A stretch of 47,272 nt of DNA, taken from the NCBI GenBank assembly GCA_027036015.1, contig JALVTH010000017.1, positions 1 to 47,272 of the forward strand, given 5' to 3'. Positions 1 through 47,272 of the stretch are shown piece after piece. A program made the position numbers and the translations under genes. Under the pieces are notes generated by a model that saw nothing but the letters and a program-made list of their open reading frames with translations, made no database searches and had not been told where the DNA came from. The stretch is from Campylobacteraceae bacterium. GTDB taxonomy: Bacteria; Campylobacterota; Campylobacteria; Campylobacterales; Sulfurovaceae. The first letter of the stretch is position 1, and every line of letters begins with the position of its first letter.

Positions 1-1006
1 GATCTAAAGCTTCTTTTGTTCCTTTTGCAACGGCTAAAAGTGGATTGTCCGCGATGTAAACTGGAAGTTCAACAATTTGTGCAATATATTTGTCAATTCC
101 TCTAATAAGTGCTCCACCACCCGTTAAAACGATACCATTTTCTACGATGTCACCAGCAAGCTCTGGTGGTGTTTGCTCTAAGACACTTTTTAGTGCTTCT
201 ACGATTTGGCTTAGTGGTTCAGAGATAGCTTCGCGGATATCTTCGCTTGTAATTTCTTTGGAAGTTAAGCTACCATCTAAAGCGTTACGCCCTTTTACAA
301 GGGTTTTTAGAGGTTCCTCAAGTTTAACTGCAGTTCCAATTTCGATTTTTAAATTTTCTGCAACTCGCTCACCTATTAAAAGATTAAATTTTTTCTTAAC
401 ATAATCTGCAATTGCAGCATCCATTTTATCGCCTGCAACTCTAATTGATTTACTAATTACAAGTCCACCAAGAGAAGTTACTCCAATTTCGGTAGTTCCG
501 CCACCAATATCAACAACTAAATTTCCTTCTGGCGCTCGAACGTCAAGTCCTGCCCCAATGGCAGCAGCCATTGGCTCTTCGATTAAATAAACGCTTCTTG
601 CTCCAGCATTAAGAGCTGATTCTTTTACTGCTTTACGCTCAACTTGTGTTAAACCAAAAGGAACACAAATTATGACTCTTGGAGAAGAGATGCGTTTTCC
701 ACCATTAATTTTTTTGATAAACTCCTCTATCATCATTTCAGCTGCATGAAAATCAGCAATTACACCATCTTTTAATGGGCGAATAGCTTTGATAGAAGCT
801 GGAGTTTTTCCAAGCATATCTTTTGCCTCATGTCCAACTGCCAAAATCTCTTCTTGACCAAATTTGTTTACTTTGACTGCAACAACGGATGGTTCATTAA
901 TGATGACGTTTTCTTCTCCTTTTGCCATAACCAAAGTATTTGCGGTTCCAAGATCGATTGCTAAATCTTTAGATAAAAAGCCAAAAAGTCTCCTAAAAAA
1001 ATTCAC
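1..1006 (-). CDS. mreB: Rod-shape-determining protein MreB (3' end cut by window edge)
   Basis: MreB is the actin-like cytoplasmic ATPase that forms membrane-associated filaments and directs lateral peptidoglycan synthesis. The translation starts MNFFRRLFGFLSKDLAIDLG, where the IDLGTANT phosphate-1 motif is diagnostic of the actin/Hsp70 fold. The amphipathic aromatic/basic N-terminus fits membrane binding. The start is GTG at 1006, with AAAGGAT placed about six bases upstream. About 335 codons are present; the family is about 345, so only roughly ten residues are missing past base 1, where the frame ends ...NPLLAVAKGTKEALD. It lies 10 bases downstream of clpX on the same strand, the lpxA-clpX-mreB order known from Campylobacter, so it is probably cotranscribed from the fabZ promoter. 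Identity is secure. Confidence 0.97.
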   Translation of the reverse strand, partial: MNFFRRLFGFLSKDLAIDLGTANTLVMAKGEENVIINEPSVVAVKVNKFGQEEILAVGHEAKDMLGKTPASIKAIRPLKDGVIADFHAAEMMIEEFIKKINGGKRISSPRVIICVPFGLTQVERKAVKESALNAGARSVYLIEEPMAAAIGAGLDVRAPEGNLVVDIGGGTTEIGVTSLGGLVISKSIRVAGDKMDAAIADYVKKKFNLLIGERVAENLKIEIGTAVKLEEPLKTLVKGRNALDGSLTSKEITSEDIREAISEPLSQIVEALKSVLEQTPPELAGDIVENGIVLTGGGALIRGIDKYIAQIVELPVYIADNPLLAVAKGTKEALD

Positions 1007-1016
1007 TGCCAATCCT

Positions 1017-2234
1017 TTATGCACTTTGTTTCATTTTTACAAAAAGAGGTTTCTCGTTTTTTTCGACAACATCTTTTGTAATTATAACTTCATATCCTTT
1101 GAGTTCAGGAAGCTGATACATAATATCAAGCAAAATTTCTTCTAAAATACTTCGAAGCCCTCTTGCTCCTGTTTCTCTTTGAAGTGCTTTTTTTGCGATA
1201 GCTTTTAGTGCTTCTTCTTCAAAAGTGAGTTTTACATCGTCAAGTTCAAAAAGTGCTTGATATTGTTTTACTAAAGCATTTTTTGGTTCAACTAAGATGC
1301 GAACCATATCTTCAATTGTATGTTTTTTCAGTGTGGCAATAACATGAAGTCTTCCAATAAGTTCTGGAATCATCCCAAATTTTACTAAATCATCTGGTTC
1401 AACCAAAGAAAGAATATTTTCATTTTCTTTTTTGGTTCGTTTTTTGTGGCCAAAGCCAAGAGTATTGCCTCCAATTCTTCGCTCAATAATTTCAGCTAAT
1501 CCATCAAAAGCACCGCCGCAAATAAATAAGATATTGCTTGTATCAATTTGAATAAATTCTTGATTTGGATGTTTTCTCCCACCTTTTGGCGGAACGTTTA
1601 CGATAGAGCCTTCAATGATTTTTAAGAGAGCTTGCTGAACCCCTTCACCTGAAACGTCTCTTGTTATGGAGCGATTTTCTCCCGCTCTTGCAATTTTATC
1701 AATTTCGTCAATAAAAACGATTCCTTTTTCAGCCTTTTTTATATCACCATCAGCTGCTTGCAAAAGTTTTACCAAAATGTTTTCTACATCTTCTCCAACA
1801 TATCCAGCCTCTGTTAAAGTTGTAGCATCTGCAATTGCAATTGGCACGTCTAAATATTTTGCAATGGATTGAGCCAAAAGCGTTTTTCCACTTCCTGTTG
1901 GTCCAATAAGTAAGATGTTTGATTTTGCAATTTCGGTATCAATATCATTTGTATTTCGCAAAATTCTTTTATAGTGGTTATAAACAGCAACACTTAAAGT
2001 TTTTTTTGCTTCTTCTTGACCAATTACATAGTTGTCTAAAAAGGCTTTTAACTCTTTTGGTGTAAGTTCGCGAAGTTCTAACTCTTCATTTTCACTTTCA
2101 ATATTTACATCGCCATATAAAATTTTATAAGCTGATACGACACAATTTTCGCAAATGTAAATACCTTCTTCTTTTCCGCCTATAAAAGCAATGTTTGGAT
2201 TTTCTTTTATTCCACAAAAACTACAATGTCTCAT
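1017..2234 (-). CDS. clpX: ATP-dependent Clp protease ATP-binding subunit ClpX
   Basis: ClpX is the AAA+ unfoldase that feeds substrates to ClpP in the cytoplasm. The 405-residue product has the N-terminal zinc-binding domain (C4, C7, C28, C31), Walker A GPTGSGKT at 111-118, the GYVG pore loop at 144-147, Walker B with DEID at 176-179, an RKH-type loop ([10 protein letters not shown]) and an LGF tripeptide in the position of the IGF loop that docks to ClpP. The length is normal for the family. The start ATG overlaps the stop of lpxA by four bases (ATGA), so translation is probably coupled. mreB follows after 10 bases. No clpP is in the window. Confidence 0.98.
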
Positions 2235-3016
2235 AAACTTTCACTCCTTTTAAAAGGAATCCCACGTGTAGATTCCAAAATAAATTGTGCCATGTTTCTT
2301 ACATAGCTATTATCTTCTTTTTCTAATAACTCTTTTGCAACCTCTTTATAGGGTTTTTTCCCACTAAAAAGCTCTTTATATGCTTTTTTAATTGCATCAA
2401 TATCAGCTTTGTTTTGCAATTTGCGTCTAAGGCCTGTTAAATTAAGGCCTCTTAGATAGGCGCGATTGCCTTCAGCTAAGCAATAAGGCGGGACATCTTG
2501 GCTTAAGGCGCTTGCTCCTGCAATCATGGCTAAATCTCCTATTTTAACAAATTGATGCACTGGAGTTAGTCCCCCAATTACGACGCCATCGCCTAAAATA
2601 ACATGTCCAGCAAGGGTGGCAGCATTTGCCAAAATACAATTATTCCCAATAATGACATCATGAGCAATATGCACGTAACCCATTAAAAGATTATTATCTC
2701 CTATTTTTGTAACTCCGCCGCCACCTTTGGTTCCTGGATTAATAAGAGTAAACTCTCTAATTTTATTATTATTCCCAATAATAAGATAGCTTTTTTCACC
2801 TTGATATTTTAAATCTTGTGGGATAGAGCCAATAACTGCATGTGAAAATATTTGATTATTTTCACCAATTGTTGTGTAGCCTTCTATTCTTGTGTGAGAG
2901 CTAATTTGGCAATTATTTCCAATTTCAACATTTTTCCCAATAAAACTATATGGACCAATTGAGACATTTTTGCCAATTTTGGCCCCTTCTTCTATAATTG
3001 CAGTTGGATGAATCAT
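2231..3016 (-). CDS. lpxA: Acyl-ACP--UDP-N-acetylglucosamine O-acyltransferase LpxA
   Basis: LpxA catalyses the first step of lipid A synthesis, moving a 3-hydroxyacyl chain from ACP to UDP-GlcNAc in the cytoplasm. The 261-residue sequence begins [20 protein letters not shown] and shows the repeated hexapeptide rungs ([LIV]-G-x4) of a left-handed beta-helix through about residue 185. The catalytic-histidine segment ([15 protein letters not shown]) and a C-terminal alpha-helical domain follow. It overlaps clpX by four bases and fabZ by one (TAATG), making a tight fabZ-lpxA-clpX unit. The grouping is sensible because FabZ and LpxA compete for the same 3-hydroxyacyl-ACP pool. Confidence 0.97.
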
Positions 3017-3465
3017 TATTTATCCACAATCATTGCTTTAAGTTCAGCCTCAGCTACTAAATTTTCATCTACATAGGCTTTTGCATCTAAATGCCAAACT
3101 TTACCTCTGTGTCGAATTACATTTAAACGATAAACAAGTCTATCGCCAGGAACGACTGGGTTTCTAAATTTTGCTTTATCAATACTCATAAAATAAACTA
3201 CTTTATCTTTTGCAGCATCTTGTTCCTCTTTTGAAGCACTCTCAAATGCCAAAACTCCACCAGCTTGTGCCATTCCTTCAATAATCATAACTCCTGGGTA
3301 GATTGGGTGGCCTGGAAAATGTCCTTCAAACACAGGTTCTGAAATTGAGACATTTTTATAGCCTTCTACAAATTTACCAGGTTCAATCTTTGTGATTCGA
3401 TCAACCAATAAAAAAGGATAGCGATGTGGAAGAATTTTTTGAATATCAACTACATTGTATACCAT
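3016..3465 (-). CDS. fabZ: (3R)-hydroxyacyl-ACP dehydratase FabZ
   Basis: FabZ dehydrates 3-hydroxyacyl-ACP in type II fatty acid synthesis. The 149-residue hot-dog-fold protein has the HRYPFLLVD entry motif and the catalytic stretch [12 protein letters not shown], with His49 and Glu63 (IIEGMAQ) as the predicted active-site pair. The ATG at 3465 is preceded by AAAGGACAAT. It is the first gene of the fabZ-lpxA-clpX-mreB group: a 62-base gap separates it from queH, and a TACAAT -10 box lies in that gap. It shares one base with lpxA. Confidence 0.97.
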
Positions 3466-3495
3466 ATTGTCCTTTGCCTTTAATAATTTTTGTAT

Positions 3496-3501
3496 ATTGT
3501 A
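3496..3501 (-). promoter_or_regulatory. -10 box of the fabZ-lpxA-clpX-mreB promoter
   Basis: TACAAT on the minus strand, with TTTTGA just upstream and no clear -35 box, which is the usual look of housekeeping promoters in Campylobacterota. It lies in the 62-base gap between queH and fabZ, about 30 bases before the fabZ start. Confidence 0.6.
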
Positions 3502-3527
3502 TCAAAATTTCATTAAAGGCTTAATTT

Positions 3528-4652
3528 TTATGAAATAATTAAAAGTTTTTCTTGAACATCTTCATAGGTTTTAATTTCTAAGATAATTTCATATTTTCCA
3601 TTAGGTTCTTTTTCTATTACAATTATTGCACTTAAATCAAAAGGATTTTGCAAAAGCTTTACTCTAAGCTCAAGCTCTTTTTGAAAGGGTGGTGGATTAA
3701 AATAGAGCTCTTTAATTGTTGCGTAATTTGTTTGCATCAATTGATTGTAAGTTGAGAGGGTAATAAATTTTATCTCATCACGGTTAAAATAGTAGATATT
3801 ATTGATTTTTTTCTCAATTTTACCGCGTGAAAAGTTGTTTCTTAGTTTAGAGTAGGGCAAAATGTGCGATGGGATTGTTGCTTTTTTTTGGCTTACTTTT
3901 GCATAGAGTAAACGCCAATTTAAAATACGCTCTTTAACAATTTCATAAGTAATATTTTGCTCTTCAAGCTTGATTCTTTGCTCATATAAAGCAATTTTTT
4001 CTTCGATTGAATTTGGCAAAATTTGTTTATTTATAGGACTTATAAGCTCAGCTGCTAAAATCTCTTGAACTTGGCGCTGTTTACTTAGAGCAAAAAGGCA
4101 ACCGCAATAGTTTTGGCGATAGAGTTTATCTTGCTTTGCTAAAATATTTTGCTCTTGAGTACCACTATTTTTTCGAAAATCTAATGTTAAAAAGGCAATT
4201 CCTTCTTTTTTTGCTAAAGTTTCACCACTAAGTTGTAGTTGTTTGATTGATTTTTTAGGTGAAGTTAAAAGCGTTGAGGTAAAAGCATCACATCCAAGCT
4301 CTTTTGCTTTTTTAGCACTCACTTCAAAGCGTCTATCAAAGCAAATTGAGCATCTTTTTCCTTTTTCTGGTTCATCTTCATAGCCTTTAACCACTTCAAG
4401 CCAGTTGGCAAAATCATATTCTCCTTCTATTAAAGGAATATTAAGCATTTTACAACTTCTTTTGACATCTAAAAGACGCAAATAGTATTCGCTATATGGA
4501 TGAATGTTTGGATCATAAAAAAAGCCAATAAGTTGGCTTTTTGGGAAAAGTTTTTGCATCTTTTGCAAGAAAAAGTGGCTATCAACAGAGCAGCAAATAT
4601 GCACTAAGACTTTTTGGGGTGCACTAAGTTTGGATAAATTTGGATTACTCAT
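3528..4652 (-). CDS. queH: Epoxyqueuosine reductase QueH with a C-terminal extension
   Basis: QueH (formerly DUF208) performs the last step of queuosine synthesis, reducing epoxyqueuosine in tRNA, and substitutes for the cobalamin-dependent QueG. The N-terminal half carries the family cysteines: HICCS near residue 20, RCSIC with a following FDRR, and NYCGC near residue 185. The ATG at 4652 is chosen because GAGG sits five bases upstream; an in-frame start 51 bases earlier lacks a ribosome site. The chosen start overlaps the yggS stop by eight bases. The product is 374 residues, while a minimal QueH is about 180-210, so roughly 170 C-terminal residues form an extra region with no motif I recognise. 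Use of QueH means queuosine synthesis here need not depend on B12. Confidence 0.88.
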   Translation of the reverse strand: MSNPNLSKLSAPQKVLVHICCSVDSHFFLQKMQKLFPKSQLIGFFYDPNIHPYSEYYLRLLDVKRSCKMLNIPLIEGEYDFANWLEVVKGYEDEPEKGKRCSICFDRRFEVSAKKAKELGCDAFTSTLLTSPKKSIKQLQLSGETLAKKEGIAFLTLDFRKNSGTQEQNILAKQDKLYRQNYCGCLFALSKQRQVQEILAAELISPINKQILPNSIEEKIALYEQRIKLEEQNITYEIVKERILNWRLLYAKVSQKKATIPSHILPYSKLRNNFSRGKIEKKINNIYYFNRDEIKFITLSTYNQLMQTNYATIKELYFNPPPFQKELELRVKLLQNPFDLSAIIVIEKEPNGKYEIILEIKTYEDVQEKLLIIS

Positions 4653-5337
4653 TGACCTCAAAAAGCCTTCTTCCAATTCGAACCATATTAGAGCCACACT
4701 CAATTGCTAAAGTAAAATCGTTACTCATTCCCATTGAGCAAATTGAAGCTCCTTCTTTTTTGAGTGCTTCATAAATTTTATAAGTTGTCTCAAAGCTTTT
4801 GGTTATGAGCTTTTTATCATCAGTGTGAGCACCAATTGTCATGACACCTTTTAAATTAATATTAGGGTATTGCTCTTTAATTTCTAAATAGCGCTCAATT
4901 GCTTCTTCTGGCATAAAACCTGCTTTGCTTGGCTCTTTTGCACTATTAATTTGCATTAAGCAATTAAGTGTTTTTTGTTTTGCATCTAAGCGTTTATCAA
5001 GCTCTTTGGCAAGTTTGATTGAATCAAGTGATTGAAAAAGCATAGGATTAAGATCGATTAATTTATTAATTTTATTACTTTGTAATCTTCCAATCATATG
5101 CCATGCAATTGGAAGTTCTTCTAAAGCTTTTGCTCTTTCTTCCAGTTGTTGAACATAATTTTCGCCAAAGGCTCTTTGCCCAAGCTCATAAAGTGTTTTA
5201 ATATTTTCAATTTCTGTATATTTACTTACAACAACAAGTTGCACAATTAAGTGCTCACTTCTTTTGATACGCGCTTCTTCAATTTCCCAAATAATTTTGT
5301 CTAAATTGTCTTGAAGCTGTTGTTTTGTTAAAATCAT
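4645..5337 (-). CDS. yggS: Pyridoxal-phosphate homeostasis protein (YggS/PLPBP family)
   Basis: This small fold-type III PLP-binding protein is known from the family to buffer pyridoxal phosphate and affect amino-acid balance; no catalytic activity is established. The 230-residue sequence has the PLP lysine in VVVSKYTEIENI, the GENYVQQ motif, WHMIGRLQSNK and the C-terminal MGMSNDFTLAIECGSNMVRIG segment. The ATG at 5337 was chosen: it overlaps the rseP stop as ATGA and has GGGGTGG just upstream. An earlier in-frame ATG at 5349 has no ribosome site. It is the middle gene of rseP-yggS-queH. Confidence 0.93.
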   Translation of the reverse strand: MILTKQQLQDNLDKIIWEIEEARIKRSEHLIVQLVVVSKYTEIENIKTLYELGQRAFGENYVQQLEERAKALEELPIAWHMIGRLQSNKINKLIDLNPMLFQSLDSIKLAKELDKRLDAKQKTLNCLMQINSAKEPSKAGFMPEEAIERYLEIKEQYPNINLKGVMTIGAHTDDKKLITKSFETTYKIYEALKKEGASICSMGMSNDFTLAIECGSNMVRIGRRLFEVNE

Positions 5338-6422
5338 TTTCCACCCCATATTCTGTTTATGTCATTATACATTCCAAAAGCCATTAAAAAGATTAAAAAT
5401 GCCCATCCAAACATGGTAAGAGCGTAATATACCTTTTGGCTTGGTGCTCTTTGAGTAATTAATTCATAAAGGTTAAACATAATGTGTCCGCCATCTAAGG
5501 CTGGAATTGGCAAAAGGTTTAACACACCCAGATTGACCGAAATAAGCGCCATAATAAATAAAAGATAGCTTATTCCAAGTTTAGAAAATTTTATAATTAA
5601 ATCAAAAATGGTAATTGCTCCACCAATATTTTTGCTATCAACTTTGCCTGTGCTAATTTTTTCAACTCCTTTGAAAATAAGCAAAGCAGCATTTTTTGTT
5701 TCGATGTAAGCGTATTTAAGAGCTTGCAAAAAATTAAAATGAATGATTTGATGAGGCTTTACAAGTGGTAAGATACCAATAATTTTTCGCTTAATCGTTT
5801 CGTTAAATTGATTTTTCGCAGTTATTGTTTTAGGTTTAAGGGTTAATTCTAATTTTTTACCATTTCTTAAGATAGTTAATTTTATTGGCTCTTTTGTATT
5901 TTTTATTACTTGTCCAATTTCATACCAATAGCGAATTTTTTGTCCATTGATAAAAAGAATTTTATCTTTTTTTTGTAAAAGTTTTTTTGCGGGAGAATTT
6001 TTGGCGAGTTCTCCAATGATTGGAGGCAAATAGTTACTTGCAATAGAGACTGGAGCTCCTTTTAAAGCCAAAGCAAAATAGATAAAAAAAGCCAAAACAA
6101 AATTTGCAATTGGTCCAGCAGCTAAAATAATAATGCGCTGCCAAGGCTTTTTACTATTGTAACTATCTGGATCATTGCTTCTTGCTAATGGATTTAAATC
6201 ATCTTGTCCTTTAAGTTTAACATATCCTCCAAGCAAGATTGGAGCAAAAGCCCATTCAGTCCCAGCAAAATGTTTTTTAAATAATACTTTGCCAAATCCA
6301 ATACTAAATCGTTCAACCTTTACACCAAAAAATCTTGCGGCTAAAAAGTGCCCAAGTTCATGAAAAAAAACAATAACACTTAAGGCTAAAATTGCAATAA
6401 AAATATAAAAAATAAGATTCAA
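5334..6422 (-). CDS. rseP: Inner-membrane site-2 zinc protease RseP
   Basis: RseP is an intramembrane metalloprotease that cuts transmembrane segments such as anti-sigma factors and signal-peptide remnants. In the 362-residue protein the HExxH zinc motif (HELGH, residues 21-25) lies in the first membrane helix. A PDZ domain occupies the middle, and the second catalytic motif NLLPIPALDGGHI is near residue 305. The last helix is followed by a short tail. The start is TTG at 6422, with AAAGGA seven bases upstream. It heads the rseP-yggS-queH operon and is divergent from the coiled-coil gene at 6497. No anti-sigma target gene is visible nearby. Confidence 0.94.
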   Translation of the reverse strand: MNLIFYIFIAILALSVIVFFHELGHFLAARFFGVKVERFSIGFGKVLFKKHFAGTEWAFAPILLGGYVKLKGQDDLNPLARSNDPDSYNSKKPWQRIIILAAGPIANFVLAFFIYFALALKGAPVSIASNYLPPIIGELAKNSPAKKLLQKKDKILFINGQKIRYWYEIGQVIKNTKEPIKLTILRNGKKLELTLKPKTITAKNQFNETIKRKIIGILPLVKPHQIIHFNFLQALKYAYIETKNAALLIFKGVEKISTGKVDSKNIGGAITIFDLIIKFSKLGISYLLFIMALISVNLGVLNLLPIPALDGGHIMFNLYELITQRAPSQKVYYALTMFGWAFLIFLMAFGMYNDINRIWGGK

Positions 6423-6458
6423 GTTTTTCCTTTACTCTATTTTTGGAAAAATTTTGAT

Positions 6459-6466
6459 ATTATATT
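6459..6466. promoter_or_regulatory. Overlapping divergent -10 boxes for rseP and the 6497 gene
   Basis: The plus strand has TATATT at 6461-6466 and the minus strand has TATAAT at 6464-6459, so the two -10 elements share four bases. Each is 30-40 bases from the start codon it would serve. Only one polymerase could occupy the site at a time. Confidence 0.45.
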
Positions 6467-6496
6467 AGCAAAAGTTTTATTTGAAGGAAGTTTATT

Positions 6497-7642
6497 ATGG
6501 AAAAAAAGCAAGAAAGCCAAGAGATGCTTCAAAATGAAAAAGTAGTTACAATAGAAAAAGAAGAGATTGAAACAAAAGAGCCAATTGAGGGTGTTGAGAT
6601 AGAGGAAGAAACAAAAAATGAATCCCAAAAAAAAGCTAAAGAGCAAGAAAATAAAGAGCCAAGAGAGAATAAAAAAGAGCAAGAAGTAAAAGAACAAACT
6701 GCTGTAGCTAAGCCTCAAAAAAAGCCAAAGAAGAAAAAAGTAGCTGAAGAAGTTGCCAAACTCAAAGAGATGGTGGCAAAAGCGTATGGAGAGCATGAAC
6801 GCTTAATGGATGAGCTTACAAAAAGTGAAGAAGAGCTTATTCATTTAGAAGATAATGTTTTAAAAAACAGCATTAATCAAACATTAAATTTACTCAAAGA
6901 GCTTAAAGTTGATAATTTGCAAGAATTACGAAAAGTTGCTTCTAATGTGGCAAATGAGAATAAAGAAGAGCTTTTACAAATAAATGAGCCAAGCAAAGGA
7001 AGAGTAGGGGGATTTTTTGCTGGAGCTTTAGCTACAATAGCAACGGCATCTGCTCTTGGCATTTATGGGGCAAAAATAGCAAATTTACCACTTAATACAG
7101 CTACATTTATGCAAAAAGAAAATCTTGCAAAAATTGCACAAAGTTATTTAGAGCATTTTCATATTCAAGCTTCACCTTTGGTTGGAGAGCTTGCTTTGGG
7201 TGCTATGTCTTTACTTGCAGGTGTTGTAGTTTATAAATTTGTAACCTTTTTAAAAGCGCTCAAAAATAAACAAGAGATTAAGAAATTACAAGAAAAAAGC
7301 CAAGAGTATATTGCCAAATTAGAGAAGAAAAATGAGCAAATTAAGACAATTTTAGAACATCTTGAGAAGGTAAAATCTGTAACAAAAAAATATGATATTA
7401 TTTTGCAAGAGCAAAATGCAAAAATCAAAAGAATGCTTTTTATAGAGCAGCCACAAAACATTGAAGATTTGCATAAAAATTCACGCTTAGAGGTAGAAAA
7501 AACGATTTTGATTTTAGATGAGTTTTTAAAATTAATGAATACTCCTGTATTAAAAGAAAATGGCTCACTCAATCAAGATTCAATTACGGCATTAAAAAGT
7601 GCAAATATTGTTATTAATGAAGTAATTAAAAATCTTTATTAA
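6497..7642 (+). CDS. Uncharacterised coiled-coil protein with two membrane segments
   Basis: I do not recognise a family. The 381-residue product starts at ATG 6497 behind a good ribosome site (GAAGGAAG). Residues 1-85 are highly charged, rich in Lys and Glu, and probably disordered. Residues 86-165 look helical. A first membrane helix follows a GGFFAGALA segment at about 171-193 and a second lies at about 228-250. Residues 253-315 form a probable coiled coil, followed by a helical C-terminus. There is no signal peptide, so the charged N-terminus is probably cytoplasmic. It stands alone between a divergent rseP and a convergent chaA. It could be a membrane-anchored scaffold, but that is only a guess. 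The translation is well behaved, so the gene looks real. Confidence 0.8.
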   Translation: MEKKQESQEMLQNEKVVTIEKEEIETKEPIEGVEIEEETKNESQKKAKEQENKEPRENKKEQEVKEQTAVAKPQKKPKKKKVAEEVAKLKEMVAKAYGEHERLMDELTKSEEELIHLEDNVLKNSINQTLNLLKELKVDNLQELRKVASNVANENKEELLQINEPSKGRVGGFFAGALATIATASALGIYGAKIANLPLNTATFMQKENLAKIAQSYLEHFHIQASPLVGELALGAMSLLAGVVVYKFVTFLKALKNKQEIKKLQEKSQEYIAKLEKKNEQIKTILEHLEKVKSVTKKYDIILQEQNAKIKRMLFIEQPQNIEDLHKNSRLEVEKTILILDEFLKLMNTPVLKENGSLNQDSITALKSANIVINEVIKNLY

Positions 7643-7660
7643 GGTGGAATACCACCTTAA
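7639..7660. terminator. Shared hairpin between convergent genes
   Basis: TTAAGGTGG (7639-7647), loop AATA, CCACCTTAA (7652-7660): a perfect nine-base-pair inverted repeat. The stop codon of the plus gene (7640-7642) lies in the left arm and that of chaA (7657-7659) in the right arm. There is no strong U-tract on either side. Confidence 0.7.
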
Positions 7661-8814
7661 TGATAAAGCGTTGCAATTGTTGCATAGGCTGTAAAAAACA
7701 TTAAATGAGAAATTCCTTCAAAATAGTTTGTCTCTCCATTATCAGTTGTTTTCCAAGCTAAAATAATCGTTAAAAGTAAGGCCCCAACTTGAAATGCGTT
7801 AAAATTAAGTGTTAAGTTAATTCCATTTAAATGAGCTAAAAGCATTAAAGTTGGAACTGTAAGCATAATAGAAACAGTTGACGCTCCCATTGCAATATTA
7901 ATTACTCTTTGAATCTCATCATCACGCGCAGCTTTAATTGCAGTCATAACTTCAGGGGCTACTGCAATAATTGCAATTATAAGTCCAGCAAGTCCATTTG
8001 ATATGCCATACTTTTGAGCTAAAATCATGCCATCATGGGCAAAGCTTTCGGCTAAAAAGCCAATGATAAAAATAAAAAGAAAAATAGCAAAAAAGTTTGC
8101 AATAGTTGGAAGCCTATCAAAAAAATAGTCTTCATCCTCTTCATTATGATTATTTTTCTTCTTTAGTTTAAAAAATCGGCTTTTTGCTGTTGCTTTAAAA
8201 AACTCTTGATGTGTTTTTGTTTGAAAAATAAAAATAAAAATATAAAAAACAAATAAAAGCATAGCAATAACAACTGATGCTTGATAGAGCTTTTGTGCAT
8301 CATTGGTATAATTTAAAACGCTTGGTACTAAAAGCGCTGAAGTTGCAACAAGCAAAATTGTAGTATAAGTGCTTGAAGTATCTTCGTTATGCTCTTGCTC
8401 TTTATAGCTTAATCCACCAACCAAAACTGCAAGTCCAAGTAAAACATTCATATCAACAATAACAGCTGAAATAATTCCACCTTTTACTGTTTCAAGCCCC
8501 TCTTTTGCCTCAGGGGAGTGGACAATAATCATAAAGAGCAAAACAATTTCAACAACAACTGCAGATATTGTTAAAACTAAGCTTGCAAAAGGCTCTTCTA
8601 AACGCTCAGCCAAGATTTCTGCAATTTCTGCAACAGTCATCGAAAATGCACCAATTGCAATAGCTAACGAAAGAGCACTGAGTTCTAAATTGTGTAAATT
8701 ATGAAAATAATAAGCTAAAATGGAAAAAATGGTTCCTAAAATCAAGTCACTATAATCAGCTAAAAAGTGAACAAATTTTGAATGATGCCTATGGGGGGAG
8801 GAAGAACTGTCCAA
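7657..8814 (-). CDS. chaA: Calcium/cation:proton antiporter, ChaA type
   Basis: A member of the CaCA superfamily that would export Ca2+ (or Na+/K+) in exchange for protons across the inner membrane. The 385-residue protein has about eleven hydrophobic helices. The two inverted alpha-repeats carry the family's acidic motifs: ERLEEPFASLVLTISAVVVE near residue 75 and a matching GLAGLIIAIIAVAPEVMTAI near residue 275. An acidic, histidine-containing cytoplasmic loop (NNHNEEDEDYFFD) separates the halves. The start is TTG at 8814, with AAAGGA about eight bases upstream; no ATG fits. It is a single gene, with the metE terminator upstream and a convergent neighbour downstream. Which ion it prefers cannot be read from the sequence. 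Confidence 0.88.
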   Translation of the reverse strand: MDSSSSPHRHHSKFVHFLADYSDLILGTIFSILAYYFHNLHNLELSALSLAIAIGAFSMTVAEIAEILAERLEEPFASLVLTISAVVVEIVLLFMIIVHSPEAKEGLETVKGGIISAVIVDMNVLLGLAVLVGGLSYKEQEHNEDTSSTYTTILLVATSALLVPSVLNYTNDAQKLYQASVVIAMLLFVFYIFIFIFQTKTHQEFFKATAKSRFFKLKKKNNHNEEDEDYFFDRLPTIANFFAIFLFIFIIGFLAESFAHDGMILAQKYGISNGLAGLIIAIIAVAPEVMTAIKAARDDEIQRVINIAMGASTVSIMLTVPTLMLLAHLNGINLTLNFNAFQVGALLLTIILAWKTTDNGETNYFEGISHLMFFTAYATIATLYH

Positions 8815-8860
8815 AATAAAATCCTTTGTTTTTTCGTAATCATAATCAAAAATGTTTAAA

Positions 8861-8897
8861 AAAAAGAAAAAAAAGCACCAAAAAATAGGTGCTTTTT
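8861..8897 (-). terminator. Intrinsic terminator of metE
   Basis: On the minus strand AAAAGCACC pairs with GGTGCTTTT (8888-8896 with 8871-8879, loop eight bases), followed by a T-rich run with a single C. It starts at the metE stop codon and is a typical Rho-independent terminator. Confidence 0.85.
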
Positions 8898-11172
8898 ATA
8901 TAGTATGGCGCTCTCTAACAATTTTTGCAGCTTGAACCATATTTTTAAGGCTTGGTTTTACCTCTTCCCATTTTCGAGTTTTCAATCCACAATCTGGATT
9001 AACCCAAAGTTGCGTAATAGGAAGTACTTCAAGAAGTTTTTCAATTTGTTCTACCATCTCTTGAACGCTTGGAATTCTTGGTGAATGAATATCATAAACT
9101 CCAGGACCTACTTCTTGTTTATAGCCAACTTTTGCAAAAACTTTTAAAAGCTCATTGCCACTTCTTGCTGTTTCAATAGAGATAACATCAGCATCCATTG
9201 CCTCAATTGTTTTAATTATGTCGTTAAATTCGCTATAACACATATGAGTGTGAATTTGTGTTTGAGCCTTTGCTGGAGCTACACAAATTTTAAAATCTCT
9301 TACAGCCCACTTTTCATATTCTGGGATTTTGCTTTTTCTTAAAGGATAGCCCTCTTTAAAGGCTGCTTCATCAACTTGAATAATTTTAATACCAGCTTCT
9401 TGTAAATCGCTTACTTCATCAGCAATTGCTAAAGCAATTTGTTTAGAAACCTCGCTTCTTTCAATATCATCGCGCACAAATGACCAATTTAAAATGGTAA
9501 CTGGACCTGTGAGCATTCCTTTAACAATTTTTTTCGTTTTGCTTTGAGCATAAGTAATCCAATCAACAGTCATAGCTTTTGGACGACTTACATCTCCATA
9601 AATAATTGGTGGTTTAACACAGCGGCTTCCATAGCTTTGAACCCAACCATTTTGTGTAAAAGCAAAGCCTTTGAGTTGCTCTCCAAAATATTCAACCATA
9701 TCATTTCGCTCAGGCTCTCCATGCACTAATACATCAAGTCCCGCTTCTTCTTGAAAAGCAATACAATCATCAATATAAGCTTTTATAATTGCTTCATACT
9801 CTTCTTTGGAAATTTCTCCTTTTTTAAAATCGCGTCTTGCTTTTCGAATTTCTTGAGTTTGAGGGAATGAGCCAATTGTTGTTGTTGGTAAGATTGGATA
9901 TTGAAGCATTTGATGCTGAATTTTGATTCTCTCTTCAAATTTATCTTCACGCTCTAATTTAAAGTTGCTCTTTAGTCGCTCTTGCACAGTTTTATCATGA
10001 ATGATTGGAGCACTTTTTCTTGTAATATTTGCTTGAGTGTTTGCCTCTAAAAGAGCGGTAAGCTCATCATTTAAGTTTTCAAGCCCATTTCTAAAGATCT
10101 CTTCAATAATTTTAATTTCAAGAAGTTTTTCTTTTGCAAAGCTAAGCCAGCTTTTAATTTCGCTACTTAATTTTTCTTCATACTCTAAGCTATATGGCAC
10201 ATGTAAAAGCGAGCAAGAGCTTCCAACATAAATTTTTTCTTTATCAATTTTTGTAGCAATTTCATTTAAAAGCTCAACACTTTTTTTAATATCATTAATC
10301 CAGATATTTCTTCCATCAACGATTCCAGCAAAAAGTACTTTTTCGCTCTTTGCCATTGCTTCAATTGAGTTAATATTCTCTTTTCCATGCACAAAATCAA
10401 GTGCCAAACCATAAATTGGAGTTGAAAGAAGGATTTTATTAGCCTCATTTGAGTGTTCAAAGTATGTTGCAACGATAATTTTAAGATTATTGCTTACCTT
10501 TGCTAATTTTTCATATGTTGGTTTAATAAGGCTTAACTCTTTGGCTTCTAAATCTCTTACAAAGTGTGGTTCATCAATTTGCACAAAAACTTCATCATCA
10601 AGCTTTGCAATTTCACTTAGAAGCTCTTCATAAATTGGTAAAATTTTTCCTAAAAGCTCATATGTATCACCTCGATCGATTCTTTTAGAAAGCGCTAAAA
10701 AGGTGATTGGTCCAATAATATTTACTTTTGGAGTAATTCCAAGCTCTTTTGCCTCTTTATATTCATTAATAATTTTGTTTGCATTGAGTTTATATGTATC
10801 TTGAGGGCTAAGCTCTGGAACAATATAGTGGTAATTAGTATTAAACCATTTTGTCATTTCCATTGCAACGGCAGTGTCGTTCCCTCTTGCCATAGAAAAA
10901 TAAAGTTCTTCATCTTGTAAGCCTTGAAAGCGTTTAGGAATTGCTCCAAGCATAATAGCTGTATCTAACATATTATCATAAAGTGAAAAATCATTAACAC
11001 TAATTAAATCAATGCCAGCTTCTTTTTGATAGAGCCAATGTCTTTTTCTTAGCTTTTTTGCGACACGTTCAACCTCGCTAAAATCGCTTTTGCCACTCCA
11101 ATAATTTTCTAAAGTAAATTTTAATTCTCTTTTTTCACCAATTCTTGGGAATCCAATAACAAAACTAGCCAT
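8896..11172 (-). CDS. metE: Cobalamin-independent methionine synthase MetE
   Basis: MetE transfers the methyl group of 5-methyltetrahydropteroyl-tri-L-glutamate to homocysteine without B12. At 758 residues it is the full two-barrel form (E. coli 753). The N-terminal substrate-recognition barrel begins FVIGFPRIGEKRELKF. The C-terminal catalytic barrel begins PILPTTTIGSFPQTQEIRKA and carries the zinc ligands in HTHMCYSEF, ISIETARSG and NPDCGLKTR. ATG 11172 has AAAGGAT upstream. It ends in a clear intrinsic terminator. A 61-codon ORF with its own TATAAT promoter precedes it by 87 bases, suggesting leader-dependent control. The genome also has metH 4 kb away, so methionine can be made with or without B12. 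Confidence 0.98.
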   Translation of the reverse strand: MASFVIGFPRIGEKRELKFTLENYWSGKSDFSEVERVAKKLRKRHWLYQKEAGIDLISVNDFSLYDNMLDTAIMLGAIPKRFQGLQDEELYFSMARGNDTAVAMEMTKWFNTNYHYIVPELSPQDTYKLNANKIINEYKEAKELGITPKVNIIGPITFLALSKRIDRGDTYELLGKILPIYEELLSEIAKLDDEVFVQIDEPHFVRDLEAKELSLIKPTYEKLAKVSNNLKIIVATYFEHSNEANKILLSTPIYGLALDFVHGKENINSIEAMAKSEKVLFAGIVDGRNIWINDIKKSVELLNEIATKIDKEKIYVGSSCSLLHVPYSLEYEEKLSSEIKSWLSFAKEKLLEIKIIEEIFRNGLENLNDELTALLEANTQANITRKSAPIIHDKTVQERLKSNFKLEREDKFEERIKIQHQMLQYPILPTTTIGSFPQTQEIRKARRDFKKGEISKEEYEAIIKAYIDDCIAFQEEAGLDVLVHGEPERNDMVEYFGEQLKGFAFTQNGWVQSYGSRCVKPPIIYGDVSRPKAMTVDWITYAQSKTKKIVKGMLTGPVTILNWSFVRDDIERSEVSKQIALAIADEVSDLQEAGIKIIQVDEAAFKEGYPLRKSKIPEYEKWAVRDFKICVAPAKAQTQIHTHMCYSEFNDIIKTIEAMDADVISIETARSGNELLKVFAKVGYKQEVGPGVYDIHSPRIPSVQEMVEQIEKLLEVLPITQLWVNPDCGLKTRKWEEVKPSLKNMVQAAKIVRERHTI

Positions 11173-11259
11173 AATCTATCCTTTTGTAAAAAATTTAATA
11201 ATAAAGTAGGGTAATTTAAACAATAATAAAATAAGTAAAAATCGTTTGATGAATGGAAA

Positions 11260-11445
11260 TTAAAAATGTGGAGGATGGATTCCCGTTCTTCTGAAGCTAA
11301 AATCAAAAGATTCAAATGTCTCTTTTGGAATAAAGCTATTTAAAAGTAAAATAAGTCTGGTTTTGCGCTTGAAAATAGTATTACAATGACATTTTTTTTG
11401 ATTGATTAAGGATAAAATTGTTTCAAAATAGACGCTATTACTCAT
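11260..11445 (-). CDS. Candidate regulatory leader ORF upstream of metE
   Basis: A 61-codon ORF beginning MSNSVYFETILSLINQ. Evidence that it is expressed: a perfect TATAAT lies at 11475-11470, placing its ATG as the first AUG about 18 bases after the expected transcript start, and metE follows 87 bases after its stop. The ribosome site (GGGA) is weak. The peptide has a Cys-His-Cys cluster (KKCHCN), a basic stretch, a short hydrophobic segment (LILLLNSF) and a C-terminus reading FDFSFRRTGIHPPHF. The last part matches, without gaps, the end of the short ORF upstream of the btuB-like gene (pattern F-[ST]-F-x6-P-P-x-F). Consecutive prolines near the stop could stall ribosomes. No database family is known to me. 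Confidence 0.5.
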   Translation of the reverse strand: MSNSVYFETILSLINQKKCHCNTIFKRKTRLILLLNSFIPKETFESFDFSFRRTGIHPPHF

Positions 11446-11469
11446 TTTCCCAAACTTGTTTTAAAATAC

Positions 11470-11475
11470 ATTATA
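11470..11475 (-). promoter_or_regulatory. -10 box for the leader ORF and metE
   Basis: A perfect TATAAT on the minus strand, preceded by an AT-rich stretch. It lies 25-30 bases before the leader ORF start. No comparable -10 box is seen between the leader ORF and metE, so metE is probably transcribed from here. Confidence 0.55.
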
Positions 11476-11547
11476 TATTAATATTTTACTACTTAAAACT
11501 TTATTAATTTTTGCTTTTTGAAAGAAGAAAGAGAGTATATATTTTTA

Positions 11548-11886
11548 TTAATTGATAGGTTTTATATCTTTTAGTAATCTTTGAAAAAGTATATCTTCAA
11601 GGTTTCTACTTGAATCAATTACTGCAACGATAAAAATTGTATTCTTATCGATTTTATAAATAATTCTCCATCTTTTATAGATTAGTTCTCGATATTTTGA
11701 AATGCCAATTTGTAAAAGCTCTGGAACGATTCTTTTACTTTTTGGAAAAGTTGATAAATTATTACATTGATTTTTTATTTCAAAAAATATTCTTTTTGCT
11801 TTTTCGATGTTTTCAACTTTGATATATTCTATAATTGTTTCTAAATCAAATTCTGCACTTTTTGTCCATATAATTTGATAATTCAT
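11548..11886 (-). CDS. Type II toxin, RelE/ParE superfamily
   Basis: A 112-residue protein with the ParE/RelE layout: an N-terminal strand-helix hairpin (IIWTKSAEFDLETIIEYI), a KAKRIFFEI helix, then the core strands with YRELIYKRWRIIYKI and a final strand IFIVAVIDSSR. Family members either cut mRNA in the ribosome (RelE) or poison DNA gyrase (ParE). The sequence resembles the ParE branch in its RELIYKRWRIIYKI core, but the activity cannot be assigned. The gene starts three bases after the antitoxin stop, a classic antitoxin-first operon. It appears intact. Confidence 0.85.
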   Translation of the reverse strand: MNYQIIWTKSAEFDLETIIEYIKVENIEKAKRIFFEIKNQCNNLSTFPKSKRIVPELLQIGISKYRELIYKRWRIIYKIDKNTIFIVAVIDSSRNLEDILFQRLLKDIKPIN

Positions 11887-11889
11887 ATC

Positions 11890-12162
11890 TTATCCAAAAA
11901 GTTTCTTTTCTAAATTTTCAAACATCTTTTCTTGAGTAATGATTTTTTGATTTTGTATCTCTTCTTCACTTTGAATAATCATTTTAAGCAAGGCTAAAGA
12001 GTTTTGTAAATTTTCGTAACTTTGTATGTCTTGAATAACAGCTTTTGCTTCTCCATTTTGCGTTATTATAATTGGCTGCTTATTTTTATTGACGCTATTT
12101 ATTACTTCTGCCGTTTTTGATTTGAGATAACTGATAGGTTTAATATTTTTACTAAATTGCAT
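11890..12162 (-). CDS. Type II antitoxin, Phd/YefM family
   Basis: A 90-residue partner of the RelE/ParE-type toxin. The N-terminal DNA-binding half has the Phd/YefM signature (ISYLKSKTAEVINSVNKNKQ, then PIIITQNGEAKAVIQDIQSYE), and the C-terminal half is the toxin-wrapping helix ending EKKLFG. The ATG at 12162 is preferred over a TTG two codons earlier because AAGGA lies at the right distance for the ATG only. Upstream, an inverted repeat beside a TACAAT -10 box could be the autoregulatory operator. The pair is probably an acquired cassette between metE and the btuB-like operon. Confidence 0.87.
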   Translation of the reverse strand: MQFSKNIKPISYLKSKTAEVINSVNKNKQPIIITQNGEAKAVIQDIQSYENLQNSLALLKMIIQSEEEIQNQKIITQEKMFENLEKKLFG

Positions 12163-12186
12163 TGTCAAATCCTTACACTTTTTTAC

Positions 12187-12215
12187 ATTGTACTAAATTT
12201 AATCTTAATTTGGTA
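12187..12215 (-). promoter_or_regulatory. Toxin-antitoxin promoter with candidate operator
   Basis: TACTAAATT (12191-12199), a seven-base spacer, then AATTTGGTA (12207-12215) form an inverted repeat with one mismatch. On the minus strand a TACAAT -10 box (12192-12187) abuts it, so antitoxin bound here would cover the promoter, as is usual for Phd/YefM systems. Confidence 0.5.
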
Positions 12216-12224
12216 TAAGTAGTG

Positions 12225-12791
12225 CTATTTTTCTTTTTGAAAGCTTTTGAAAATTGAAAAGATTATTGCAAGTTCAACTATAATTAAAAGATAGTGCAAA
12301 TCATATACCTTATCTTGATTTTTGCTAATGCCAAAGTGTTCTAAGAGTTTATAAAAAATAAAAGCAACTCCCATTCCAATTAAGTAGCCAAGTTGCTTTG
12401 CAGTATCGATATTACTTAAAAATTCGTCATTTTTTGCAATAAGAGTTTCAGCTCGAACTAAATATGAGCCAAACATAAAGGTAATTTGATATCCAATATA
12501 AACAATTAAAGCACTTTGGTAAGTATAGGGGTGGAGTAAAAAGATAATCATAATAACTAAAAGCACCACTTCTACAAAAAGAGAAATTTTAAAAAACCAC
12601 TTAATATTTAAAATCTTATCATAAAGCCTGGCAATAAAAAGCATTCCAAGAGCTAAGGCTATGCCTCCAAGAGAATAAATTGAAGGTTTTAGGGGTGCAT
12701 AAATGGTAAAAACTGCTCCAACACTCAAACCTAAAAAGAGTGAATTTAAAAATTTATAACGAAGATACCAAATAGGATTTAGTGTTAACAT
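12225..12791 (-). CDS. Small polytopic inner-membrane protein downstream of the btuB-like receptor
   Basis: A 188-residue protein with about six hydrophobic helices and little soluble sequence. It begins MLTLNPIWYLRYKFLNSLFL. Glycine-rich helices (GLSVGAVF, GGIALALGMLFIA) joined by a short basic loop (RLYDK), and a helix TAKQLGYLIGMGVAF, resemble the N-terminal half of a major-facilitator transporter, but I cannot place it in a family. ATG 12791 has AAAGG nine bases upstream. It follows the TonB-dependent receptor gene in the same direction after a 162-base spacer containing a hairpin and heptamer repeats. An inner-membrane role linked to the receptor's ligand is an inference from position only. 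Confidence 0.7.
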   Translation of the reverse strand: MLTLNPIWYLRYKFLNSLFLGLSVGAVFTIYAPLKPSIYSLGGIALALGMLFIARLYDKILNIKWFFKISLFVEVVLLVIMIIFLLHPYTYQSALIVYIGYQITFMFGSYLVRAETLIAKNDEFLSNIDTAKQLGYLIGMGVAFIFYKLLEHFGISKNQDKVYDLHYLLIIVELAIIFSIFKSFQKEK

Positions 12792-12849
12792 TTTTGACCT
12801 TTTATTAAGCTCAAAGCTAATAGATATTGTTTTTGTAGCTATTGGGATG

Positions 12850-12871
12850 GGGCAAAGTTTTATCTTTGCCC
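12850..12871 (-). terminator. Hairpin between the btuB-like gene and the membrane-protein gene
   Basis: GGGCAAAG (12850-12857), loop TTTTAT, CTTTGCCC (12864-12871): a perfect eight-base-pair stem about 80 bases after the receptor stop. In the direction of the genes there is no U-tract (the T-run lies on the opposite strand), so it may attenuate or stabilise mRNA instead of terminating fully. Confidence 0.45.
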
Positions 12872-12895
12872 ATGCACTTTTTTTACCAAAATACC

Positions 12896-12951
12896 AATTA
12901 CTAATTACTCTTCACTAATTACTATTTACTAATCACTAATCACTCTTTACT
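12896..12951. repeat. Eight tandem degenerate heptamers
   Basis: Eight uninterrupted seven-base units with consensus AATYACT (AGTRATT on the gene strand). Every unit ends in ACT; the variants are AATTACT (three), AATCACT (two), CTTCACT, ATTTACT and CTTTACT. The array starts two bases after the stop of the btuB-like gene and lies wholly in non-coding DNA. Confidence 0.85.
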
Positions 12952-12953
12952 CC

Positions 12954-14789
12954 CTAAAACTTATACTCTAACTTAGCATAGATACTTCTTCCCTCAACAG
13001 AGTAATTTTTAACAGTTTCATATTTTTTGTCAAAAATATTTTTAATTGTAAAGCTAAACTTTAAATTATTTTTGATTGTTGTGTTATAAGTTAAATCAAA
13101 AGTAGTATAGCTTTTTAGGGTTACTTCTTGTATAGGATAAGTTAAGTAATCTTTATCTTTTCTTTTTCCTACATAATTTGCACTCAAGCCAATATGAGTT
13201 GTTTCATTAAAGTAATAATCTATAAAAAGAGAAGCTGTATTTTGTGGTACTTTTTGGGCTATTTTTCCTTTAGTATCTTTGAAATTAAAAAGATGTGTCC
13301 AGTTTGCTCCAATTACAAAACCATTATTAAATGCATATTGCGTTTGTAATTCTATTCCTTCTCTTTTTATGCTTTTAGTTCCGTTAAAGAAGTCTGATTT
13401 ATAAAGTTTTGGATAATAGACTGAGTAAATTTTATCTTTGATTTTTTCATGGAAATAAGTAAGGTTGATATAGTTTTTATACCCAATAGTAATATCATAT
13501 CCTTTTAAACTTTCTGGTTTAAGTCCATTTGGAGCATGTAAAAATTGATAAATACTTGGTGCTTTATAGCCTGTATAGATATTAAAAGCACTATGTAGTC
13601 CCTCAATTGCATTGCATTCTCTTTTGATACCAAATCGATAGGTAAATTTGTTTTTAAATTTGTTAAAATTGTCATAGCGCAAAGCAAGATTAAAAGTAGT
13701 ATCTGCACCAAGAATTGAATCAATAGTATGGGTGTAAAAAGCAAATGCAGCATAATTTTTTAAAGTAGCTTTTTCATAACCTGTATAGATACTATTTGAA
13801 ATGGCTTTATTTTTGTTAAATTCTCCTCCAAAAGTAATACTATTTTTATTGCTGAATTTATAATTAGCTGTAATTGAAAAAAGAGTATTTTTACCTATGT
13901 AATTACCTGTTTGTTTCTTTTTGTTCAAATATTTTCTTTCCATTTTTACATAAGAAAGTTTTGTATCAATAGTTAATGCGCCTTTTGCAAAATGGTGACT
14001 TATACTATAAATGTTTTCTTTTCTTTTTCCATTTGAATTTTTGTCGTTAGCATTAAAACCATCATAATCATATTTATTGTTACCATAATGCCAAAAAAGT
14101 TCTAAGCTATTAAAATTATTAATTTGAAAATTTCCTTTAAAGTAAGAAGTTATATATTTATAGCCGTCATTTTCTGCGTTTTTTGGAGCCATAGCTGAAA
14201 AACTGTGTGTATCTAACCATGCAAGACCAAGAGCAATATTGTGTTTGTTAAATTTGCGTGCGAAATCAATTCCAATATTTTTCGTTGCGTAACTACCATA
14301 TTTTACAAAAAGAGAACTTTTATTGATATTGCCATCTTTTGTAATAATATTAATAGTTCCTGCAGCGGCACTTGCTCCCCAGATACCGCTTTGACCACCT
14401 TTTATAACTTCAATTTTTTCAACTAAGTCAATTGGAATTTGTTCTAAAGCTCCAGAAGCTGATGGCTGAGTATAGTCAGTAAGAGGGATACCATTGAGCA
14501 AAACAAGTAAATTTTCACTGCTTAAACCGCGAACAAAAACAGAAATTGGTTGACCATATCCTCCATAATAGCTTGCGTTAAAACCAGGAATATGGCTCAA
14601 AATTTCTGGAATACTTTGATAACCTTTTTCTTCAATCTCTTCTTTGGTGATTACAGTTACACTTTGGGTGATTTCTTTAATTTTTTGAGGCTCTTTAGAA
14701 GCGGATGTTACAATAATTTCACCTAAATTTTCGCTTGCAAAAGCTGAACTTATAAGAGATAAAACTGCAATAATACTTAATTTTTTCAT
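12954..14789 (-). CDS. btuB: TonB-dependent outer-membrane receptor, BtuB-like (cobalamin)
   Basis: An energy-coupled outer-membrane transporter. The 611 residues open with a signal peptide (MKKLSIIAVLSLISSAFAS), a TonB-box-like LGEIIVTSAS, the plug domain (to about residue 150, with VFVRGLSSENLLVLLNG and IEVIKGGQSGIWG) and a 22-strand barrel ending in the aromatic EYKF. The C-terminal 75 residues follow E. coli BtuB closely: YVGKRKDKDYLTYP, NIFDKKYETV, YSVEGRSIY. With B12-dependent metH divergently upstream, vitamin B12 is the likeliest ligand. ATG 14789 has AAAGGAT upstream. No B12-box riboswitch is visible in the leader; a 56-codon ORF occupies it instead. A different ligand such as iron chelate or copper cannot be ruled out. 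Confidence 0.85.
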   Translation of the reverse strand: MKKLSIIAVLSLISSAFASENLGEIIVTSASKEPQKIKEITQSVTVITKEEIEEKGYQSIPEILSHIPGFNASYYGGYGQPISVFVRGLSSENLLVLLNGIPLTDYTQPSASGALEQIPIDLVEKIEVIKGGQSGIWGASAAAGTINIITKDGNINKSSLFVKYGSYATKNIGIDFARKFNKHNIALGLAWLDTHSFSAMAPKNAENDGYKYITSYFKGNFQINNFNSLELFWHYGNNKYDYDGFNANDKNSNGKRKENIYSISHHFAKGALTIDTKLSYVKMERKYLNKKKQTGNYIGKNTLFSITANYKFSNKNSITFGGEFNKNKAISNSIYTGYEKATLKNYAAFAFYTHTIDSILGADTTFNLALRYDNFNKFKNKFTYRFGIKRECNAIEGLHSAFNIYTGYKAPSIYQFLHAPNGLKPESLKGYDITIGYKNYINLTYFHEKIKDKIYSVYYPKLYKSDFFNGTKSIKREGIELQTQYAFNNGFVIGANWTHLFNFKDTKGKIAQKVPQNTASLFIDYYFNETTHIGLSANYVGKRKDKDYLTYPIQEVTLKSYTTFDLTYNTTIKNNLKFSFTIKNIFDKKYETVKNYSVEGRSIYAKLEYKF

Positions 14790-14850
14790 AGTAATCCTTT
14801 GTTGTAAATTTGTTATTTTGATAAAATTAATTTAAGTAAGAATGAATTTA

Positions 14851-15021
14851 TTAAGCAGTTGCAAAGAAAGAAGGCGGAGAGGTTTTGCGCTCTTCAAAAG
14901 TAAAAGCAATTTTGTGGTATTTTAAGTTGCTATCTATCCAACACAGCTTATAAAGCGTTGAATACATAGCAATAACAGCTAAGCAAAAGTATCTTTTTGT
15001 AAAACCTTTTAGATATTTCAT
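14851..15021 (-). CDS. Candidate regulatory leader ORF upstream of the btuB-like gene
   Basis: A 56-codon ORF from ATG 15021 (MKYLKGFTKRYFCLAVIAMY...). It has a short basic start, one hydrophobic segment (YFCLAVIAMYSTLYKLCW), and a C-terminus IAFTFEERKTSPPSFFATA. A GATAAT -10 box lies at 15064-15059, about 40 bases before the ATG. No strong ribosome site is visible, and an in-frame TTG at 15075 is an alternative start. The stop is 61 bases before the receptor start. The C-terminal pattern F-[ST]-F-x6-P-P-x-F is shared without gaps with the short ORF ahead of metE. The two prolines may slow ribosomes, which would fit a sensor ORF, but this is inference. Confidence 0.45.
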   Translation of the reverse strand: MKYLKGFTKRYFCLAVIAMYSTLYKLCWIDSNLKYHKIAFTFEERKTSPPSFFATA

Positions 15022-15058
15022 AAGAGCAATTGTACATAAAAGTTTTTCTATTTTGCTT

Positions 15059-15064
15059 ATTATC
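15059..15064 (-). promoter_or_regulatory. -10 box for the leader ORF and btuB-like gene
   Basis: GATAAT on the minus strand after a T-rich run. It is the only good -10 candidate upstream of the receptor operon. It lies about 22 bases from the divergent metH -10 box. Confidence 0.4.
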
Positions 15065-15085
15065 GAAAAAAACAAAACTTTTTGC

Positions 15086-15091
15086 TACAAT
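15086..15091 (+). promoter_or_regulatory. -10 box of metH
   Basis: TACAAT preceded by TGC, an extended -10 arrangement. The expected transcript start is near 15098, followed by AAAGGT and the ATG at 15124. Confidence 0.6.
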
Positions 15092-15123
15092 TTGGTGAAG
15101 AAAATTAGCATTTAAAGGTAAAA

Positions 15124-18100
15124 ATGTTGAGTATCAAAGAAAAGATTTTGTCATTAATTAAAGAGCGTATTTTAGTCATAGATGGAGCAACGGGAACGCA
15201 AATTCAAGCTCAAAAAATACCCAAAGAGGCGTGGCTTGATGAAAATGGCAATTTACAAGAAGGGTGTAACGAGCTTTTAAATGCGACTGCACCTGAAATA
15301 ATGCGAAAAATTCATAATGCTTATGCAAAAGCTGGAGCTGATTTAATTAAAACAAATACCTTTGGCGCAATGCCTTGGGTTTTAGATGAGTATGGTTTGG
15401 CGCATCGAAGTTATGAGCTTGCTAAAAAGGGTGCTGCAATTGTCAAAGAAATTTGTGATAAATATTCAACAAAAGAAAAACCCCGTTTTGTTTTAGGCTC
15501 AATTGGACCAGGAACCAAACTTCCAAGTCTTGGACATATCGATTATGATGAGATGTTTAGCGGCTATAAAGAGACGGCTTTAGGACTTATTGATGGAGGA
15601 TGTGATGTTTTTTTACTTGAGACTTGCCAAGACCCACTCCAAATAAAAGCGGCAATTCATGCTTGTGAAGCGGCTAACAAAGAGCGAGGCGTTAAACTTC
15701 CTATTATGGTTTCTGTTACAATTGAGCTTAGTGGAACAATGCTTATTGGAACTGATGCAGAGACAATTGTAACAATATTAGAGCCATTTGATATTTTATC
15801 GCTTGGATTTAACTGTGGAACTGGACCAGATCAGGTAGAAAAGCATTTAAAAGTACTCTCAAAGCTTTGTAAGTTTCCAATTTCGATTCATTCAAATGCT
15901 GGTTTGCCACAAAATAGAGGCGGTTATACCTATTATCCCATGGGTCCTCAAGAATTTAGTCAAAAGCAAGTTGCATTTACACAATATGATGGGGTATGCT
16001 TTTTAGGTGGATGTTGTGGAACAACTCCTCAGCATATTTGGGAGTTACACAAAGCCGTACAAGGTATCAAGCCAAAACCGCCAAAAGGAAAGATAAAGCC
16101 AAGTATTGCTTCGCTTTTTAATAGCGTTGAGCTTTTTCAAGAGCCAGCACCACTGCTTGTTGGTGAGCGAAGTAACGCCACCGGTTCAAAAGCTTTTCGC
16201 GAGCTTATTTTAAATTCTGATTATGAAGGAACATTAAGCGTTGCACAAGAGCAGGTTCGAAGTGGAGCGCATTGTTTAGATGTAAATGTTGAGTTTGCAG
16301 GACGCGATGGGGCAAAAGATATGAAAGCAGTAATGCAGCTTTATAACGAAAAGATTGTTTTGCCTCTAATGCCAGATGCAACACGTGTAAATACCATTGA
16401 AACGGCTCTTAAATGCATTGGTGGGAAGCCAATTATCAATTCAACCAATTTAGAAGATGGAGAAGAGAAGTTTCATGCAATTTGTCATTTGGCAAAAAAG
16501 TTTGGTGCTGCACTTGTTTGTTTGACAATTGATGAAAATGGAATGGCAAAAACTAAAGAGCAAAAAGTAGCAGTTGCTGAGCGAATGTATGAGATGGCTA
16601 CTAAAATTCATGGAATAAATCCAAGCAATTTGCTCTTTGATGTTTTAACTTTTACTGTTGGCTCAGGCGATTTGGAATATCGAGACGCTGCAATTGAGAC
16701 AATTGAAGCAATTAGAGAGATTCGTAAACGTCATCCTGAAGTTGGAACAATTTTAGGGCTTTCAAATATTTCGTTTGGTTTACAACCACATGCAAGAAGA
16801 TATCTTAACTCAGTCTTTTTGCACCATTGTGTTGAAGCAGGTTTGAGTGCTGTAATTATTAATGTAAAACATATCATTCCAATAGAAAAAATTAGTCAAG
16901 AAGATAGAGCAATTTGTGAAGAGTTGCTTTTTCATCCAGATGATAATTCTCTTTTTAAATTTATTGAACATTTTTCGGAAAAAAAGGTAGAAGATAGTGC
17001 AACTGATGAAGCATTTGAAGCTCTTTCAACCGAAGAGAAAATCAAAAAGCTTTTGATGGATGGTGATAAAGAGCGAATGATTCCTTTGGTGGAAAAAGCG
17101 CGTCACGAAATTTCGCCAGATAAAATTGTTAATGAGATTTTAATTGATGCAATGAAAGTAGTTGGAGAGCTTTTTGGCGAAGGAAAAATGCAGCTTCCTT
17201 TTGTTTTGCAAAGTGCTGAAACAATGAAAGCAACTGTTGATTATCTCAATCCATATTTAACAAAAAAAGAAAAAGCATCAGATACTACTTTGGTGCTTGG
17301 AACCGTTAAAGGGGATGTGCATGATGTTGGGAAAAATTTAGTAGATATTATTTTGACAAATAATGGTTTTAAGGTGATTAATGTTGGAATTAAAACAGAG
17401 CTTGAAACATTTCTAAAAGCTTATAAAGAGCATAATGCCCATGCAATTGGAATGAGTGGACTTTTGGTTAAATCTACTGCTATTATGAGAGAAAATCTTG
17501 AAGAGATGGCAAAAATGGGAATTGATGTTCCGGTTTTACTTGGGGGAGCGGCTCTTACAAAAAGCTTTGTTGATGAATTTTGCCGCCCAATTTATAAAGG
17601 ACCTATTTTTTATTGTCGTGATGCTTTTGATGGTGTTATTGCAATGAGTAGAATTGAGCAGTGGCTTAAAGAAAAAGAGACAAATCCAGATGCAAAACTT
17701 GATACGAATTTAGGAAGCGATGGAGAAGTTGTTCAAAAGAAAGAGGAAAAAAAGATAGTTATACCGCCATTTGAACAAATTAAGATGCCTCCAAAAGTTC
17801 CAATTCCAACCCCTCCTTTTTGGGGAAGACGTGTATTGCAAAAAAAAGATATTGATATCAATATTGTATTTGAATGGGTTAATAAAAAAAGTGTTATTAA
17901 GATGCATTGGGGATATAAACGTGGTAAAATGACAAAAGAGGAGTATCAAAAACTTTTAGAAGAAAAAGTTTACCCTGAATATGAGCGTATTAAGCAAGAG
18001 ATTATTCAAAAAGATTTGTTTGAGCCAACTATTATTTATGGATATTATCCATGCCGTAGTAATGATCAAGAGCTCTATTTGTTTAGTGAAGATGAGGGGT

Positions 18101-18645
18101 GGAATATTGATGAAAATGCGTCAAGAGAAGCTTTTGAAAAGGTAAAAGAAAGAGCTATTGCAAAATTTACATTTCCAAGACAGCGTCGTAAGCCTCATCG
18201 AGCACTCTCAGATTTTTTTAGACACGATAGACACGATGTGGTAGCTTTAACTTGTGTGAGTGCTGGAGAAAAATTTTCAAAATATGAAAAAGAGCTTTAT
18301 GATGCTGGGAAATATTTGGAATATAATATGATTCATGGCTTTTCTGTTGAGCTTGCTGAGGCTTTAGCTGAGGTGGTGCATAAGCAAATTAGAATGGATT
18401 TAAATATTTTAAAAGAAGATGAAAAGGCAACCTTAAGAGATGTTAGAATGCGCCGTTATCAAGGGGCAAGATACTCTTTTGGTTATCCAGCTTGTCCTGA
18501 TTTGGAGCAAAATAAAATTATTTTTGATTTATTAAAGCCTGAAGAGTTTGGAATAACGCTAAGTGAGACATTTCAAATTCATCCTGAACAAAGTACCACA
18601 GCTTTAGTAGTGCATCATAAAGATGCTACTTATTATGCGGTGTAA
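15124..18645 (+). CDS. metH: Cobalamin-dependent methionine synthase MetH
   Basis: MetH methylates homocysteine from 5-methyltetrahydrofolate through methylcobalamin. All four modules are present in 1173 residues. The homocysteine domain (1-320) has zinc cysteines C231, C297 and C298. The folate (pterin-binding) domain (about 340-600) has VGERSNATGSKAF. The cobalamin cap and binding domain (about 650-880) has the DVHDVGKN motif and axial ligand His733. The C-terminal reactivation domain binds S-adenosylmethionine (YQGARYSFGYPACPDLEQ). Start ATG 15124 follows AAAGGTAAAA. It is divergent from the BtuB-like receptor operon, which fits a B12 supply-and-use module. The reactivation domain means reductive methylation by a flavodoxin-like partner is expected. 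Confidence 0.98.
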   Translation: MLSIKEKILSLIKERILVIDGATGTQIQAQKIPKEAWLDENGNLQEGCNELLNATAPEIMRKIHNAYAKAGADLIKTNTFGAMPWVLDEYGLAHRSYELAKKGAAIVKEICDKYSTKEKPRFVLGSIGPGTKLPSLGHIDYDEMFSGYKETALGLIDGGCDVFLLETCQDPLQIKAAIHACEAANKERGVKLPIMVSVTIELSGTMLIGTDAETIVTILEPFDILSLGFNCGTGPDQVEKHLKVLSKLCKFPISIHSNAGLPQNRGGYTYYPMGPQEFSQKQVAFTQYDGVCFLGGCCGTTPQHIWELHKAVQGIKPKPPKGKIKPSIASLFNSVELFQEPAPLLVGERSNATGSKAFRELILNSDYEGTLSVAQEQVRSGAHCLDVNVEFAGRDGAKDMKAVMQLYNEKIVLPLMPDATRVNTIETALKCIGGKPIINSTNLEDGEEKFHAICHLAKKFGAALVCLTIDENGMAKTKEQKVAVAERMYEMATKIHGINPSNLLFDVLTFTVGSGDLEYRDAAIETIEAIREIRKRHPEVGTILGLSNISFGLQPHARRYLNSVFLHHCVEAGLSAVIINVKHIIPIEKISQEDRAICEELLFHPDDNSLFKFIEHFSEKKVEDSATDEAFEALSTEEKIKKLLMDGDKERMIPLVEKARHEISPDKIVNEILIDAMKVVGELFGEGKMQLPFVLQSAETMKATVDYLNPYLTKKEKASDTTLVLGTVKGDVHDVGKNLVDIILTNNGFKVINVGIKTELETFLKAYKEHNAHAIGMSGLLVKSTAIMRENLEEMAKMGIDVPVLLGGAALTKSFVDEFCRPIYKGPIFYCRDAFDGVIAMSRIEQWLKEKETNPDAKLDTNLGSDGEVVQKKEEKKIVIPPFEQIKMPPKVPIPTPPFWGRRVLQKKDIDINIVFEWVNKKSVIKMHWGYKRGKMTKEEYQKLLEEKVYPEYERIKQEIIQKDLFEPTIIYGYYPCRSNDQELYLFSEDEGWNIDENASREAFEKVKERAIAKFTFPRQRRKPHRALSDFFRHDRHDVVALTCVSAGEKFSKYEKELYDAGKYLEYNMIHGFSVELAEALAEVVHKQIRMDLNILKEDEKATLRDVRMRRYQGARYSFGYPACPDLEQNKIIFDLLKPEEFGITLSETFQIHPEQSTTALVVHHKDATYYAV

Positions 18646-18658
18646 GATTACATCGCAT
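18635..18658. terminator. Shared hairpin at the metH / HTH-gene junction
   Basis: ATGCGGTGTAA (18635-18645) and TTACATCGCAT (18648-18658) are inverted with one G.U-compatible mismatch. The effective stem is nine pairs with a six-base loop. The metH stop lies in the left arm and the stop of the opposing gene begins at the last base of the right arm. Confidence 0.6.
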
Positions 18659-18948
18659 TAAATTGTTAGTTTTTCCAAAATAATTTTAATTTGATTTAAT
18701 TCATTTTTAATATTTAAAAGTTCTTCATAAATTAATTCTGGAGTAATTGTTTTTTTACTACTTTCTTGATTTTGAGTTTTTGTTTCTTTGCTTTCTTGGA
18801 TTGTATCATCTTTAATAAAAACTTTTTCTTTGCCATCAATGATTTTGGTTTTTGTCTCAACTTTGCCACTTTTTGCTAATTTAACAGCTTGAAAGATACT
18901 AATTTTATGCTTTAAGGCATACTCTTTAATACTAATGTAATTACTCAT
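18658..18948 (-). CDS. Small HTH-like protein with C-terminal coiled coil
   Basis: Family not recognised. The 96-residue product starts MSNYISIKEYALKHKISIFQ. This opening reads like a winged or MerR/excisionase-type helix-turn-helix (sIKEYALKHKISIFQAVKLAKSGKVETK), followed by a wing-like strand pair (IIDGKEKVFIKDD). A polar Gln/Ser/Lys linker leads to a heptad-rich C-terminal helix (LLNIKNELNQIKIILEKL), suggesting a dimer. Its ATG overlaps the nadE stop by four bases (ATGA), so it is made with NAD synthetase. A DNA-binding or adaptor role is plausible but unproven. Confidence 0.72.
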   Translation of the reverse strand: MSNYISIKEYALKHKISIFQAVKLAKSGKVETKTKIIDGKEKVFIKDDTIQESKETKTQNQESSKKTITPELIYEELLNIKNELNQIKIILEKLTI

Positions 18949-20840
18949 TCAAGCTCCTTTAAAAAACTTTGAAAGTTTGCATCACTTGGCATGCGCCAAT
19001 TGGCTCTTGGGCTAAGACTTATAGTTCCCACCATTACACCATCTGGCATACAATTTCGTTTAAATTGTTGGGTAAAAAAGCGCTTAATAAAAACTTTAAG
19101 CCATTTTTTTATTGTTGTTTCATCATAATGAGAAAAAGCCAAAGTTGCTAAAAAGAGTATCTTTTTGGGGCTAAAGCCATGGCGCACAAAGTGGTATAAA
19201 AAGAAGTCATGCAACTCATATGGACCAATGATATCTTCGGTAACTTGAGTGATTGTATCATCTTTATTAGGTAAAAGTTCTGGACTAACAGGAGTGTTTA
19301 AAATATCAGTTAAGACTTGGCTAATTTCGTTGCTTGTTTTTGCAAAATACTCAATAATGTAGCGAACCAACGTTTTTGGAATACCGCTATTTAGCCCATA
19401 CATACTCATATGATCACCATTATAGGTGCTCCACCCAAGAGCAATTTCGCTTAAATCTCCCGTTCCAATAACAAGACCATTTTCTTTATTGGCTGTATTC
19501 ATTAAAATAGCAGTTCGAGCACGCGCTTGCACATTTTCATAGGTTACATCATGAATATTTGGATCATGCTTGATAGCTTCAAACATACTAAGCGATAAAT
19601 CTTTAATTGAAACTTCTTGTAAAGTTACGCCAAGTTTTTTACAAAGTGCTAAAGCATTTTGATAGGTTCTATTTGTTGTGCCAAAACCTGGCATTGTTAT
19701 TGCAATAATCTCTTTATAATCCCAATTAGCTATTGTAAAAGCTTTGTGGGTGCTAAGCAAAGCCAAAGTAGAATCAAGCCCCCCACTTATTCCAATAATA
19801 GCCTTTTTAATATTGGCTTGCTTCATTCTTCGAATAAGAGCATAAGCTTGAATATTGGTAATCTCTTCGCATCGTTTAGCTCTTTTGCTTTTATCTTTTG
19901 GTACAAAAGGATGTGGATCAATAAAACGATTTATTGAATTTGGAGTATTTATTTTTGATAGTGGAATAGTTCTTATATTATGCTTTGGTGCTTGATTAAA
20001 ACTGCTATCAATAAGTCGTAAATTGCTAACGCGCTCTAAATCAACTTCGCCATAAATAATTTTACTCTCAAAGCTTAACTTTTCATCTCTTGCAACAATT
20101 TGACCATACTCACTAATAATTAAATCGCCACTAAAAATTGTATCGCTTCCACTCTCACCCAAAGAGCTTGAAGCATATGCATAAGCGCAAATGAGTCTTG
20201 CACTTTGCGTTCGAACAAGCTCACTTCGATATTCACCTTTTCCAATAATTTCATTACTTGCACTTAAATTTAAAATTAAATTGGCTCCAGATTCAGCCAA
20301 AGCATTGCTTGGAGGAGTTGTTGCCCATAAATCTTCACAAATTTCTACACCAAAGCAAAGCAAATCTTTTTGAAAGAGTAAATCTGTGCCAAAAGGAACT
20401 TCTTGATTAAGCAAAAAAATGGTTTTATTTTTTATCTCTTTGCCGCTTACAAAATGTCTGAGTTCATAAAACTCTTGTTTATTTGGAATATAGCTTTTTG
20501 GCACAATGCCTAAGATTTTTCCTTTTTGTATAATAGCAGCACAGTTGTAAAGTTTGTTTGCTTCTTTTAGGGCAATGCCAAGAATAATAATGATATCTAT
20601 ATTTTTACTCTCTTGTAAAATTAATTTAAGCGCTTTAAGCTCTTCATTATAGATATGGCTTTGAAAAAATAGATCTCCAATACCATATCCAATTAAAGAA
20701 AGTTCTGGAAAAAGAGCAATTGTGGCATTTTTTTTATTTGCCTCTTTAGCAAGCGTTATAATTTCTTTAGCATTTTCTTGGCAATTGGCTAAAAAAAGCT
20801 TTGGTGCAATTGCTGCAATTTTATAAAATCCATGCATCAT
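18945..20840 (-). CDS. nadE: Glutamine-dependent NAD+ synthetase (two-domain)
   Basis: It converts nicotinic acid adenine dinucleotide to NAD+ using ATP and ammonia from glutamine. The 631-residue protein joins an N-terminal nitrilase-type glutaminase with the Glu-Lys-Cys triad (E46 in LFPELSL, K115 in IVPKSYIP, C168 in VEICEDLW) to a C-terminal synthetase with the ATP-pyrophosphatase P-loop SGGLDS at 352-357. The double ATG at 20840 and 20837 follows AAAAAGG; either could be used. A TATAAT -10 box is at 20863-20858. It is cotranscribed with the small HTH-like gene. With nadA and nadC at 38.8-40.6 kb, most of the de novo NAD route is in the window; nadD and nadB are not. Confidence 0.95.
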   Translation of the reverse strand: MMHGFYKIAAIAPKLFLANCQENAKEIITLAKEANKKNATIALFPELSLIGYGIGDLFFQSHIYNEELKALKLILQESKNIDIIIILGIALKEANKLYNCAAIIQKGKILGIVPKSYIPNKQEFYELRHFVSGKEIKNKTIFLLNQEVPFGTDLLFQKDLLCFGVEICEDLWATTPPSNALAESGANLILNLSASNEIIGKGEYRSELVRTQSARLICAYAYASSSLGESGSDTIFSGDLIISEYGQIVARDEKLSFESKIIYGEVDLERVSNLRLIDSSFNQAPKHNIRTIPLSKINTPNSINRFIDPHPFVPKDKSKRAKRCEEITNIQAYALIRRMKQANIKKAIIGISGGLDSTLALLSTHKAFTIANWDYKEIIAITMPGFGTTNRTYQNALALCKKLGVTLQEVSIKDLSLSMFEAIKHDPNIHDVTYENVQARARTAILMNTANKENGLVIGTGDLSEIALGWSTYNGDHMSMYGLNSGIPKTLVRYIIEYFAKTSNEISQVLTDILNTPVSPELLPNKDDTITQVTEDIIGPYELHDFFLYHFVRHGFSPKKILFLATLAFSHYDETTIKKWLKVFIKRFFTQQFKRNCMPDGVMVGTISLSPRANWRMPSDANFQSFLKELE

Positions 20841-20857
20841 AAGCCTTTTTTGGGCAT

Positions 20858-20863
20858 ATTATA
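20858..20863 (-). promoter_or_regulatory. -10 box of nadE
   Basis: TATAAT on the minus strand with AGC before it, giving a very short leader of about 11 bases that still holds the AAAAAGG ribosome site. Confidence 0.55.
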
Positions 20864-20875
20864 GCTAAGTTTTGT

Positions 20876-22201
20876 TTAGCTTGTCCAAAAAAAGTATGCC
20901 ACAAGGCTAAGATAAATTACACCTAACATATTGGCAAAAAATCCCACTTTTGCCATCTCTTTTACTTTGATAACACGGCTACTCATAACAATTGCATTTG
21001 GTGGCGTTGCAATTGGAAGCATAAAAGCATAACTTGCAGCAATTGCTGTAACCATCATAACTGCGAGTGCATTATCACCCATATTTTTGGCAAATTCATA
21101 AAAAATTGGCAAAGCAATGGCAGTTAAAGCTGTATTGCTGGTAATTTCAGTTGTAAAACTAACAAATAAAGCAATAAAAAAGAGTATCCAAAATAGTGGT
21201 AAATGGGTAATAAAGGCAAGTTGATTGGCAATTTCAGCTGCAAGATGTGTTTTTGCAAAGGCTTTGGCAATGCTAAATCCAGCTCCAAATAAAAAGACAA
21301 TTTCATAAGGAATCTCTTTACTATCTTCCCATTCTAAAAATCCAATTTTGGGCATAAACATCAAAAGTCCATAAGAGAGTAAGATAAGTTTTTCATTTAA
21401 GCCAAGTCCATTATAGTAAGGTTTAATTGGCGTATTAATAAGTAATAGAAGCACTAAAGAGCCTAAAATCCAAAGAAGCCTTTTTTGTGTGCTATTTAGC
21501 TCTATTGTTTCTTGAAGTTTTTCAATTTTTTCTTTTTTAACCGCAAGTGATAGAATAAAAGGCACACTTATTAGCATCAAAAGAGCAACTGGGGCTACTT
21601 TTATCATCCACTCTCCAAAAGTAGGAGATACAATATTGTGATCATCTAAAAAGCCAAGTAAAAGCATATTTGGTGGTGTTCCAATTGGAGTAATAATGCC
21701 TCCAATACTTGCTCCATACGCAATGGCAAGGAGAAAGCGAACTTTTAATTTTGTGTTTTGTGTTAAAAAAAGACCTATTGGCATAAGCATAAGTGTAATT
21801 GTTGTATTGCTTAAAATGGAGCTTAAAAGTGCTGAAGTGATAGTTAAAGAATAGATTATCCCTCTTGGAGTATTTGGAAAAAGCGATAAGAGCTTATAGC
21901 TAAAGTATTTATGTAAATTGGTTTTAGCAATAGCAATTGCAATCATAAATCCACCTAAAAAAAGAAAAATAATACCTTTTGAATAATTAGGAGCAACTTC
22001 TTTAAGCGTTAAGATATGCAAAGCTGGAAATAAAATAAGAGGTAAAAGCGAAACAACTCCAAGCGCAATTGCACCGTTAGTCCAAAGCGTTACCAAAAAA
22101 GCAATTATTCCAACTAAAAGAGCTTGTTTAAAAGCAAAAAGACTCAAAGCTGCTGCAAAAAAGACAATACCAATAAAAAAAGCGCTTAAAATCCCTCTCA
22201 T
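20876..22201 (-). CDS. SLC13/DASS family anion transporter
   Basis: An inner-membrane symporter of the divalent anion:sodium family (dicarboxylates, sulfate or similar). The 441 residues form about twelve helices. The two repeated Ser-Asn-Thr signatures of the substrate and sodium sites are present: SNTTITLML near residue 131 and SNTALTAIALP near residue 360. PIGTPPNMLLL and PIATPPNAIV are the matching Pro-rich loops. ATG 22201 has AAAGG upstream and a TATAAT box at 22227-22222. It is a single gene between nadE and the rhodanese gene. The substrate cannot be deduced from sequence; C4-dicarboxylate uptake would suit an organism with the SdhABE complex, but that is inference. Confidence 0.87.
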   Translation of the reverse strand: MRGILSAFFIGIVFFAAALSLFAFKQALLVGIIAFLVTLWTNGAIALGVVSLLPLILFPALHILTLKEVAPNYSKGIIFLFLGGFMIAIAIAKTNLHKYFSYKLLSLFPNTPRGIIYSLTITSALLSSILSNTTITLMLMPIGLFLTQNTKLKVRFLLAIAYGASIGGIITPIGTPPNMLLLGFLDDHNIVSPTFGEWMIKVAPVALLMLISVPFILSLAVKKEKIEKLQETIELNSTQKRLLWILGSLVLLLLINTPIKPYYNGLGLNEKLILLSYGLLMFMPKIGFLEWEDSKEIPYEIVFLFGAGFSIAKAFAKTHLAAEIANQLAFITHLPLFWILFFIALFVSFTTEITSNTALTAIALPIFYEFAKNMGDNALAVMMVTAIAASYAFMLPIATPPNAIVMSSRVIKVKEMAKVGFFANMLGVIYLSLVAYFFWTS

Positions 22202-22221
22202 TTTTGTGCCTTTTTTTGTTT

Positions 22222-22227
22222 ATTATA
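22222..22227 (-). promoter_or_regulatory. -10 box of the SLC13-type transporter
   Basis: TATAAT preceded by TGC on the minus strand, about 20 bases before the start codon. Confidence 0.55.
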
Positions 22228-22252
22228 GCACAAAAAAGAGAGGTTAAGAGAA

Positions 22253-22615
22253 TTATTTTTCAAATGGACCTTGAGCAATTTTACCACTATAAGCTACAAT
22301 GCCATACGTTAAATTGCCAACATTTTTAAAGCCATAGCGTTTCATAATTTGTTGTACTTGATAACTTCTATTTCCTGTTCTGCAATAAAGTATTATATTT
22401 TTATCTTTTAAATTTTGAATCTTGTCAAACCATTCTTGAAAGCGGCTTGTTGGCAAAAGCATATCTGTTGGCTCAATATGAGCCATTTCATATTCAAACG
22501 GCTCTCTTACATCGATTAAAATAAAATCAACTTTGCCTTCTTCTTTTGCTTTAAGCAGGGTTTGAAGCTCTTCATCCATTAATTGTTCTTTATGTACTAA
22601 TTCATTTATATCCAT
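22253..22615 (-). CDS. Rhodanese-like sulfurtransferase domain protein
   Basis: A single rhodanese domain of 120 residues without a signal peptide, so cytoplasmic. The active-site loop is CRTGNRS with Cys78, and the entry motif LIDVREPFEYEMAHIE is near residue 33. Such proteins move sulfane sulfur between thiols, thiosulfate or polysulfide and acceptors; the acceptor here is unknown. ATG 22615 is preceded by TAGGATAG and a TATAAT at 22649-22644, so it has its own promoter between dsbD and the transporter. The position behind dsbD may reflect a shared thiol theme. Confidence 0.9.
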   Translation of the reverse strand: MDINELVHKEQLMDEELQTLLKAKEEGKVDFILIDVREPFEYEMAHIEPTDMLLPTSRFQEWFDKIQNLKDKNIILYCRTGNRSYQVQQIMKRYGFKNVGNLTYGIVAYSGKIAQGPFEK

Positions 22616-22643
22616 TAAATCTATCCTACATTTTTTTGACGCA

Positions 22644-22649
22644 ATTATA
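22644..22649 (-). promoter_or_regulatory. -10 box of the rhodanese gene
   Basis: TATAAT on the minus strand immediately after the dsbD stop codon, in the short gap between dsbD and the rhodanese gene. Confidence 0.55.
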
Positions 22650-24413
22650 CTATTTTACACTTTGTAAAAGTTGTAAAAATTTCTCTGGCGAAATAAAGCC
22701 TTGAATAAATTTATCTTCAAGCGCTGTGCCATTAGAATCAAAAATTAAAATATTTGGTGCTCCAAAAATTTTAAAATGATTCATAATTGCTTGGTCATCT
22801 TTTGTATATTTTGTAATGTCTAATTTAATCACTTTAAAACGCTTAAGCTCCTTTTGCACCTTTTTATTTGGAAAAGTAATTGTTGCAAGCTCAGTGCATG
22901 CTGCGCAATTTTCTTTGCCAATATCAATAACAACAGGCTTTTTGGCGTTTTTAATTTCATCTAAAAGCTCTTTTAAAGTGTAGCTTTTGGCATGAGGCTC
23001 TTTTGTTGGAGCTATTTGAACTTGTTTTGCAACAAAGGGTTCAAGTGGGTTAAAAATAGATTTTGCTCCACTAATTGCGCCAAGAAAAAGTGCACTTGCA
23101 TAAAGAAGCATTAAAAAGTTAAATACTTTAAAAACTCCACTAAAGCCTCGCGCTTCTTTGCCATCAAATACACCAAAAAAGATTGCTCCACCAATTAATA
23201 AGATACTTAATAAAAGCATAAAAGTTGTAGGATTTAAGATTCCTCTTGCTACATAAAGTGCCATAATAAGCATTAAAAAGCCAAAAAATTGAGAGACTCT
23301 TTCCATCCAGCCGCCTGGTTTTGGCAAAAGATTTTTTGCTCCAAGTCCAACTAAAAGCAGTGGAGCTCCAGCACCAAGCCCCATAACAAAAAGTGCCAAG
23401 CCACCAAGCAAGGCATTCCCAGTAGTTGAGATAAATATAATTGCTCCGCTAATTACTGGAGCAGTGCAAGCTCCTACAACCAAAGCTGAAATTGCACCCA
23501 TAACAGCTGTGCTAAAGTATCCTTTGCCTTGAGCTTTATTGCTTAGGTTATTGAGTTTTGATTGCAGTGAGCTTGGCAGTGCCAATTCAAAATATCCAAA
23601 TAAAGAAAAGGCAAGAGCAATAAAAATAAGCGCAATTGGAATAATAACTAATGGATTATTGGCATTTGCTTGCAAATCAAAATGCATCAATCCAGCAACT
23701 ACCCCAATTACTGCATACATAAGTGACATTGCAAGAACATAAATGAGTGAGAGCATAAAAGAGTGCATTTTTGAAATTTCACCTTGATTTTTGCCAGCTT
23801 GTTGAAGAATAATTGAGCTTAAAATTGGAACCATTGGCAAAATGCAAGGAGTAAGGGATAAAAGCAAGCCAACAATAAAAAAAAGAGCCAAAATAAAAAA
23901 TACCCCTTTGCTTTGAAGTGCATGAACAATTGCTTTGCTATTACCCTCTTTGGCTAAGTGGGTAATTTCGCTTAAAGAGTTTTTTGCTTTGTTTTGAGGG
24001 AGGGTGAGGTTGAATGTAAAATGTTGAGGAGAATAACATATTCCCCTATCTGAACATCCATTTAAGGTTAGTGTGAGTTTTATTTCTTTAGCATTATTAA
24101 ACTCTTTGTAAGGAATTGTAAAAGTGATGTTACCTTCATACACCTTTTGATTATCAACTACTTTTGCAGATGGCAAAGTAGGATGAAGCTCTTTTAGAGT
24201 TGGGGCAGTTTGGATGAGCTTTAATTTATCTTTGTAAATGTGAATCTTTTTACCTAAAATTATATCGATTTTCACACCTTTTTTTGTAGTGCTTGCTTTT
24301 GCTTGAAAAGCTTCTTGTGGACTTAGGAAGTGCTGTTTTACTCCAAAATTTCCAAACCCTCCAGCGCTAATAAGTTCAAAAAAGAGTATAAAAAGAAAAA
24401 AAATTTTTTTCAC
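22650..24413 (-). CDS. dsbD: Thiol:disulfide interchange protein DsbD
   Basis: DsbD carries electrons from cytoplasmic thioredoxin across the inner membrane to periplasmic thiol proteins. The 587-residue product has a signal peptide (VKKIFFLFILFFELISAGG), an N-terminal Ig-like domain with the cysteine pair in CSDRGIC, eight membrane helices with the redox cysteines in LTPCILPMVP and ACTAPVIS, and a C-terminal thioredoxin-like domain with CAAC (C503, C506). The GTG at 24413 has AAGGA seven bases upstream. An in-frame ATG at 24458 lies inside the -10 region and would spoil the signal peptide, so it is rejected. It is divergent from the YyaL-type gene. Confidence 0.93.
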   Translation of the reverse strand: MKKIFFLFILFFELISAGGFGNFGVKQHFLSPQEAFQAKASTTKKGVKIDIILGKKIHIYKDKLKLIQTAPTLKELHPTLPSAKVVDNQKVYEGNITFTIPYKEFNNAKEIKLTLTLNGCSDRGICYSPQHFTFNLTLPQNKAKNSLSEITHLAKEGNSKAIVHALQSKGVFFILALFFIVGLLLSLTPCILPMVPILSSIILQQAGKNQGEISKMHSFMLSLIYVLAMSLMYAVIGVVAGLMHFDLQANANNPLVIIPIALIFIALAFSLFGYFELALPSSLQSKLNNLSNKAQGKGYFSTAVMGAISALVVGACTAPVISGAIIFISTTGNALLGGLALFVMGLGAGAPLLLVGLGAKNLLPKPGGWMERVSQFFGFLMLIMALYVARGILNPTTFMLLLSILLIGGAIFFGVFDGKEARGFSGVFKVFNFLMLLYASALFLGAISGAKSIFNPLEPFVAKQVQIAPTKEPHAKSYTLKELLDEIKNAKKPVVIDIGKENCAACTELATITFPNKKVQKELKRFKVIKLDITKYTKDDQAIMNHFKIFGAPNILIFDSNGTALEDKFIQGFISPEKFLQLLQSVK

Positions 24414-24448
24414 GATAGATTCCTTTTTGCTAATTTTAAGTTTGAAAA

Positions 24449-24454
24449 AGTATA
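24449..24454 (-). promoter_or_regulatory. -10 box of dsbD
   Basis: TATACT on the minus strand, about 36 bases before the GTG start. Confidence 0.4.
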
Positions 24455-24483
24455 ACATAATAAATCTATAATTTTTGTAGAAA

Positions 24484-24489
24484 TATAAT
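24484..24489 (+). promoter_or_regulatory. -10 box of the YyaL-type gene
   Basis: TATAAT on the plus strand, followed by AAAAGGAT as ribosome site and the ATG at 24515. Confidence 0.55.
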
Positions 24490-24514
24490 AAAAGATAATA
24501 TAAAAGGATAAAAA

Positions 24515-26416
24515 ATGGCTAATAGATTAATGTATGAAGAGTCTCCATATTTAAGGCAACATAAAGATAATCCTGTTGCTTGGTATCCATGGGGTAAAGA
24601 AGCACTTGAAGCAGCTAAAAGAGAAAATAAGCTTATTTTTTTAAGTATAGGGTATAGTAGTTGCCATTGGTGCCATGTGATGGAGAAAGAGTCTTTTGAA
24701 AATGAAAAGATAGCAAAGTTTTTAAATGAGTATTTTATTAGTATTAAAGTAGATAAAGAAGAGCGTCCAGATATTGATGCACATTTCCAAGAAATTTTTA
24801 TGAAAATGAATAAAAAGCCTGGTGGTTGGCCTCTTTCTATCTTTTTAACACCAGAGCTTATTCCAGTATATAGTGCCACATATATTCCAGATACACCACG
24901 ATATGGAATGATGGGATTTTTAGAACTGCTTGAGATTTTGCACGAAGCTTATCAAAAAGATCCAAATAAGTTGATTCAAAAGGGGCAAGAGGTATTAGAA
25001 GCTCTTAAACCAAAAAGTAAGATTGAAGCTACCAAAATAACTTCAGCTTTAATAGAAATTGCCACAAATCAAATAAAACAGGTATATGAACCCAAGTATG
25101 GTGGTTTTGGAAATGCTCCTAAGTTTCCTCACTCTTATACGCTTAATTTAGCTATGAATCTTTTTAAATTAACAAAAGATGAAGAGTTAGCAAAAATTGT
25201 AACCCATACTTTGAATAATATGCTAAAAGGTGGAATGTATGATATAGTTGATGGTGGATTTTGCAGATATAGCACTGATGAGAAATGGCTGGTGCCTCAC
25301 TTTGAAAAGATGAGTTATGATAATGCTTTGATGATTGAGGTGTTGGTTAAAGCTTATAGGCTTTTTAAAAAGGAAACTTATTTGCAAGAGGCTAAAAAGA
25401 GTGCTTCTTTTATGATTGAAAAGATGAGTAAAAATAATCTTTTCTTTAGTGCAAGTGATGCTGATAGCAATGGGGTTGAGGGAGAGTATTTTGTTTTTGA
25501 CTATAATGAGGTAAAGAGTGCTTTTGAAAAAGAGGGTTTAAGTGAAGATTTGTTACAAAAGCTTTCAATTACAATAGAGGGTAATTTTTATGGAAGCTCA
25601 CTTGTAAGAGTAAAAGATATTAGCTATTTAGAAGATGAACAAATAAAAAAAGCTCTAATAATTTTAAAAGAACTTCGCAAGAAAAAGCACTATCCATTAA
25701 TTGATAAAAAAATAATTACAGCAAATAATGCAATGATGATTTGTGCATTAAGTGTTTTAGGCAAAGAGGATAAGTTTTATTTAGAATTAGCTAAAAATAC
25801 TTTAAAAGCACTTGAAGAGAAAATGAGTAAGCAAGGAGGGCTTTATCATAGTGCTTTAATAGAGAGTGAGCCAAAAATTGAAGCCTTTTTAGAAGATTAT
25901 GCATGGCTGATTAAAGCTAACTTGAGTCTTTATGAAATAACATTAGATGAGCTCTATTTGATTCAAGCAACAAATTTAGCTAATGAGGCAATTAAGCGCT
26001 TTTATAAAAATGGGTTTTGGATAGTTGGAAATTATGAGTTTAGTAATTTTGCAAAAGATACGGATGCTTCAATTCCTTCTGCAGTTGCAATTATGGTAGA
26101 AAATTTACTTACAATTCGATCATTGGTTGAGCCAATTTATGAAAAATTTGCTTTTAAAACCTTAGAGGTAAATTCATATAACCTAATGCGTCAACCAATT
26201 TCCCGCCCAACATTAACGAATTGTGCCATCAGATGGATTAAAGATGACATTATTATTAAAGCAAAAGAAAAGCTTTTGCAAGAAATTAAAATGATTGAAT
26301 GGAACTATCCATATACACTTTTAAAAGTAAGTTTAGATGACAACTATCAAGTATGCACTAACAAAGCTTGTTTTGCTACAGCTAAAAGTAAAGATGAACT
26401 TCTTAAACTCTTATAA
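24515..26416 (+). CDS. Thioredoxin-domain / glycosidase-fold protein, YyaL (DUF255) family
   Basis: A 633-residue cytoplasmic protein of the YyaL/SPATA20 family. The N-terminal thioredoxin-like domain starts at the family signature [19 protein letters not shown] and has a CHWC motif (C50, C53) within [14 protein letters not shown]. The rest is the (alpha/alpha)6 barrel typical of the family, with [28 protein letters not shown] and [14 protein letters not shown]. Members usually run 670-700 residues, so this one is slightly short at the C-terminus. Function is not established; a thiol or sugar-epimerase-like role has been proposed. It is divergent from dsbD, another thiol-redox gene. Confidence 0.9.
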
Positions 26417-26458
26417 ACTTATATTTTATGAAATTTTATTGATTAAAGTTTAAAGAAG

Positions 26459-26548
26459 TGGCGGACAGGGAGGGATTCGAACCCTCGGTGCCCTTTCGGA
26501 CACGCACCCTTAGCAGGGGTGTGGTTTCAGCCACTCACCCACCTGTCC
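26459..26548 (-). tRNA. tRNA-Ser (anticodon GCT)
   Basis: A class II tRNA with a long variable arm. The acceptor stem GGACAGG pairs with CCTGTCC, the anticodon loop is CTGCTAA with GCT (decoding AGC/AGU), the variable arm is GTGTCC-GAAA-GGGCAC, and the T loop is GGTTCGAATCC. CCA is encoded at 26461-26459. The length of 90 bases including CCA is normal. It is the only RNA gene recognised in the window. Confidence 0.96.
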
Positions 26549-26647
26549 AGTAGTTAAGTGAGCGTAATTTTACGCAATCTTTACTTAAAAATTTATTAAA
26601 AAGAGTTTTTTTTGATAAAATATAAAAAATTTTTTAAAGGCAAGAGT

Positions 26648-27829
26648 ATGGCTATTTCTTTTTTAGAAGCTCTTCAAAAGATTCAAACAATTTTACCAAC
26701 TAATAAAATCATAAAATTATCTTTAAATCAAGCCTTAGGTAAAGTTCTTGCAAAAGATATTATTGCTATTAAAAATCTTCCTTCTTTTGATAATTCGGCA
26801 ATGGATGGATATGCAATCAAGTTTAGTGAACAAAAGAATAAGTTAAAAGTAGCAGCACAAGTTTTAGCTGGTCATTTGCAAGAGCCTATTTTAAAAGAAA
26901 ATGAGTGTTATAAAATAACAACTGGAGCCAAAGTGCCAAGTGATGCAGATACAATTGTGCCTAAAGAAAATTGTTCCAAAAAAGATGGTTTTATAGTGAT
27001 TAATCAAGAGGTTAAAAAAGGCAATGCACTGCGCCAAAAAGGAGAAGAGGTTAAAAAAGGGCAATTGCTTTTACAAAAGGGTGAAATTTTAGATGCAGCA
27101 AAAATAGCTCTTTTGGCTTCGCAAGGTATTTGGGAGATAGAAGTTTTTAAACCATTAAAAATCGCAATAATAAGTAGTGGAGATGAGCTTAAAGAGCCAT
27201 GGCAAGAAGCCAAAGAGGATGAGATTTATAATATTAATGCCATCAATATTCAAATGTATCTTAAAAAAATGGGATTTGAGAGTGAGTATATTGGGCACTT
27301 AAAAGATAATTTAGAGGAAGCTATTGCAACAATTGCAAGTTTAAAAGAGTATGATGTAATTATTAGCAGTGGTGGAGTGAGTTTAGGGGAAGCTGACTTT
27401 ACCAAAAAAGCCTTTTTAGCTAATGGAATGAAAGAGCTTTTTCATGGGGTTAGAATAAAACCAGGGCATCCAATTATGCTTGGTGTAATGGATAATACTT
27501 TAGTTATTGCTTTGCCTGGTAATCCGCTTGCAGCAATTATTACTTTTTTGTTATTGGGACAAATGGCACTTTTTCAAAAACAGGGTGCCAAGTTTACACT
27601 ACCTTTGCAAAAGGTAAAAAGTGCAGTTTCGCTTCAATTAAAAGGAGGGAGAGTTAATACAATATTAGGAAATTTTCAAAATGGCTTTTTTTATCCTTAT
27701 AAAAATAATAAGTATGGCTCTGGAATGATAATGCCACTTGTTAAAAGTAATTTTTTAGCAATTATTGATGAGGGTATTTATGAGATTAAAAAAAATCAAG
27801 AGATTGAAGGAATTTTTCTTTGTTCATAG
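26648..27829 (+). CDS. moeA: Molybdopterin molybdenumtransferase MoeA
   Basis: MoeA inserts molybdate into adenylylated molybdopterin, the last step of molybdenum cofactor synthesis. The 393-residue product has the family motifs in order: SAMDGYAI, TTGAKVPSDADTIVPKEN, SSGDEL, SSGGVSLGEADF and ALPGNPLAAI, then the C-terminal domain IV. The ATG at 26648 is preferred over an in-frame ATG 36 bases earlier, because AAAGG lies seven bases before it and the protein then starts at the usual place. It is convergent with sdhE through a shared hairpin. No other molybdopterin gene is nearby. Confidence 0.94.
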   Translation: MAISFLEALQKIQTILPTNKIIKLSLNQALGKVLAKDIIAIKNLPSFDNSAMDGYAIKFSEQKNKLKVAAQVLAGHLQEPILKENECYKITTGAKVPSDADTIVPKENCSKKDGFIVINQEVKKGNALRQKGEEVKKGQLLLQKGEILDAAKIALLASQGIWEIEVFKPLKIAIISSGDELKEPWQEAKEDEIYNINAINIQMYLKKMGFESEYIGHLKDNLEEAIATIASLKEYDVIISSGGVSLGEADFTKKAFLANGMKELFHGVRIKPGHPIMLGVMDNTLVIALPGNPLAAIITFLLLGQMALFQKQGAKFTLPLQKVKSAVSLQLKGGRVNTILGNFQNGFFYPYKNNKYGSGMIMPLVKSNFLAIIDEGIYEIKKNQEIEGIFLCS

Positions 27830-27843
27830 CCCAAGGGGCTATG
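27825..27843. terminator. Shared hairpin at the moeA / sdhE junction
   Basis: CATAGCCC (27825-27832), loop AAG, GGGCTATG (27836-27843): a perfect eight-base-pair stem. The TAG stop of moeA (27827-27829) is in the left arm and the TAG stop of sdhE (27841-27839) is in the right arm. No U-tract follows on either strand. Confidence 0.75.
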
Positions 27844-28804
27844 CATAAAGGTGTGTTGCTTTTGTAACGTTTCTTTTTAAGCCAATTTCTTCTAAGCTGC
27901 ATCCAAGTGCAAGTGCCATAAGTTGTGGGAGGTGAAGAACTGGAAGTTCAATATCTCTTCCAAGTTGTTTACCAGCACTTTCTTGTTTTAAATCTAAATT
28001 TAATTGACAAAGAGGACATGGTGTAACCATTACATCTGCTCCATTATCCATAGCTTCAGTTAAAGCTGTTCCACTTAGGGCATTACTTGTTTTTGGTGCT
28101 TGCAAATCTACATGGAAACCACAACATTTATTTTTGCTTTCATAATCAACACTATTTCCTTCTAATGCTTCAATTAATCTATCTAAAGAAGTTGGATTGT
28201 ATGGGTTTTCATGTGTATATTTTTCCATAAACTCTTCAGTCGTAAAGCTTTCATATCCTCCACCATCTTCGACACCAAGTTCAATTGGAAGTGGCTTATT
28301 GTGTTTATGGTGTAAGTGGCTTGGGCGAATATTGTGGCAACCATAAAATGGTGCTACATTTAAATGGCTAAGAGGGCGAACCACTTTTTCTCTAATTTTA
28401 TCTAAACCATAATCATCAATTAAAGCATATAAAAAGTGTCTAACAGAAACTGTTCCTTTATATTCAAGTCCAACTTCTTTTAGTTTTTCATTCACTTTTG
28501 CTTTTAACTCTGGATCACTATCAAGGCGCTCTTTTGTCATAACAGTATTGATTTGACAAGTGTTACATATTGTAACCATAGGAAGTCCAAGCTTTTCTGC
28601 ATAACAAATATTTCTAGCATTAAGCACCAAGCTTAAAAAGTCATCAAAGTCTTGTAAATGGCTTGCCCCACAACAGCTTGCTTCATCAAGTAAAACAAGC
28701 TCAATACCAAGCTTGTTAGCAACAGCCATAGTTGAAGACAAAAGTTCTGGAGTTGATTCTCTTGCCGTACATCCTGTATATAATGCATATTTTAATTTAC
28801 TCAT
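27839..28804 (-). CDS. sdhE: Class E succinate/fumarate oxidoreductase, cysteine-rich subunit E
   Basis: The membrane-associated electron-transfer subunit of a class E complex (called SdhE, SdhC or MfrE in different organisms). The 321 residues contain two CCG domains of the heterodisulfide-reductase-subunit-B type: TGC...ASCCGASH...CNTC in the first half and YGCHN...NKCCGFHV...CPLC in the second. These bind an unusual iron-sulfur cluster and zinc and pass electrons to or from menaquinone. There are no transmembrane helices, as expected for this class. It is ten bases downstream of sdhB and is the last gene of the operon. The name should not be confused with the FAD-assembly factor SdhE. Confidence 0.92.
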   Translation of the reverse strand: MSKLKYALYTGCTARESTPELLSSTMAVANKLGIELVLLDEASCCGASHLQDFDDFLSLVLNARNICYAEKLGLPMVTICNTCQINTVMTKERLDSDPELKAKVNEKLKEVGLEYKGTVSVRHFLYALIDDYGLDKIREKVVRPLSHLNVAPFYGCHNIRPSHLHHKHNKPLPIELGVEDGGGYESFTTEEFMEKYTHENPYNPTSLDRLIEALEGNSVDYESKNKCCGFHVDLQAPKTSNALSGTALTEAMDNGADVMVTPCPLCQLNLDLKQESAGKQLGRDIELPVLHLPQLMALALGCSLEEIGLKRNVTKATHLYA

Positions 28805-28814
28805 ATTATCTTCC

Positions 28815-29798
28815 TTACAGTTGGTTTGTTTGTGAAATATCTATTAGTTTTTTAATTTCATCTAAATTTTTACTTCTTGGCATTTTTTTCTTAAAGATAT
28901 CAAATGGATGAACTTTTCCAGCTTTAATCATTTTAAGTGCTTCGCTTAAGTGTTTCACCACGCCAAGCCCTTCAGAATAAAGCACAATATCTTGCTCATC
29001 TAAATAACCAAATTTTTTGATTGAGCGCACAAAGCCCTCAGCATGTTTTGTGGCAACGTTTCGTTTTGCAACACCTTTTTCAAATTGCAAGTTGTGTAGT
29101 TTTGTAATTTTTTCAATTGGATTAACATCTTTAGGACAAGCCTCTGCACACTCAAAACATTTTACACAATCCCAAACACCGCTTCCAAGCTCAGCTGTAA
29201 TTTCTAAACGCTCTCTTCCAGCATTATCGCGTGGATCAACTGTAAAGCGATAAGCTGCTGCAAATGCTGCTGGTCCAAGATAATCTTCGTTTACTTCAAT
29301 AACAGGGCAGGCATAATGACAACTTCCACATTGAATACAATAATCAGCATCCAAGAAGTTTTCTACTTGCTCTTTACTCATAATTGTTTCGCTTTTTGGA
29401 TGCGGATCAACCTCTGTTTCTACATATGGTTTAATTGCTGCATGTTTTTCCCAGAAGTCACCTTTATCAATAATCATATCTTTAATAGCACGTTTTTTGC
29501 TTTGTGGCTCAAACACAAGTTCATCACCAAAAAGTTCAACAAGCTCCATTGCATTTTGTTTGCAAGAGAGCGTTGCTCTTCCATTAACTTTAATACCACA
29601 TGCCCCACAAATTCCGTGGCGGCAGCTTCTTCTATAAGAAAAAGAGCCATCATGCTCCCATTTAATGCGGTTTAATAAATCTAAAATAAGCTCATCTTTT
29701 CCAATTTCCATCTCATATGTTTTATAAGTTGGTAGGTAATCTGTTTCTGCATTGAAACGAAATACTTTTAAAGTTACTTTTCTTTTTGCTTCACTCAT
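28815..29798 (-). CDS. sdhB: Class E succinate/fumarate oxidoreductase, iron-sulfur subunit B
   Basis: The iron-sulfur subunit that connects the flavoprotein to subunit E. In 327 residues the N-terminal ferredoxin domain binds [2Fe-2S] through SCRHGICGACG and LSCKQ. The C-terminal domain has CIQCGSCHYACP and CVKCFECAEACPKDVNP. The last motif keeps the second cysteine (CxxCxxCxxxCP) where ordinary succinate dehydrogenases have a non-cysteine and a [3Fe-4S] centre, so a second [4Fe-4S] is expected, as in other class E enzymes. The ATG at 29798 is preferred over an earlier ATG inside sdhA because AAGGA lies at the correct distance. It lies 13 bases behind sdhA. Confidence 0.93.
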   Translation of the reverse strand: MSEAKRKVTLKVFRFNAETDYLPTYKTYEMEIGKDELILDLLNRIKWEHDGSFSYRRSCRHGICGACGIKVNGRATLSCKQNAMELVELFGDELVFEPQSKKRAIKDMIIDKGDFWEKHAAIKPYVETEVDPHPKSETIMSKEQVENFLDADYCIQCGSCHYACPVIEVNEDYLGPAAFAAAYRFTVDPRDNAGRERLEITAELGSGVWDCVKCFECAEACPKDVNPIEKITKLHNLQFEKGVAKRNVATKHAEGFVRSIKKFGYLDEQDIVLYSEGLGVVKHLSEALKMIKAGKVHPFDIFKKKMPRSKNLDEIKKLIDISQTNQL

Positions 29799-29811
29799 CT
29801 TGAGATCCTTC

Positions 29812-31539
29812 TTAATATTTTCTTTCTTGTGGCTCAAATTTTGTAATTACAACATCGCCATATTCGATGTCAAGCTCAAATTTACCATTATCCTTAAATT
29901 TTGCATATGTATGCTTTAAGAAGTTTTCATCATCTCTTTGTGGATAATCTTCTCTATAGTGTGCTCCACGGCTCTCTTTTCTAGCAAGTGCACCTTCTAC
30001 AATAAAGAGAGAATAATCAATCATATGTCCAAGCTCAATTGCTTCTTGCAAGTCAGTATTATAAGTGCTTGATTTGTCATCAATTCTAATGTGTTTGTAT
30101 CTCTCATGCAACTCTTGAAGTTTTTCTTTTTGACGAAGGAGTGATTCCTCGGTTCTAAAGACTCCAGCGTCCATCATCATTGATTCTTGCAACTCATTTC
30201 TAAGTTTGGCAACTCTTTCGTTTCCATTATTAGTTTTTACCCAATTATATTCAGCAATCATTCGCTCAGCATCTTTTTTCGTAGCTGGCTCTAAGTCAAT
30301 GTTACCAATGTCTTCAAGCATTGATTTTCCTGCAACTCTACCAAAAAAGAGGGCTTCAAGAAGTGAGTTTGCTCCAAGGCGGTTTGCACCATGAACACTC
30401 ACACAGCTACATTCACCTGCAGCATAAAGTCCTTCTACAAGTTCAGTTGGACTCTTTTTCACTTGTGTTCTAATATTTACTGGAATTCCACCCATTGAAT
30501 AGTGTGCAGTTGCTGCAATCATAATTGGCTCTTTAAGCATATCTTGCCCAAGGAATGTGATTGCAAGATCTCTTAATTCTGGTAGTTTAGTCAAGATTGT
30601 CTCTTTTGGTAGATGCGTTAAATCGATATAAACTGCATCTTTGTTTGGTCCAACACCTCTTCCTTGTCTTATCTCTTCCATAATAGCGCGGCTAACAACA
30701 TCACGAGAAGCAAGCTCCATTGCATTTGGAGCGTAGCGTTTCATAAAACGCTCACCCTCAGAGTTAAAAAGACGTCCACCTTCGCCACGAGCAGCTTCTG
30801 AAATTAAAATACCACTTCCTCCAAGTCCACTTGGATGGAATTGCACAAACTCCATATCTTCAAGTGGAAGGCCGCGTCTTGCAAAAATAGAAAGAGCATC
30901 ACCCGTATTTGCATGAGCATTTGAATTTACTTTAAATGCTCTTCCATAACCACCTGTTGCAAACATTGTAACTTTTGCATTAAAAATTGCTGGTTGAGAG
31001 TTTCTAATATTAAATGCAGCTACACCTTTTGCTTTGCCATTTTCATATAATATATCGGCACAATACCACTCATCAAAAACTTCAATTCCAGCACGATATG
31101 CTTGCTCGTAAATAGTTTGAAGCAAAGTTAAACCAGTTCTATCTGCAGCAAAGCAAGCTCTTGGTTTGCTTTGTCCTCCAAATGGACGGCGAGCAATTTT
31201 ACCTTGGTCATCTCTTGAAAAGATTGCCCCCATTCGCTCAGCCCAGCGAATTGTCTCAGGAGCATTGGAACACATTAATTCAATTGCATCTTGATCTCCA
31301 AGATAATCACTTCCTTTTACAGTATCAAATTCATGAAGCTCAGTTGAATCGTCTTCTCCTAAGGCTGCATTAATTCCACCTTGTGCAGCACCAGAGTGGC
31401 TTCTTAATGGATGAAGTTTTGTAATTACTGCTACTTTTTTTCCTGCTTCTTTGAGTTCTTTTGCAGCTGCAAGACCAGCAAGTCCTGCACCTACGATTAC
31501 GGCGTCATATTCATAAATTTTTACGTCATCTATTCGCAT
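29812..31539 (-). CDS. sdhA: Class E succinate/fumarate oxidoreductase, flavoprotein subunit A (no Tat signal)
   Basis: The FAD subunit that interconverts succinate and fumarate. In 575 residues the Rossmann motif [11 protein letters not shown] is at 16-26, His48 in [10 protein letters not shown] is the predicted covalent FAD attachment, QFHPSGL and the [12 protein letters not shown] segment line the dicarboxylate site, and [15 protein letters not shown] closes the FAD domain. The N-terminus begins [16 protein letters not shown] with no twin-arginine signal, and a TAG stop lies immediately before the ATG, so none was missed. The complex should therefore face the cytoplasm, unlike the periplasmic MfrA of Wolinella and Campylobacter. 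It heads the sdhABE operon, with a TATAAT at 31576-31571. Confidence 0.94.
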
Positions 31540-31570
31540 CTAATTAACCCCTATCTAAGAATTTTTCTTA

Positions 31571-31576
31571 ATTATA
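31571..31576 (-). promoter_or_regulatory. -10 box of sdhABE
   Basis: TATAAT on the minus strand, about 32 bases before the sdhA start; AGGGG serves as ribosome site. Confidence 0.6.
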
Positions 31577-31643
31577 GTAAGATTGTTATATAAGTTTGAT
31601 TAATAATTCTTAATAATCTTTTAGTTTTTTTCTTTCTCGTGTG

Positions 31644-31658
31644 AAAATGTTACATTTT
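31644..31658. promoter_or_regulatory. Palindrome between sdhA and thiL
   Basis: AAAATGT-T-ACATTTT, a perfect 7+1+7 palindrome in the 184-base divergent intergenic region, 33 bases upstream of the thiL -10 box and about 70 upstream of the sdhA -10 box. It could be a dimeric regulator site; which regulator is unknown. Confidence 0.3.
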
Positions 31659-31690
31659 TTCATAATTAATTATTTTTTAAAAAGAGTAGC

Positions 31691-31696
31691 TATAAT
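31691..31696 (+). promoter_or_regulatory. -10 box of thiL
   Basis: TATAAT preceded by AGC on the plus strand, followed by AAGGA and the ATG at 31724. Confidence 0.6.
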
Positions 31697-31723
31697 AAAA
31701 ATATATTTTACTAAGGAAAAACG

Positions 31724-32539
31724 ATGGATTTAGAAGAGTTTTGGATAGATTATTTAAAAAGTCCGTATATTGGCGACGATGGGGCTATAATAGGGGATTT
31801 GGTGCTTGCTATGGATAGTTTTTTTGAAGGGACGCATTTTAAAAAAGAGTGGATGAGTGCCAAAGAGATTGCCAAAAAAGCTTTTTTAGTAAATTATTCC
31901 GATTTAGTGGCAATGAATGCAAAACCTCACTATATGTTACTTGCAATTTCTTTTCCAAAAGAAACATCTAAAGAGTATTTAAGAGAGCTTGGTAACACTT
32001 TTAAAGAGTTAGCAAAGCATTATGATATTAAAATTATTGGAGGTGATACGATTGGTAGCACTTTATTAACGATAACTATTACTATGATTGGAAAAAGTGA
32101 AAATCCTTTAAAAAGAGTAGTAAAAGAGGGTGATTTATTAGCCTTTACGGGTGATCTTGGAAGTGTGAAAAGAGATTTGGAAAAACTTTTTAATGGTGAG
32201 AAGGTAGAGAAAAACTCTAAATTTTTTGAACCAATTATTAGAGAAAAGTTTGTTTTTACAGCAGCACCTTATTTAAGAGGTGGAATGGATATTAGTGATG
32301 GTTTGTATTGTGATTGTAATAAATTGTTACAAGAAAATGGGCTTTTTCTTCAAGAGCTTAAAGTTATACCTCCAGAGATTGGATTTAGTGGTGAAGAGTA
32401 TGAAATGCTTATAGCAATTGAACCAAAAAATCTTAAAAAGGTGCAATCAATTGCTAAATTAACCAATACTCCATTAACAATTTTTGCTAAAGCAGCAAGT
32501 AGGGGTGAGTATTATCCTTGCAAATCGCACCACTTTTAA
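31724..32539 (+). CDS. thiL: Thiamine-monophosphate kinase ThiL
   Basis: ThiL phosphorylates thiamine monophosphate to the active diphosphate cofactor. The 271-residue protein has the PurM/ThiL motifs: IGDDGAIIG near residue 16, AMDSFFEGTHF, VNYSDLVAMNAKP, GGDTIGS, FTGDLG and GGMDISDGL. It is shorter than the usual 310-330 residues, mainly at the N-terminus and C-terminus, a compact form I would expect in Campylobacterota. AAGGA precedes ATG 31724. The OsmC gene follows on the same strand after 36 bases but has its own -10 box. Confidence 0.92.
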   Translation: MDLEEFWIDYLKSPYIGDDGAIIGDLVLAMDSFFEGTHFKKEWMSAKEIAKKAFLVNYSDLVAMNAKPHYMLLAISFPKETSKEYLRELGNTFKELAKHYDIKIIGGDTIGSTLLTITITMIGKSENPLKRVVKEGDLLAFTGDLGSVKRDLEKLFNGEKVEKNSKFFEPIIREKFVFTAAPYLRGGMDISDGLYCDCNKLLQENGLFLQELKVIPPEIGFSGEEYEMLIAIEPKNLKKVQSIAKLTNTPLTIFAKAASRGEYYPCKSHHF

Positions 32540-32549
32540 CTTAATTTTG

Positions 32550-32555
32550 TACAAT
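32550..32555 (+). promoter_or_regulatory. -10 box of the OsmC-family gene
   Basis: TACAAT preceded by TTG in the short gap after thiL, about 20 bases before the preferred start codon. Confidence 0.4.
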
Positions 32556-32575
32556 TTCAAGAAAAAAGGATGGAG

Positions 32576-33052
32576 ATGGAAGTAAAGTTAGAGTATTTAG
32601 GTGATAAAAAATTTGAAGCAAAAACAAGTAAATCATCTTTTATTTTAGATTGTAAAGAGATTACACCAGTTGAATATTTTGCAAGTGGAATGATTGGCTG
32701 CACGGGAATAGATTTAGTTATGTTTGCTCAAAAAGATGGATATGAAGTAAGAGATTATAGTGTCAAAGCTGAGATTGTAAGAAACGAAGGAGTGCCTTAT
32801 AAATTTAATGAAGTGCATATTATTTATAATTTTAAGGGAGATTTTGAAGAGATAAAAGCAAAACGATACATTTTAGCCTCTTTAGAGAGTTATTGTACAA
32901 CTGTAAATTCTATTCGAGATGGTGTAAAAGTTTTTTACACAATTATTTATAACGATAAAACAATAGCCAATAAAGAAGCCATATTTTCTGGATATTCACA
33001 AAATAAAGAAGCTGTTATTGAAGATGGTTTTGGTGGGGCATGCTGTTCATAG
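32576..33052 (+). CDS. OsmC/Ohr-family protein
   Basis: A 158-residue member of the OsmC superfamily, whose studied members reduce organic peroxides with a cysteine pair. The two conserved cysteines are visible: C42 in GMIGCTGIDL and C107 in LESYCTTVNSI. The sequence is of the YhfA/OsmC-like branch and not typical Ohr, so the substrate is open. The C-terminus ends GGACCS, an extra vicinal cysteine pair. The ATG at 32576 is preferred over 32570 because the AAGGA ribosome site would abut the earlier one. It is convergent with the Ppx/GppA gene through a shared hairpin. Confidence 0.88.
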   Translation: MEVKLEYLGDKKFEAKTSKSSFILDCKEITPVEYFASGMIGCTGIDLVMFAQKDGYEVRDYSVKAEIVRNEGVPYKFNEVHIIYNFKGDFEEIKAKRYILASLESYCTTVNSIRDGVKVFYTIIYNDKTIANKEAIFSGYSQNKEAVIEDGFGGACCS

Positions 33053-33074
33053 GCAAAAGCTTTAGCTTTTGTCT
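33051..33074. terminator. Shared hairpin at the OsmC / Ppx-GppA junction
   Basis: AGGCAAAAGC (33051-33060), loop TTTA, GCTTTTGTCT (33065-33074): ten pairs with one G.U. The OsmC stop (33050-33052) runs into the left arm and the opposing stop (33064-33062) is the loop. No U-tract follows on either strand. Confidence 0.65.
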
Positions 33075-34549
33075 AAAAGTTTGATTTGAATATCAAATTT
33101 TTTTGGAAACTTTAAATTCCTAATTTCATAGAAAAAAAGCGGCAATTTGATTTGAGAATGGATTGTTAAAGAATTATTTTCAAAGTGAAATTGTAATTTA
33201 TTTTTTGATGAATAGCTATCTAAAATATCGCTTAATGTATAGATAAATCCTAACCATTTAAGTTCTTCTTTTGAAGGTAAAATTTTTTTATGCTCTTTAT
33301 GAAGCGGTTTGTAAATAAGTTTATCTCCTTTTGAGCGCAAAAGTGTTGCAATCAAAAGCATATCTTCGTGAGTATATTGCCAATTGAGCTCTTGAGAAGC
33401 GATGTAGTAGGCGTGTTTATGTTCATTATAAATCGTTAAATCTTTTCCAATATCGCTAATTTTGCAAGCATCAATTAAATGGCGCAAAAATCTATCATTC
33501 AATTTACTTTCGTTTTTAAAAACTTCAAAGAGGTTTTTTGCAATTTTTACTCTATTTTTGTAACTTCGCTCTAAAATGTTGAATCTATCTATAATACTTA
33601 CAATACTTGGGTTAATTTCTTTTGGAAAATAACCTTTAGAGTTTCTTAATTTGTCGTGTAAAAAAACTCCCTCTCTTAGTCCAACGCCACTTGTAATTAC
33701 TTTCTTTGCATTGGTTGCTTCTAAAAAGAGTTGAAAAATCAAAACACCTTGGCGTATCGTATCAAAACGATTTGGTTTAATATGAAGCTTTTCTAACTCT
33801 TTATTGTTTGTAGCAGAAACGATTTTGTTAAAATGCTCTTTTTCTTTTTGATACTCATACTCAAAGGCATGAATTTTTCTAAAAGAGTAATCGTTTTTTA
33901 TCATAATCGATTTTGCTAAAGCGCGCAAAACGCCACCAATTGCAATAATATTTGAGACTCTTTTAAATTCTTTTGGAATTGCTTGAAGTTTTTCTCGAAT
34001 AAAAAATATTACCTCGTTTATTGGGCGATTTTTATCAAAAAAAAGTTCTTTAAGAGTAATTGTTCCAATATCAAGCGATAGCGTTTGGGTGATTTTGCCA
34101 TTTTTAATTAATGCAATATCACTTGAGCCTCCACCAATGTCTATGGTGATGGCATCTTTTTGTAGCGGTAAAAGATTGATGGCAGCCAAGGCTCCAAAAT
34201 AAGCTTCTTTATTGCCATCAATCACTTTAATGTTGAGTTTAAGTTCTTTACGAACTCTTTGGATAAATTCGGATCGATTTGGAGCGTTACGCACTGCTGC
34301 AGTTGCAACAATAAGCGTTTTTCTAACTTTATAATCTTTTATAATAAACTTAAATGCATATAAAGCATCAATGACTCTTTGAATGGCTTCTTCTTGCAAA
34401 TAGCCATTGTTTTGAAAGCTTCCTTCGCTAATTCTACTTTGAGCTTTTTTTTCACAGATTAGATGAAAGCCAAATCGGCTTGTTCTTTGATAGATAACAA
34501 GCCGTATTGAGTTAGAGCCAATGTCAATAACGGCAGTGCGTTTGGGCAT
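33062..34549 (-). CDS. Exopolyphosphatase / pppGpp phosphatase, Ppx/GppA family
   Basis: An enzyme of the ASKHA fold that would hydrolyse polyphosphate or the pppGpp 5'-phosphate. The 495-residue protein has the N-terminal phosphate motif VIDIGSNSIRLVIY (residues 8-21), the second motif TIDIGGGSSDIALI near residue 138, an adenosine-type motif NIIAIGGVLRAL near 205, and a C-terminal HD-like helical domain (from about 315). The choice between Ppx and GppA cannot be made by eye. The ribosome site is weak. It starts five bases after the ferredoxin stop, in a regulator-kinase-ferredoxin-phosphatase row that matches the Campylobacter order except for the added kinase. Confidence 0.9.
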   Translation of the reverse strand: MPKRTAVIDIGSNSIRLVIYQRTSRFGFHLICEKKAQSRISEGSFQNNGYLQEEAIQRVIDALYAFKFIIKDYKVRKTLIVATAAVRNAPNRSEFIQRVRKELKLNIKVIDGNKEAYFGALAAINLLPLQKDAITIDIGGGSSDIALIKNGKITQTLSLDIGTITLKELFFDKNRPINEVIFFIREKLQAIPKEFKRVSNIIAIGGVLRALAKSIMIKNDYSFRKIHAFEYEYQKEKEHFNKIVSATNNKELEKLHIKPNRFDTIRQGVLIFQLFLEATNAKKVITSGVGLREGVFLHDKLRNSKGYFPKEINPSIVSIIDRFNILERSYKNRVKIAKNLFEVFKNESKLNDRFLRHLIDACKISDIGKDLTIYNEHKHAYYIASQELNWQYTHEDMLLIATLLRSKGDKLIYKPLHKEHKKILPSKEELKWLGFIYTLSDILDSYSSKNKLQFHFENNSLTIHSQIKLPLFFYEIRNLKFPKKFDIQIKLLDKS

Positions 34550-34554
34550 TAAAG

Positions 34555-34806
34555 TTAACTTTCAGATTCTATTTGTTTTAGTTTATATTTAAGTTCTTCG
34601 ATACTTTCGATGTTGTCTGGATCGGTATCGATGCAATCTACGGGACAAACGGAAATACATTGTGGTTCATCAAAAAATCCAACGCATTCAACGCATCTAT
34701 CTGGATCAATAATATAAATTGGATCATTTTCTTCAATTGCGCCCGTTGGACACTCTTCTCTACATGCATCGCATGCAATGCACTCATCACTAATCATTAA
34801 TGCCAT
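34555..34806 (-). CDS. fdxB: 2[4Fe-4S] ferredoxin, Alvin type
   Basis: An 83-residue cytoplasmic electron carrier. The first cluster motif is CIACDACREECPTG (residues 9-22). The second is stretched, CVECVGFFDEPQCISVCPVD, with the extra residues between the second and third cysteine and a C-terminal helix (IESIEELKYKLKQIE) that define the Allochromatium-type ferredoxins. In this group the two clusters have very different, low potentials. It lies 86 bases behind the histidine kinase gene and just before the Ppx/GppA gene. The ribosome site is AAAAAAGGGTT before ATG 34806. Confidence 0.94.
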   Translation of the reverse strand: MALMISDECIACDACREECPTGAIEENDPIYIIDPDRCVECVGFFDEPQCISVCPVDCIDTDPDNIESIEELKYKLKQIESES

Positions 34807-34892
34807 AGCAACCCTTTTTTAAGTTATTTACACTGCTTTATAACTTATTTCATCTTAAATAGACTTTAAAGAAAATTTAAACTTTTTAATTT

Positions 34893-36218
34893 TTATTTTC
34901 TTTTTTTACCAAAAGATGCAATTTTGTATTTTTTTATTGGTAAAATTATCGTAGCTACGGCGCCATTTTGCTTTTTTTTATTCTTAAGAGAAATGCTTGC
35001 ACCAATAGAATCGGCCGCAATTTTTGCTAAAAATAGCCCTAAACCAATACCTTTTGAATTTTGCGATTTTTTAAAAGGAGCAAAAAGATCAAAATTTTGT
35101 GGTAATCCTGGACCGCTATCTTTGATGCGTATAACTAAATGCTCTTCACATAAAAAACTACTAACGCAAATTATGTTGTTTTTAGGGGTGAATCGCAAAG
35201 CATTTTGTAAAAAGTTTTGCAAGATTTGACGAAATAAAGAGGGTTGAATTTGTAAAATGAGCTTTTTGGGTTTTAATCTTTTAATGATGTATTTTTCCTC
35301 TTTTAAAGCTAAAATTTCAAATTCCTCAAGCATTTCTTGAATAAAAGCTATTAAGTCAATTTCTTTTGCCTCTTCAAATTGAGCTCCTTCGGCTCTTCCA
35401 AAAGCTAAGATTGATTTAATAGTGTTGTTTAAATTGTTAATGGATTGTACACTTTGTTTGAGAGCTTCTTCTAAAGACTCAATTGTTTTATTTTTTTTAA
35501 GTAAAGCAACTTGCGTTTTTGTTTTCATAACCGCTAAGGGGGTTTTTAACTCGTGAGCAGCTCCAATAAAAAGTTCTTTTTTATAATATAAAAAATTTTC
35601 TATACGTTTAATGAGATTATTAATGGATTCTCCAAGTGGAATAAATTCGTAAGGAAGCGTTTTTAAATCGATTTTACTAAGTTTATGTTCATTCATTTTT
35701 GCCAATTTAAAGCTAACGTACTTTATAGGGCGAAGTAGCATTTTAGAAATAATGAAAGCATAAATAATAATAATAATAAGTGAAAGGATGTTAACTATTA
35801 TAACAGCTCTGTAGAGTTTGTTTTTAAACTGAATTTGTCTTGTAATATCTTTTGTTAAAATAAGATATTTTTGGCTTCTAAAGTTATATGGAAAAAAGCC
35901 TTGCATAAAAAAGCGCTTGCCTTTTTTGATAATTCGATAATATCTTGATTCATAATTAATATATGGAGCATACTCGATTGAAGCTTGAATATTTGAAGCA
36001 TTTTTTAAAATCTTTTTTTGTAATTTTAGTTTTTTAGGCAACTTATAGCGCTCTTTTAAGAGTTTTTTTGCATGGAGTTCAAGCTCTTGTTTTATTTCGT
36101 AATTTTGTGAATAGCTAATATAAAGATAGAGTGAAGAAGAAGTAATTAAAACCAGCGTTGCCATGGCAACGCTTAGTTTAAGAAGAAAATTAAATCTTAA
36201 GCTTCGTCTGAAAAACAA
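34893..36218 (-). CDS. Sensor histidine kinase paired with the CosR-like regulator
   Basis: An inner-membrane two-component kinase of 441 residues. A basic N-terminus leads to a first membrane helix (about 10-33), a periplasmic sensor region of about 100 residues, a second helix (about 137-161), a HAMP-like linker, the dimerisation domain with His222 in GAAHELKTPLAVMK, and the ATPase domain with the N box (LQNALRFTP), G1 (IKDSGPGLP) and G2 (GIGLGLFLAK). The start is TTG at 36218, inside the last 22 bases of the regulator gene, so the two are translationally coupled. The sensor domain gives no hint of ligand. The Campylobacter and Helicobacter counterparts of the regulator are orphans, which makes this pairing notable. 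Confidence 0.92.
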   Translation of the reverse strand: MFFRRSLRFNFLLKLSVAMATLVLITSSSLYLYISYSQNYEIKQELELHAKKLLKERYKLPKKLKLQKKILKNASNIQASIEYAPYINYESRYYRIIKKGKRFFMQGFFPYNFRSQKYLILTKDITRQIQFKNKLYRAVIIVNILSLIIIIIYAFIISKMLLRPIKYVSFKLAKMNEHKLSKIDLKTLPYEFIPLGESINNLIKRIENFLYYKKELFIGAAHELKTPLAVMKTKTQVALLKKNKTIESLEEALKQSVQSINNLNNTIKSILAFGRAEGAQFEEAKEIDLIAFIQEMLEEFEILALKEEKYIIKRLKPKKLILQIQPSLFRQILQNFLQNALRFTPKNNIICVSSFLCEEHLVIRIKDSGPGLPQNFDLFAPFKKSQNSKGIGLGLFLAKIAADSIGASISLKNKKKQNGAVATIILPIKKYKIASFGKKRK

Positions 36219-36868
36219 AAGCGATAACCTCTACGACGAACTGTCTCAACTGTAGTAATGCCTAATGCTTTATCCATTTTTTGGCGAATTTGATTAATTG
36301 CAACTTCAATAACGTTTGGAGTAACCAATTCTGGCTCTTCCCAAATTGCATCAAGCAATTGCTCTTTTGAAACAATTTGATCACGTCTCATGGCAAGATG
36401 CGTTAAAACTTCAAATGGTTTACCTTTTAATTCGACACTCTCGCCTTTATAAATGATTTTTTCTTCTTCTGGATTGATAATTAAATCGCCAATTTGAATA
36501 ATATTGCTTGCGCCAAATCGAAGTTTTGCTTCTATTCTCATTAAGAGCACTTCAAAATCAAATGGTTTTCGAATGTAATCGTCTGCCCCAGCTTTTAATG
36601 CGGCAATTTCACTCTCTTTGTCGTCTCTTGCCGAAAGGACGATTACAGCAGTTTTTTGACTCTTTTTTTTGATGTCTTTAATAATATCGATTCCATTGCC
36701 ATCAGGTAGCATCCAATCAAGCAACACTAAATCGTAATTTCTAATATCAATAAGATATTTTGCATCTGAGAGGTTTTCTGCTACATCGCTTTGATAGCCA
36801 AATTCTTTTAAACCTTCTGCTAAGGTATTATTTAGTGTTACTTCATCTTCAACAATCAAGATTCTCAT
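36197..36868 (-). CDS. cosR: OmpR-family response regulator, CosR/HsrA type with intact phosphorylation site
   Basis: A two-component regulator of 223 residues: receiver domain (1-115) with acidic pocket E7/D8, phosphoacceptor D51 (LLDWMLPDG), S79 and K101, then a winged-helix DNA-binding domain. The DNA-binding half is strikingly like Campylobacter CosR and Helicobacter HsrA (HP1043): LKGKPFEVLTHLA, QIVSKEQLLDAIWEEPELVT, then NVIEVAINQIRQKMDK and TVRRRGYRFCF. Those proteins are essential orphan regulators of growth and oxidative stress genes and have degenerate receivers, whereas this one looks phosphorylatable. The ATG at 36868 is chosen over a TTG six codons upstream. A TATAAT with upstream TGG lies at 36910-36905. 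Confidence 0.9.
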   Translation of the reverse strand: MRILIVEDEVTLNNTLAEGLKEFGYQSDVAENLSDAKYLIDIRNYDLVLLDWMLPDGNGIDIIKDIKKKSQKTAVIVLSARDDKESEIAALKAGADDYIRKPFDFEVLLMRIEAKLRFGASNIIQIGDLIINPEEEKIIYKGESVELKGKPFEVLTHLAMRRDQIVSKEQLLDAIWEEPELVTPNVIEVAINQIRQKMDKALGITTVETVRRRGYRFCFSDEA

Positions 36869-36904
36869 GAGCAGCTCACTTCCCAAATTTTAAATTTTTC
36901 TTAA

Positions 36905-36910
36905 ATTATA
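36905..36910 (-). promoter_or_regulatory. -10 box of the regulator-kinase operon
   Basis: TATAAT preceded by TATGG (extended -10 style) on the minus strand, about 37 bases before the regulator ATG. Confidence 0.6.
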
Positions 36911-37001
36911 CCATAAATTATAAAATTTAGCTACAACTTTTACAATTTCTTTTTTATTTTTTTAACATCTTTTCTACCACTTTTAATACTACCATAAAAT
37001 G

Positions 37002-37014
37002 TGTCAAATTGACA
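37002..37014. promoter_or_regulatory. Palindrome upstream of the L,D-transpeptidase gene
   Basis: TGTCAA-A-TTGACA, a perfect 6+1+6 palindrome centred about 34 bases before the plus-strand -10 box and about 100 bases before the divergent regulator promoter. It may be an operator; no regulator is assigned. Confidence 0.35.
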
Positions 37015-37041
37015 GATAATCTAAATAATAGTTTAAAATAT

Positions 37042-37047
37042 TATAAT
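37042..37047 (+). promoter_or_regulatory. -10 box of the L,D-transpeptidase gene
   Basis: TATAAT on the plus strand, 27 bases before the ATG at 37074. Confidence 0.55.
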
Positions 37048-37073
37048 ATTAGAAAAAATTAAGTGAGACGAAA

Positions 37074-37718
37074 ATGCTAATAAGAGTTTTTTTCTTTCTT
37101 TTTATCTTAATAAGTTCACTTTATGCATCGAAAGAGATTTTAGTTAATTTAAGTAGTCAAAAAATTTATGCTATTGAAGATGGAAGAGTAGTTTTTAGTG
37201 GTAATATATCTTCTGGTAAAGCAGATCATAGAACTCCAAGAGGAACTTTTCGAGTAATTGACAAAGAGCGCTTTCATATCTCTAATAAATATCCAGAGCC
37301 AAATGGTGGAGCAAAAATGCCGTATATGTTAAGGCTTACAAATTTTGGGCTTGCCATACATCAAGGCTATTTGCCAGGTTTCCCAGCTTCGCATGGTTGT
37401 ATTAGAGTTTCTAAAAGTACGGCTTTAAAACTTTGGCATTGGGCTCAGATTGGAACGAGAGTAAAAATAATTGGAGATGCAAGCAATTTTAAATACGTTA
37501 AAAAGAAAGTGAAGAAAAAGCAAAAATTAGCAAAAAAGAGAAAATATCATAAAAGAAAAAAACGCTATTTGGCAAAAAAAGTTTACAAAAGACATTATTA
37601 TAGAAAGAAAGTGAAAAGACGTTATGCAAAAACGCGTTATCGCTATTTAAGAAGTGGAAAGGCAAGATTGAAAGTGCCCGTTCGCTATGAAGTGGTAGAA
37701 GTTTATGACACTTGGTAA
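37074..37718 (+). CDS. L,D-transpeptidase (YkuD domain) with polybasic C-terminal tail
   Basis: A secreted peptidoglycan enzyme that would make 3-3 crosslinks or attach proteins to the wall. The 214-residue precursor has a signal peptide (cleavage after about residue 18, LYAS), a YkuD domain (about 20-136) with H96 and the catalytic motif SHGCIRV (C109), and then a tail of about 75 residues extremely rich in Lys, Arg and Tyr (KKKVKKKQKLAKKRKYHKRK and onwards). The tail has no cysteines and should be strongly cationic. It could hold the enzyme to anionic lipid A or wall polymers. ATG 37074 follows GTGAG. Its 3' end overlaps folB by 16 bases, tail to tail. Confidence 0.92.
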   Translation: MLIRVFFFLFILISSLYASKEILVNLSSQKIYAIEDGRVVFSGNISSGKADHRTPRGTFRVIDKERFHISNKYPEPNGGAKMPYMLRLTNFGLAIHQGYLPGFPASHGCIRVSKSTALKLWHWAQIGTRVKIIGDASNFKYVKKKVKKKQKLAKKRKYHKRKKRYLAKKVYKRHYYRKKVKRRYAKTRYRYLRSGKARLKVPVRYEVVEVYDTW

Positions 37719-38041
37719 TCTCTTTGCCAAGAATTTGAGAGTGATACAATAGCATTTTCTAAAATAGTTGGTTTTGCAATTTTTAAATAAAGAGAAGTAA
37801 TTTGAGGGAAAGTTAAAAAGATTTTTTCTTTTAAAGCAAGCAAAGCATCTTCTATTAAGAAGAATTTTTCTTTTTGCATCGTTTTTTGAATAAGATTACA
37901 AATTTGAACGTAATCGACAAACTCTTTTTGATAATGATAGGACGCCTTTAGAGTTATCTCTACCATTTGAGGGGTAATTCGTTCGTGCTCTAAAATACCA
38001 ATAATGGTTTTGAAGCGAAATTTTTTTATTTCGATTGTCAA
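37703..38041 (-). CDS. folB: Dihydroneopterin aldolase FolB
   Basis: FolB cleaves 7,8-dihydroneopterin in folate synthesis. The 112-residue protein has the family start IEIKKFRFKTIIGILEHER, where the GILEHER stretch carries the conserved acidic active-site residue. The central DYVQICNLIQKT and the C-terminal LYLKIAKP strand with the conserved Lys-Pro follow. Its ATG overlaps the plsY stop by four bases, and plsY-folB is a known pairing in the phylum. The 3' end overlaps the L,D-transpeptidase gene by 16 bases on the opposite strand. Confidence 0.9.
   Translation of the reverse strand: MTIEIKKFRFKTIIGILEHERITPQMVEITLKASYHYQKEFVDYVQICNLIQKTMQKEKFFLIEDALLALKEKIFLTFPQITSLYLKIAKPTILENAIVSLSNSWQRDYQVS
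37711..37731. terminator. Hairpin at the L,D-transpeptidase / folB overlap
   Basis: CTTGGTAA (37711-37718), loop TCTCT, TTGCCAAG (37724-37731): eight pairs with one G.U. The left arm ends exactly with the TAA stop of the L,D-transpeptidase. The hairpin lies inside the folB coding region on the other strand. Confidence 0.5.
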
Positions 38042-38694
38042 ACTACTTTTCCTTCTTCTTTGTTAATGAGTCGAATAATATTTGGAATATGTTTATAAAC
38101 GACGATAAAAGCAATAATGTAAAGTGGGGCAAAGCTATGAATATTTGGTAATCCATTCGGATAAAAAAAGTAACTTGCAATTAATAATGTTGCAAGAGCT
38201 AAAAGGGAAGCCAAAGATGAAATTTTAAGCCCCTTGGCAAAAATAAGCCAAACGATAAAAGCTATTAGTGTTACTTTTGGCATAAGAGTAAGTAATACAC
38301 CAAATCCAGTAGCCACGCCTTTGCCACCTTCAAAGCGCAAATATGGGCTAAAACAATGACCAATAACGGCAAAAACGCCAATTGCCCAAAGTGTATTTGC
38401 ACTTGCTCCCATAAATTTAGCAATAACAATAACAAGAGCTCCTTTAATAGCATCTAAAAAGAGTGTAAGGGCTCCTAATTTTTTAGCTAATGAAGGATCT
38501 TTTTCTTTTAAAACACGAAGTACGTTTGTTGCACCAATATTACCACTTCCAGCTTCTTTAATATTTACTCCACCAATATATTTAGCAAGTAAATATCCAA
38601 AAGGAATGCCTCCTATTAAGTAAGCAGCTAAATAAAATGTACCGTTAAAGCTGGTAAAAAGTTCAATTAAACCGCTAAAAATTGTATCATTCAA
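38038..38694 (-). CDS. plsY: Acyl-phosphate:glycerol-3-phosphate acyltransferase PlsY
   Basis: PlsY makes lysophosphatidic acid from acyl-phosphate in the inner membrane, the first step of phospholipid synthesis in most bacteria. The 218-residue protein has five hydrophobic helices and the three family motifs: GSGNIGATNVLRVL near residue 43, GHCFSPYLRFEGGKGVATG near residue 110, and the C-terminal YKHIPNI segment. The start is TTG at 38694, with AAAGG seven bases upstream; the nearby ATG is out of frame. It is divergent from nadA and overlaps folB by four bases. Confidence 0.95.
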   Translation of the reverse strand: MNDTIFSGLIELFTSFNGTFYLAAYLIGGIPFGYLLAKYIGGVNIKEAGSGNIGATNVLRVLKEKDPSLAKKLGALTLFLDAIKGALVIVIAKFMGASANTLWAIGVFAVIGHCFSPYLRFEGGKGVATGFGVLLTLMPKVTLIAFIVWLIFAKGLKISSLASLLALATLLIASYFFYPNGLPNIHSFAPLYIIAFIVVYKHIPNIIRLINKEEGKVV

Positions 38695-38747
38695 TGTTCA
38701 ACCTTTAAATATTTTTTGCTATTTTACAATAAATAAACTTTCTTAGG

Positions 38748-38753
38748 TATAAT
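38748..38753 (+). promoter_or_regulatory. -10 box of the nadA operon
   Basis: TATAAT preceded by TTAGG on the plus strand, about 30 bases before the nadA start. It may serve the whole plus-strand row from nadA onwards. Confidence 0.6.
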
Positions 38754-38780
38754 AAAACAAAATTTTACATGGAGAAATGC

Positions 38781-39770
38781 ATGGATTATAAAGCTGAAAT
38801 TTTAAAGCTAAAAAAAGAGCTTCCAGTAACTATTGTTGGGCATTTTTACCAAAGAGATGAAGTTTTTGAATTAGCAGATATTACTGGAGATAGTTTAGAG
38901 CTTGCAAGACGTGCAAAAGAGGATAAAAATCCTTGGATTGTCTTTTGTGGTGTTGGATTTATGGGACAAAGTGTTAAAATTATTGCGCCCCAAAAGCGAG
39001 TTGTTATGCCAAAAATTGCTTGTTGTGCAATGGCAAGAATGATTGATGCAAGCTATTTTGATGAATCGGTTGAGTTTTTAGAAAAACACGGGATTAAAAA
39101 AGAAGATATTTTGCCAATAACTTATATCAATTCTGATGCAGCTGTTAAAGCAAAAGTTGGAAAAATGGGAGGGTTAGTTTGCACCAGTTCAAATGCTAGC
39201 AAAATTATTACAAGAGCTTTAGAGAGCGGCAAAAAGATTTTATTTGTGCCAGATCGCTGTTTGGGACAAAATATTGCCAATATGATGGGATTAAAAAGTT
39301 GTGTAATTGGTGAGGGAGAGTGTAATCCAAAAGAAGCTGATATTATCTGTTTTAATGGATTTTGTTCAGTGCATCAGCTCTTTAGTGTTGATGATGTGCG
39401 CTTTTATCGTCAAAAATATCCAGGAATTAAAGTTGCTGTGCATCCAGAGTGTGATCCAAGTGTGGTAAAAGAGGCAGATTTTGTGGGTTCAACTTCGCAA
39501 CTTATTAAATATGTTGCATCTTTAGATCCAGAGCAAAAAGTAGTTGTTGGAACGGAGTATAACTTGGTTCATAGAATGAGAGAAAAAAATACTTATGTTC
39601 TTTCGGCTACCAAACCAGAGTGTCCTACAATGAATGAAACAACACTTAAAGATTTATATGATGTATTGGTTTCAATTAAAGAAGGAAATCCAATTAATGA
39701 AATTTTTGTTGATGAAGAAACAGCAAAATATGCAAAATTAGCTCTTGATAGAATGTTGGAGATAAAGTAA
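38781..39770 (+). CDS. nadA: Quinolinate synthase NadA
   Basis: NadA condenses iminoaspartate with dihydroxyacetone phosphate to quinolinate using a [4Fe-4S] cluster. The 329-residue product has the motifs VGHFYQRDEV, GDSLELARRA, FCGVGFMGQSVKI, a cysteine pair in KIACCAMARM, NGFCSVHQLF and KPECPTMNETTL, which together supply the three cluster cysteines. The ATG at 38781 is preferred over one four codons earlier because GGAG lies seven bases before it. nadC begins on the next base after its stop. Confidence 0.96.
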   Translation: MDYKAEILKLKKELPVTIVGHFYQRDEVFELADITGDSLELARRAKEDKNPWIVFCGVGFMGQSVKIIAPQKRVVMPKIACCAMARMIDASYFDESVEFLEKHGIKKEDILPITYINSDAAVKAKVGKMGGLVCTSSNASKIITRALESGKKILFVPDRCLGQNIANMMGLKSCVIGEGECNPKEADIICFNGFCSVHQLFSVDDVRFYRQKYPGIKVAVHPECDPSVVKEADFVGSTSQLIKYVASLDPEQKVVVGTEYNLVHRMREKNTYVLSATKPECPTMNETTLKDLYDVLVSIKEGNPINEIFVDEETAKYAKLALDRMLEIK

Positions 39771-40607
39771 ATGTATTTGCTTGAGAGAGAGTTTTTAAAA
39801 GAAGCCCTCAAAGAAGATATCGGAAGAGGGGATTTGTTTGCCAGAATTAGTAAAAGTAAAGCAATAAAAGCTTATATTTTAGCTAAAAGTGATGGAATAT
39901 TTGCAGGAGAGCGCTATATTATTGCGGCAAAAGAGGAGTTTGGTATAGAAGTTACTTTGCAAAAAAAAGATGGAGAGCGTTTTAGTAAAGGCGAAAAATT
40001 AGTTTTTTTAAAAGGCGATGCAAAAACTTTACTCTCATTAGAGCGAACTCTTTTAAATACGATTTTGCATGCAAGCTCTATTGCAACTTTAACCAATAAG
40101 TTCGTGCAAAAGATAAAGCCATATAATGTTATTTTATTAGATACAAGAAAAACGCGTCCAAAATTGAGAATTTTAGAAAAGTATGCTGTTCGTTGTGGTG
40201 GTGGAGTTAATCATAGAATGGGACTTGATGATTGTTTAATGATTAAAGATACACATCTTGGTGCAATTGAAAACTTAAAAACTTTTATTAAAGATGTAAG
40301 AAGCAAAATTCCATTTACTTCCAAAATTGAGATTGAGTGTGAAAGCTTTGCCATTGCAAAAGAGGCAATGGAGGCAGGAGCCGATATTATTATGTGTGAT
40401 AATATGAGCCCACAAGAGATAAAAGAAGTTGTAAATTATCGAAATAAAAACTATCCTTACATTTTACTTGAAGCAAGCGGAAATGTTACGCTTGAAAATA
40501 TAGAAGAGATTGCAAAAACAGGAGTTGATGCAATAAGTACTGGAAGTACTATTCATCAATCAACATGGATTGATTTATCAATGAAAGTTGAAGGGAATGA
40601 ATTATAA
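39771..40607 (+). CDS. nadC: Nicotinate-nucleotide pyrophosphorylase NadC
   Basis: NadC converts quinolinate and PRPP to nicotinic acid mononucleotide. In 278 residues the family signatures are present: ALKEDIGRGDLF at the N-terminus, LNTILHASSIATLT, LDTRKTRPKLRILEKYAVRCGG, NHRMGLDDCLMIKDTHL and the C-terminal barrel strands IEIECES and DAISTGSTIHQS. The start is ATG 39771, directly after the nadA stop, with GGAG inside the nadA end as ribosome site. It overlaps the DHH phosphoesterase gene by 11 bases. Confidence 0.96.
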   Translation: MYLLEREFLKEALKEDIGRGDLFARISKSKAIKAYILAKSDGIFAGERYIIAAKEEFGIEVTLQKKDGERFSKGEKLVFLKGDAKTLLSLERTLLNTILHASSIATLTNKFVQKIKPYNVILLDTRKTRPKLRILEKYAVRCGGGVNHRMGLDDCLMIKDTHLGAIENLKTFIKDVRSKIPFTSKIEIECESFAIAKEAMEAGADIIMCDNMSPQEIKEVVNYRNKNYPYILLEASGNVTLENIEEIAKTGVDAISTGSTIHQSTWIDLSMKVEGNEL

Positions 40608-41586
40608 ACAAAAGGTTGCAGAGTTTAAAAAGCTCTTAGAAGGCTTTGATAAAGTTACGCTTTTGGTTCATAAAAAGCCAGATGGCGATACAATCTGCTC
40701 AGCTATTGCTCTTTATGAAGCATTAAAAAAAGAGTTAAAAAAAATTGAACTTGTAAGTTTTGATAAAGAGTTGCCAAAAGAGTATTCTTTTTTACCAGCT
40801 TTTCAAAAATTTAAACACAAAATTGATTTTAATGATTCACTCATAATTACGCTTGATAGTGCTTCAATTGATAGAGTAGGATTTGATATTTCAAAAAGAG
40901 TTATTGTGAATATTGATCATCACAAAAGCAATACAAGTTTTGGAACATTAAATATTGTTGAAGAGCTTAGTGCTACTGCTTTAGTTGTTTTTAAGCTTTT
41001 AGAAGCTGGTTTTACAATAAATGCAGAATCAGCCAAGGCTTTATATGCCGGTATAATTAGTGATAATCAAAATTTTACTACTTCTCTTACTCAAAAAGAA
41101 GATTTTCTGGTAGCAGCAAAGCTTATTGATTTTGGTATTGATCCAACTTCTATTGCAATCTTTGTGAATAAATCAAAATCATTAGCTCATTTTCGTTTGA
41201 AAAGTTATGCAATGAACGCTATGGAGCTTTGTTGTGATGCAAAAGTTGCCATTATGAGTATAACAGAAGAAGATTTGCAAAAAAGCGGAGCCAAAAGTAG
41301 TGACATAGATGGTATTATTGATGAGGCTATTGCTTTAAAAGTGGTTGAAGCGGCATTTTTAATTTATCCGTATCATAATTTTTTTAAAGTATCGATTCGC
41401 TCAAAAAATGAAGATATTTCAAAAATGGCACTTGCCTTTGGGGGTGGAGGGCACAAGAGTGCAGCCGGATTTGAAGTTAAAAATGGTACAATTGGCCAAA
41501 TAAAAGAAGATATTATAAAATATATAAAGGAACATTTTCAATGGCAAGACGAGTTAGGAGACGATCAAGAAGAAAAAGAGGGATAG
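40597..41586 (+). CDS. DHH-family phosphoesterase, NrnA-like
   Basis: A 329-residue member of the DHH/DHHA1 family, whose NrnA branch degrades nanoRNA and dephosphorylates pAp. Metal motifs are clear: HKKPDGDTICSAIAL (residues about 26-40), ITLDSASIDR, NIDHHKSN, and the C-terminal DHHA1 glycine motif GGGGHKSAAGF. The start is uncertain: ATG 40597 has AAGGGA almost touching it, while a TTG at 40588 is also in frame. It ends with an acidic tail (DELGDDQEEKEG) whose last 46 bases also encode the start of the next gene. Confidence 0.87.
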   Translation: MNYKQKVAEFKKLLEGFDKVTLLVHKKPDGDTICSAIALYEALKKELKKIELVSFDKELPKEYSFLPAFQKFKHKIDFNDSLIITLDSASIDRVGFDISKRVIVNIDHHKSNTSFGTLNIVEELSATALVVFKLLEAGFTINAESAKALYAGIISDNQNFTTSLTQKEDFLVAAKLIDFGIDPTSIAIFVNKSKSLAHFRLKSYAMNAMELCCDAKVAIMSITEEDLQKSGAKSSDIDGIIDEAIALKVVEAAFLIYPYHNFFKVSIRSKNEDISKMALAFGGGGHKSAAGFEVKNGTIGQIKEDIIKYIKEHFQWQDELGDDQEEKEG

Positions 41587-42938
41587 GCTTTAAGTTTTTT
41601 TTCTTTTTAACAGTGCTTTTTGCATTAGTTGGTGGAGGTGTTTATGCCTATTTTTCTCCTCTTTTTGAAAAAGAGTCACCCAAAATCAAGATAACTTCAC
41701 GCGTTTTTACGAATGGTTCGACTCCTATTTCTTTTGAGGTTTTCGATAACGTTAAGTTAAAAGATGTAAAAGTATATTTGAGTGATGGAGTGCAAAAAAA
41801 AGCAATTTATGCTCAAACTTTTATGATGCCTCAAAAACAAAAAAAACTTTTTGTAAGTATTCCAAAAGAGTTATTACAAAAAAATAAAAACTATGAGCTT
41901 ATTATTGAAGCAAGAGATGCAAGCTATTGGAACTTTTTTTTAGGAAATAAAAGTATTGTTAGTGTTCCTTTAATAATAGATAATGAACCTCCTTTAATTA
42001 GTGTTATTGCCATGAGTCCTTCAATTACCAAAGGGGGAAGTGCGTTAGTTATATATCAAGTAAAAGATGATGAGTTGAAAAAAACCTATATAGACATGCA
42101 AGATGGCAATAAGTTTATTCCAATAACTTATGGCAAAAAAGGAGTATATGCAACGCTTATTGCTTGGCAATTTAACCATGATTCAATCAATCCAGTTATT
42201 GTTGCTGTAGATGGAGCAAACAATAAGTCAATTTTACATCTTAGCATTCATCAAAAGTTTCATAAATTTCGCGTTTCAAAACTAAGAGCTACAGATCGAT
42301 TTATTAATGGAAAAATTAGTGAATTAATCTTAAGCGATCCAGAGTTTGCAAATATTAGCGATAAGTTGCAAAAATTTAAAGCAGTGAATGAATTAATGCG
42401 CAAAAAAAATGAAGATTACATCCATAAAATGAGCAAAAACGTTACTCCAATCTCTACCAATTGGAGAGTAAATGCCTTTAGACCACTGCATGGCTTTAAA
42501 AGGGTAGGCTATTTTGGCGATAAAAGATATTACTACTATAACGATCCAAATAATATTATTTCAACTTCATACCATCTTGGAATGGATATAGCAAGTATAA
42601 AACACGATAATATTTATAGCTCAAACCCAGGAGTTGTAGTCTCTACCAAACCAAATGGAATTTATGGCAATATGCCTTTAATTAATCATGGATTTGGACT
42701 CTATACGCTTTATGGACATTGTTCAAGTATCTTAGTGCAAAAAGGGCAAAAGGTAGCAGCTCATCAAATTATTGCAAAAACTGGAACAAGTGGTTTAGCC
42801 CTTGGTGATCATTTGCATTTTGGCGTTTTAATTCAAGGAATTGAGGTAATGCCAAGCGAATGGATGAATAGAGATTGGGTAAAACGATATATTAATGACA
42901 TTTTTGATAGAGCCAAGCAAATAATTGGGTATAATTAA
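41541..42938 (+). CDS. Membrane-anchored M23 (LytM-type) peptidoglycan endopeptidase
   Basis: A periplasmic peptidoglycan-processing protein held by one N-terminal helix. The 465 residues start MARRVRRRSRRKRGIG, a very basic cytoplasmic stub, then a membrane helix (about 18-38). A long periplasmic region follows, then the M23 domain (about 350-455) with the zinc motif HLGMDIAS, LYGHCSS and DHLHFG. All three expected ligands (HxxxD, HxH) are visible, so it should be active. The start overlaps the DHH gene by 46 bases, with AAGGA ten bases upstream. The order M23-lpxC-small gene-thrB-ylxR-infB matches Campylobacter jejuni. A role in cell shape is likely by analogy. Confidence 0.92.
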   Translation: MARRVRRRSRRKRGIGFKFFFFLTVLFALVGGGVYAYFSPLFEKESPKIKITSRVFTNGSTPISFEVFDNVKLKDVKVYLSDGVQKKAIYAQTFMMPQKQKKLFVSIPKELLQKNKNYELIIEARDASYWNFFLGNKSIVSVPLIIDNEPPLISVIAMSPSITKGGSALVIYQVKDDELKKTYIDMQDGNKFIPITYGKKGVYATLIAWQFNHDSINPVIVAVDGANNKSILHLSIHQKFHKFRVSKLRATDRFINGKISELILSDPEFANISDKLQKFKAVNELMRKKNEDYIHKMSKNVTPISTNWRVNAFRPLHGFKRVGYFGDKRYYYYNDPNNIISTSYHLGMDIASIKHDNIYSSNPGVVVSTKPNGIYGNMPLINHGFGLYTLYGHCSSILVQKGQKVAAHQIIAKTGTSGLALGDHLHFGVLIQGIEVMPSEWMNRDWVKRYINDIFDRAKQIIGYN

Positions 42939-42966
42939 AAAAGAAAAAGTGTATAAAGGCTATTTA

Positions 42967-43854
42967 ATGTTGCAACAAACGATAAAAAAAAGAGTTGAAG
43001 TAACTGGAGTTGGGCTTCATAGTGGTGAGGCCATTAAAATGATTTTAGAACCAGCCAAAGAAAATAGTGGAATCGTTTTTTATCATGCACAAACAAATCA
43101 AGAAATTCCACTAAAAGTAGAAAATGTAACGCAAACAAAATTGGCAACCACCCTTGGCAAAGCTCCAGCTTCTATTGCAACGATAGAGCATTTTTTATCA
43201 GCACTATATGCGTATGGAATCGATAATTTAAAAGTAACGCTTTTTGGTAATGAAGTACCCATTATGGATGGTAGTGCCATTGCTTTTTGTATGCTGTTGG
43301 ACGAGGCTGGAATAAAAAAACAAAATGCTCCAAAAAAAGTATTAATTATTAAAGATGAAGTAAAAGTTGTAGATGGAGTAAAGTTTGCAAAATTAAAACC
43401 TTCAAAAAAAGCAAAATTTACTTTTACAATTGATTTTGATCATCCAATGATAGGAAGAGAGCATTTAAGCTTTACTTTTAGTAAACAAAACTATTTAAAA
43501 GAGATTGCAAGAGCAAGAACCTTTGGTTTTGCAAAAGATATTCAATATCTTCAAAGCATTAATTTAGCTTTAGGTGCAAGTTTAGAAAATGCAATTGGAC
43601 TTGATGAGACTTCAGTGCTCAATCCAGAAGGTTTGCGCTTTGAAGATGAATTTGTAAGACATAAAATTCTTGATGCAATGGGTGACATGATGGTTTTGGG
43701 CATGCCTATAATTGGAGAATATGAAGCATTTGCAAGTTCACATCATTTAAATCACCTCTTAACCAAAGCATTGCTGCAATCAAAAACTTATGAAATAATC
43801 TCTTTAGCTCAAGCACCTATAAAAGTAAAAGAGTTTGCAAAAGTATATGCTTAA
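42967..43854 (+). CDS. lpxC: UDP-3-O-acyl-N-acetylglucosamine deacetylase LpxC
   Basis: LpxC is the zinc deacetylase and committed step of lipid A synthesis. The 295 residues show TIKKRVEVTGVGLHSGE at the start, IEHFLSALYAYGIDN with the first zinc histidine, EVPIMDGSA, the GFAKDI motif and RHKILDAMGDMMVLG with the remaining zinc ligands His and Asp. The ATG at 42967 is preferred over an in-frame ATG 42 bases earlier that falls within the end of the M23 gene, because AAAGG is seven to eight bases before it. The stop (TAA) overlaps the ribosome site of the next gene. Confidence 0.96.
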   Translation: MLQQTIKKRVEVTGVGLHSGEAIKMILEPAKENSGIVFYHAQTNQEIPLKVENVTQTKLATTLGKAPASIATIEHFLSALYAYGIDNLKVTLFGNEVPIMDGSAIAFCMLLDEAGIKKQNAPKKVLIIKDEVKVVDGVKFAKLKPSKKAKFTFTIDFDHPMIGREHLSFTFSKQNYLKEIARARTFGFAKDIQYLQSINLALGASLENAIGLDETSVLNPEGLRFEDEFVRHKILDAMGDMMVLGMPIIGEYEAFASSHHLNHLLTKALLQSKTYEIISLAQAPIKVKEFAKVYA

Positions 43855-43864
43855 GGAGTAAACA

Positions 43865-44311
43865 ATTACTTTGCTTATTAATACCATTAGCAATCCAATG
43901 CAAATTGGGCTTTATAATAAGAGTGTTTTAGAAAAAGTTTACTTTTTAGAAGGAAAAACTTCGGAAGTGCTTTTGCCTTTTTTAGAAAAAATTTTACAAC
44001 AATTTCCAATAGAAACGATTATCTATACCAATGGGCCAGGAAGCTACATGGCTACAAAAATTGCATATGTGTTATTAAAAACCATCCAAATTGTAAAAGA
44101 GATTGAAATTAAAGCAATTGATGCATTTACTCTAAATAATAATAAACCAATAAAAGCTTTAGGAAAACTCTACTTTGTCAAAGAAAAAGAGAATATAATT
44201 ACAAAACGATTTGACAAAGCAATAGAGCAAACTTTTTTTATGCCCAAAGATTTAAGTAAAATTAAAATATCAAATAAGATTGAGCCACAATATTTTATAG
44301 GCGCAGTCTAA
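43865..44311 (+). CDS. Short TsaB-like protein, probable ATT start
   Basis: A 148-residue relative of TsaB, the partner that supports TsaD in tRNA t6A synthesis. The N-terminus (M)TLLINTISNPMQIGLYNK aligns without gaps with the first strand of TsaB, and YTNGPGSYMATKIAYVLLKT matches the GPGSFTGLRIG signature. TsaB is usually 215-230 residues, so the second ASKHA lobe is missing. No ATG or GTG is available: AAGGAG (43853-43858) lies six bases before ATT 43865 but 12 before the TTG at 43871, and homology also favours ATT. It sits between lpxC and thrB, where Campylobacter has a similar small gene. Confidence 0.72.
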   Translation: MTLLINTISNPMQIGLYNKSVLEKVYFLEGKTSEVLLPFLEKILQQFPIETIIYTNGPGSYMATKIAYVLLKTIQIVKEIEIKAIDAFTLNNNKPIKALGKLYFVKEKENIITKRFDKAIEQTFFMPKDLSKIKISNKIEPQYFIGAV

Positions 44312-44319
44312 AAAGGGGT

Positions 44320-45207
44320 ATGGTGTTAGTCTCAGTTCCAGCAACGAGTGCAAATTTAGGTCCAGGCTTTGATACACTTGGACTTGCAATTAATTTAAGA
44401 AACGAAGTAAGAATTAAACCAGCACGCTTTCTAAGTGTTTCCGTAAAGGGCGAAGGGGTCAATAACCCTAAAATTAGAAAAAACACGATGTTTTTAAATA
44501 TATTTACGGAACATTACAAGCGTTTAAGCGGTGGAAAAAACCCTAACTTTCGATTTGAATTTATCAATCGAATTCCTATATCACGTGGCCTTGGTAGCTC
44601 TTCGGCAGTTATTGTTAGTGCAATTACCGCGGCATTTGCCGTAACGAAAACGGAATTTAACAAAAGAAAAATTTTAAATTTGGCTCTAAATTATGAGCCG
44701 CATCCAGATAATATTACGCCAGCTGTGATGGGAGGATTTAACGTTGCGTGTATTCACGAAAATAGAGTCTATAGCAAAAAGCATCGTTTGCCCTCATATT
44801 TAAAAGCAGTGTTAACGATTCCAAATAAAACTATTTCAACCAATAAATCACGCAATATTTTGCCAAATACCTATCACAAAAGTGAAGTTGTTTATTCTCT
44901 TTCTCGTGCAGCTTATATGACTGCACTTTTTATGACGGAATCTTGGGAGCAATTAAAAATTGCCGCAAGAGATAAAATTCATCAAGATAGACGTATGGCA
45001 ATGATGCCAGAGCTTTATCGCGTGCAAAAAATTGCCATGGAAAATGGTGCATTAATGAGTACACTCTCAGGTAGCGGTTCCACTTTTTTTACTTTATGTT
45101 ATGAAGATGACGCCAAAAACATTGCGCAAAAGATTCAAAGCCAATTTAGGGATTTTCGTGTTATAATTTGTGACTTAGATAATTATGGCATATATGTAAA
45201 GAGTTAA
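44320..45207 (+). CDS. thrB: Homoserine kinase ThrB
   Basis: ThrB phosphorylates homoserine on the way to threonine. The 295-residue GHMP kinase has VPATSANLGPGFDTLGLA at the N-terminus, the nucleotide-binding motif ISRGLGSSSAVIVSAI near residue 90, HPDNITPAVMGGF and the C-terminal MSTLSGSGSTFF motif. The start is ATG 44320 or GTG 44323; the GTG is better spaced from AAAAGGGG. It starts nine bases after the TsaB-like gene. Homoserine is also the entry to methionine, made in the other half of the window by metE and metH. Confidence 0.95.
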   Translation: MVLVSVPATSANLGPGFDTLGLAINLRNEVRIKPARFLSVSVKGEGVNNPKIRKNTMFLNIFTEHYKRLSGGKNPNFRFEFINRIPISRGLGSSSAVIVSAITAAFAVTKTEFNKRKILNLALNYEPHPDNITPAVMGGFNVACIHENRVYSKKHRLPSYLKAVLTIPNKTISTNKSRNILPNTYHKSEVVYSLSRAAYMTALFMTESWEQLKIAARDKIHQDRRMAMMPELYRVQKIAMENGALMSTLSGSGSTFFTLCYEDDAKNIAQKIQSQFRDFRVIICDLDNYGIYVKS

Positions 45208-45217
45208 AAAGTTTTGA

Positions 45218-45223
45218 TATAAT
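45218..45223 (+). promoter_or_regulatory. TATAAT immediately before the ylxR start
   Basis: A perfect TATAAT ends one base before the ylxR ATG at 45225. Transcription from it would begin inside ylxR and so could serve infB but not a normally translated ylxR. Confidence 0.35.
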
Positions 45224-45224
45224 T

Positions 45225-45482
45225 ATGCGAGCAAAAAAAGTTCCAATTCGAATGTGTATTGTATGCAGAAAAAGAGAGGAACAAAAAAAGTTGTTACGAT
45301 TACAAGTTGACGAGAATGAGAAAGTCGTATTTTATCAAGGGAGAGGGAGAAGTTTTTATTTATGCAGTAGTTGCATAGAAAAGAAAACTTACCTCAATAA
45401 AAAAAGAACGAGAAAAATCAAAATTAATCTTTCAAATTTAGAAGAGTTATTAGAAGGAGTTAAAATTAATGTCAAAAATTAA
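45225..45482 (+). CDS. ylxR: YlxR-family (DUF448) RNA-binding protein
   Basis: An 85-residue basic protein of the YlxR family, which lies beside infB in many bacteria and is thought to bind RNA. The signature [20 protein letters not shown] and [14 protein letters not shown] are present; the two CxxC pairs could bind zinc. The ATG at 45225 gives the usual family start, but there is no ribosome site and a TATAAT lies directly before it. Its stop overlaps the infB start by 14 bases, and the infB ribosome site (AAGGAG) is inside it. Confidence 0.9.
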
Positions 45483-47272
45483 AATTGAAGAAGTTGCATT
45501 AGAGACTGGACAAGATGCAAAAGTAGTATTACAAAAAGCAAAAGAACTTGGTTATAAGGTAAGAGCGAGGAATAGCACCATTAGCGAAGAAGAAGCTGCC
45601 ATTTTAATGGATTATGTTCTTTATAATAAAATTCCAGAGCATTTAAAAAAGAAAGAAGCTCCGGAAAAAGAGGAGAAAAAAGAAGAGCCAAAAGAAGAAA
45701 TTGAAGAAAAAGCTCTAAAAGAAGAAACAAAAGAGCAAAAAGAGCTAAAAAAAGAGAAAAAATCTTCACAAATAAAAGAACAAAGTAAAGCAAATGCTTC
45801 TATTGAAGTTCGTCCAAAAGAAGAAAAAATTAAAGAAAAAGAGAGCAAAAAAGTTGACAAGCCTAAAAAAAGAAGAGGTATTACAATTATTAAGAAGAAA
45901 AATCAAGAAAAAACAGAAGAAGCAGAAGTTAAAAAAAGCAAAGAGAGTATAAAAGCAAAAGGGGAGAAAAAAGAGCAGCTAAAAGCTTCTTCTAAAAAGA
46001 AAAAGAAAAAAGCACCAGCACCTTCAAAAGAGAGTGGAACCAAAATTGAAATTGAAACGAGAGACTTTGCTGATTCAAACGAAATATTTGAAGAGTCTCA
46101 AATTGAGTTAATTGATTTATCTGATAGTTCGCTTTATGAAGAAAAAATTATAGAAGAAGAACCAAAAAAAGAGCCTAAAAAAGAGCGAGCCGTTATGATG
46201 GGTTCACAAAAAAATATTGTCAATAGAGTCGTTACTAAAACCCCTTCAAGCAGAAAGAAGAAAAAAAGAGATTATAAAAAAGTAAAAGAAAAACAAGCCG
46301 CAAAAAAAGTAGAAGTGGTAAAAATTCCAGAAGAAGTAAGAGTATATGAGTTTGCGGAAAAAATTGGTGTAAGTGTTGGAGAGATTGTAAAAACACTTTT
46401 TAATCTTGGTGTAATGGTTACAAAAAATGACTTTTTAGATAAGGATGCCATTGAAATTTTAGCTGAAGAGTTTGAAGTAAAAGTTGAAACAATTAATCCA
46501 CTTGATGAAGTAGATTACGTTGCTAAATATGACGCAATTCCTAATAAAAATGAGGTTGAAGTTCCACCAGTTGTTACAATTATGGGGCATGTTGACCATG
46601 GGAAAACCTCTTTGCTTGATAAAATCAGACAAACAAGAGTTGCTGCAAGCGAAGCTGGAGGAATTACGCAACACGTTGGGGCTTATCAGGTAGAAAAGGA
46701 TGGAAAAAAAATTACTTTTATAGACACTCCAGGTCACGAAGCCTTCACGCAAATGCGTGCAAGAGGAGCGCAAGCAACGGATATTGCAATTATTGTTGTA
46801 GCAGCTGATGATGGTGTAATGCCTCAAACGAAAGAGTCAATTTCACATGCAAAAGCTGCGGGAGTTCCTATTATTATTGCAGTAAATAAAATTGACAAGC
46901 CTCAGGCAAATGTTGATAACGTAAAAGCCCAAATGGCTGAAATTGGTATTACTCCGGTTGACTGGGGTGGAGATTATGAATTTATTCCGGTATCAGCCCA
47001 CACGGGTGAGGGAATTGACGATTTGCTTGAGACGATTTTACTTCAAGCAGAATTAATGGAGATTAAAGCCGATCCAACACGCAAAGCAAAAGCTATCGTG
47101 CTTGAGAGTTCCGTACAAAAAGGACTTGGGGCAGTAGCAAATATTATTGTAAAAAATGGAACGCTAAGAGTTGGAGATAACGTTATTGTTGGAACTACCT
47201 ATGGAAGAGTTAGAAATTTAATTTTAGATACTGGAAGCAAAGCTAAAGAGATTGGACCAAGTACTCCAGCAG
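45469..47272 (+). CDS. infB: Translation initiation factor IF-2 (3' end cut by window edge)
   Basis: IF-2 is the GTPase that places initiator tRNA on the ribosome. 601 complete codons are present. The N-terminal domain ([20 protein letters not shown]) is followed by a highly charged Lys/Glu-rich linker to about residue 275, a second IF2-N domain ([20 protein letters not shown]), and the G domain with G1 GHVDHGKT at 373-380, then DTPGHEAF and NKID. Domain II follows, and the window ends in it ([10 protein letters not shown]). ATG 45469 has AAGGAG nine bases upstream. The C-terminal domains lie beyond base 47272. Confidence 0.97.

What the first reader, a model, noticed from the sequence alone, without database searches (positions are those of the whole stretch)
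11260..15021. Two leader ORFs, ahead of metE and the btuB-like receptor, share a C-terminal Pro-Pro motif
A 61-codon ORF 87 bases before metE and a 56-codon ORF 61 bases before the btuB-like gene are unrelated in their first halves, but their ends align without gaps: FDFSFRRTGIHPPHF and IAFTFEERKTSPPSFF give F-[ST]-F-x6-P-P-x-F. Each has a basic stretch then a hydrophobic segment, each has cysteines, and each lies between a -10 box and the main gene. The gaps to the main genes are C-rich and G-poor, as in Rho-loading regions. In Bordetella, a DUF2946 leader ORF ahead of a TonB receptor stalls on a C-terminal RAPP motif and controls Rho termination. These ORFs are not DUF2946 (no CxxC) but the layout is the same. 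They may be a new class of nascent-peptide sensor for B12, methionine or a metal.
Basis: partly seen in the sequence, partly recalled or inferred. Interest (0 to 1): 0.82.

Follow-up and report, generated by a model that had tools for sequence, protein, structure and literature searches.

The report
Leader peptides heading vitamin B12 genes
Two tiny genes in this Sulfurovum-like bacterium belong to an apparently undescribed family of short peptides, found across the phylum Campylobacterota directly in front of the genes for taking up, making or doing without vitamin B12, where they probably act while being translated as the switch that most other bacteria build from RNA.

Summary
Both short ORFs are conserved leader ORFs selected at the peptide level. 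The btuB-leader family (about 50 aa, N-block K/RG(F/Y)xxRYFSLxxIAxYS, KT(S/A)PP at residues 46-50) and the metE-leader family (CHCN, then 37 or 34 residues to a terminal PP) are one superfamily: in many relatives the metE leader also starts with the N-block (hhalign E 3e-10). Across Campylobacterota the leaders stand before metE, the B12-type TonB receptor (often btuB-btuFDC) or cbiM heading the cobalamin-synthesis operon, with one exception seen. In several families the same N-block is the N-terminus of the receptor itself. No cobalamin riboswitch was found in the phylum sample (0/200). N-block occurrence tracks B12-dependent methionine synthase metH (52/52 genomes; 0/135 without metH). So the leaders occupy the classical B12-riboswitch regulon. 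Most likely they are nascent-chain sensors of B12 status that pause at the Pro-Pro; metE-leader codons there are biased to pair with the metE ribosome-binding region, suggesting unmasking by a stalled ribosome. Not DUF2946/CruR by sequence.

The parts
11260..11445 (-). metE leader ORF (61 codons), C-module form: CHCN..., ends RRTGIHPPHF
   Evidence: Translated; homologues before metE in 73 de-duplicated loci; purifying selection
11269..11274 (-). terminal Pro-Pro codons CCT CCA of the metE leader, two residues before the stop
   Evidence: Sequence; PP invariant in 46/46 aligned C-modules with 37-residue spacing
11383..11391 (-). Cys-His-Cys motif of the metE leader, 37 residues from its last Cys to the first Pro
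   Evidence: Spacing 37 in 46 loci, 34 in 16, 39 in 3
11272..11281 (-). leader segment AATCCATCCT, able to pair 9 of 10 bases with the metE ribosome-binding region
   Evidence: Sequence and duplex; codon bias towards such pairing over 71 metE leaders
11173..11182 (-). metE ribosome-binding region AGGATAGATT, partner of the above
   Evidence: Sequence, duplex
8896..11172 (-). metE, cobalamin-independent methionine synthase
   Evidence: PF01717 7.5e-155, PF08267; TIGR01371 over cut-off
14851..15021 (-). btuB leader ORF (56 codons), N-module form, ends KTSPPSFFATA
   Evidence: Translated; matches in 35 of 46 good genomes of the family, 117 stretches in genome contigs
14959..15009 (-). N-block KGFTKRYFCLAVIAMYS of the btuB leader
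   Evidence: Invariant columns L4 G6 Y11 F12 L14 I17 A18 S21; hhalign to metE leaders
14872..14877 (-). Pro-Pro codons CCG CCT at residues 49-50 of the btuB leader
   Evidence: PP at residues 49-50 in 42 of 47 and 38 residues after the Tyr in 80 of 80 loci of a second collection
12954..14789 (-). TonB-dependent receptor, closest to the B12 receptor family (BtuB)
   Evidence: PF07715; best NCBIfam TIGR01779 TonB-B12 5e-68, below its cut-off
15124..18645 (+). metH, cobalamin-dependent methionine synthase, divergent from the btuB leader
   Evidence: TIGR02082 over cut-off

Best explanation
The two ORFs are cis-acting leader peptides of one superfamily that controls the B12 regulon of Campylobacterota in place of the cobalamin riboswitch. 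Shown: conserved peptides under purifying selection, fixed spacing between a sensor-like motif (N-block or CHC) and a terminal Pro-Pro, placement before metE, btuB(FDC) and cbiM-cbiK-cbi with one exception seen, no RF00174 in the phylum sample, and association of the N-block with metH. Inferred: while the leader is translated, the ribosome pauses with the Pro-Pro at its catalytic centre just as the N-block or CHC motif reaches the tunnel exit; B12 (or a corrinoid) status, read by the nascent chain, decides whether the pause holds. When B12 is scarce the paused ribosome covers the leader's 3' end and lets the main gene be expressed: for metE by keeping the leader's CCUCC-type sequence off the metE ribosome-binding site, for the btuB and cbi operons by a similar unmasking or by blocking Rho. 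When B12 is plentiful the pause is relieved and expression falls. Rough confidence by step: regulatory leader 0.9, B12 status as the signal 0.65, Pro-Pro pausing 0.7, this polarity 0.5.
For: Homologues. Targets: 73 metE, 35 TonB (+2 missed by the classifier), 19 CbiM, 2 porin; 63 TonB, 7 CbiM, 5 porin, 4 at contig ends, 1 exception among 80 loci of a second, partly overlapping collection. Operons: leader-btuB-btuF-btuD-btuC and leader-cbiM-cbiK-cbi genes, with two leader copies on one contig in two genomes. Riboswitch absent: 0/60 and 0/200 with 8 of 14 controls ringing, and none in the region at E<=5. metH link: N-block at TonB/CbiM 52 metH+ vs 0 of 135 metH-; full-length metE leader 32 metH+ vs 0 of 76 metE+metH-. 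Peptide selection: codon-position identity 0.66/0.72/0.39, close pairs pS 0.19-0.40 vs pN 0.01-0.06, all four Pro codons used; same for the C-module. Rigid spacing. Ribosome-binding-site pairing: first Pro codon is CCT in 53/73 metE leaders (background 33%, p 5e-12); leader 3' end mean z -0.89 +/- 0.16 vs +0.19 +/- 0.06 in control segments. Precedents CruR (PMC9426467) and CutF (PMC9973294).
Against: No expression, ribosome-profiling or B12-response data. Thirty metE+metH- genomes of one family (metE followed by metF in those read, Campylobacter-like) carry a C-module-only metE leader, where B12 control makes little sense. The window's own metE leader lacks the N-block although metH is present. 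The pairing signal is weak or absent for TonB and CbiM leaders (z about -0.35), so the output step may differ between targets. Six metE+metH+ genomes have no detected metE leader. Genomes are related, so the p-values overstate independence.
Confidence: 0.62

Rival explanations
1. Same kind of leader, other signal: the nascent peptide senses methionine/SAM/homocysteine shortage or a metal (cobalt, zinc, copper) rather than B12 itself.
For: C-module metE leaders persist in metE+metH- genomes; the CHC motif looks metal-binding and sits about where CXXC sits in CruR (37 vs 45 residues from the Pro-Pro); MetE is a zinc enzyme (own knowledge); CbiM is a cobalt transporter.
Against: The short btuB-type leaders lack a CHC motif; the common denominator of btuBFDC, cbi operon and metE in metH+ genomes is B12; N-block presence follows metH.
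Confidence: 0.25
2. The conserved thing is an RNA element (unknown riboswitch or protein-binding site) and the ORF is incidental.
For: The element sits in 5' regions of riboswitch-type targets; metE leaders show codon bias consistent with RNA pairing.
Against: Third codon positions are little conserved while amino acids are fixed; spacing is fixed in residues; the same N-block is inside the coding region of receptors; no Rfam match at E<=5.
Confidence: 0.06
3. The leaders are ordinary small functional proteins (for example membrane accessories of B12 uptake) that happen to be co-transcribed.
For: The N-block looks like a signal or anchor sequence and is the N-terminus of the receptor in several families.
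Against: The same peptide type heads unrelated functions (a cytosolic synthase, an outer-membrane receptor, a biosynthetic operon), is duplicated so that each operon has its own copy, and ends at a Pro-Pro a median of 4 to 8 residues before the stop.
Confidence: 0.07

Closest known systems
CruR (BP2923), DUF2946 leader of bfrG in Bordetella pertussis (PMC9426467)
   Same: Short uORF before a TonB receptor; Pro-Pro near the C-terminus; sensor motif a fixed ~45 residues upstream of it; signal-peptide-like N-terminus; C>G stretch in the uORF; post-transcriptional control
   Different: Copper via CXXC and RAPP; no sequence match to DUF2946; here CHC or an N-block with K-T-S/A-P-P or G-x-H-P-P, and the targets are B12 genes including cytosolic metE
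CutF of Rhodobacter capsulatus (PMC9973294)
   Same: Translated leader with C-terminal proline motif that frees the Shine-Dalgarno site of the next gene; signal-sequence-like N-terminus
   Different: Copper, CXXXC motif, multicopper oxidase; no sequence relationship found
RAPP-type arrest peptides ApdA/ApdP and the RQH family (PMC10987492)
   Same: C-terminal x-A/S-P-P before the stop; a few relatives have RAPP or QAPP (L082, L076, L249)
   Different: Those stand before secA/secDF/yidC and monitor protein export
Cobalamin riboswitch (RF00174)
   Same: Same target genes: btuB, cbi operon, metE (own knowledge)
   Different: RNA aptamer; absent from this phylum sample (0/200)
LeuL/TrpL/MetL leader peptides of Campylobacter jejuni (PMC3847290, PMC11955535)
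   Same: Short leader ORFs before biosynthetic genes in the same phylum
   Different: Hold codons of the regulated amino acid; MetL (20 aa, 3 Met codons) precedes metBA, not metE

Membership tests
DUF2946 / CruR | Match to the Pfam DUF2946 profile | tested here: not met
   No DUF2946 match in Pfam, and no NCBIfam match, for the two window leaders, a full-length metE leader and a btuB-type relative at E<=1; only a spurious PH_8 hit
DUF2946 / CruR | CXXC motif | tested here: not met
   metE leaders have CHC (CxC); btuB leaders have one commonly conserved Cys
DUF2946 / CruR | C-terminal RAPP | tested here: not met
   xHPP, TSPP, TAPP dominate; RAPP in one CbiM leader only
DUF2946 / CruR | Rho-dependent termination controlled by stalling | not testable with these tools
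   Gaps are G-poor but not C-rich; leader 3' ends are C>G
Nascent-chain arrest (leader) peptides in general | Conserved peptide with fixed C-terminal arrest-type motif, upstream of the regulated gene | tested here: met
Nascent-chain arrest (leader) peptides in general | Demonstrated ribosome stalling | not testable with these tools
   Needs toeprinting or ribosome profiling
Cobalamin riboswitch RF00174 | Match to the covariance model upstream of btuB/metE/cbi | tested here: not met
   0/60 family and 0/200 phylum genomes, none in the window region
Amino-acid attenuation leader (Met codons plus intrinsic terminator) | Run of Met codons and a terminator hairpin | tested here: not met
   One and two Met residues in the two window peptides; no terminator-like site at 11100-15200

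The most novel reading that the evidence does not exclude
A whole phylum uses, in place of the cobalamin riboswitch, a nascent polypeptide that senses B12 on the ribosome. The sensing block exists as a stand-alone leader, as the first module of a two-module metE leader, and as the N-terminus of the B12 receptor itself, so that the receptor may control its own synthesis.
Probability: 0.42. Interest if true: 0.92.

Novelty: new variant of a known kind. Interest (0 to 1): 0.84.

Why it matters
B12 regulation is the textbook case of a riboswitch. Here the same set of genes is headed, in a phylum sample that shows no detectable cobalamin riboswitch, by a peptide family that no profile library used here describes. 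If the peptide reads B12, a vitamin-sized ligand would be sensed by a nascent chain, and it would answer how these bacteria regulate B12 use. The fixed spacings and many natural variants make the sensing and arrest steps directly testable.

Tried and rejected
Shared ancestry through F-[ST]-F-x6-PP-x-F: rejected as stated, since those positions are not all conserved in the btuB-leader family. DUF2946 membership: rejected. Intrinsic terminators: none found. C-rich gaps as Rho sites: not supported for the window gaps. Cobalamin or other known RNA family: none. CbiM in the window genome: none found, so it appears to lack the CbiM-headed cobalt-uptake/synthesis operon. Prior description: none seen in ten full-text searches of the held library; supplements and most subscription papers could not be searched. 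General marking of TonB receptors by the N-block: rejected, as G293 has 16 receptors and the profile finds the block on one. Structure prediction was not run, since a short leader says little about a ribosome-bound chain.
Full report
What is there. The window lies on contig C17 of a 1.69-Mb genome. Its taxonomic family is Sulfurovaceae-like: the closest named records holding the btuB-leader peptide are Sulfurovum, Nitratifractor and other Campylobacterota. On the minus strand a 61-codon ORF precedes metE by 87 nt and a 56-codon ORF precedes a TonB receptor by 61 nt; metH is divergent from the latter. The receptor's best NCBIfam model is the B12 receptor TIGR01779, below its cut-off; metE and metH are unambiguous.

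Conservation. Each peptide was searched in 60 genomes of the same family. The btuB-leader peptide matched in 35 of 46 good genomes (a few of these matches are weak) with near-full-length homologues in most; the metE-leader peptide in 27 of 46. Homologues with readable flanks precede the same kinds of genes. The btuB leaders read M-K-H/Y-L-R/K-G-x-x-x-R-Y-F-S-L-x-x-I-A-x-Y-S-T-L-x-K-L...D-S-N-x-x-Y-H...K-T-S/A-P-P. The Pro-Pro falls at residues 49-50 in 42 of 47 sequences and exactly 38 residues after the first Tyr of the block in all 80 loci of a second collection. The metE leaders read CHCN...RR(T/S)GxHPP, with 37 (46 loci), 34 (16) or 39 (3) residues from the second Cys to the Pro-Pro.

One superfamily. 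In many relatives the metE leader is about 105-160 aa and begins with the block RGFGKxYFxLxxIxAxS seen in the btuB leaders, followed usually by an acidic stretch with a first Pro-Pro and then the CHC module. Profile-profile comparison of the two families gives 96.7% probability, E 3e-10, over the N-block. Intermediate endings (KTKTGTSPP, TKTGLAPP) bridge the two C-termini. In the window genome and several of its congeners the metE leader lacks the N-block, which is why the two window ORFs look unrelated in their first halves.

Selection acts on the peptide. Identity by codon position is 0.66, 0.72 and 0.39 for btuB-type leaders; close pairs have pS 0.19-0.40 and pN 0.01-0.06; the invariant prolines use all four codons. 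The C-module gives 0.67, 0.71 and 0.42.

Targets. After removing duplicates, leaders precede metE (73), a TonB receptor (35, plus two the classifier missed), CbiM (19) or a porin (2, each followed by CbiM); the remaining unclassified cases are contig ends or receptors that bear the block themselves. In a second set of 80 loci: TonB 63, CbiM 7, porin 5, contig end 4, and one leader (L249) before a porin-like protein and an ABC transporter. The two sets overlap in part, because some genomes occur in both collections. CbiM and the next gene match PF01891 and cobaltochelatase PF06180, and the operon continues with genes that read as cbiL, cbiC, cbiD, cbiET, cbiF, cbiG and cbiH (names beyond CbiM/CbiK from sequence recognition, not tested by profile). 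Several receptors are followed by a periplasmic binding protein (PF01497), an ATPase and a permease, read as btuFDC. In two contigs the order is leader-btuBFDC-leader-cbiM-cbiK..., one leader copy per operon. In some families the N-block is instead the N-terminus of the TonB receptor itself, on one of 16 receptors in one genome.

Link to B12. No cobalamin riboswitch was found in 60 family or 200 phylum genomes, while 8 of 14 control genomes ring. Among the 200 genomes, an N-block at TonB or CbiM occurs in 52, all with metH, and in none of 135 without metH; the full-length metE leader occurs in 32, all with metH, and in none of the 76 with metE only. These sets were compiled by hand from the listed rows (not every genome's flanks were read) and the genomes are related, so the Fisher values (4e-36, 5e-18) are indicative only. 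The C-module alone also occurs in 30 metE+metH- genomes of one family; in those read, metE is followed by a metF-like gene in some, as in Campylobacter jejuni (the C. jejuni likeness is from own knowledge). That part of the family can hardly be a B12 switch in those hosts and may answer to methionine or a metal.

How it may act. In metE leaders the first of the two terminal Pro codons is CCT in 53 of 73 (background 33%, p 5e-12), the second is at background. The last 60 nt of the leader pair with the metE ribosome-binding region better than synonymous recodings do (mean z -0.89, sem 0.16; control gene segments +0.19, sem 0.06; upstream leader segment +0.07). In the window, AATCCATCCT in the leader faces AGGATAGATT at the metE start, 9 of 10 bases (alone not significant, p 0.09). 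A ribosome held at the Pro-Pro would cover this segment and free the start site. For TonB and CbiM leaders the effect is weak, and Rho-linked control, as in CruR, remains open: leader 3' ends are C>G, the window gaps are G-poor but not C-rich, and there is no terminator. The polarity (pause when B12 is scarce) is inferred from what the target genes need.

Comparison. The layout is that of CruR (uORF, TonB receptor, motif a fixed distance before a terminal Pro-Pro) and of CutF, and the ending resembles RAPP-type arrest peptides. By sequence it was matched to none of them. The leader peptides known in C. jejuni (LeuL, TrpL, MetL before metBA) are different. No paper on these leaders was found in the held library.

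Noticed in passing
window 11548-12168 (-): A ParE-type toxin (PF05016, 9e-17) and Phd/YefM-type antitoxin (PF02604, 2e-16) pair sits between the metE leader and the receptor operon.
   Followed up: partly
window 12225-12791 (-): A 188-aa membrane protein without a Pfam family follows the receptor; homologues follow N-block-bearing or leader-headed receptors in several other families (L086, L093, L094, L095, L096, L172). Candidate partner in B12 uptake.
   Followed up: partly
L085, L086, L087, L089-L096 (receptor N-termini): The leader's N-block is the signal-peptide region of the B12-type receptor itself, in two cases followed by an acidic EETPP/EELTPP stretch.
   Followed up: partly
L147-L150, L159, L166: C-module-only metE leaders in metH-less, Campylobacter-like genomes; signal unexplained.
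   Followed up: partly
L249:3001-5843: The one leader found before something else: a porin-like protein (weak PF13557) and an ABC transporter with binding protein; possibly another corrinoid or cobalt importer.
   Followed up: no
full-length metE leaders, e.g. L039, L100, L105: A first, acidic E/D-PP in the middle of the ORF, about 46-50 residues after the N-block, suggests two successive pause sites in one leader.
   Followed up: partly
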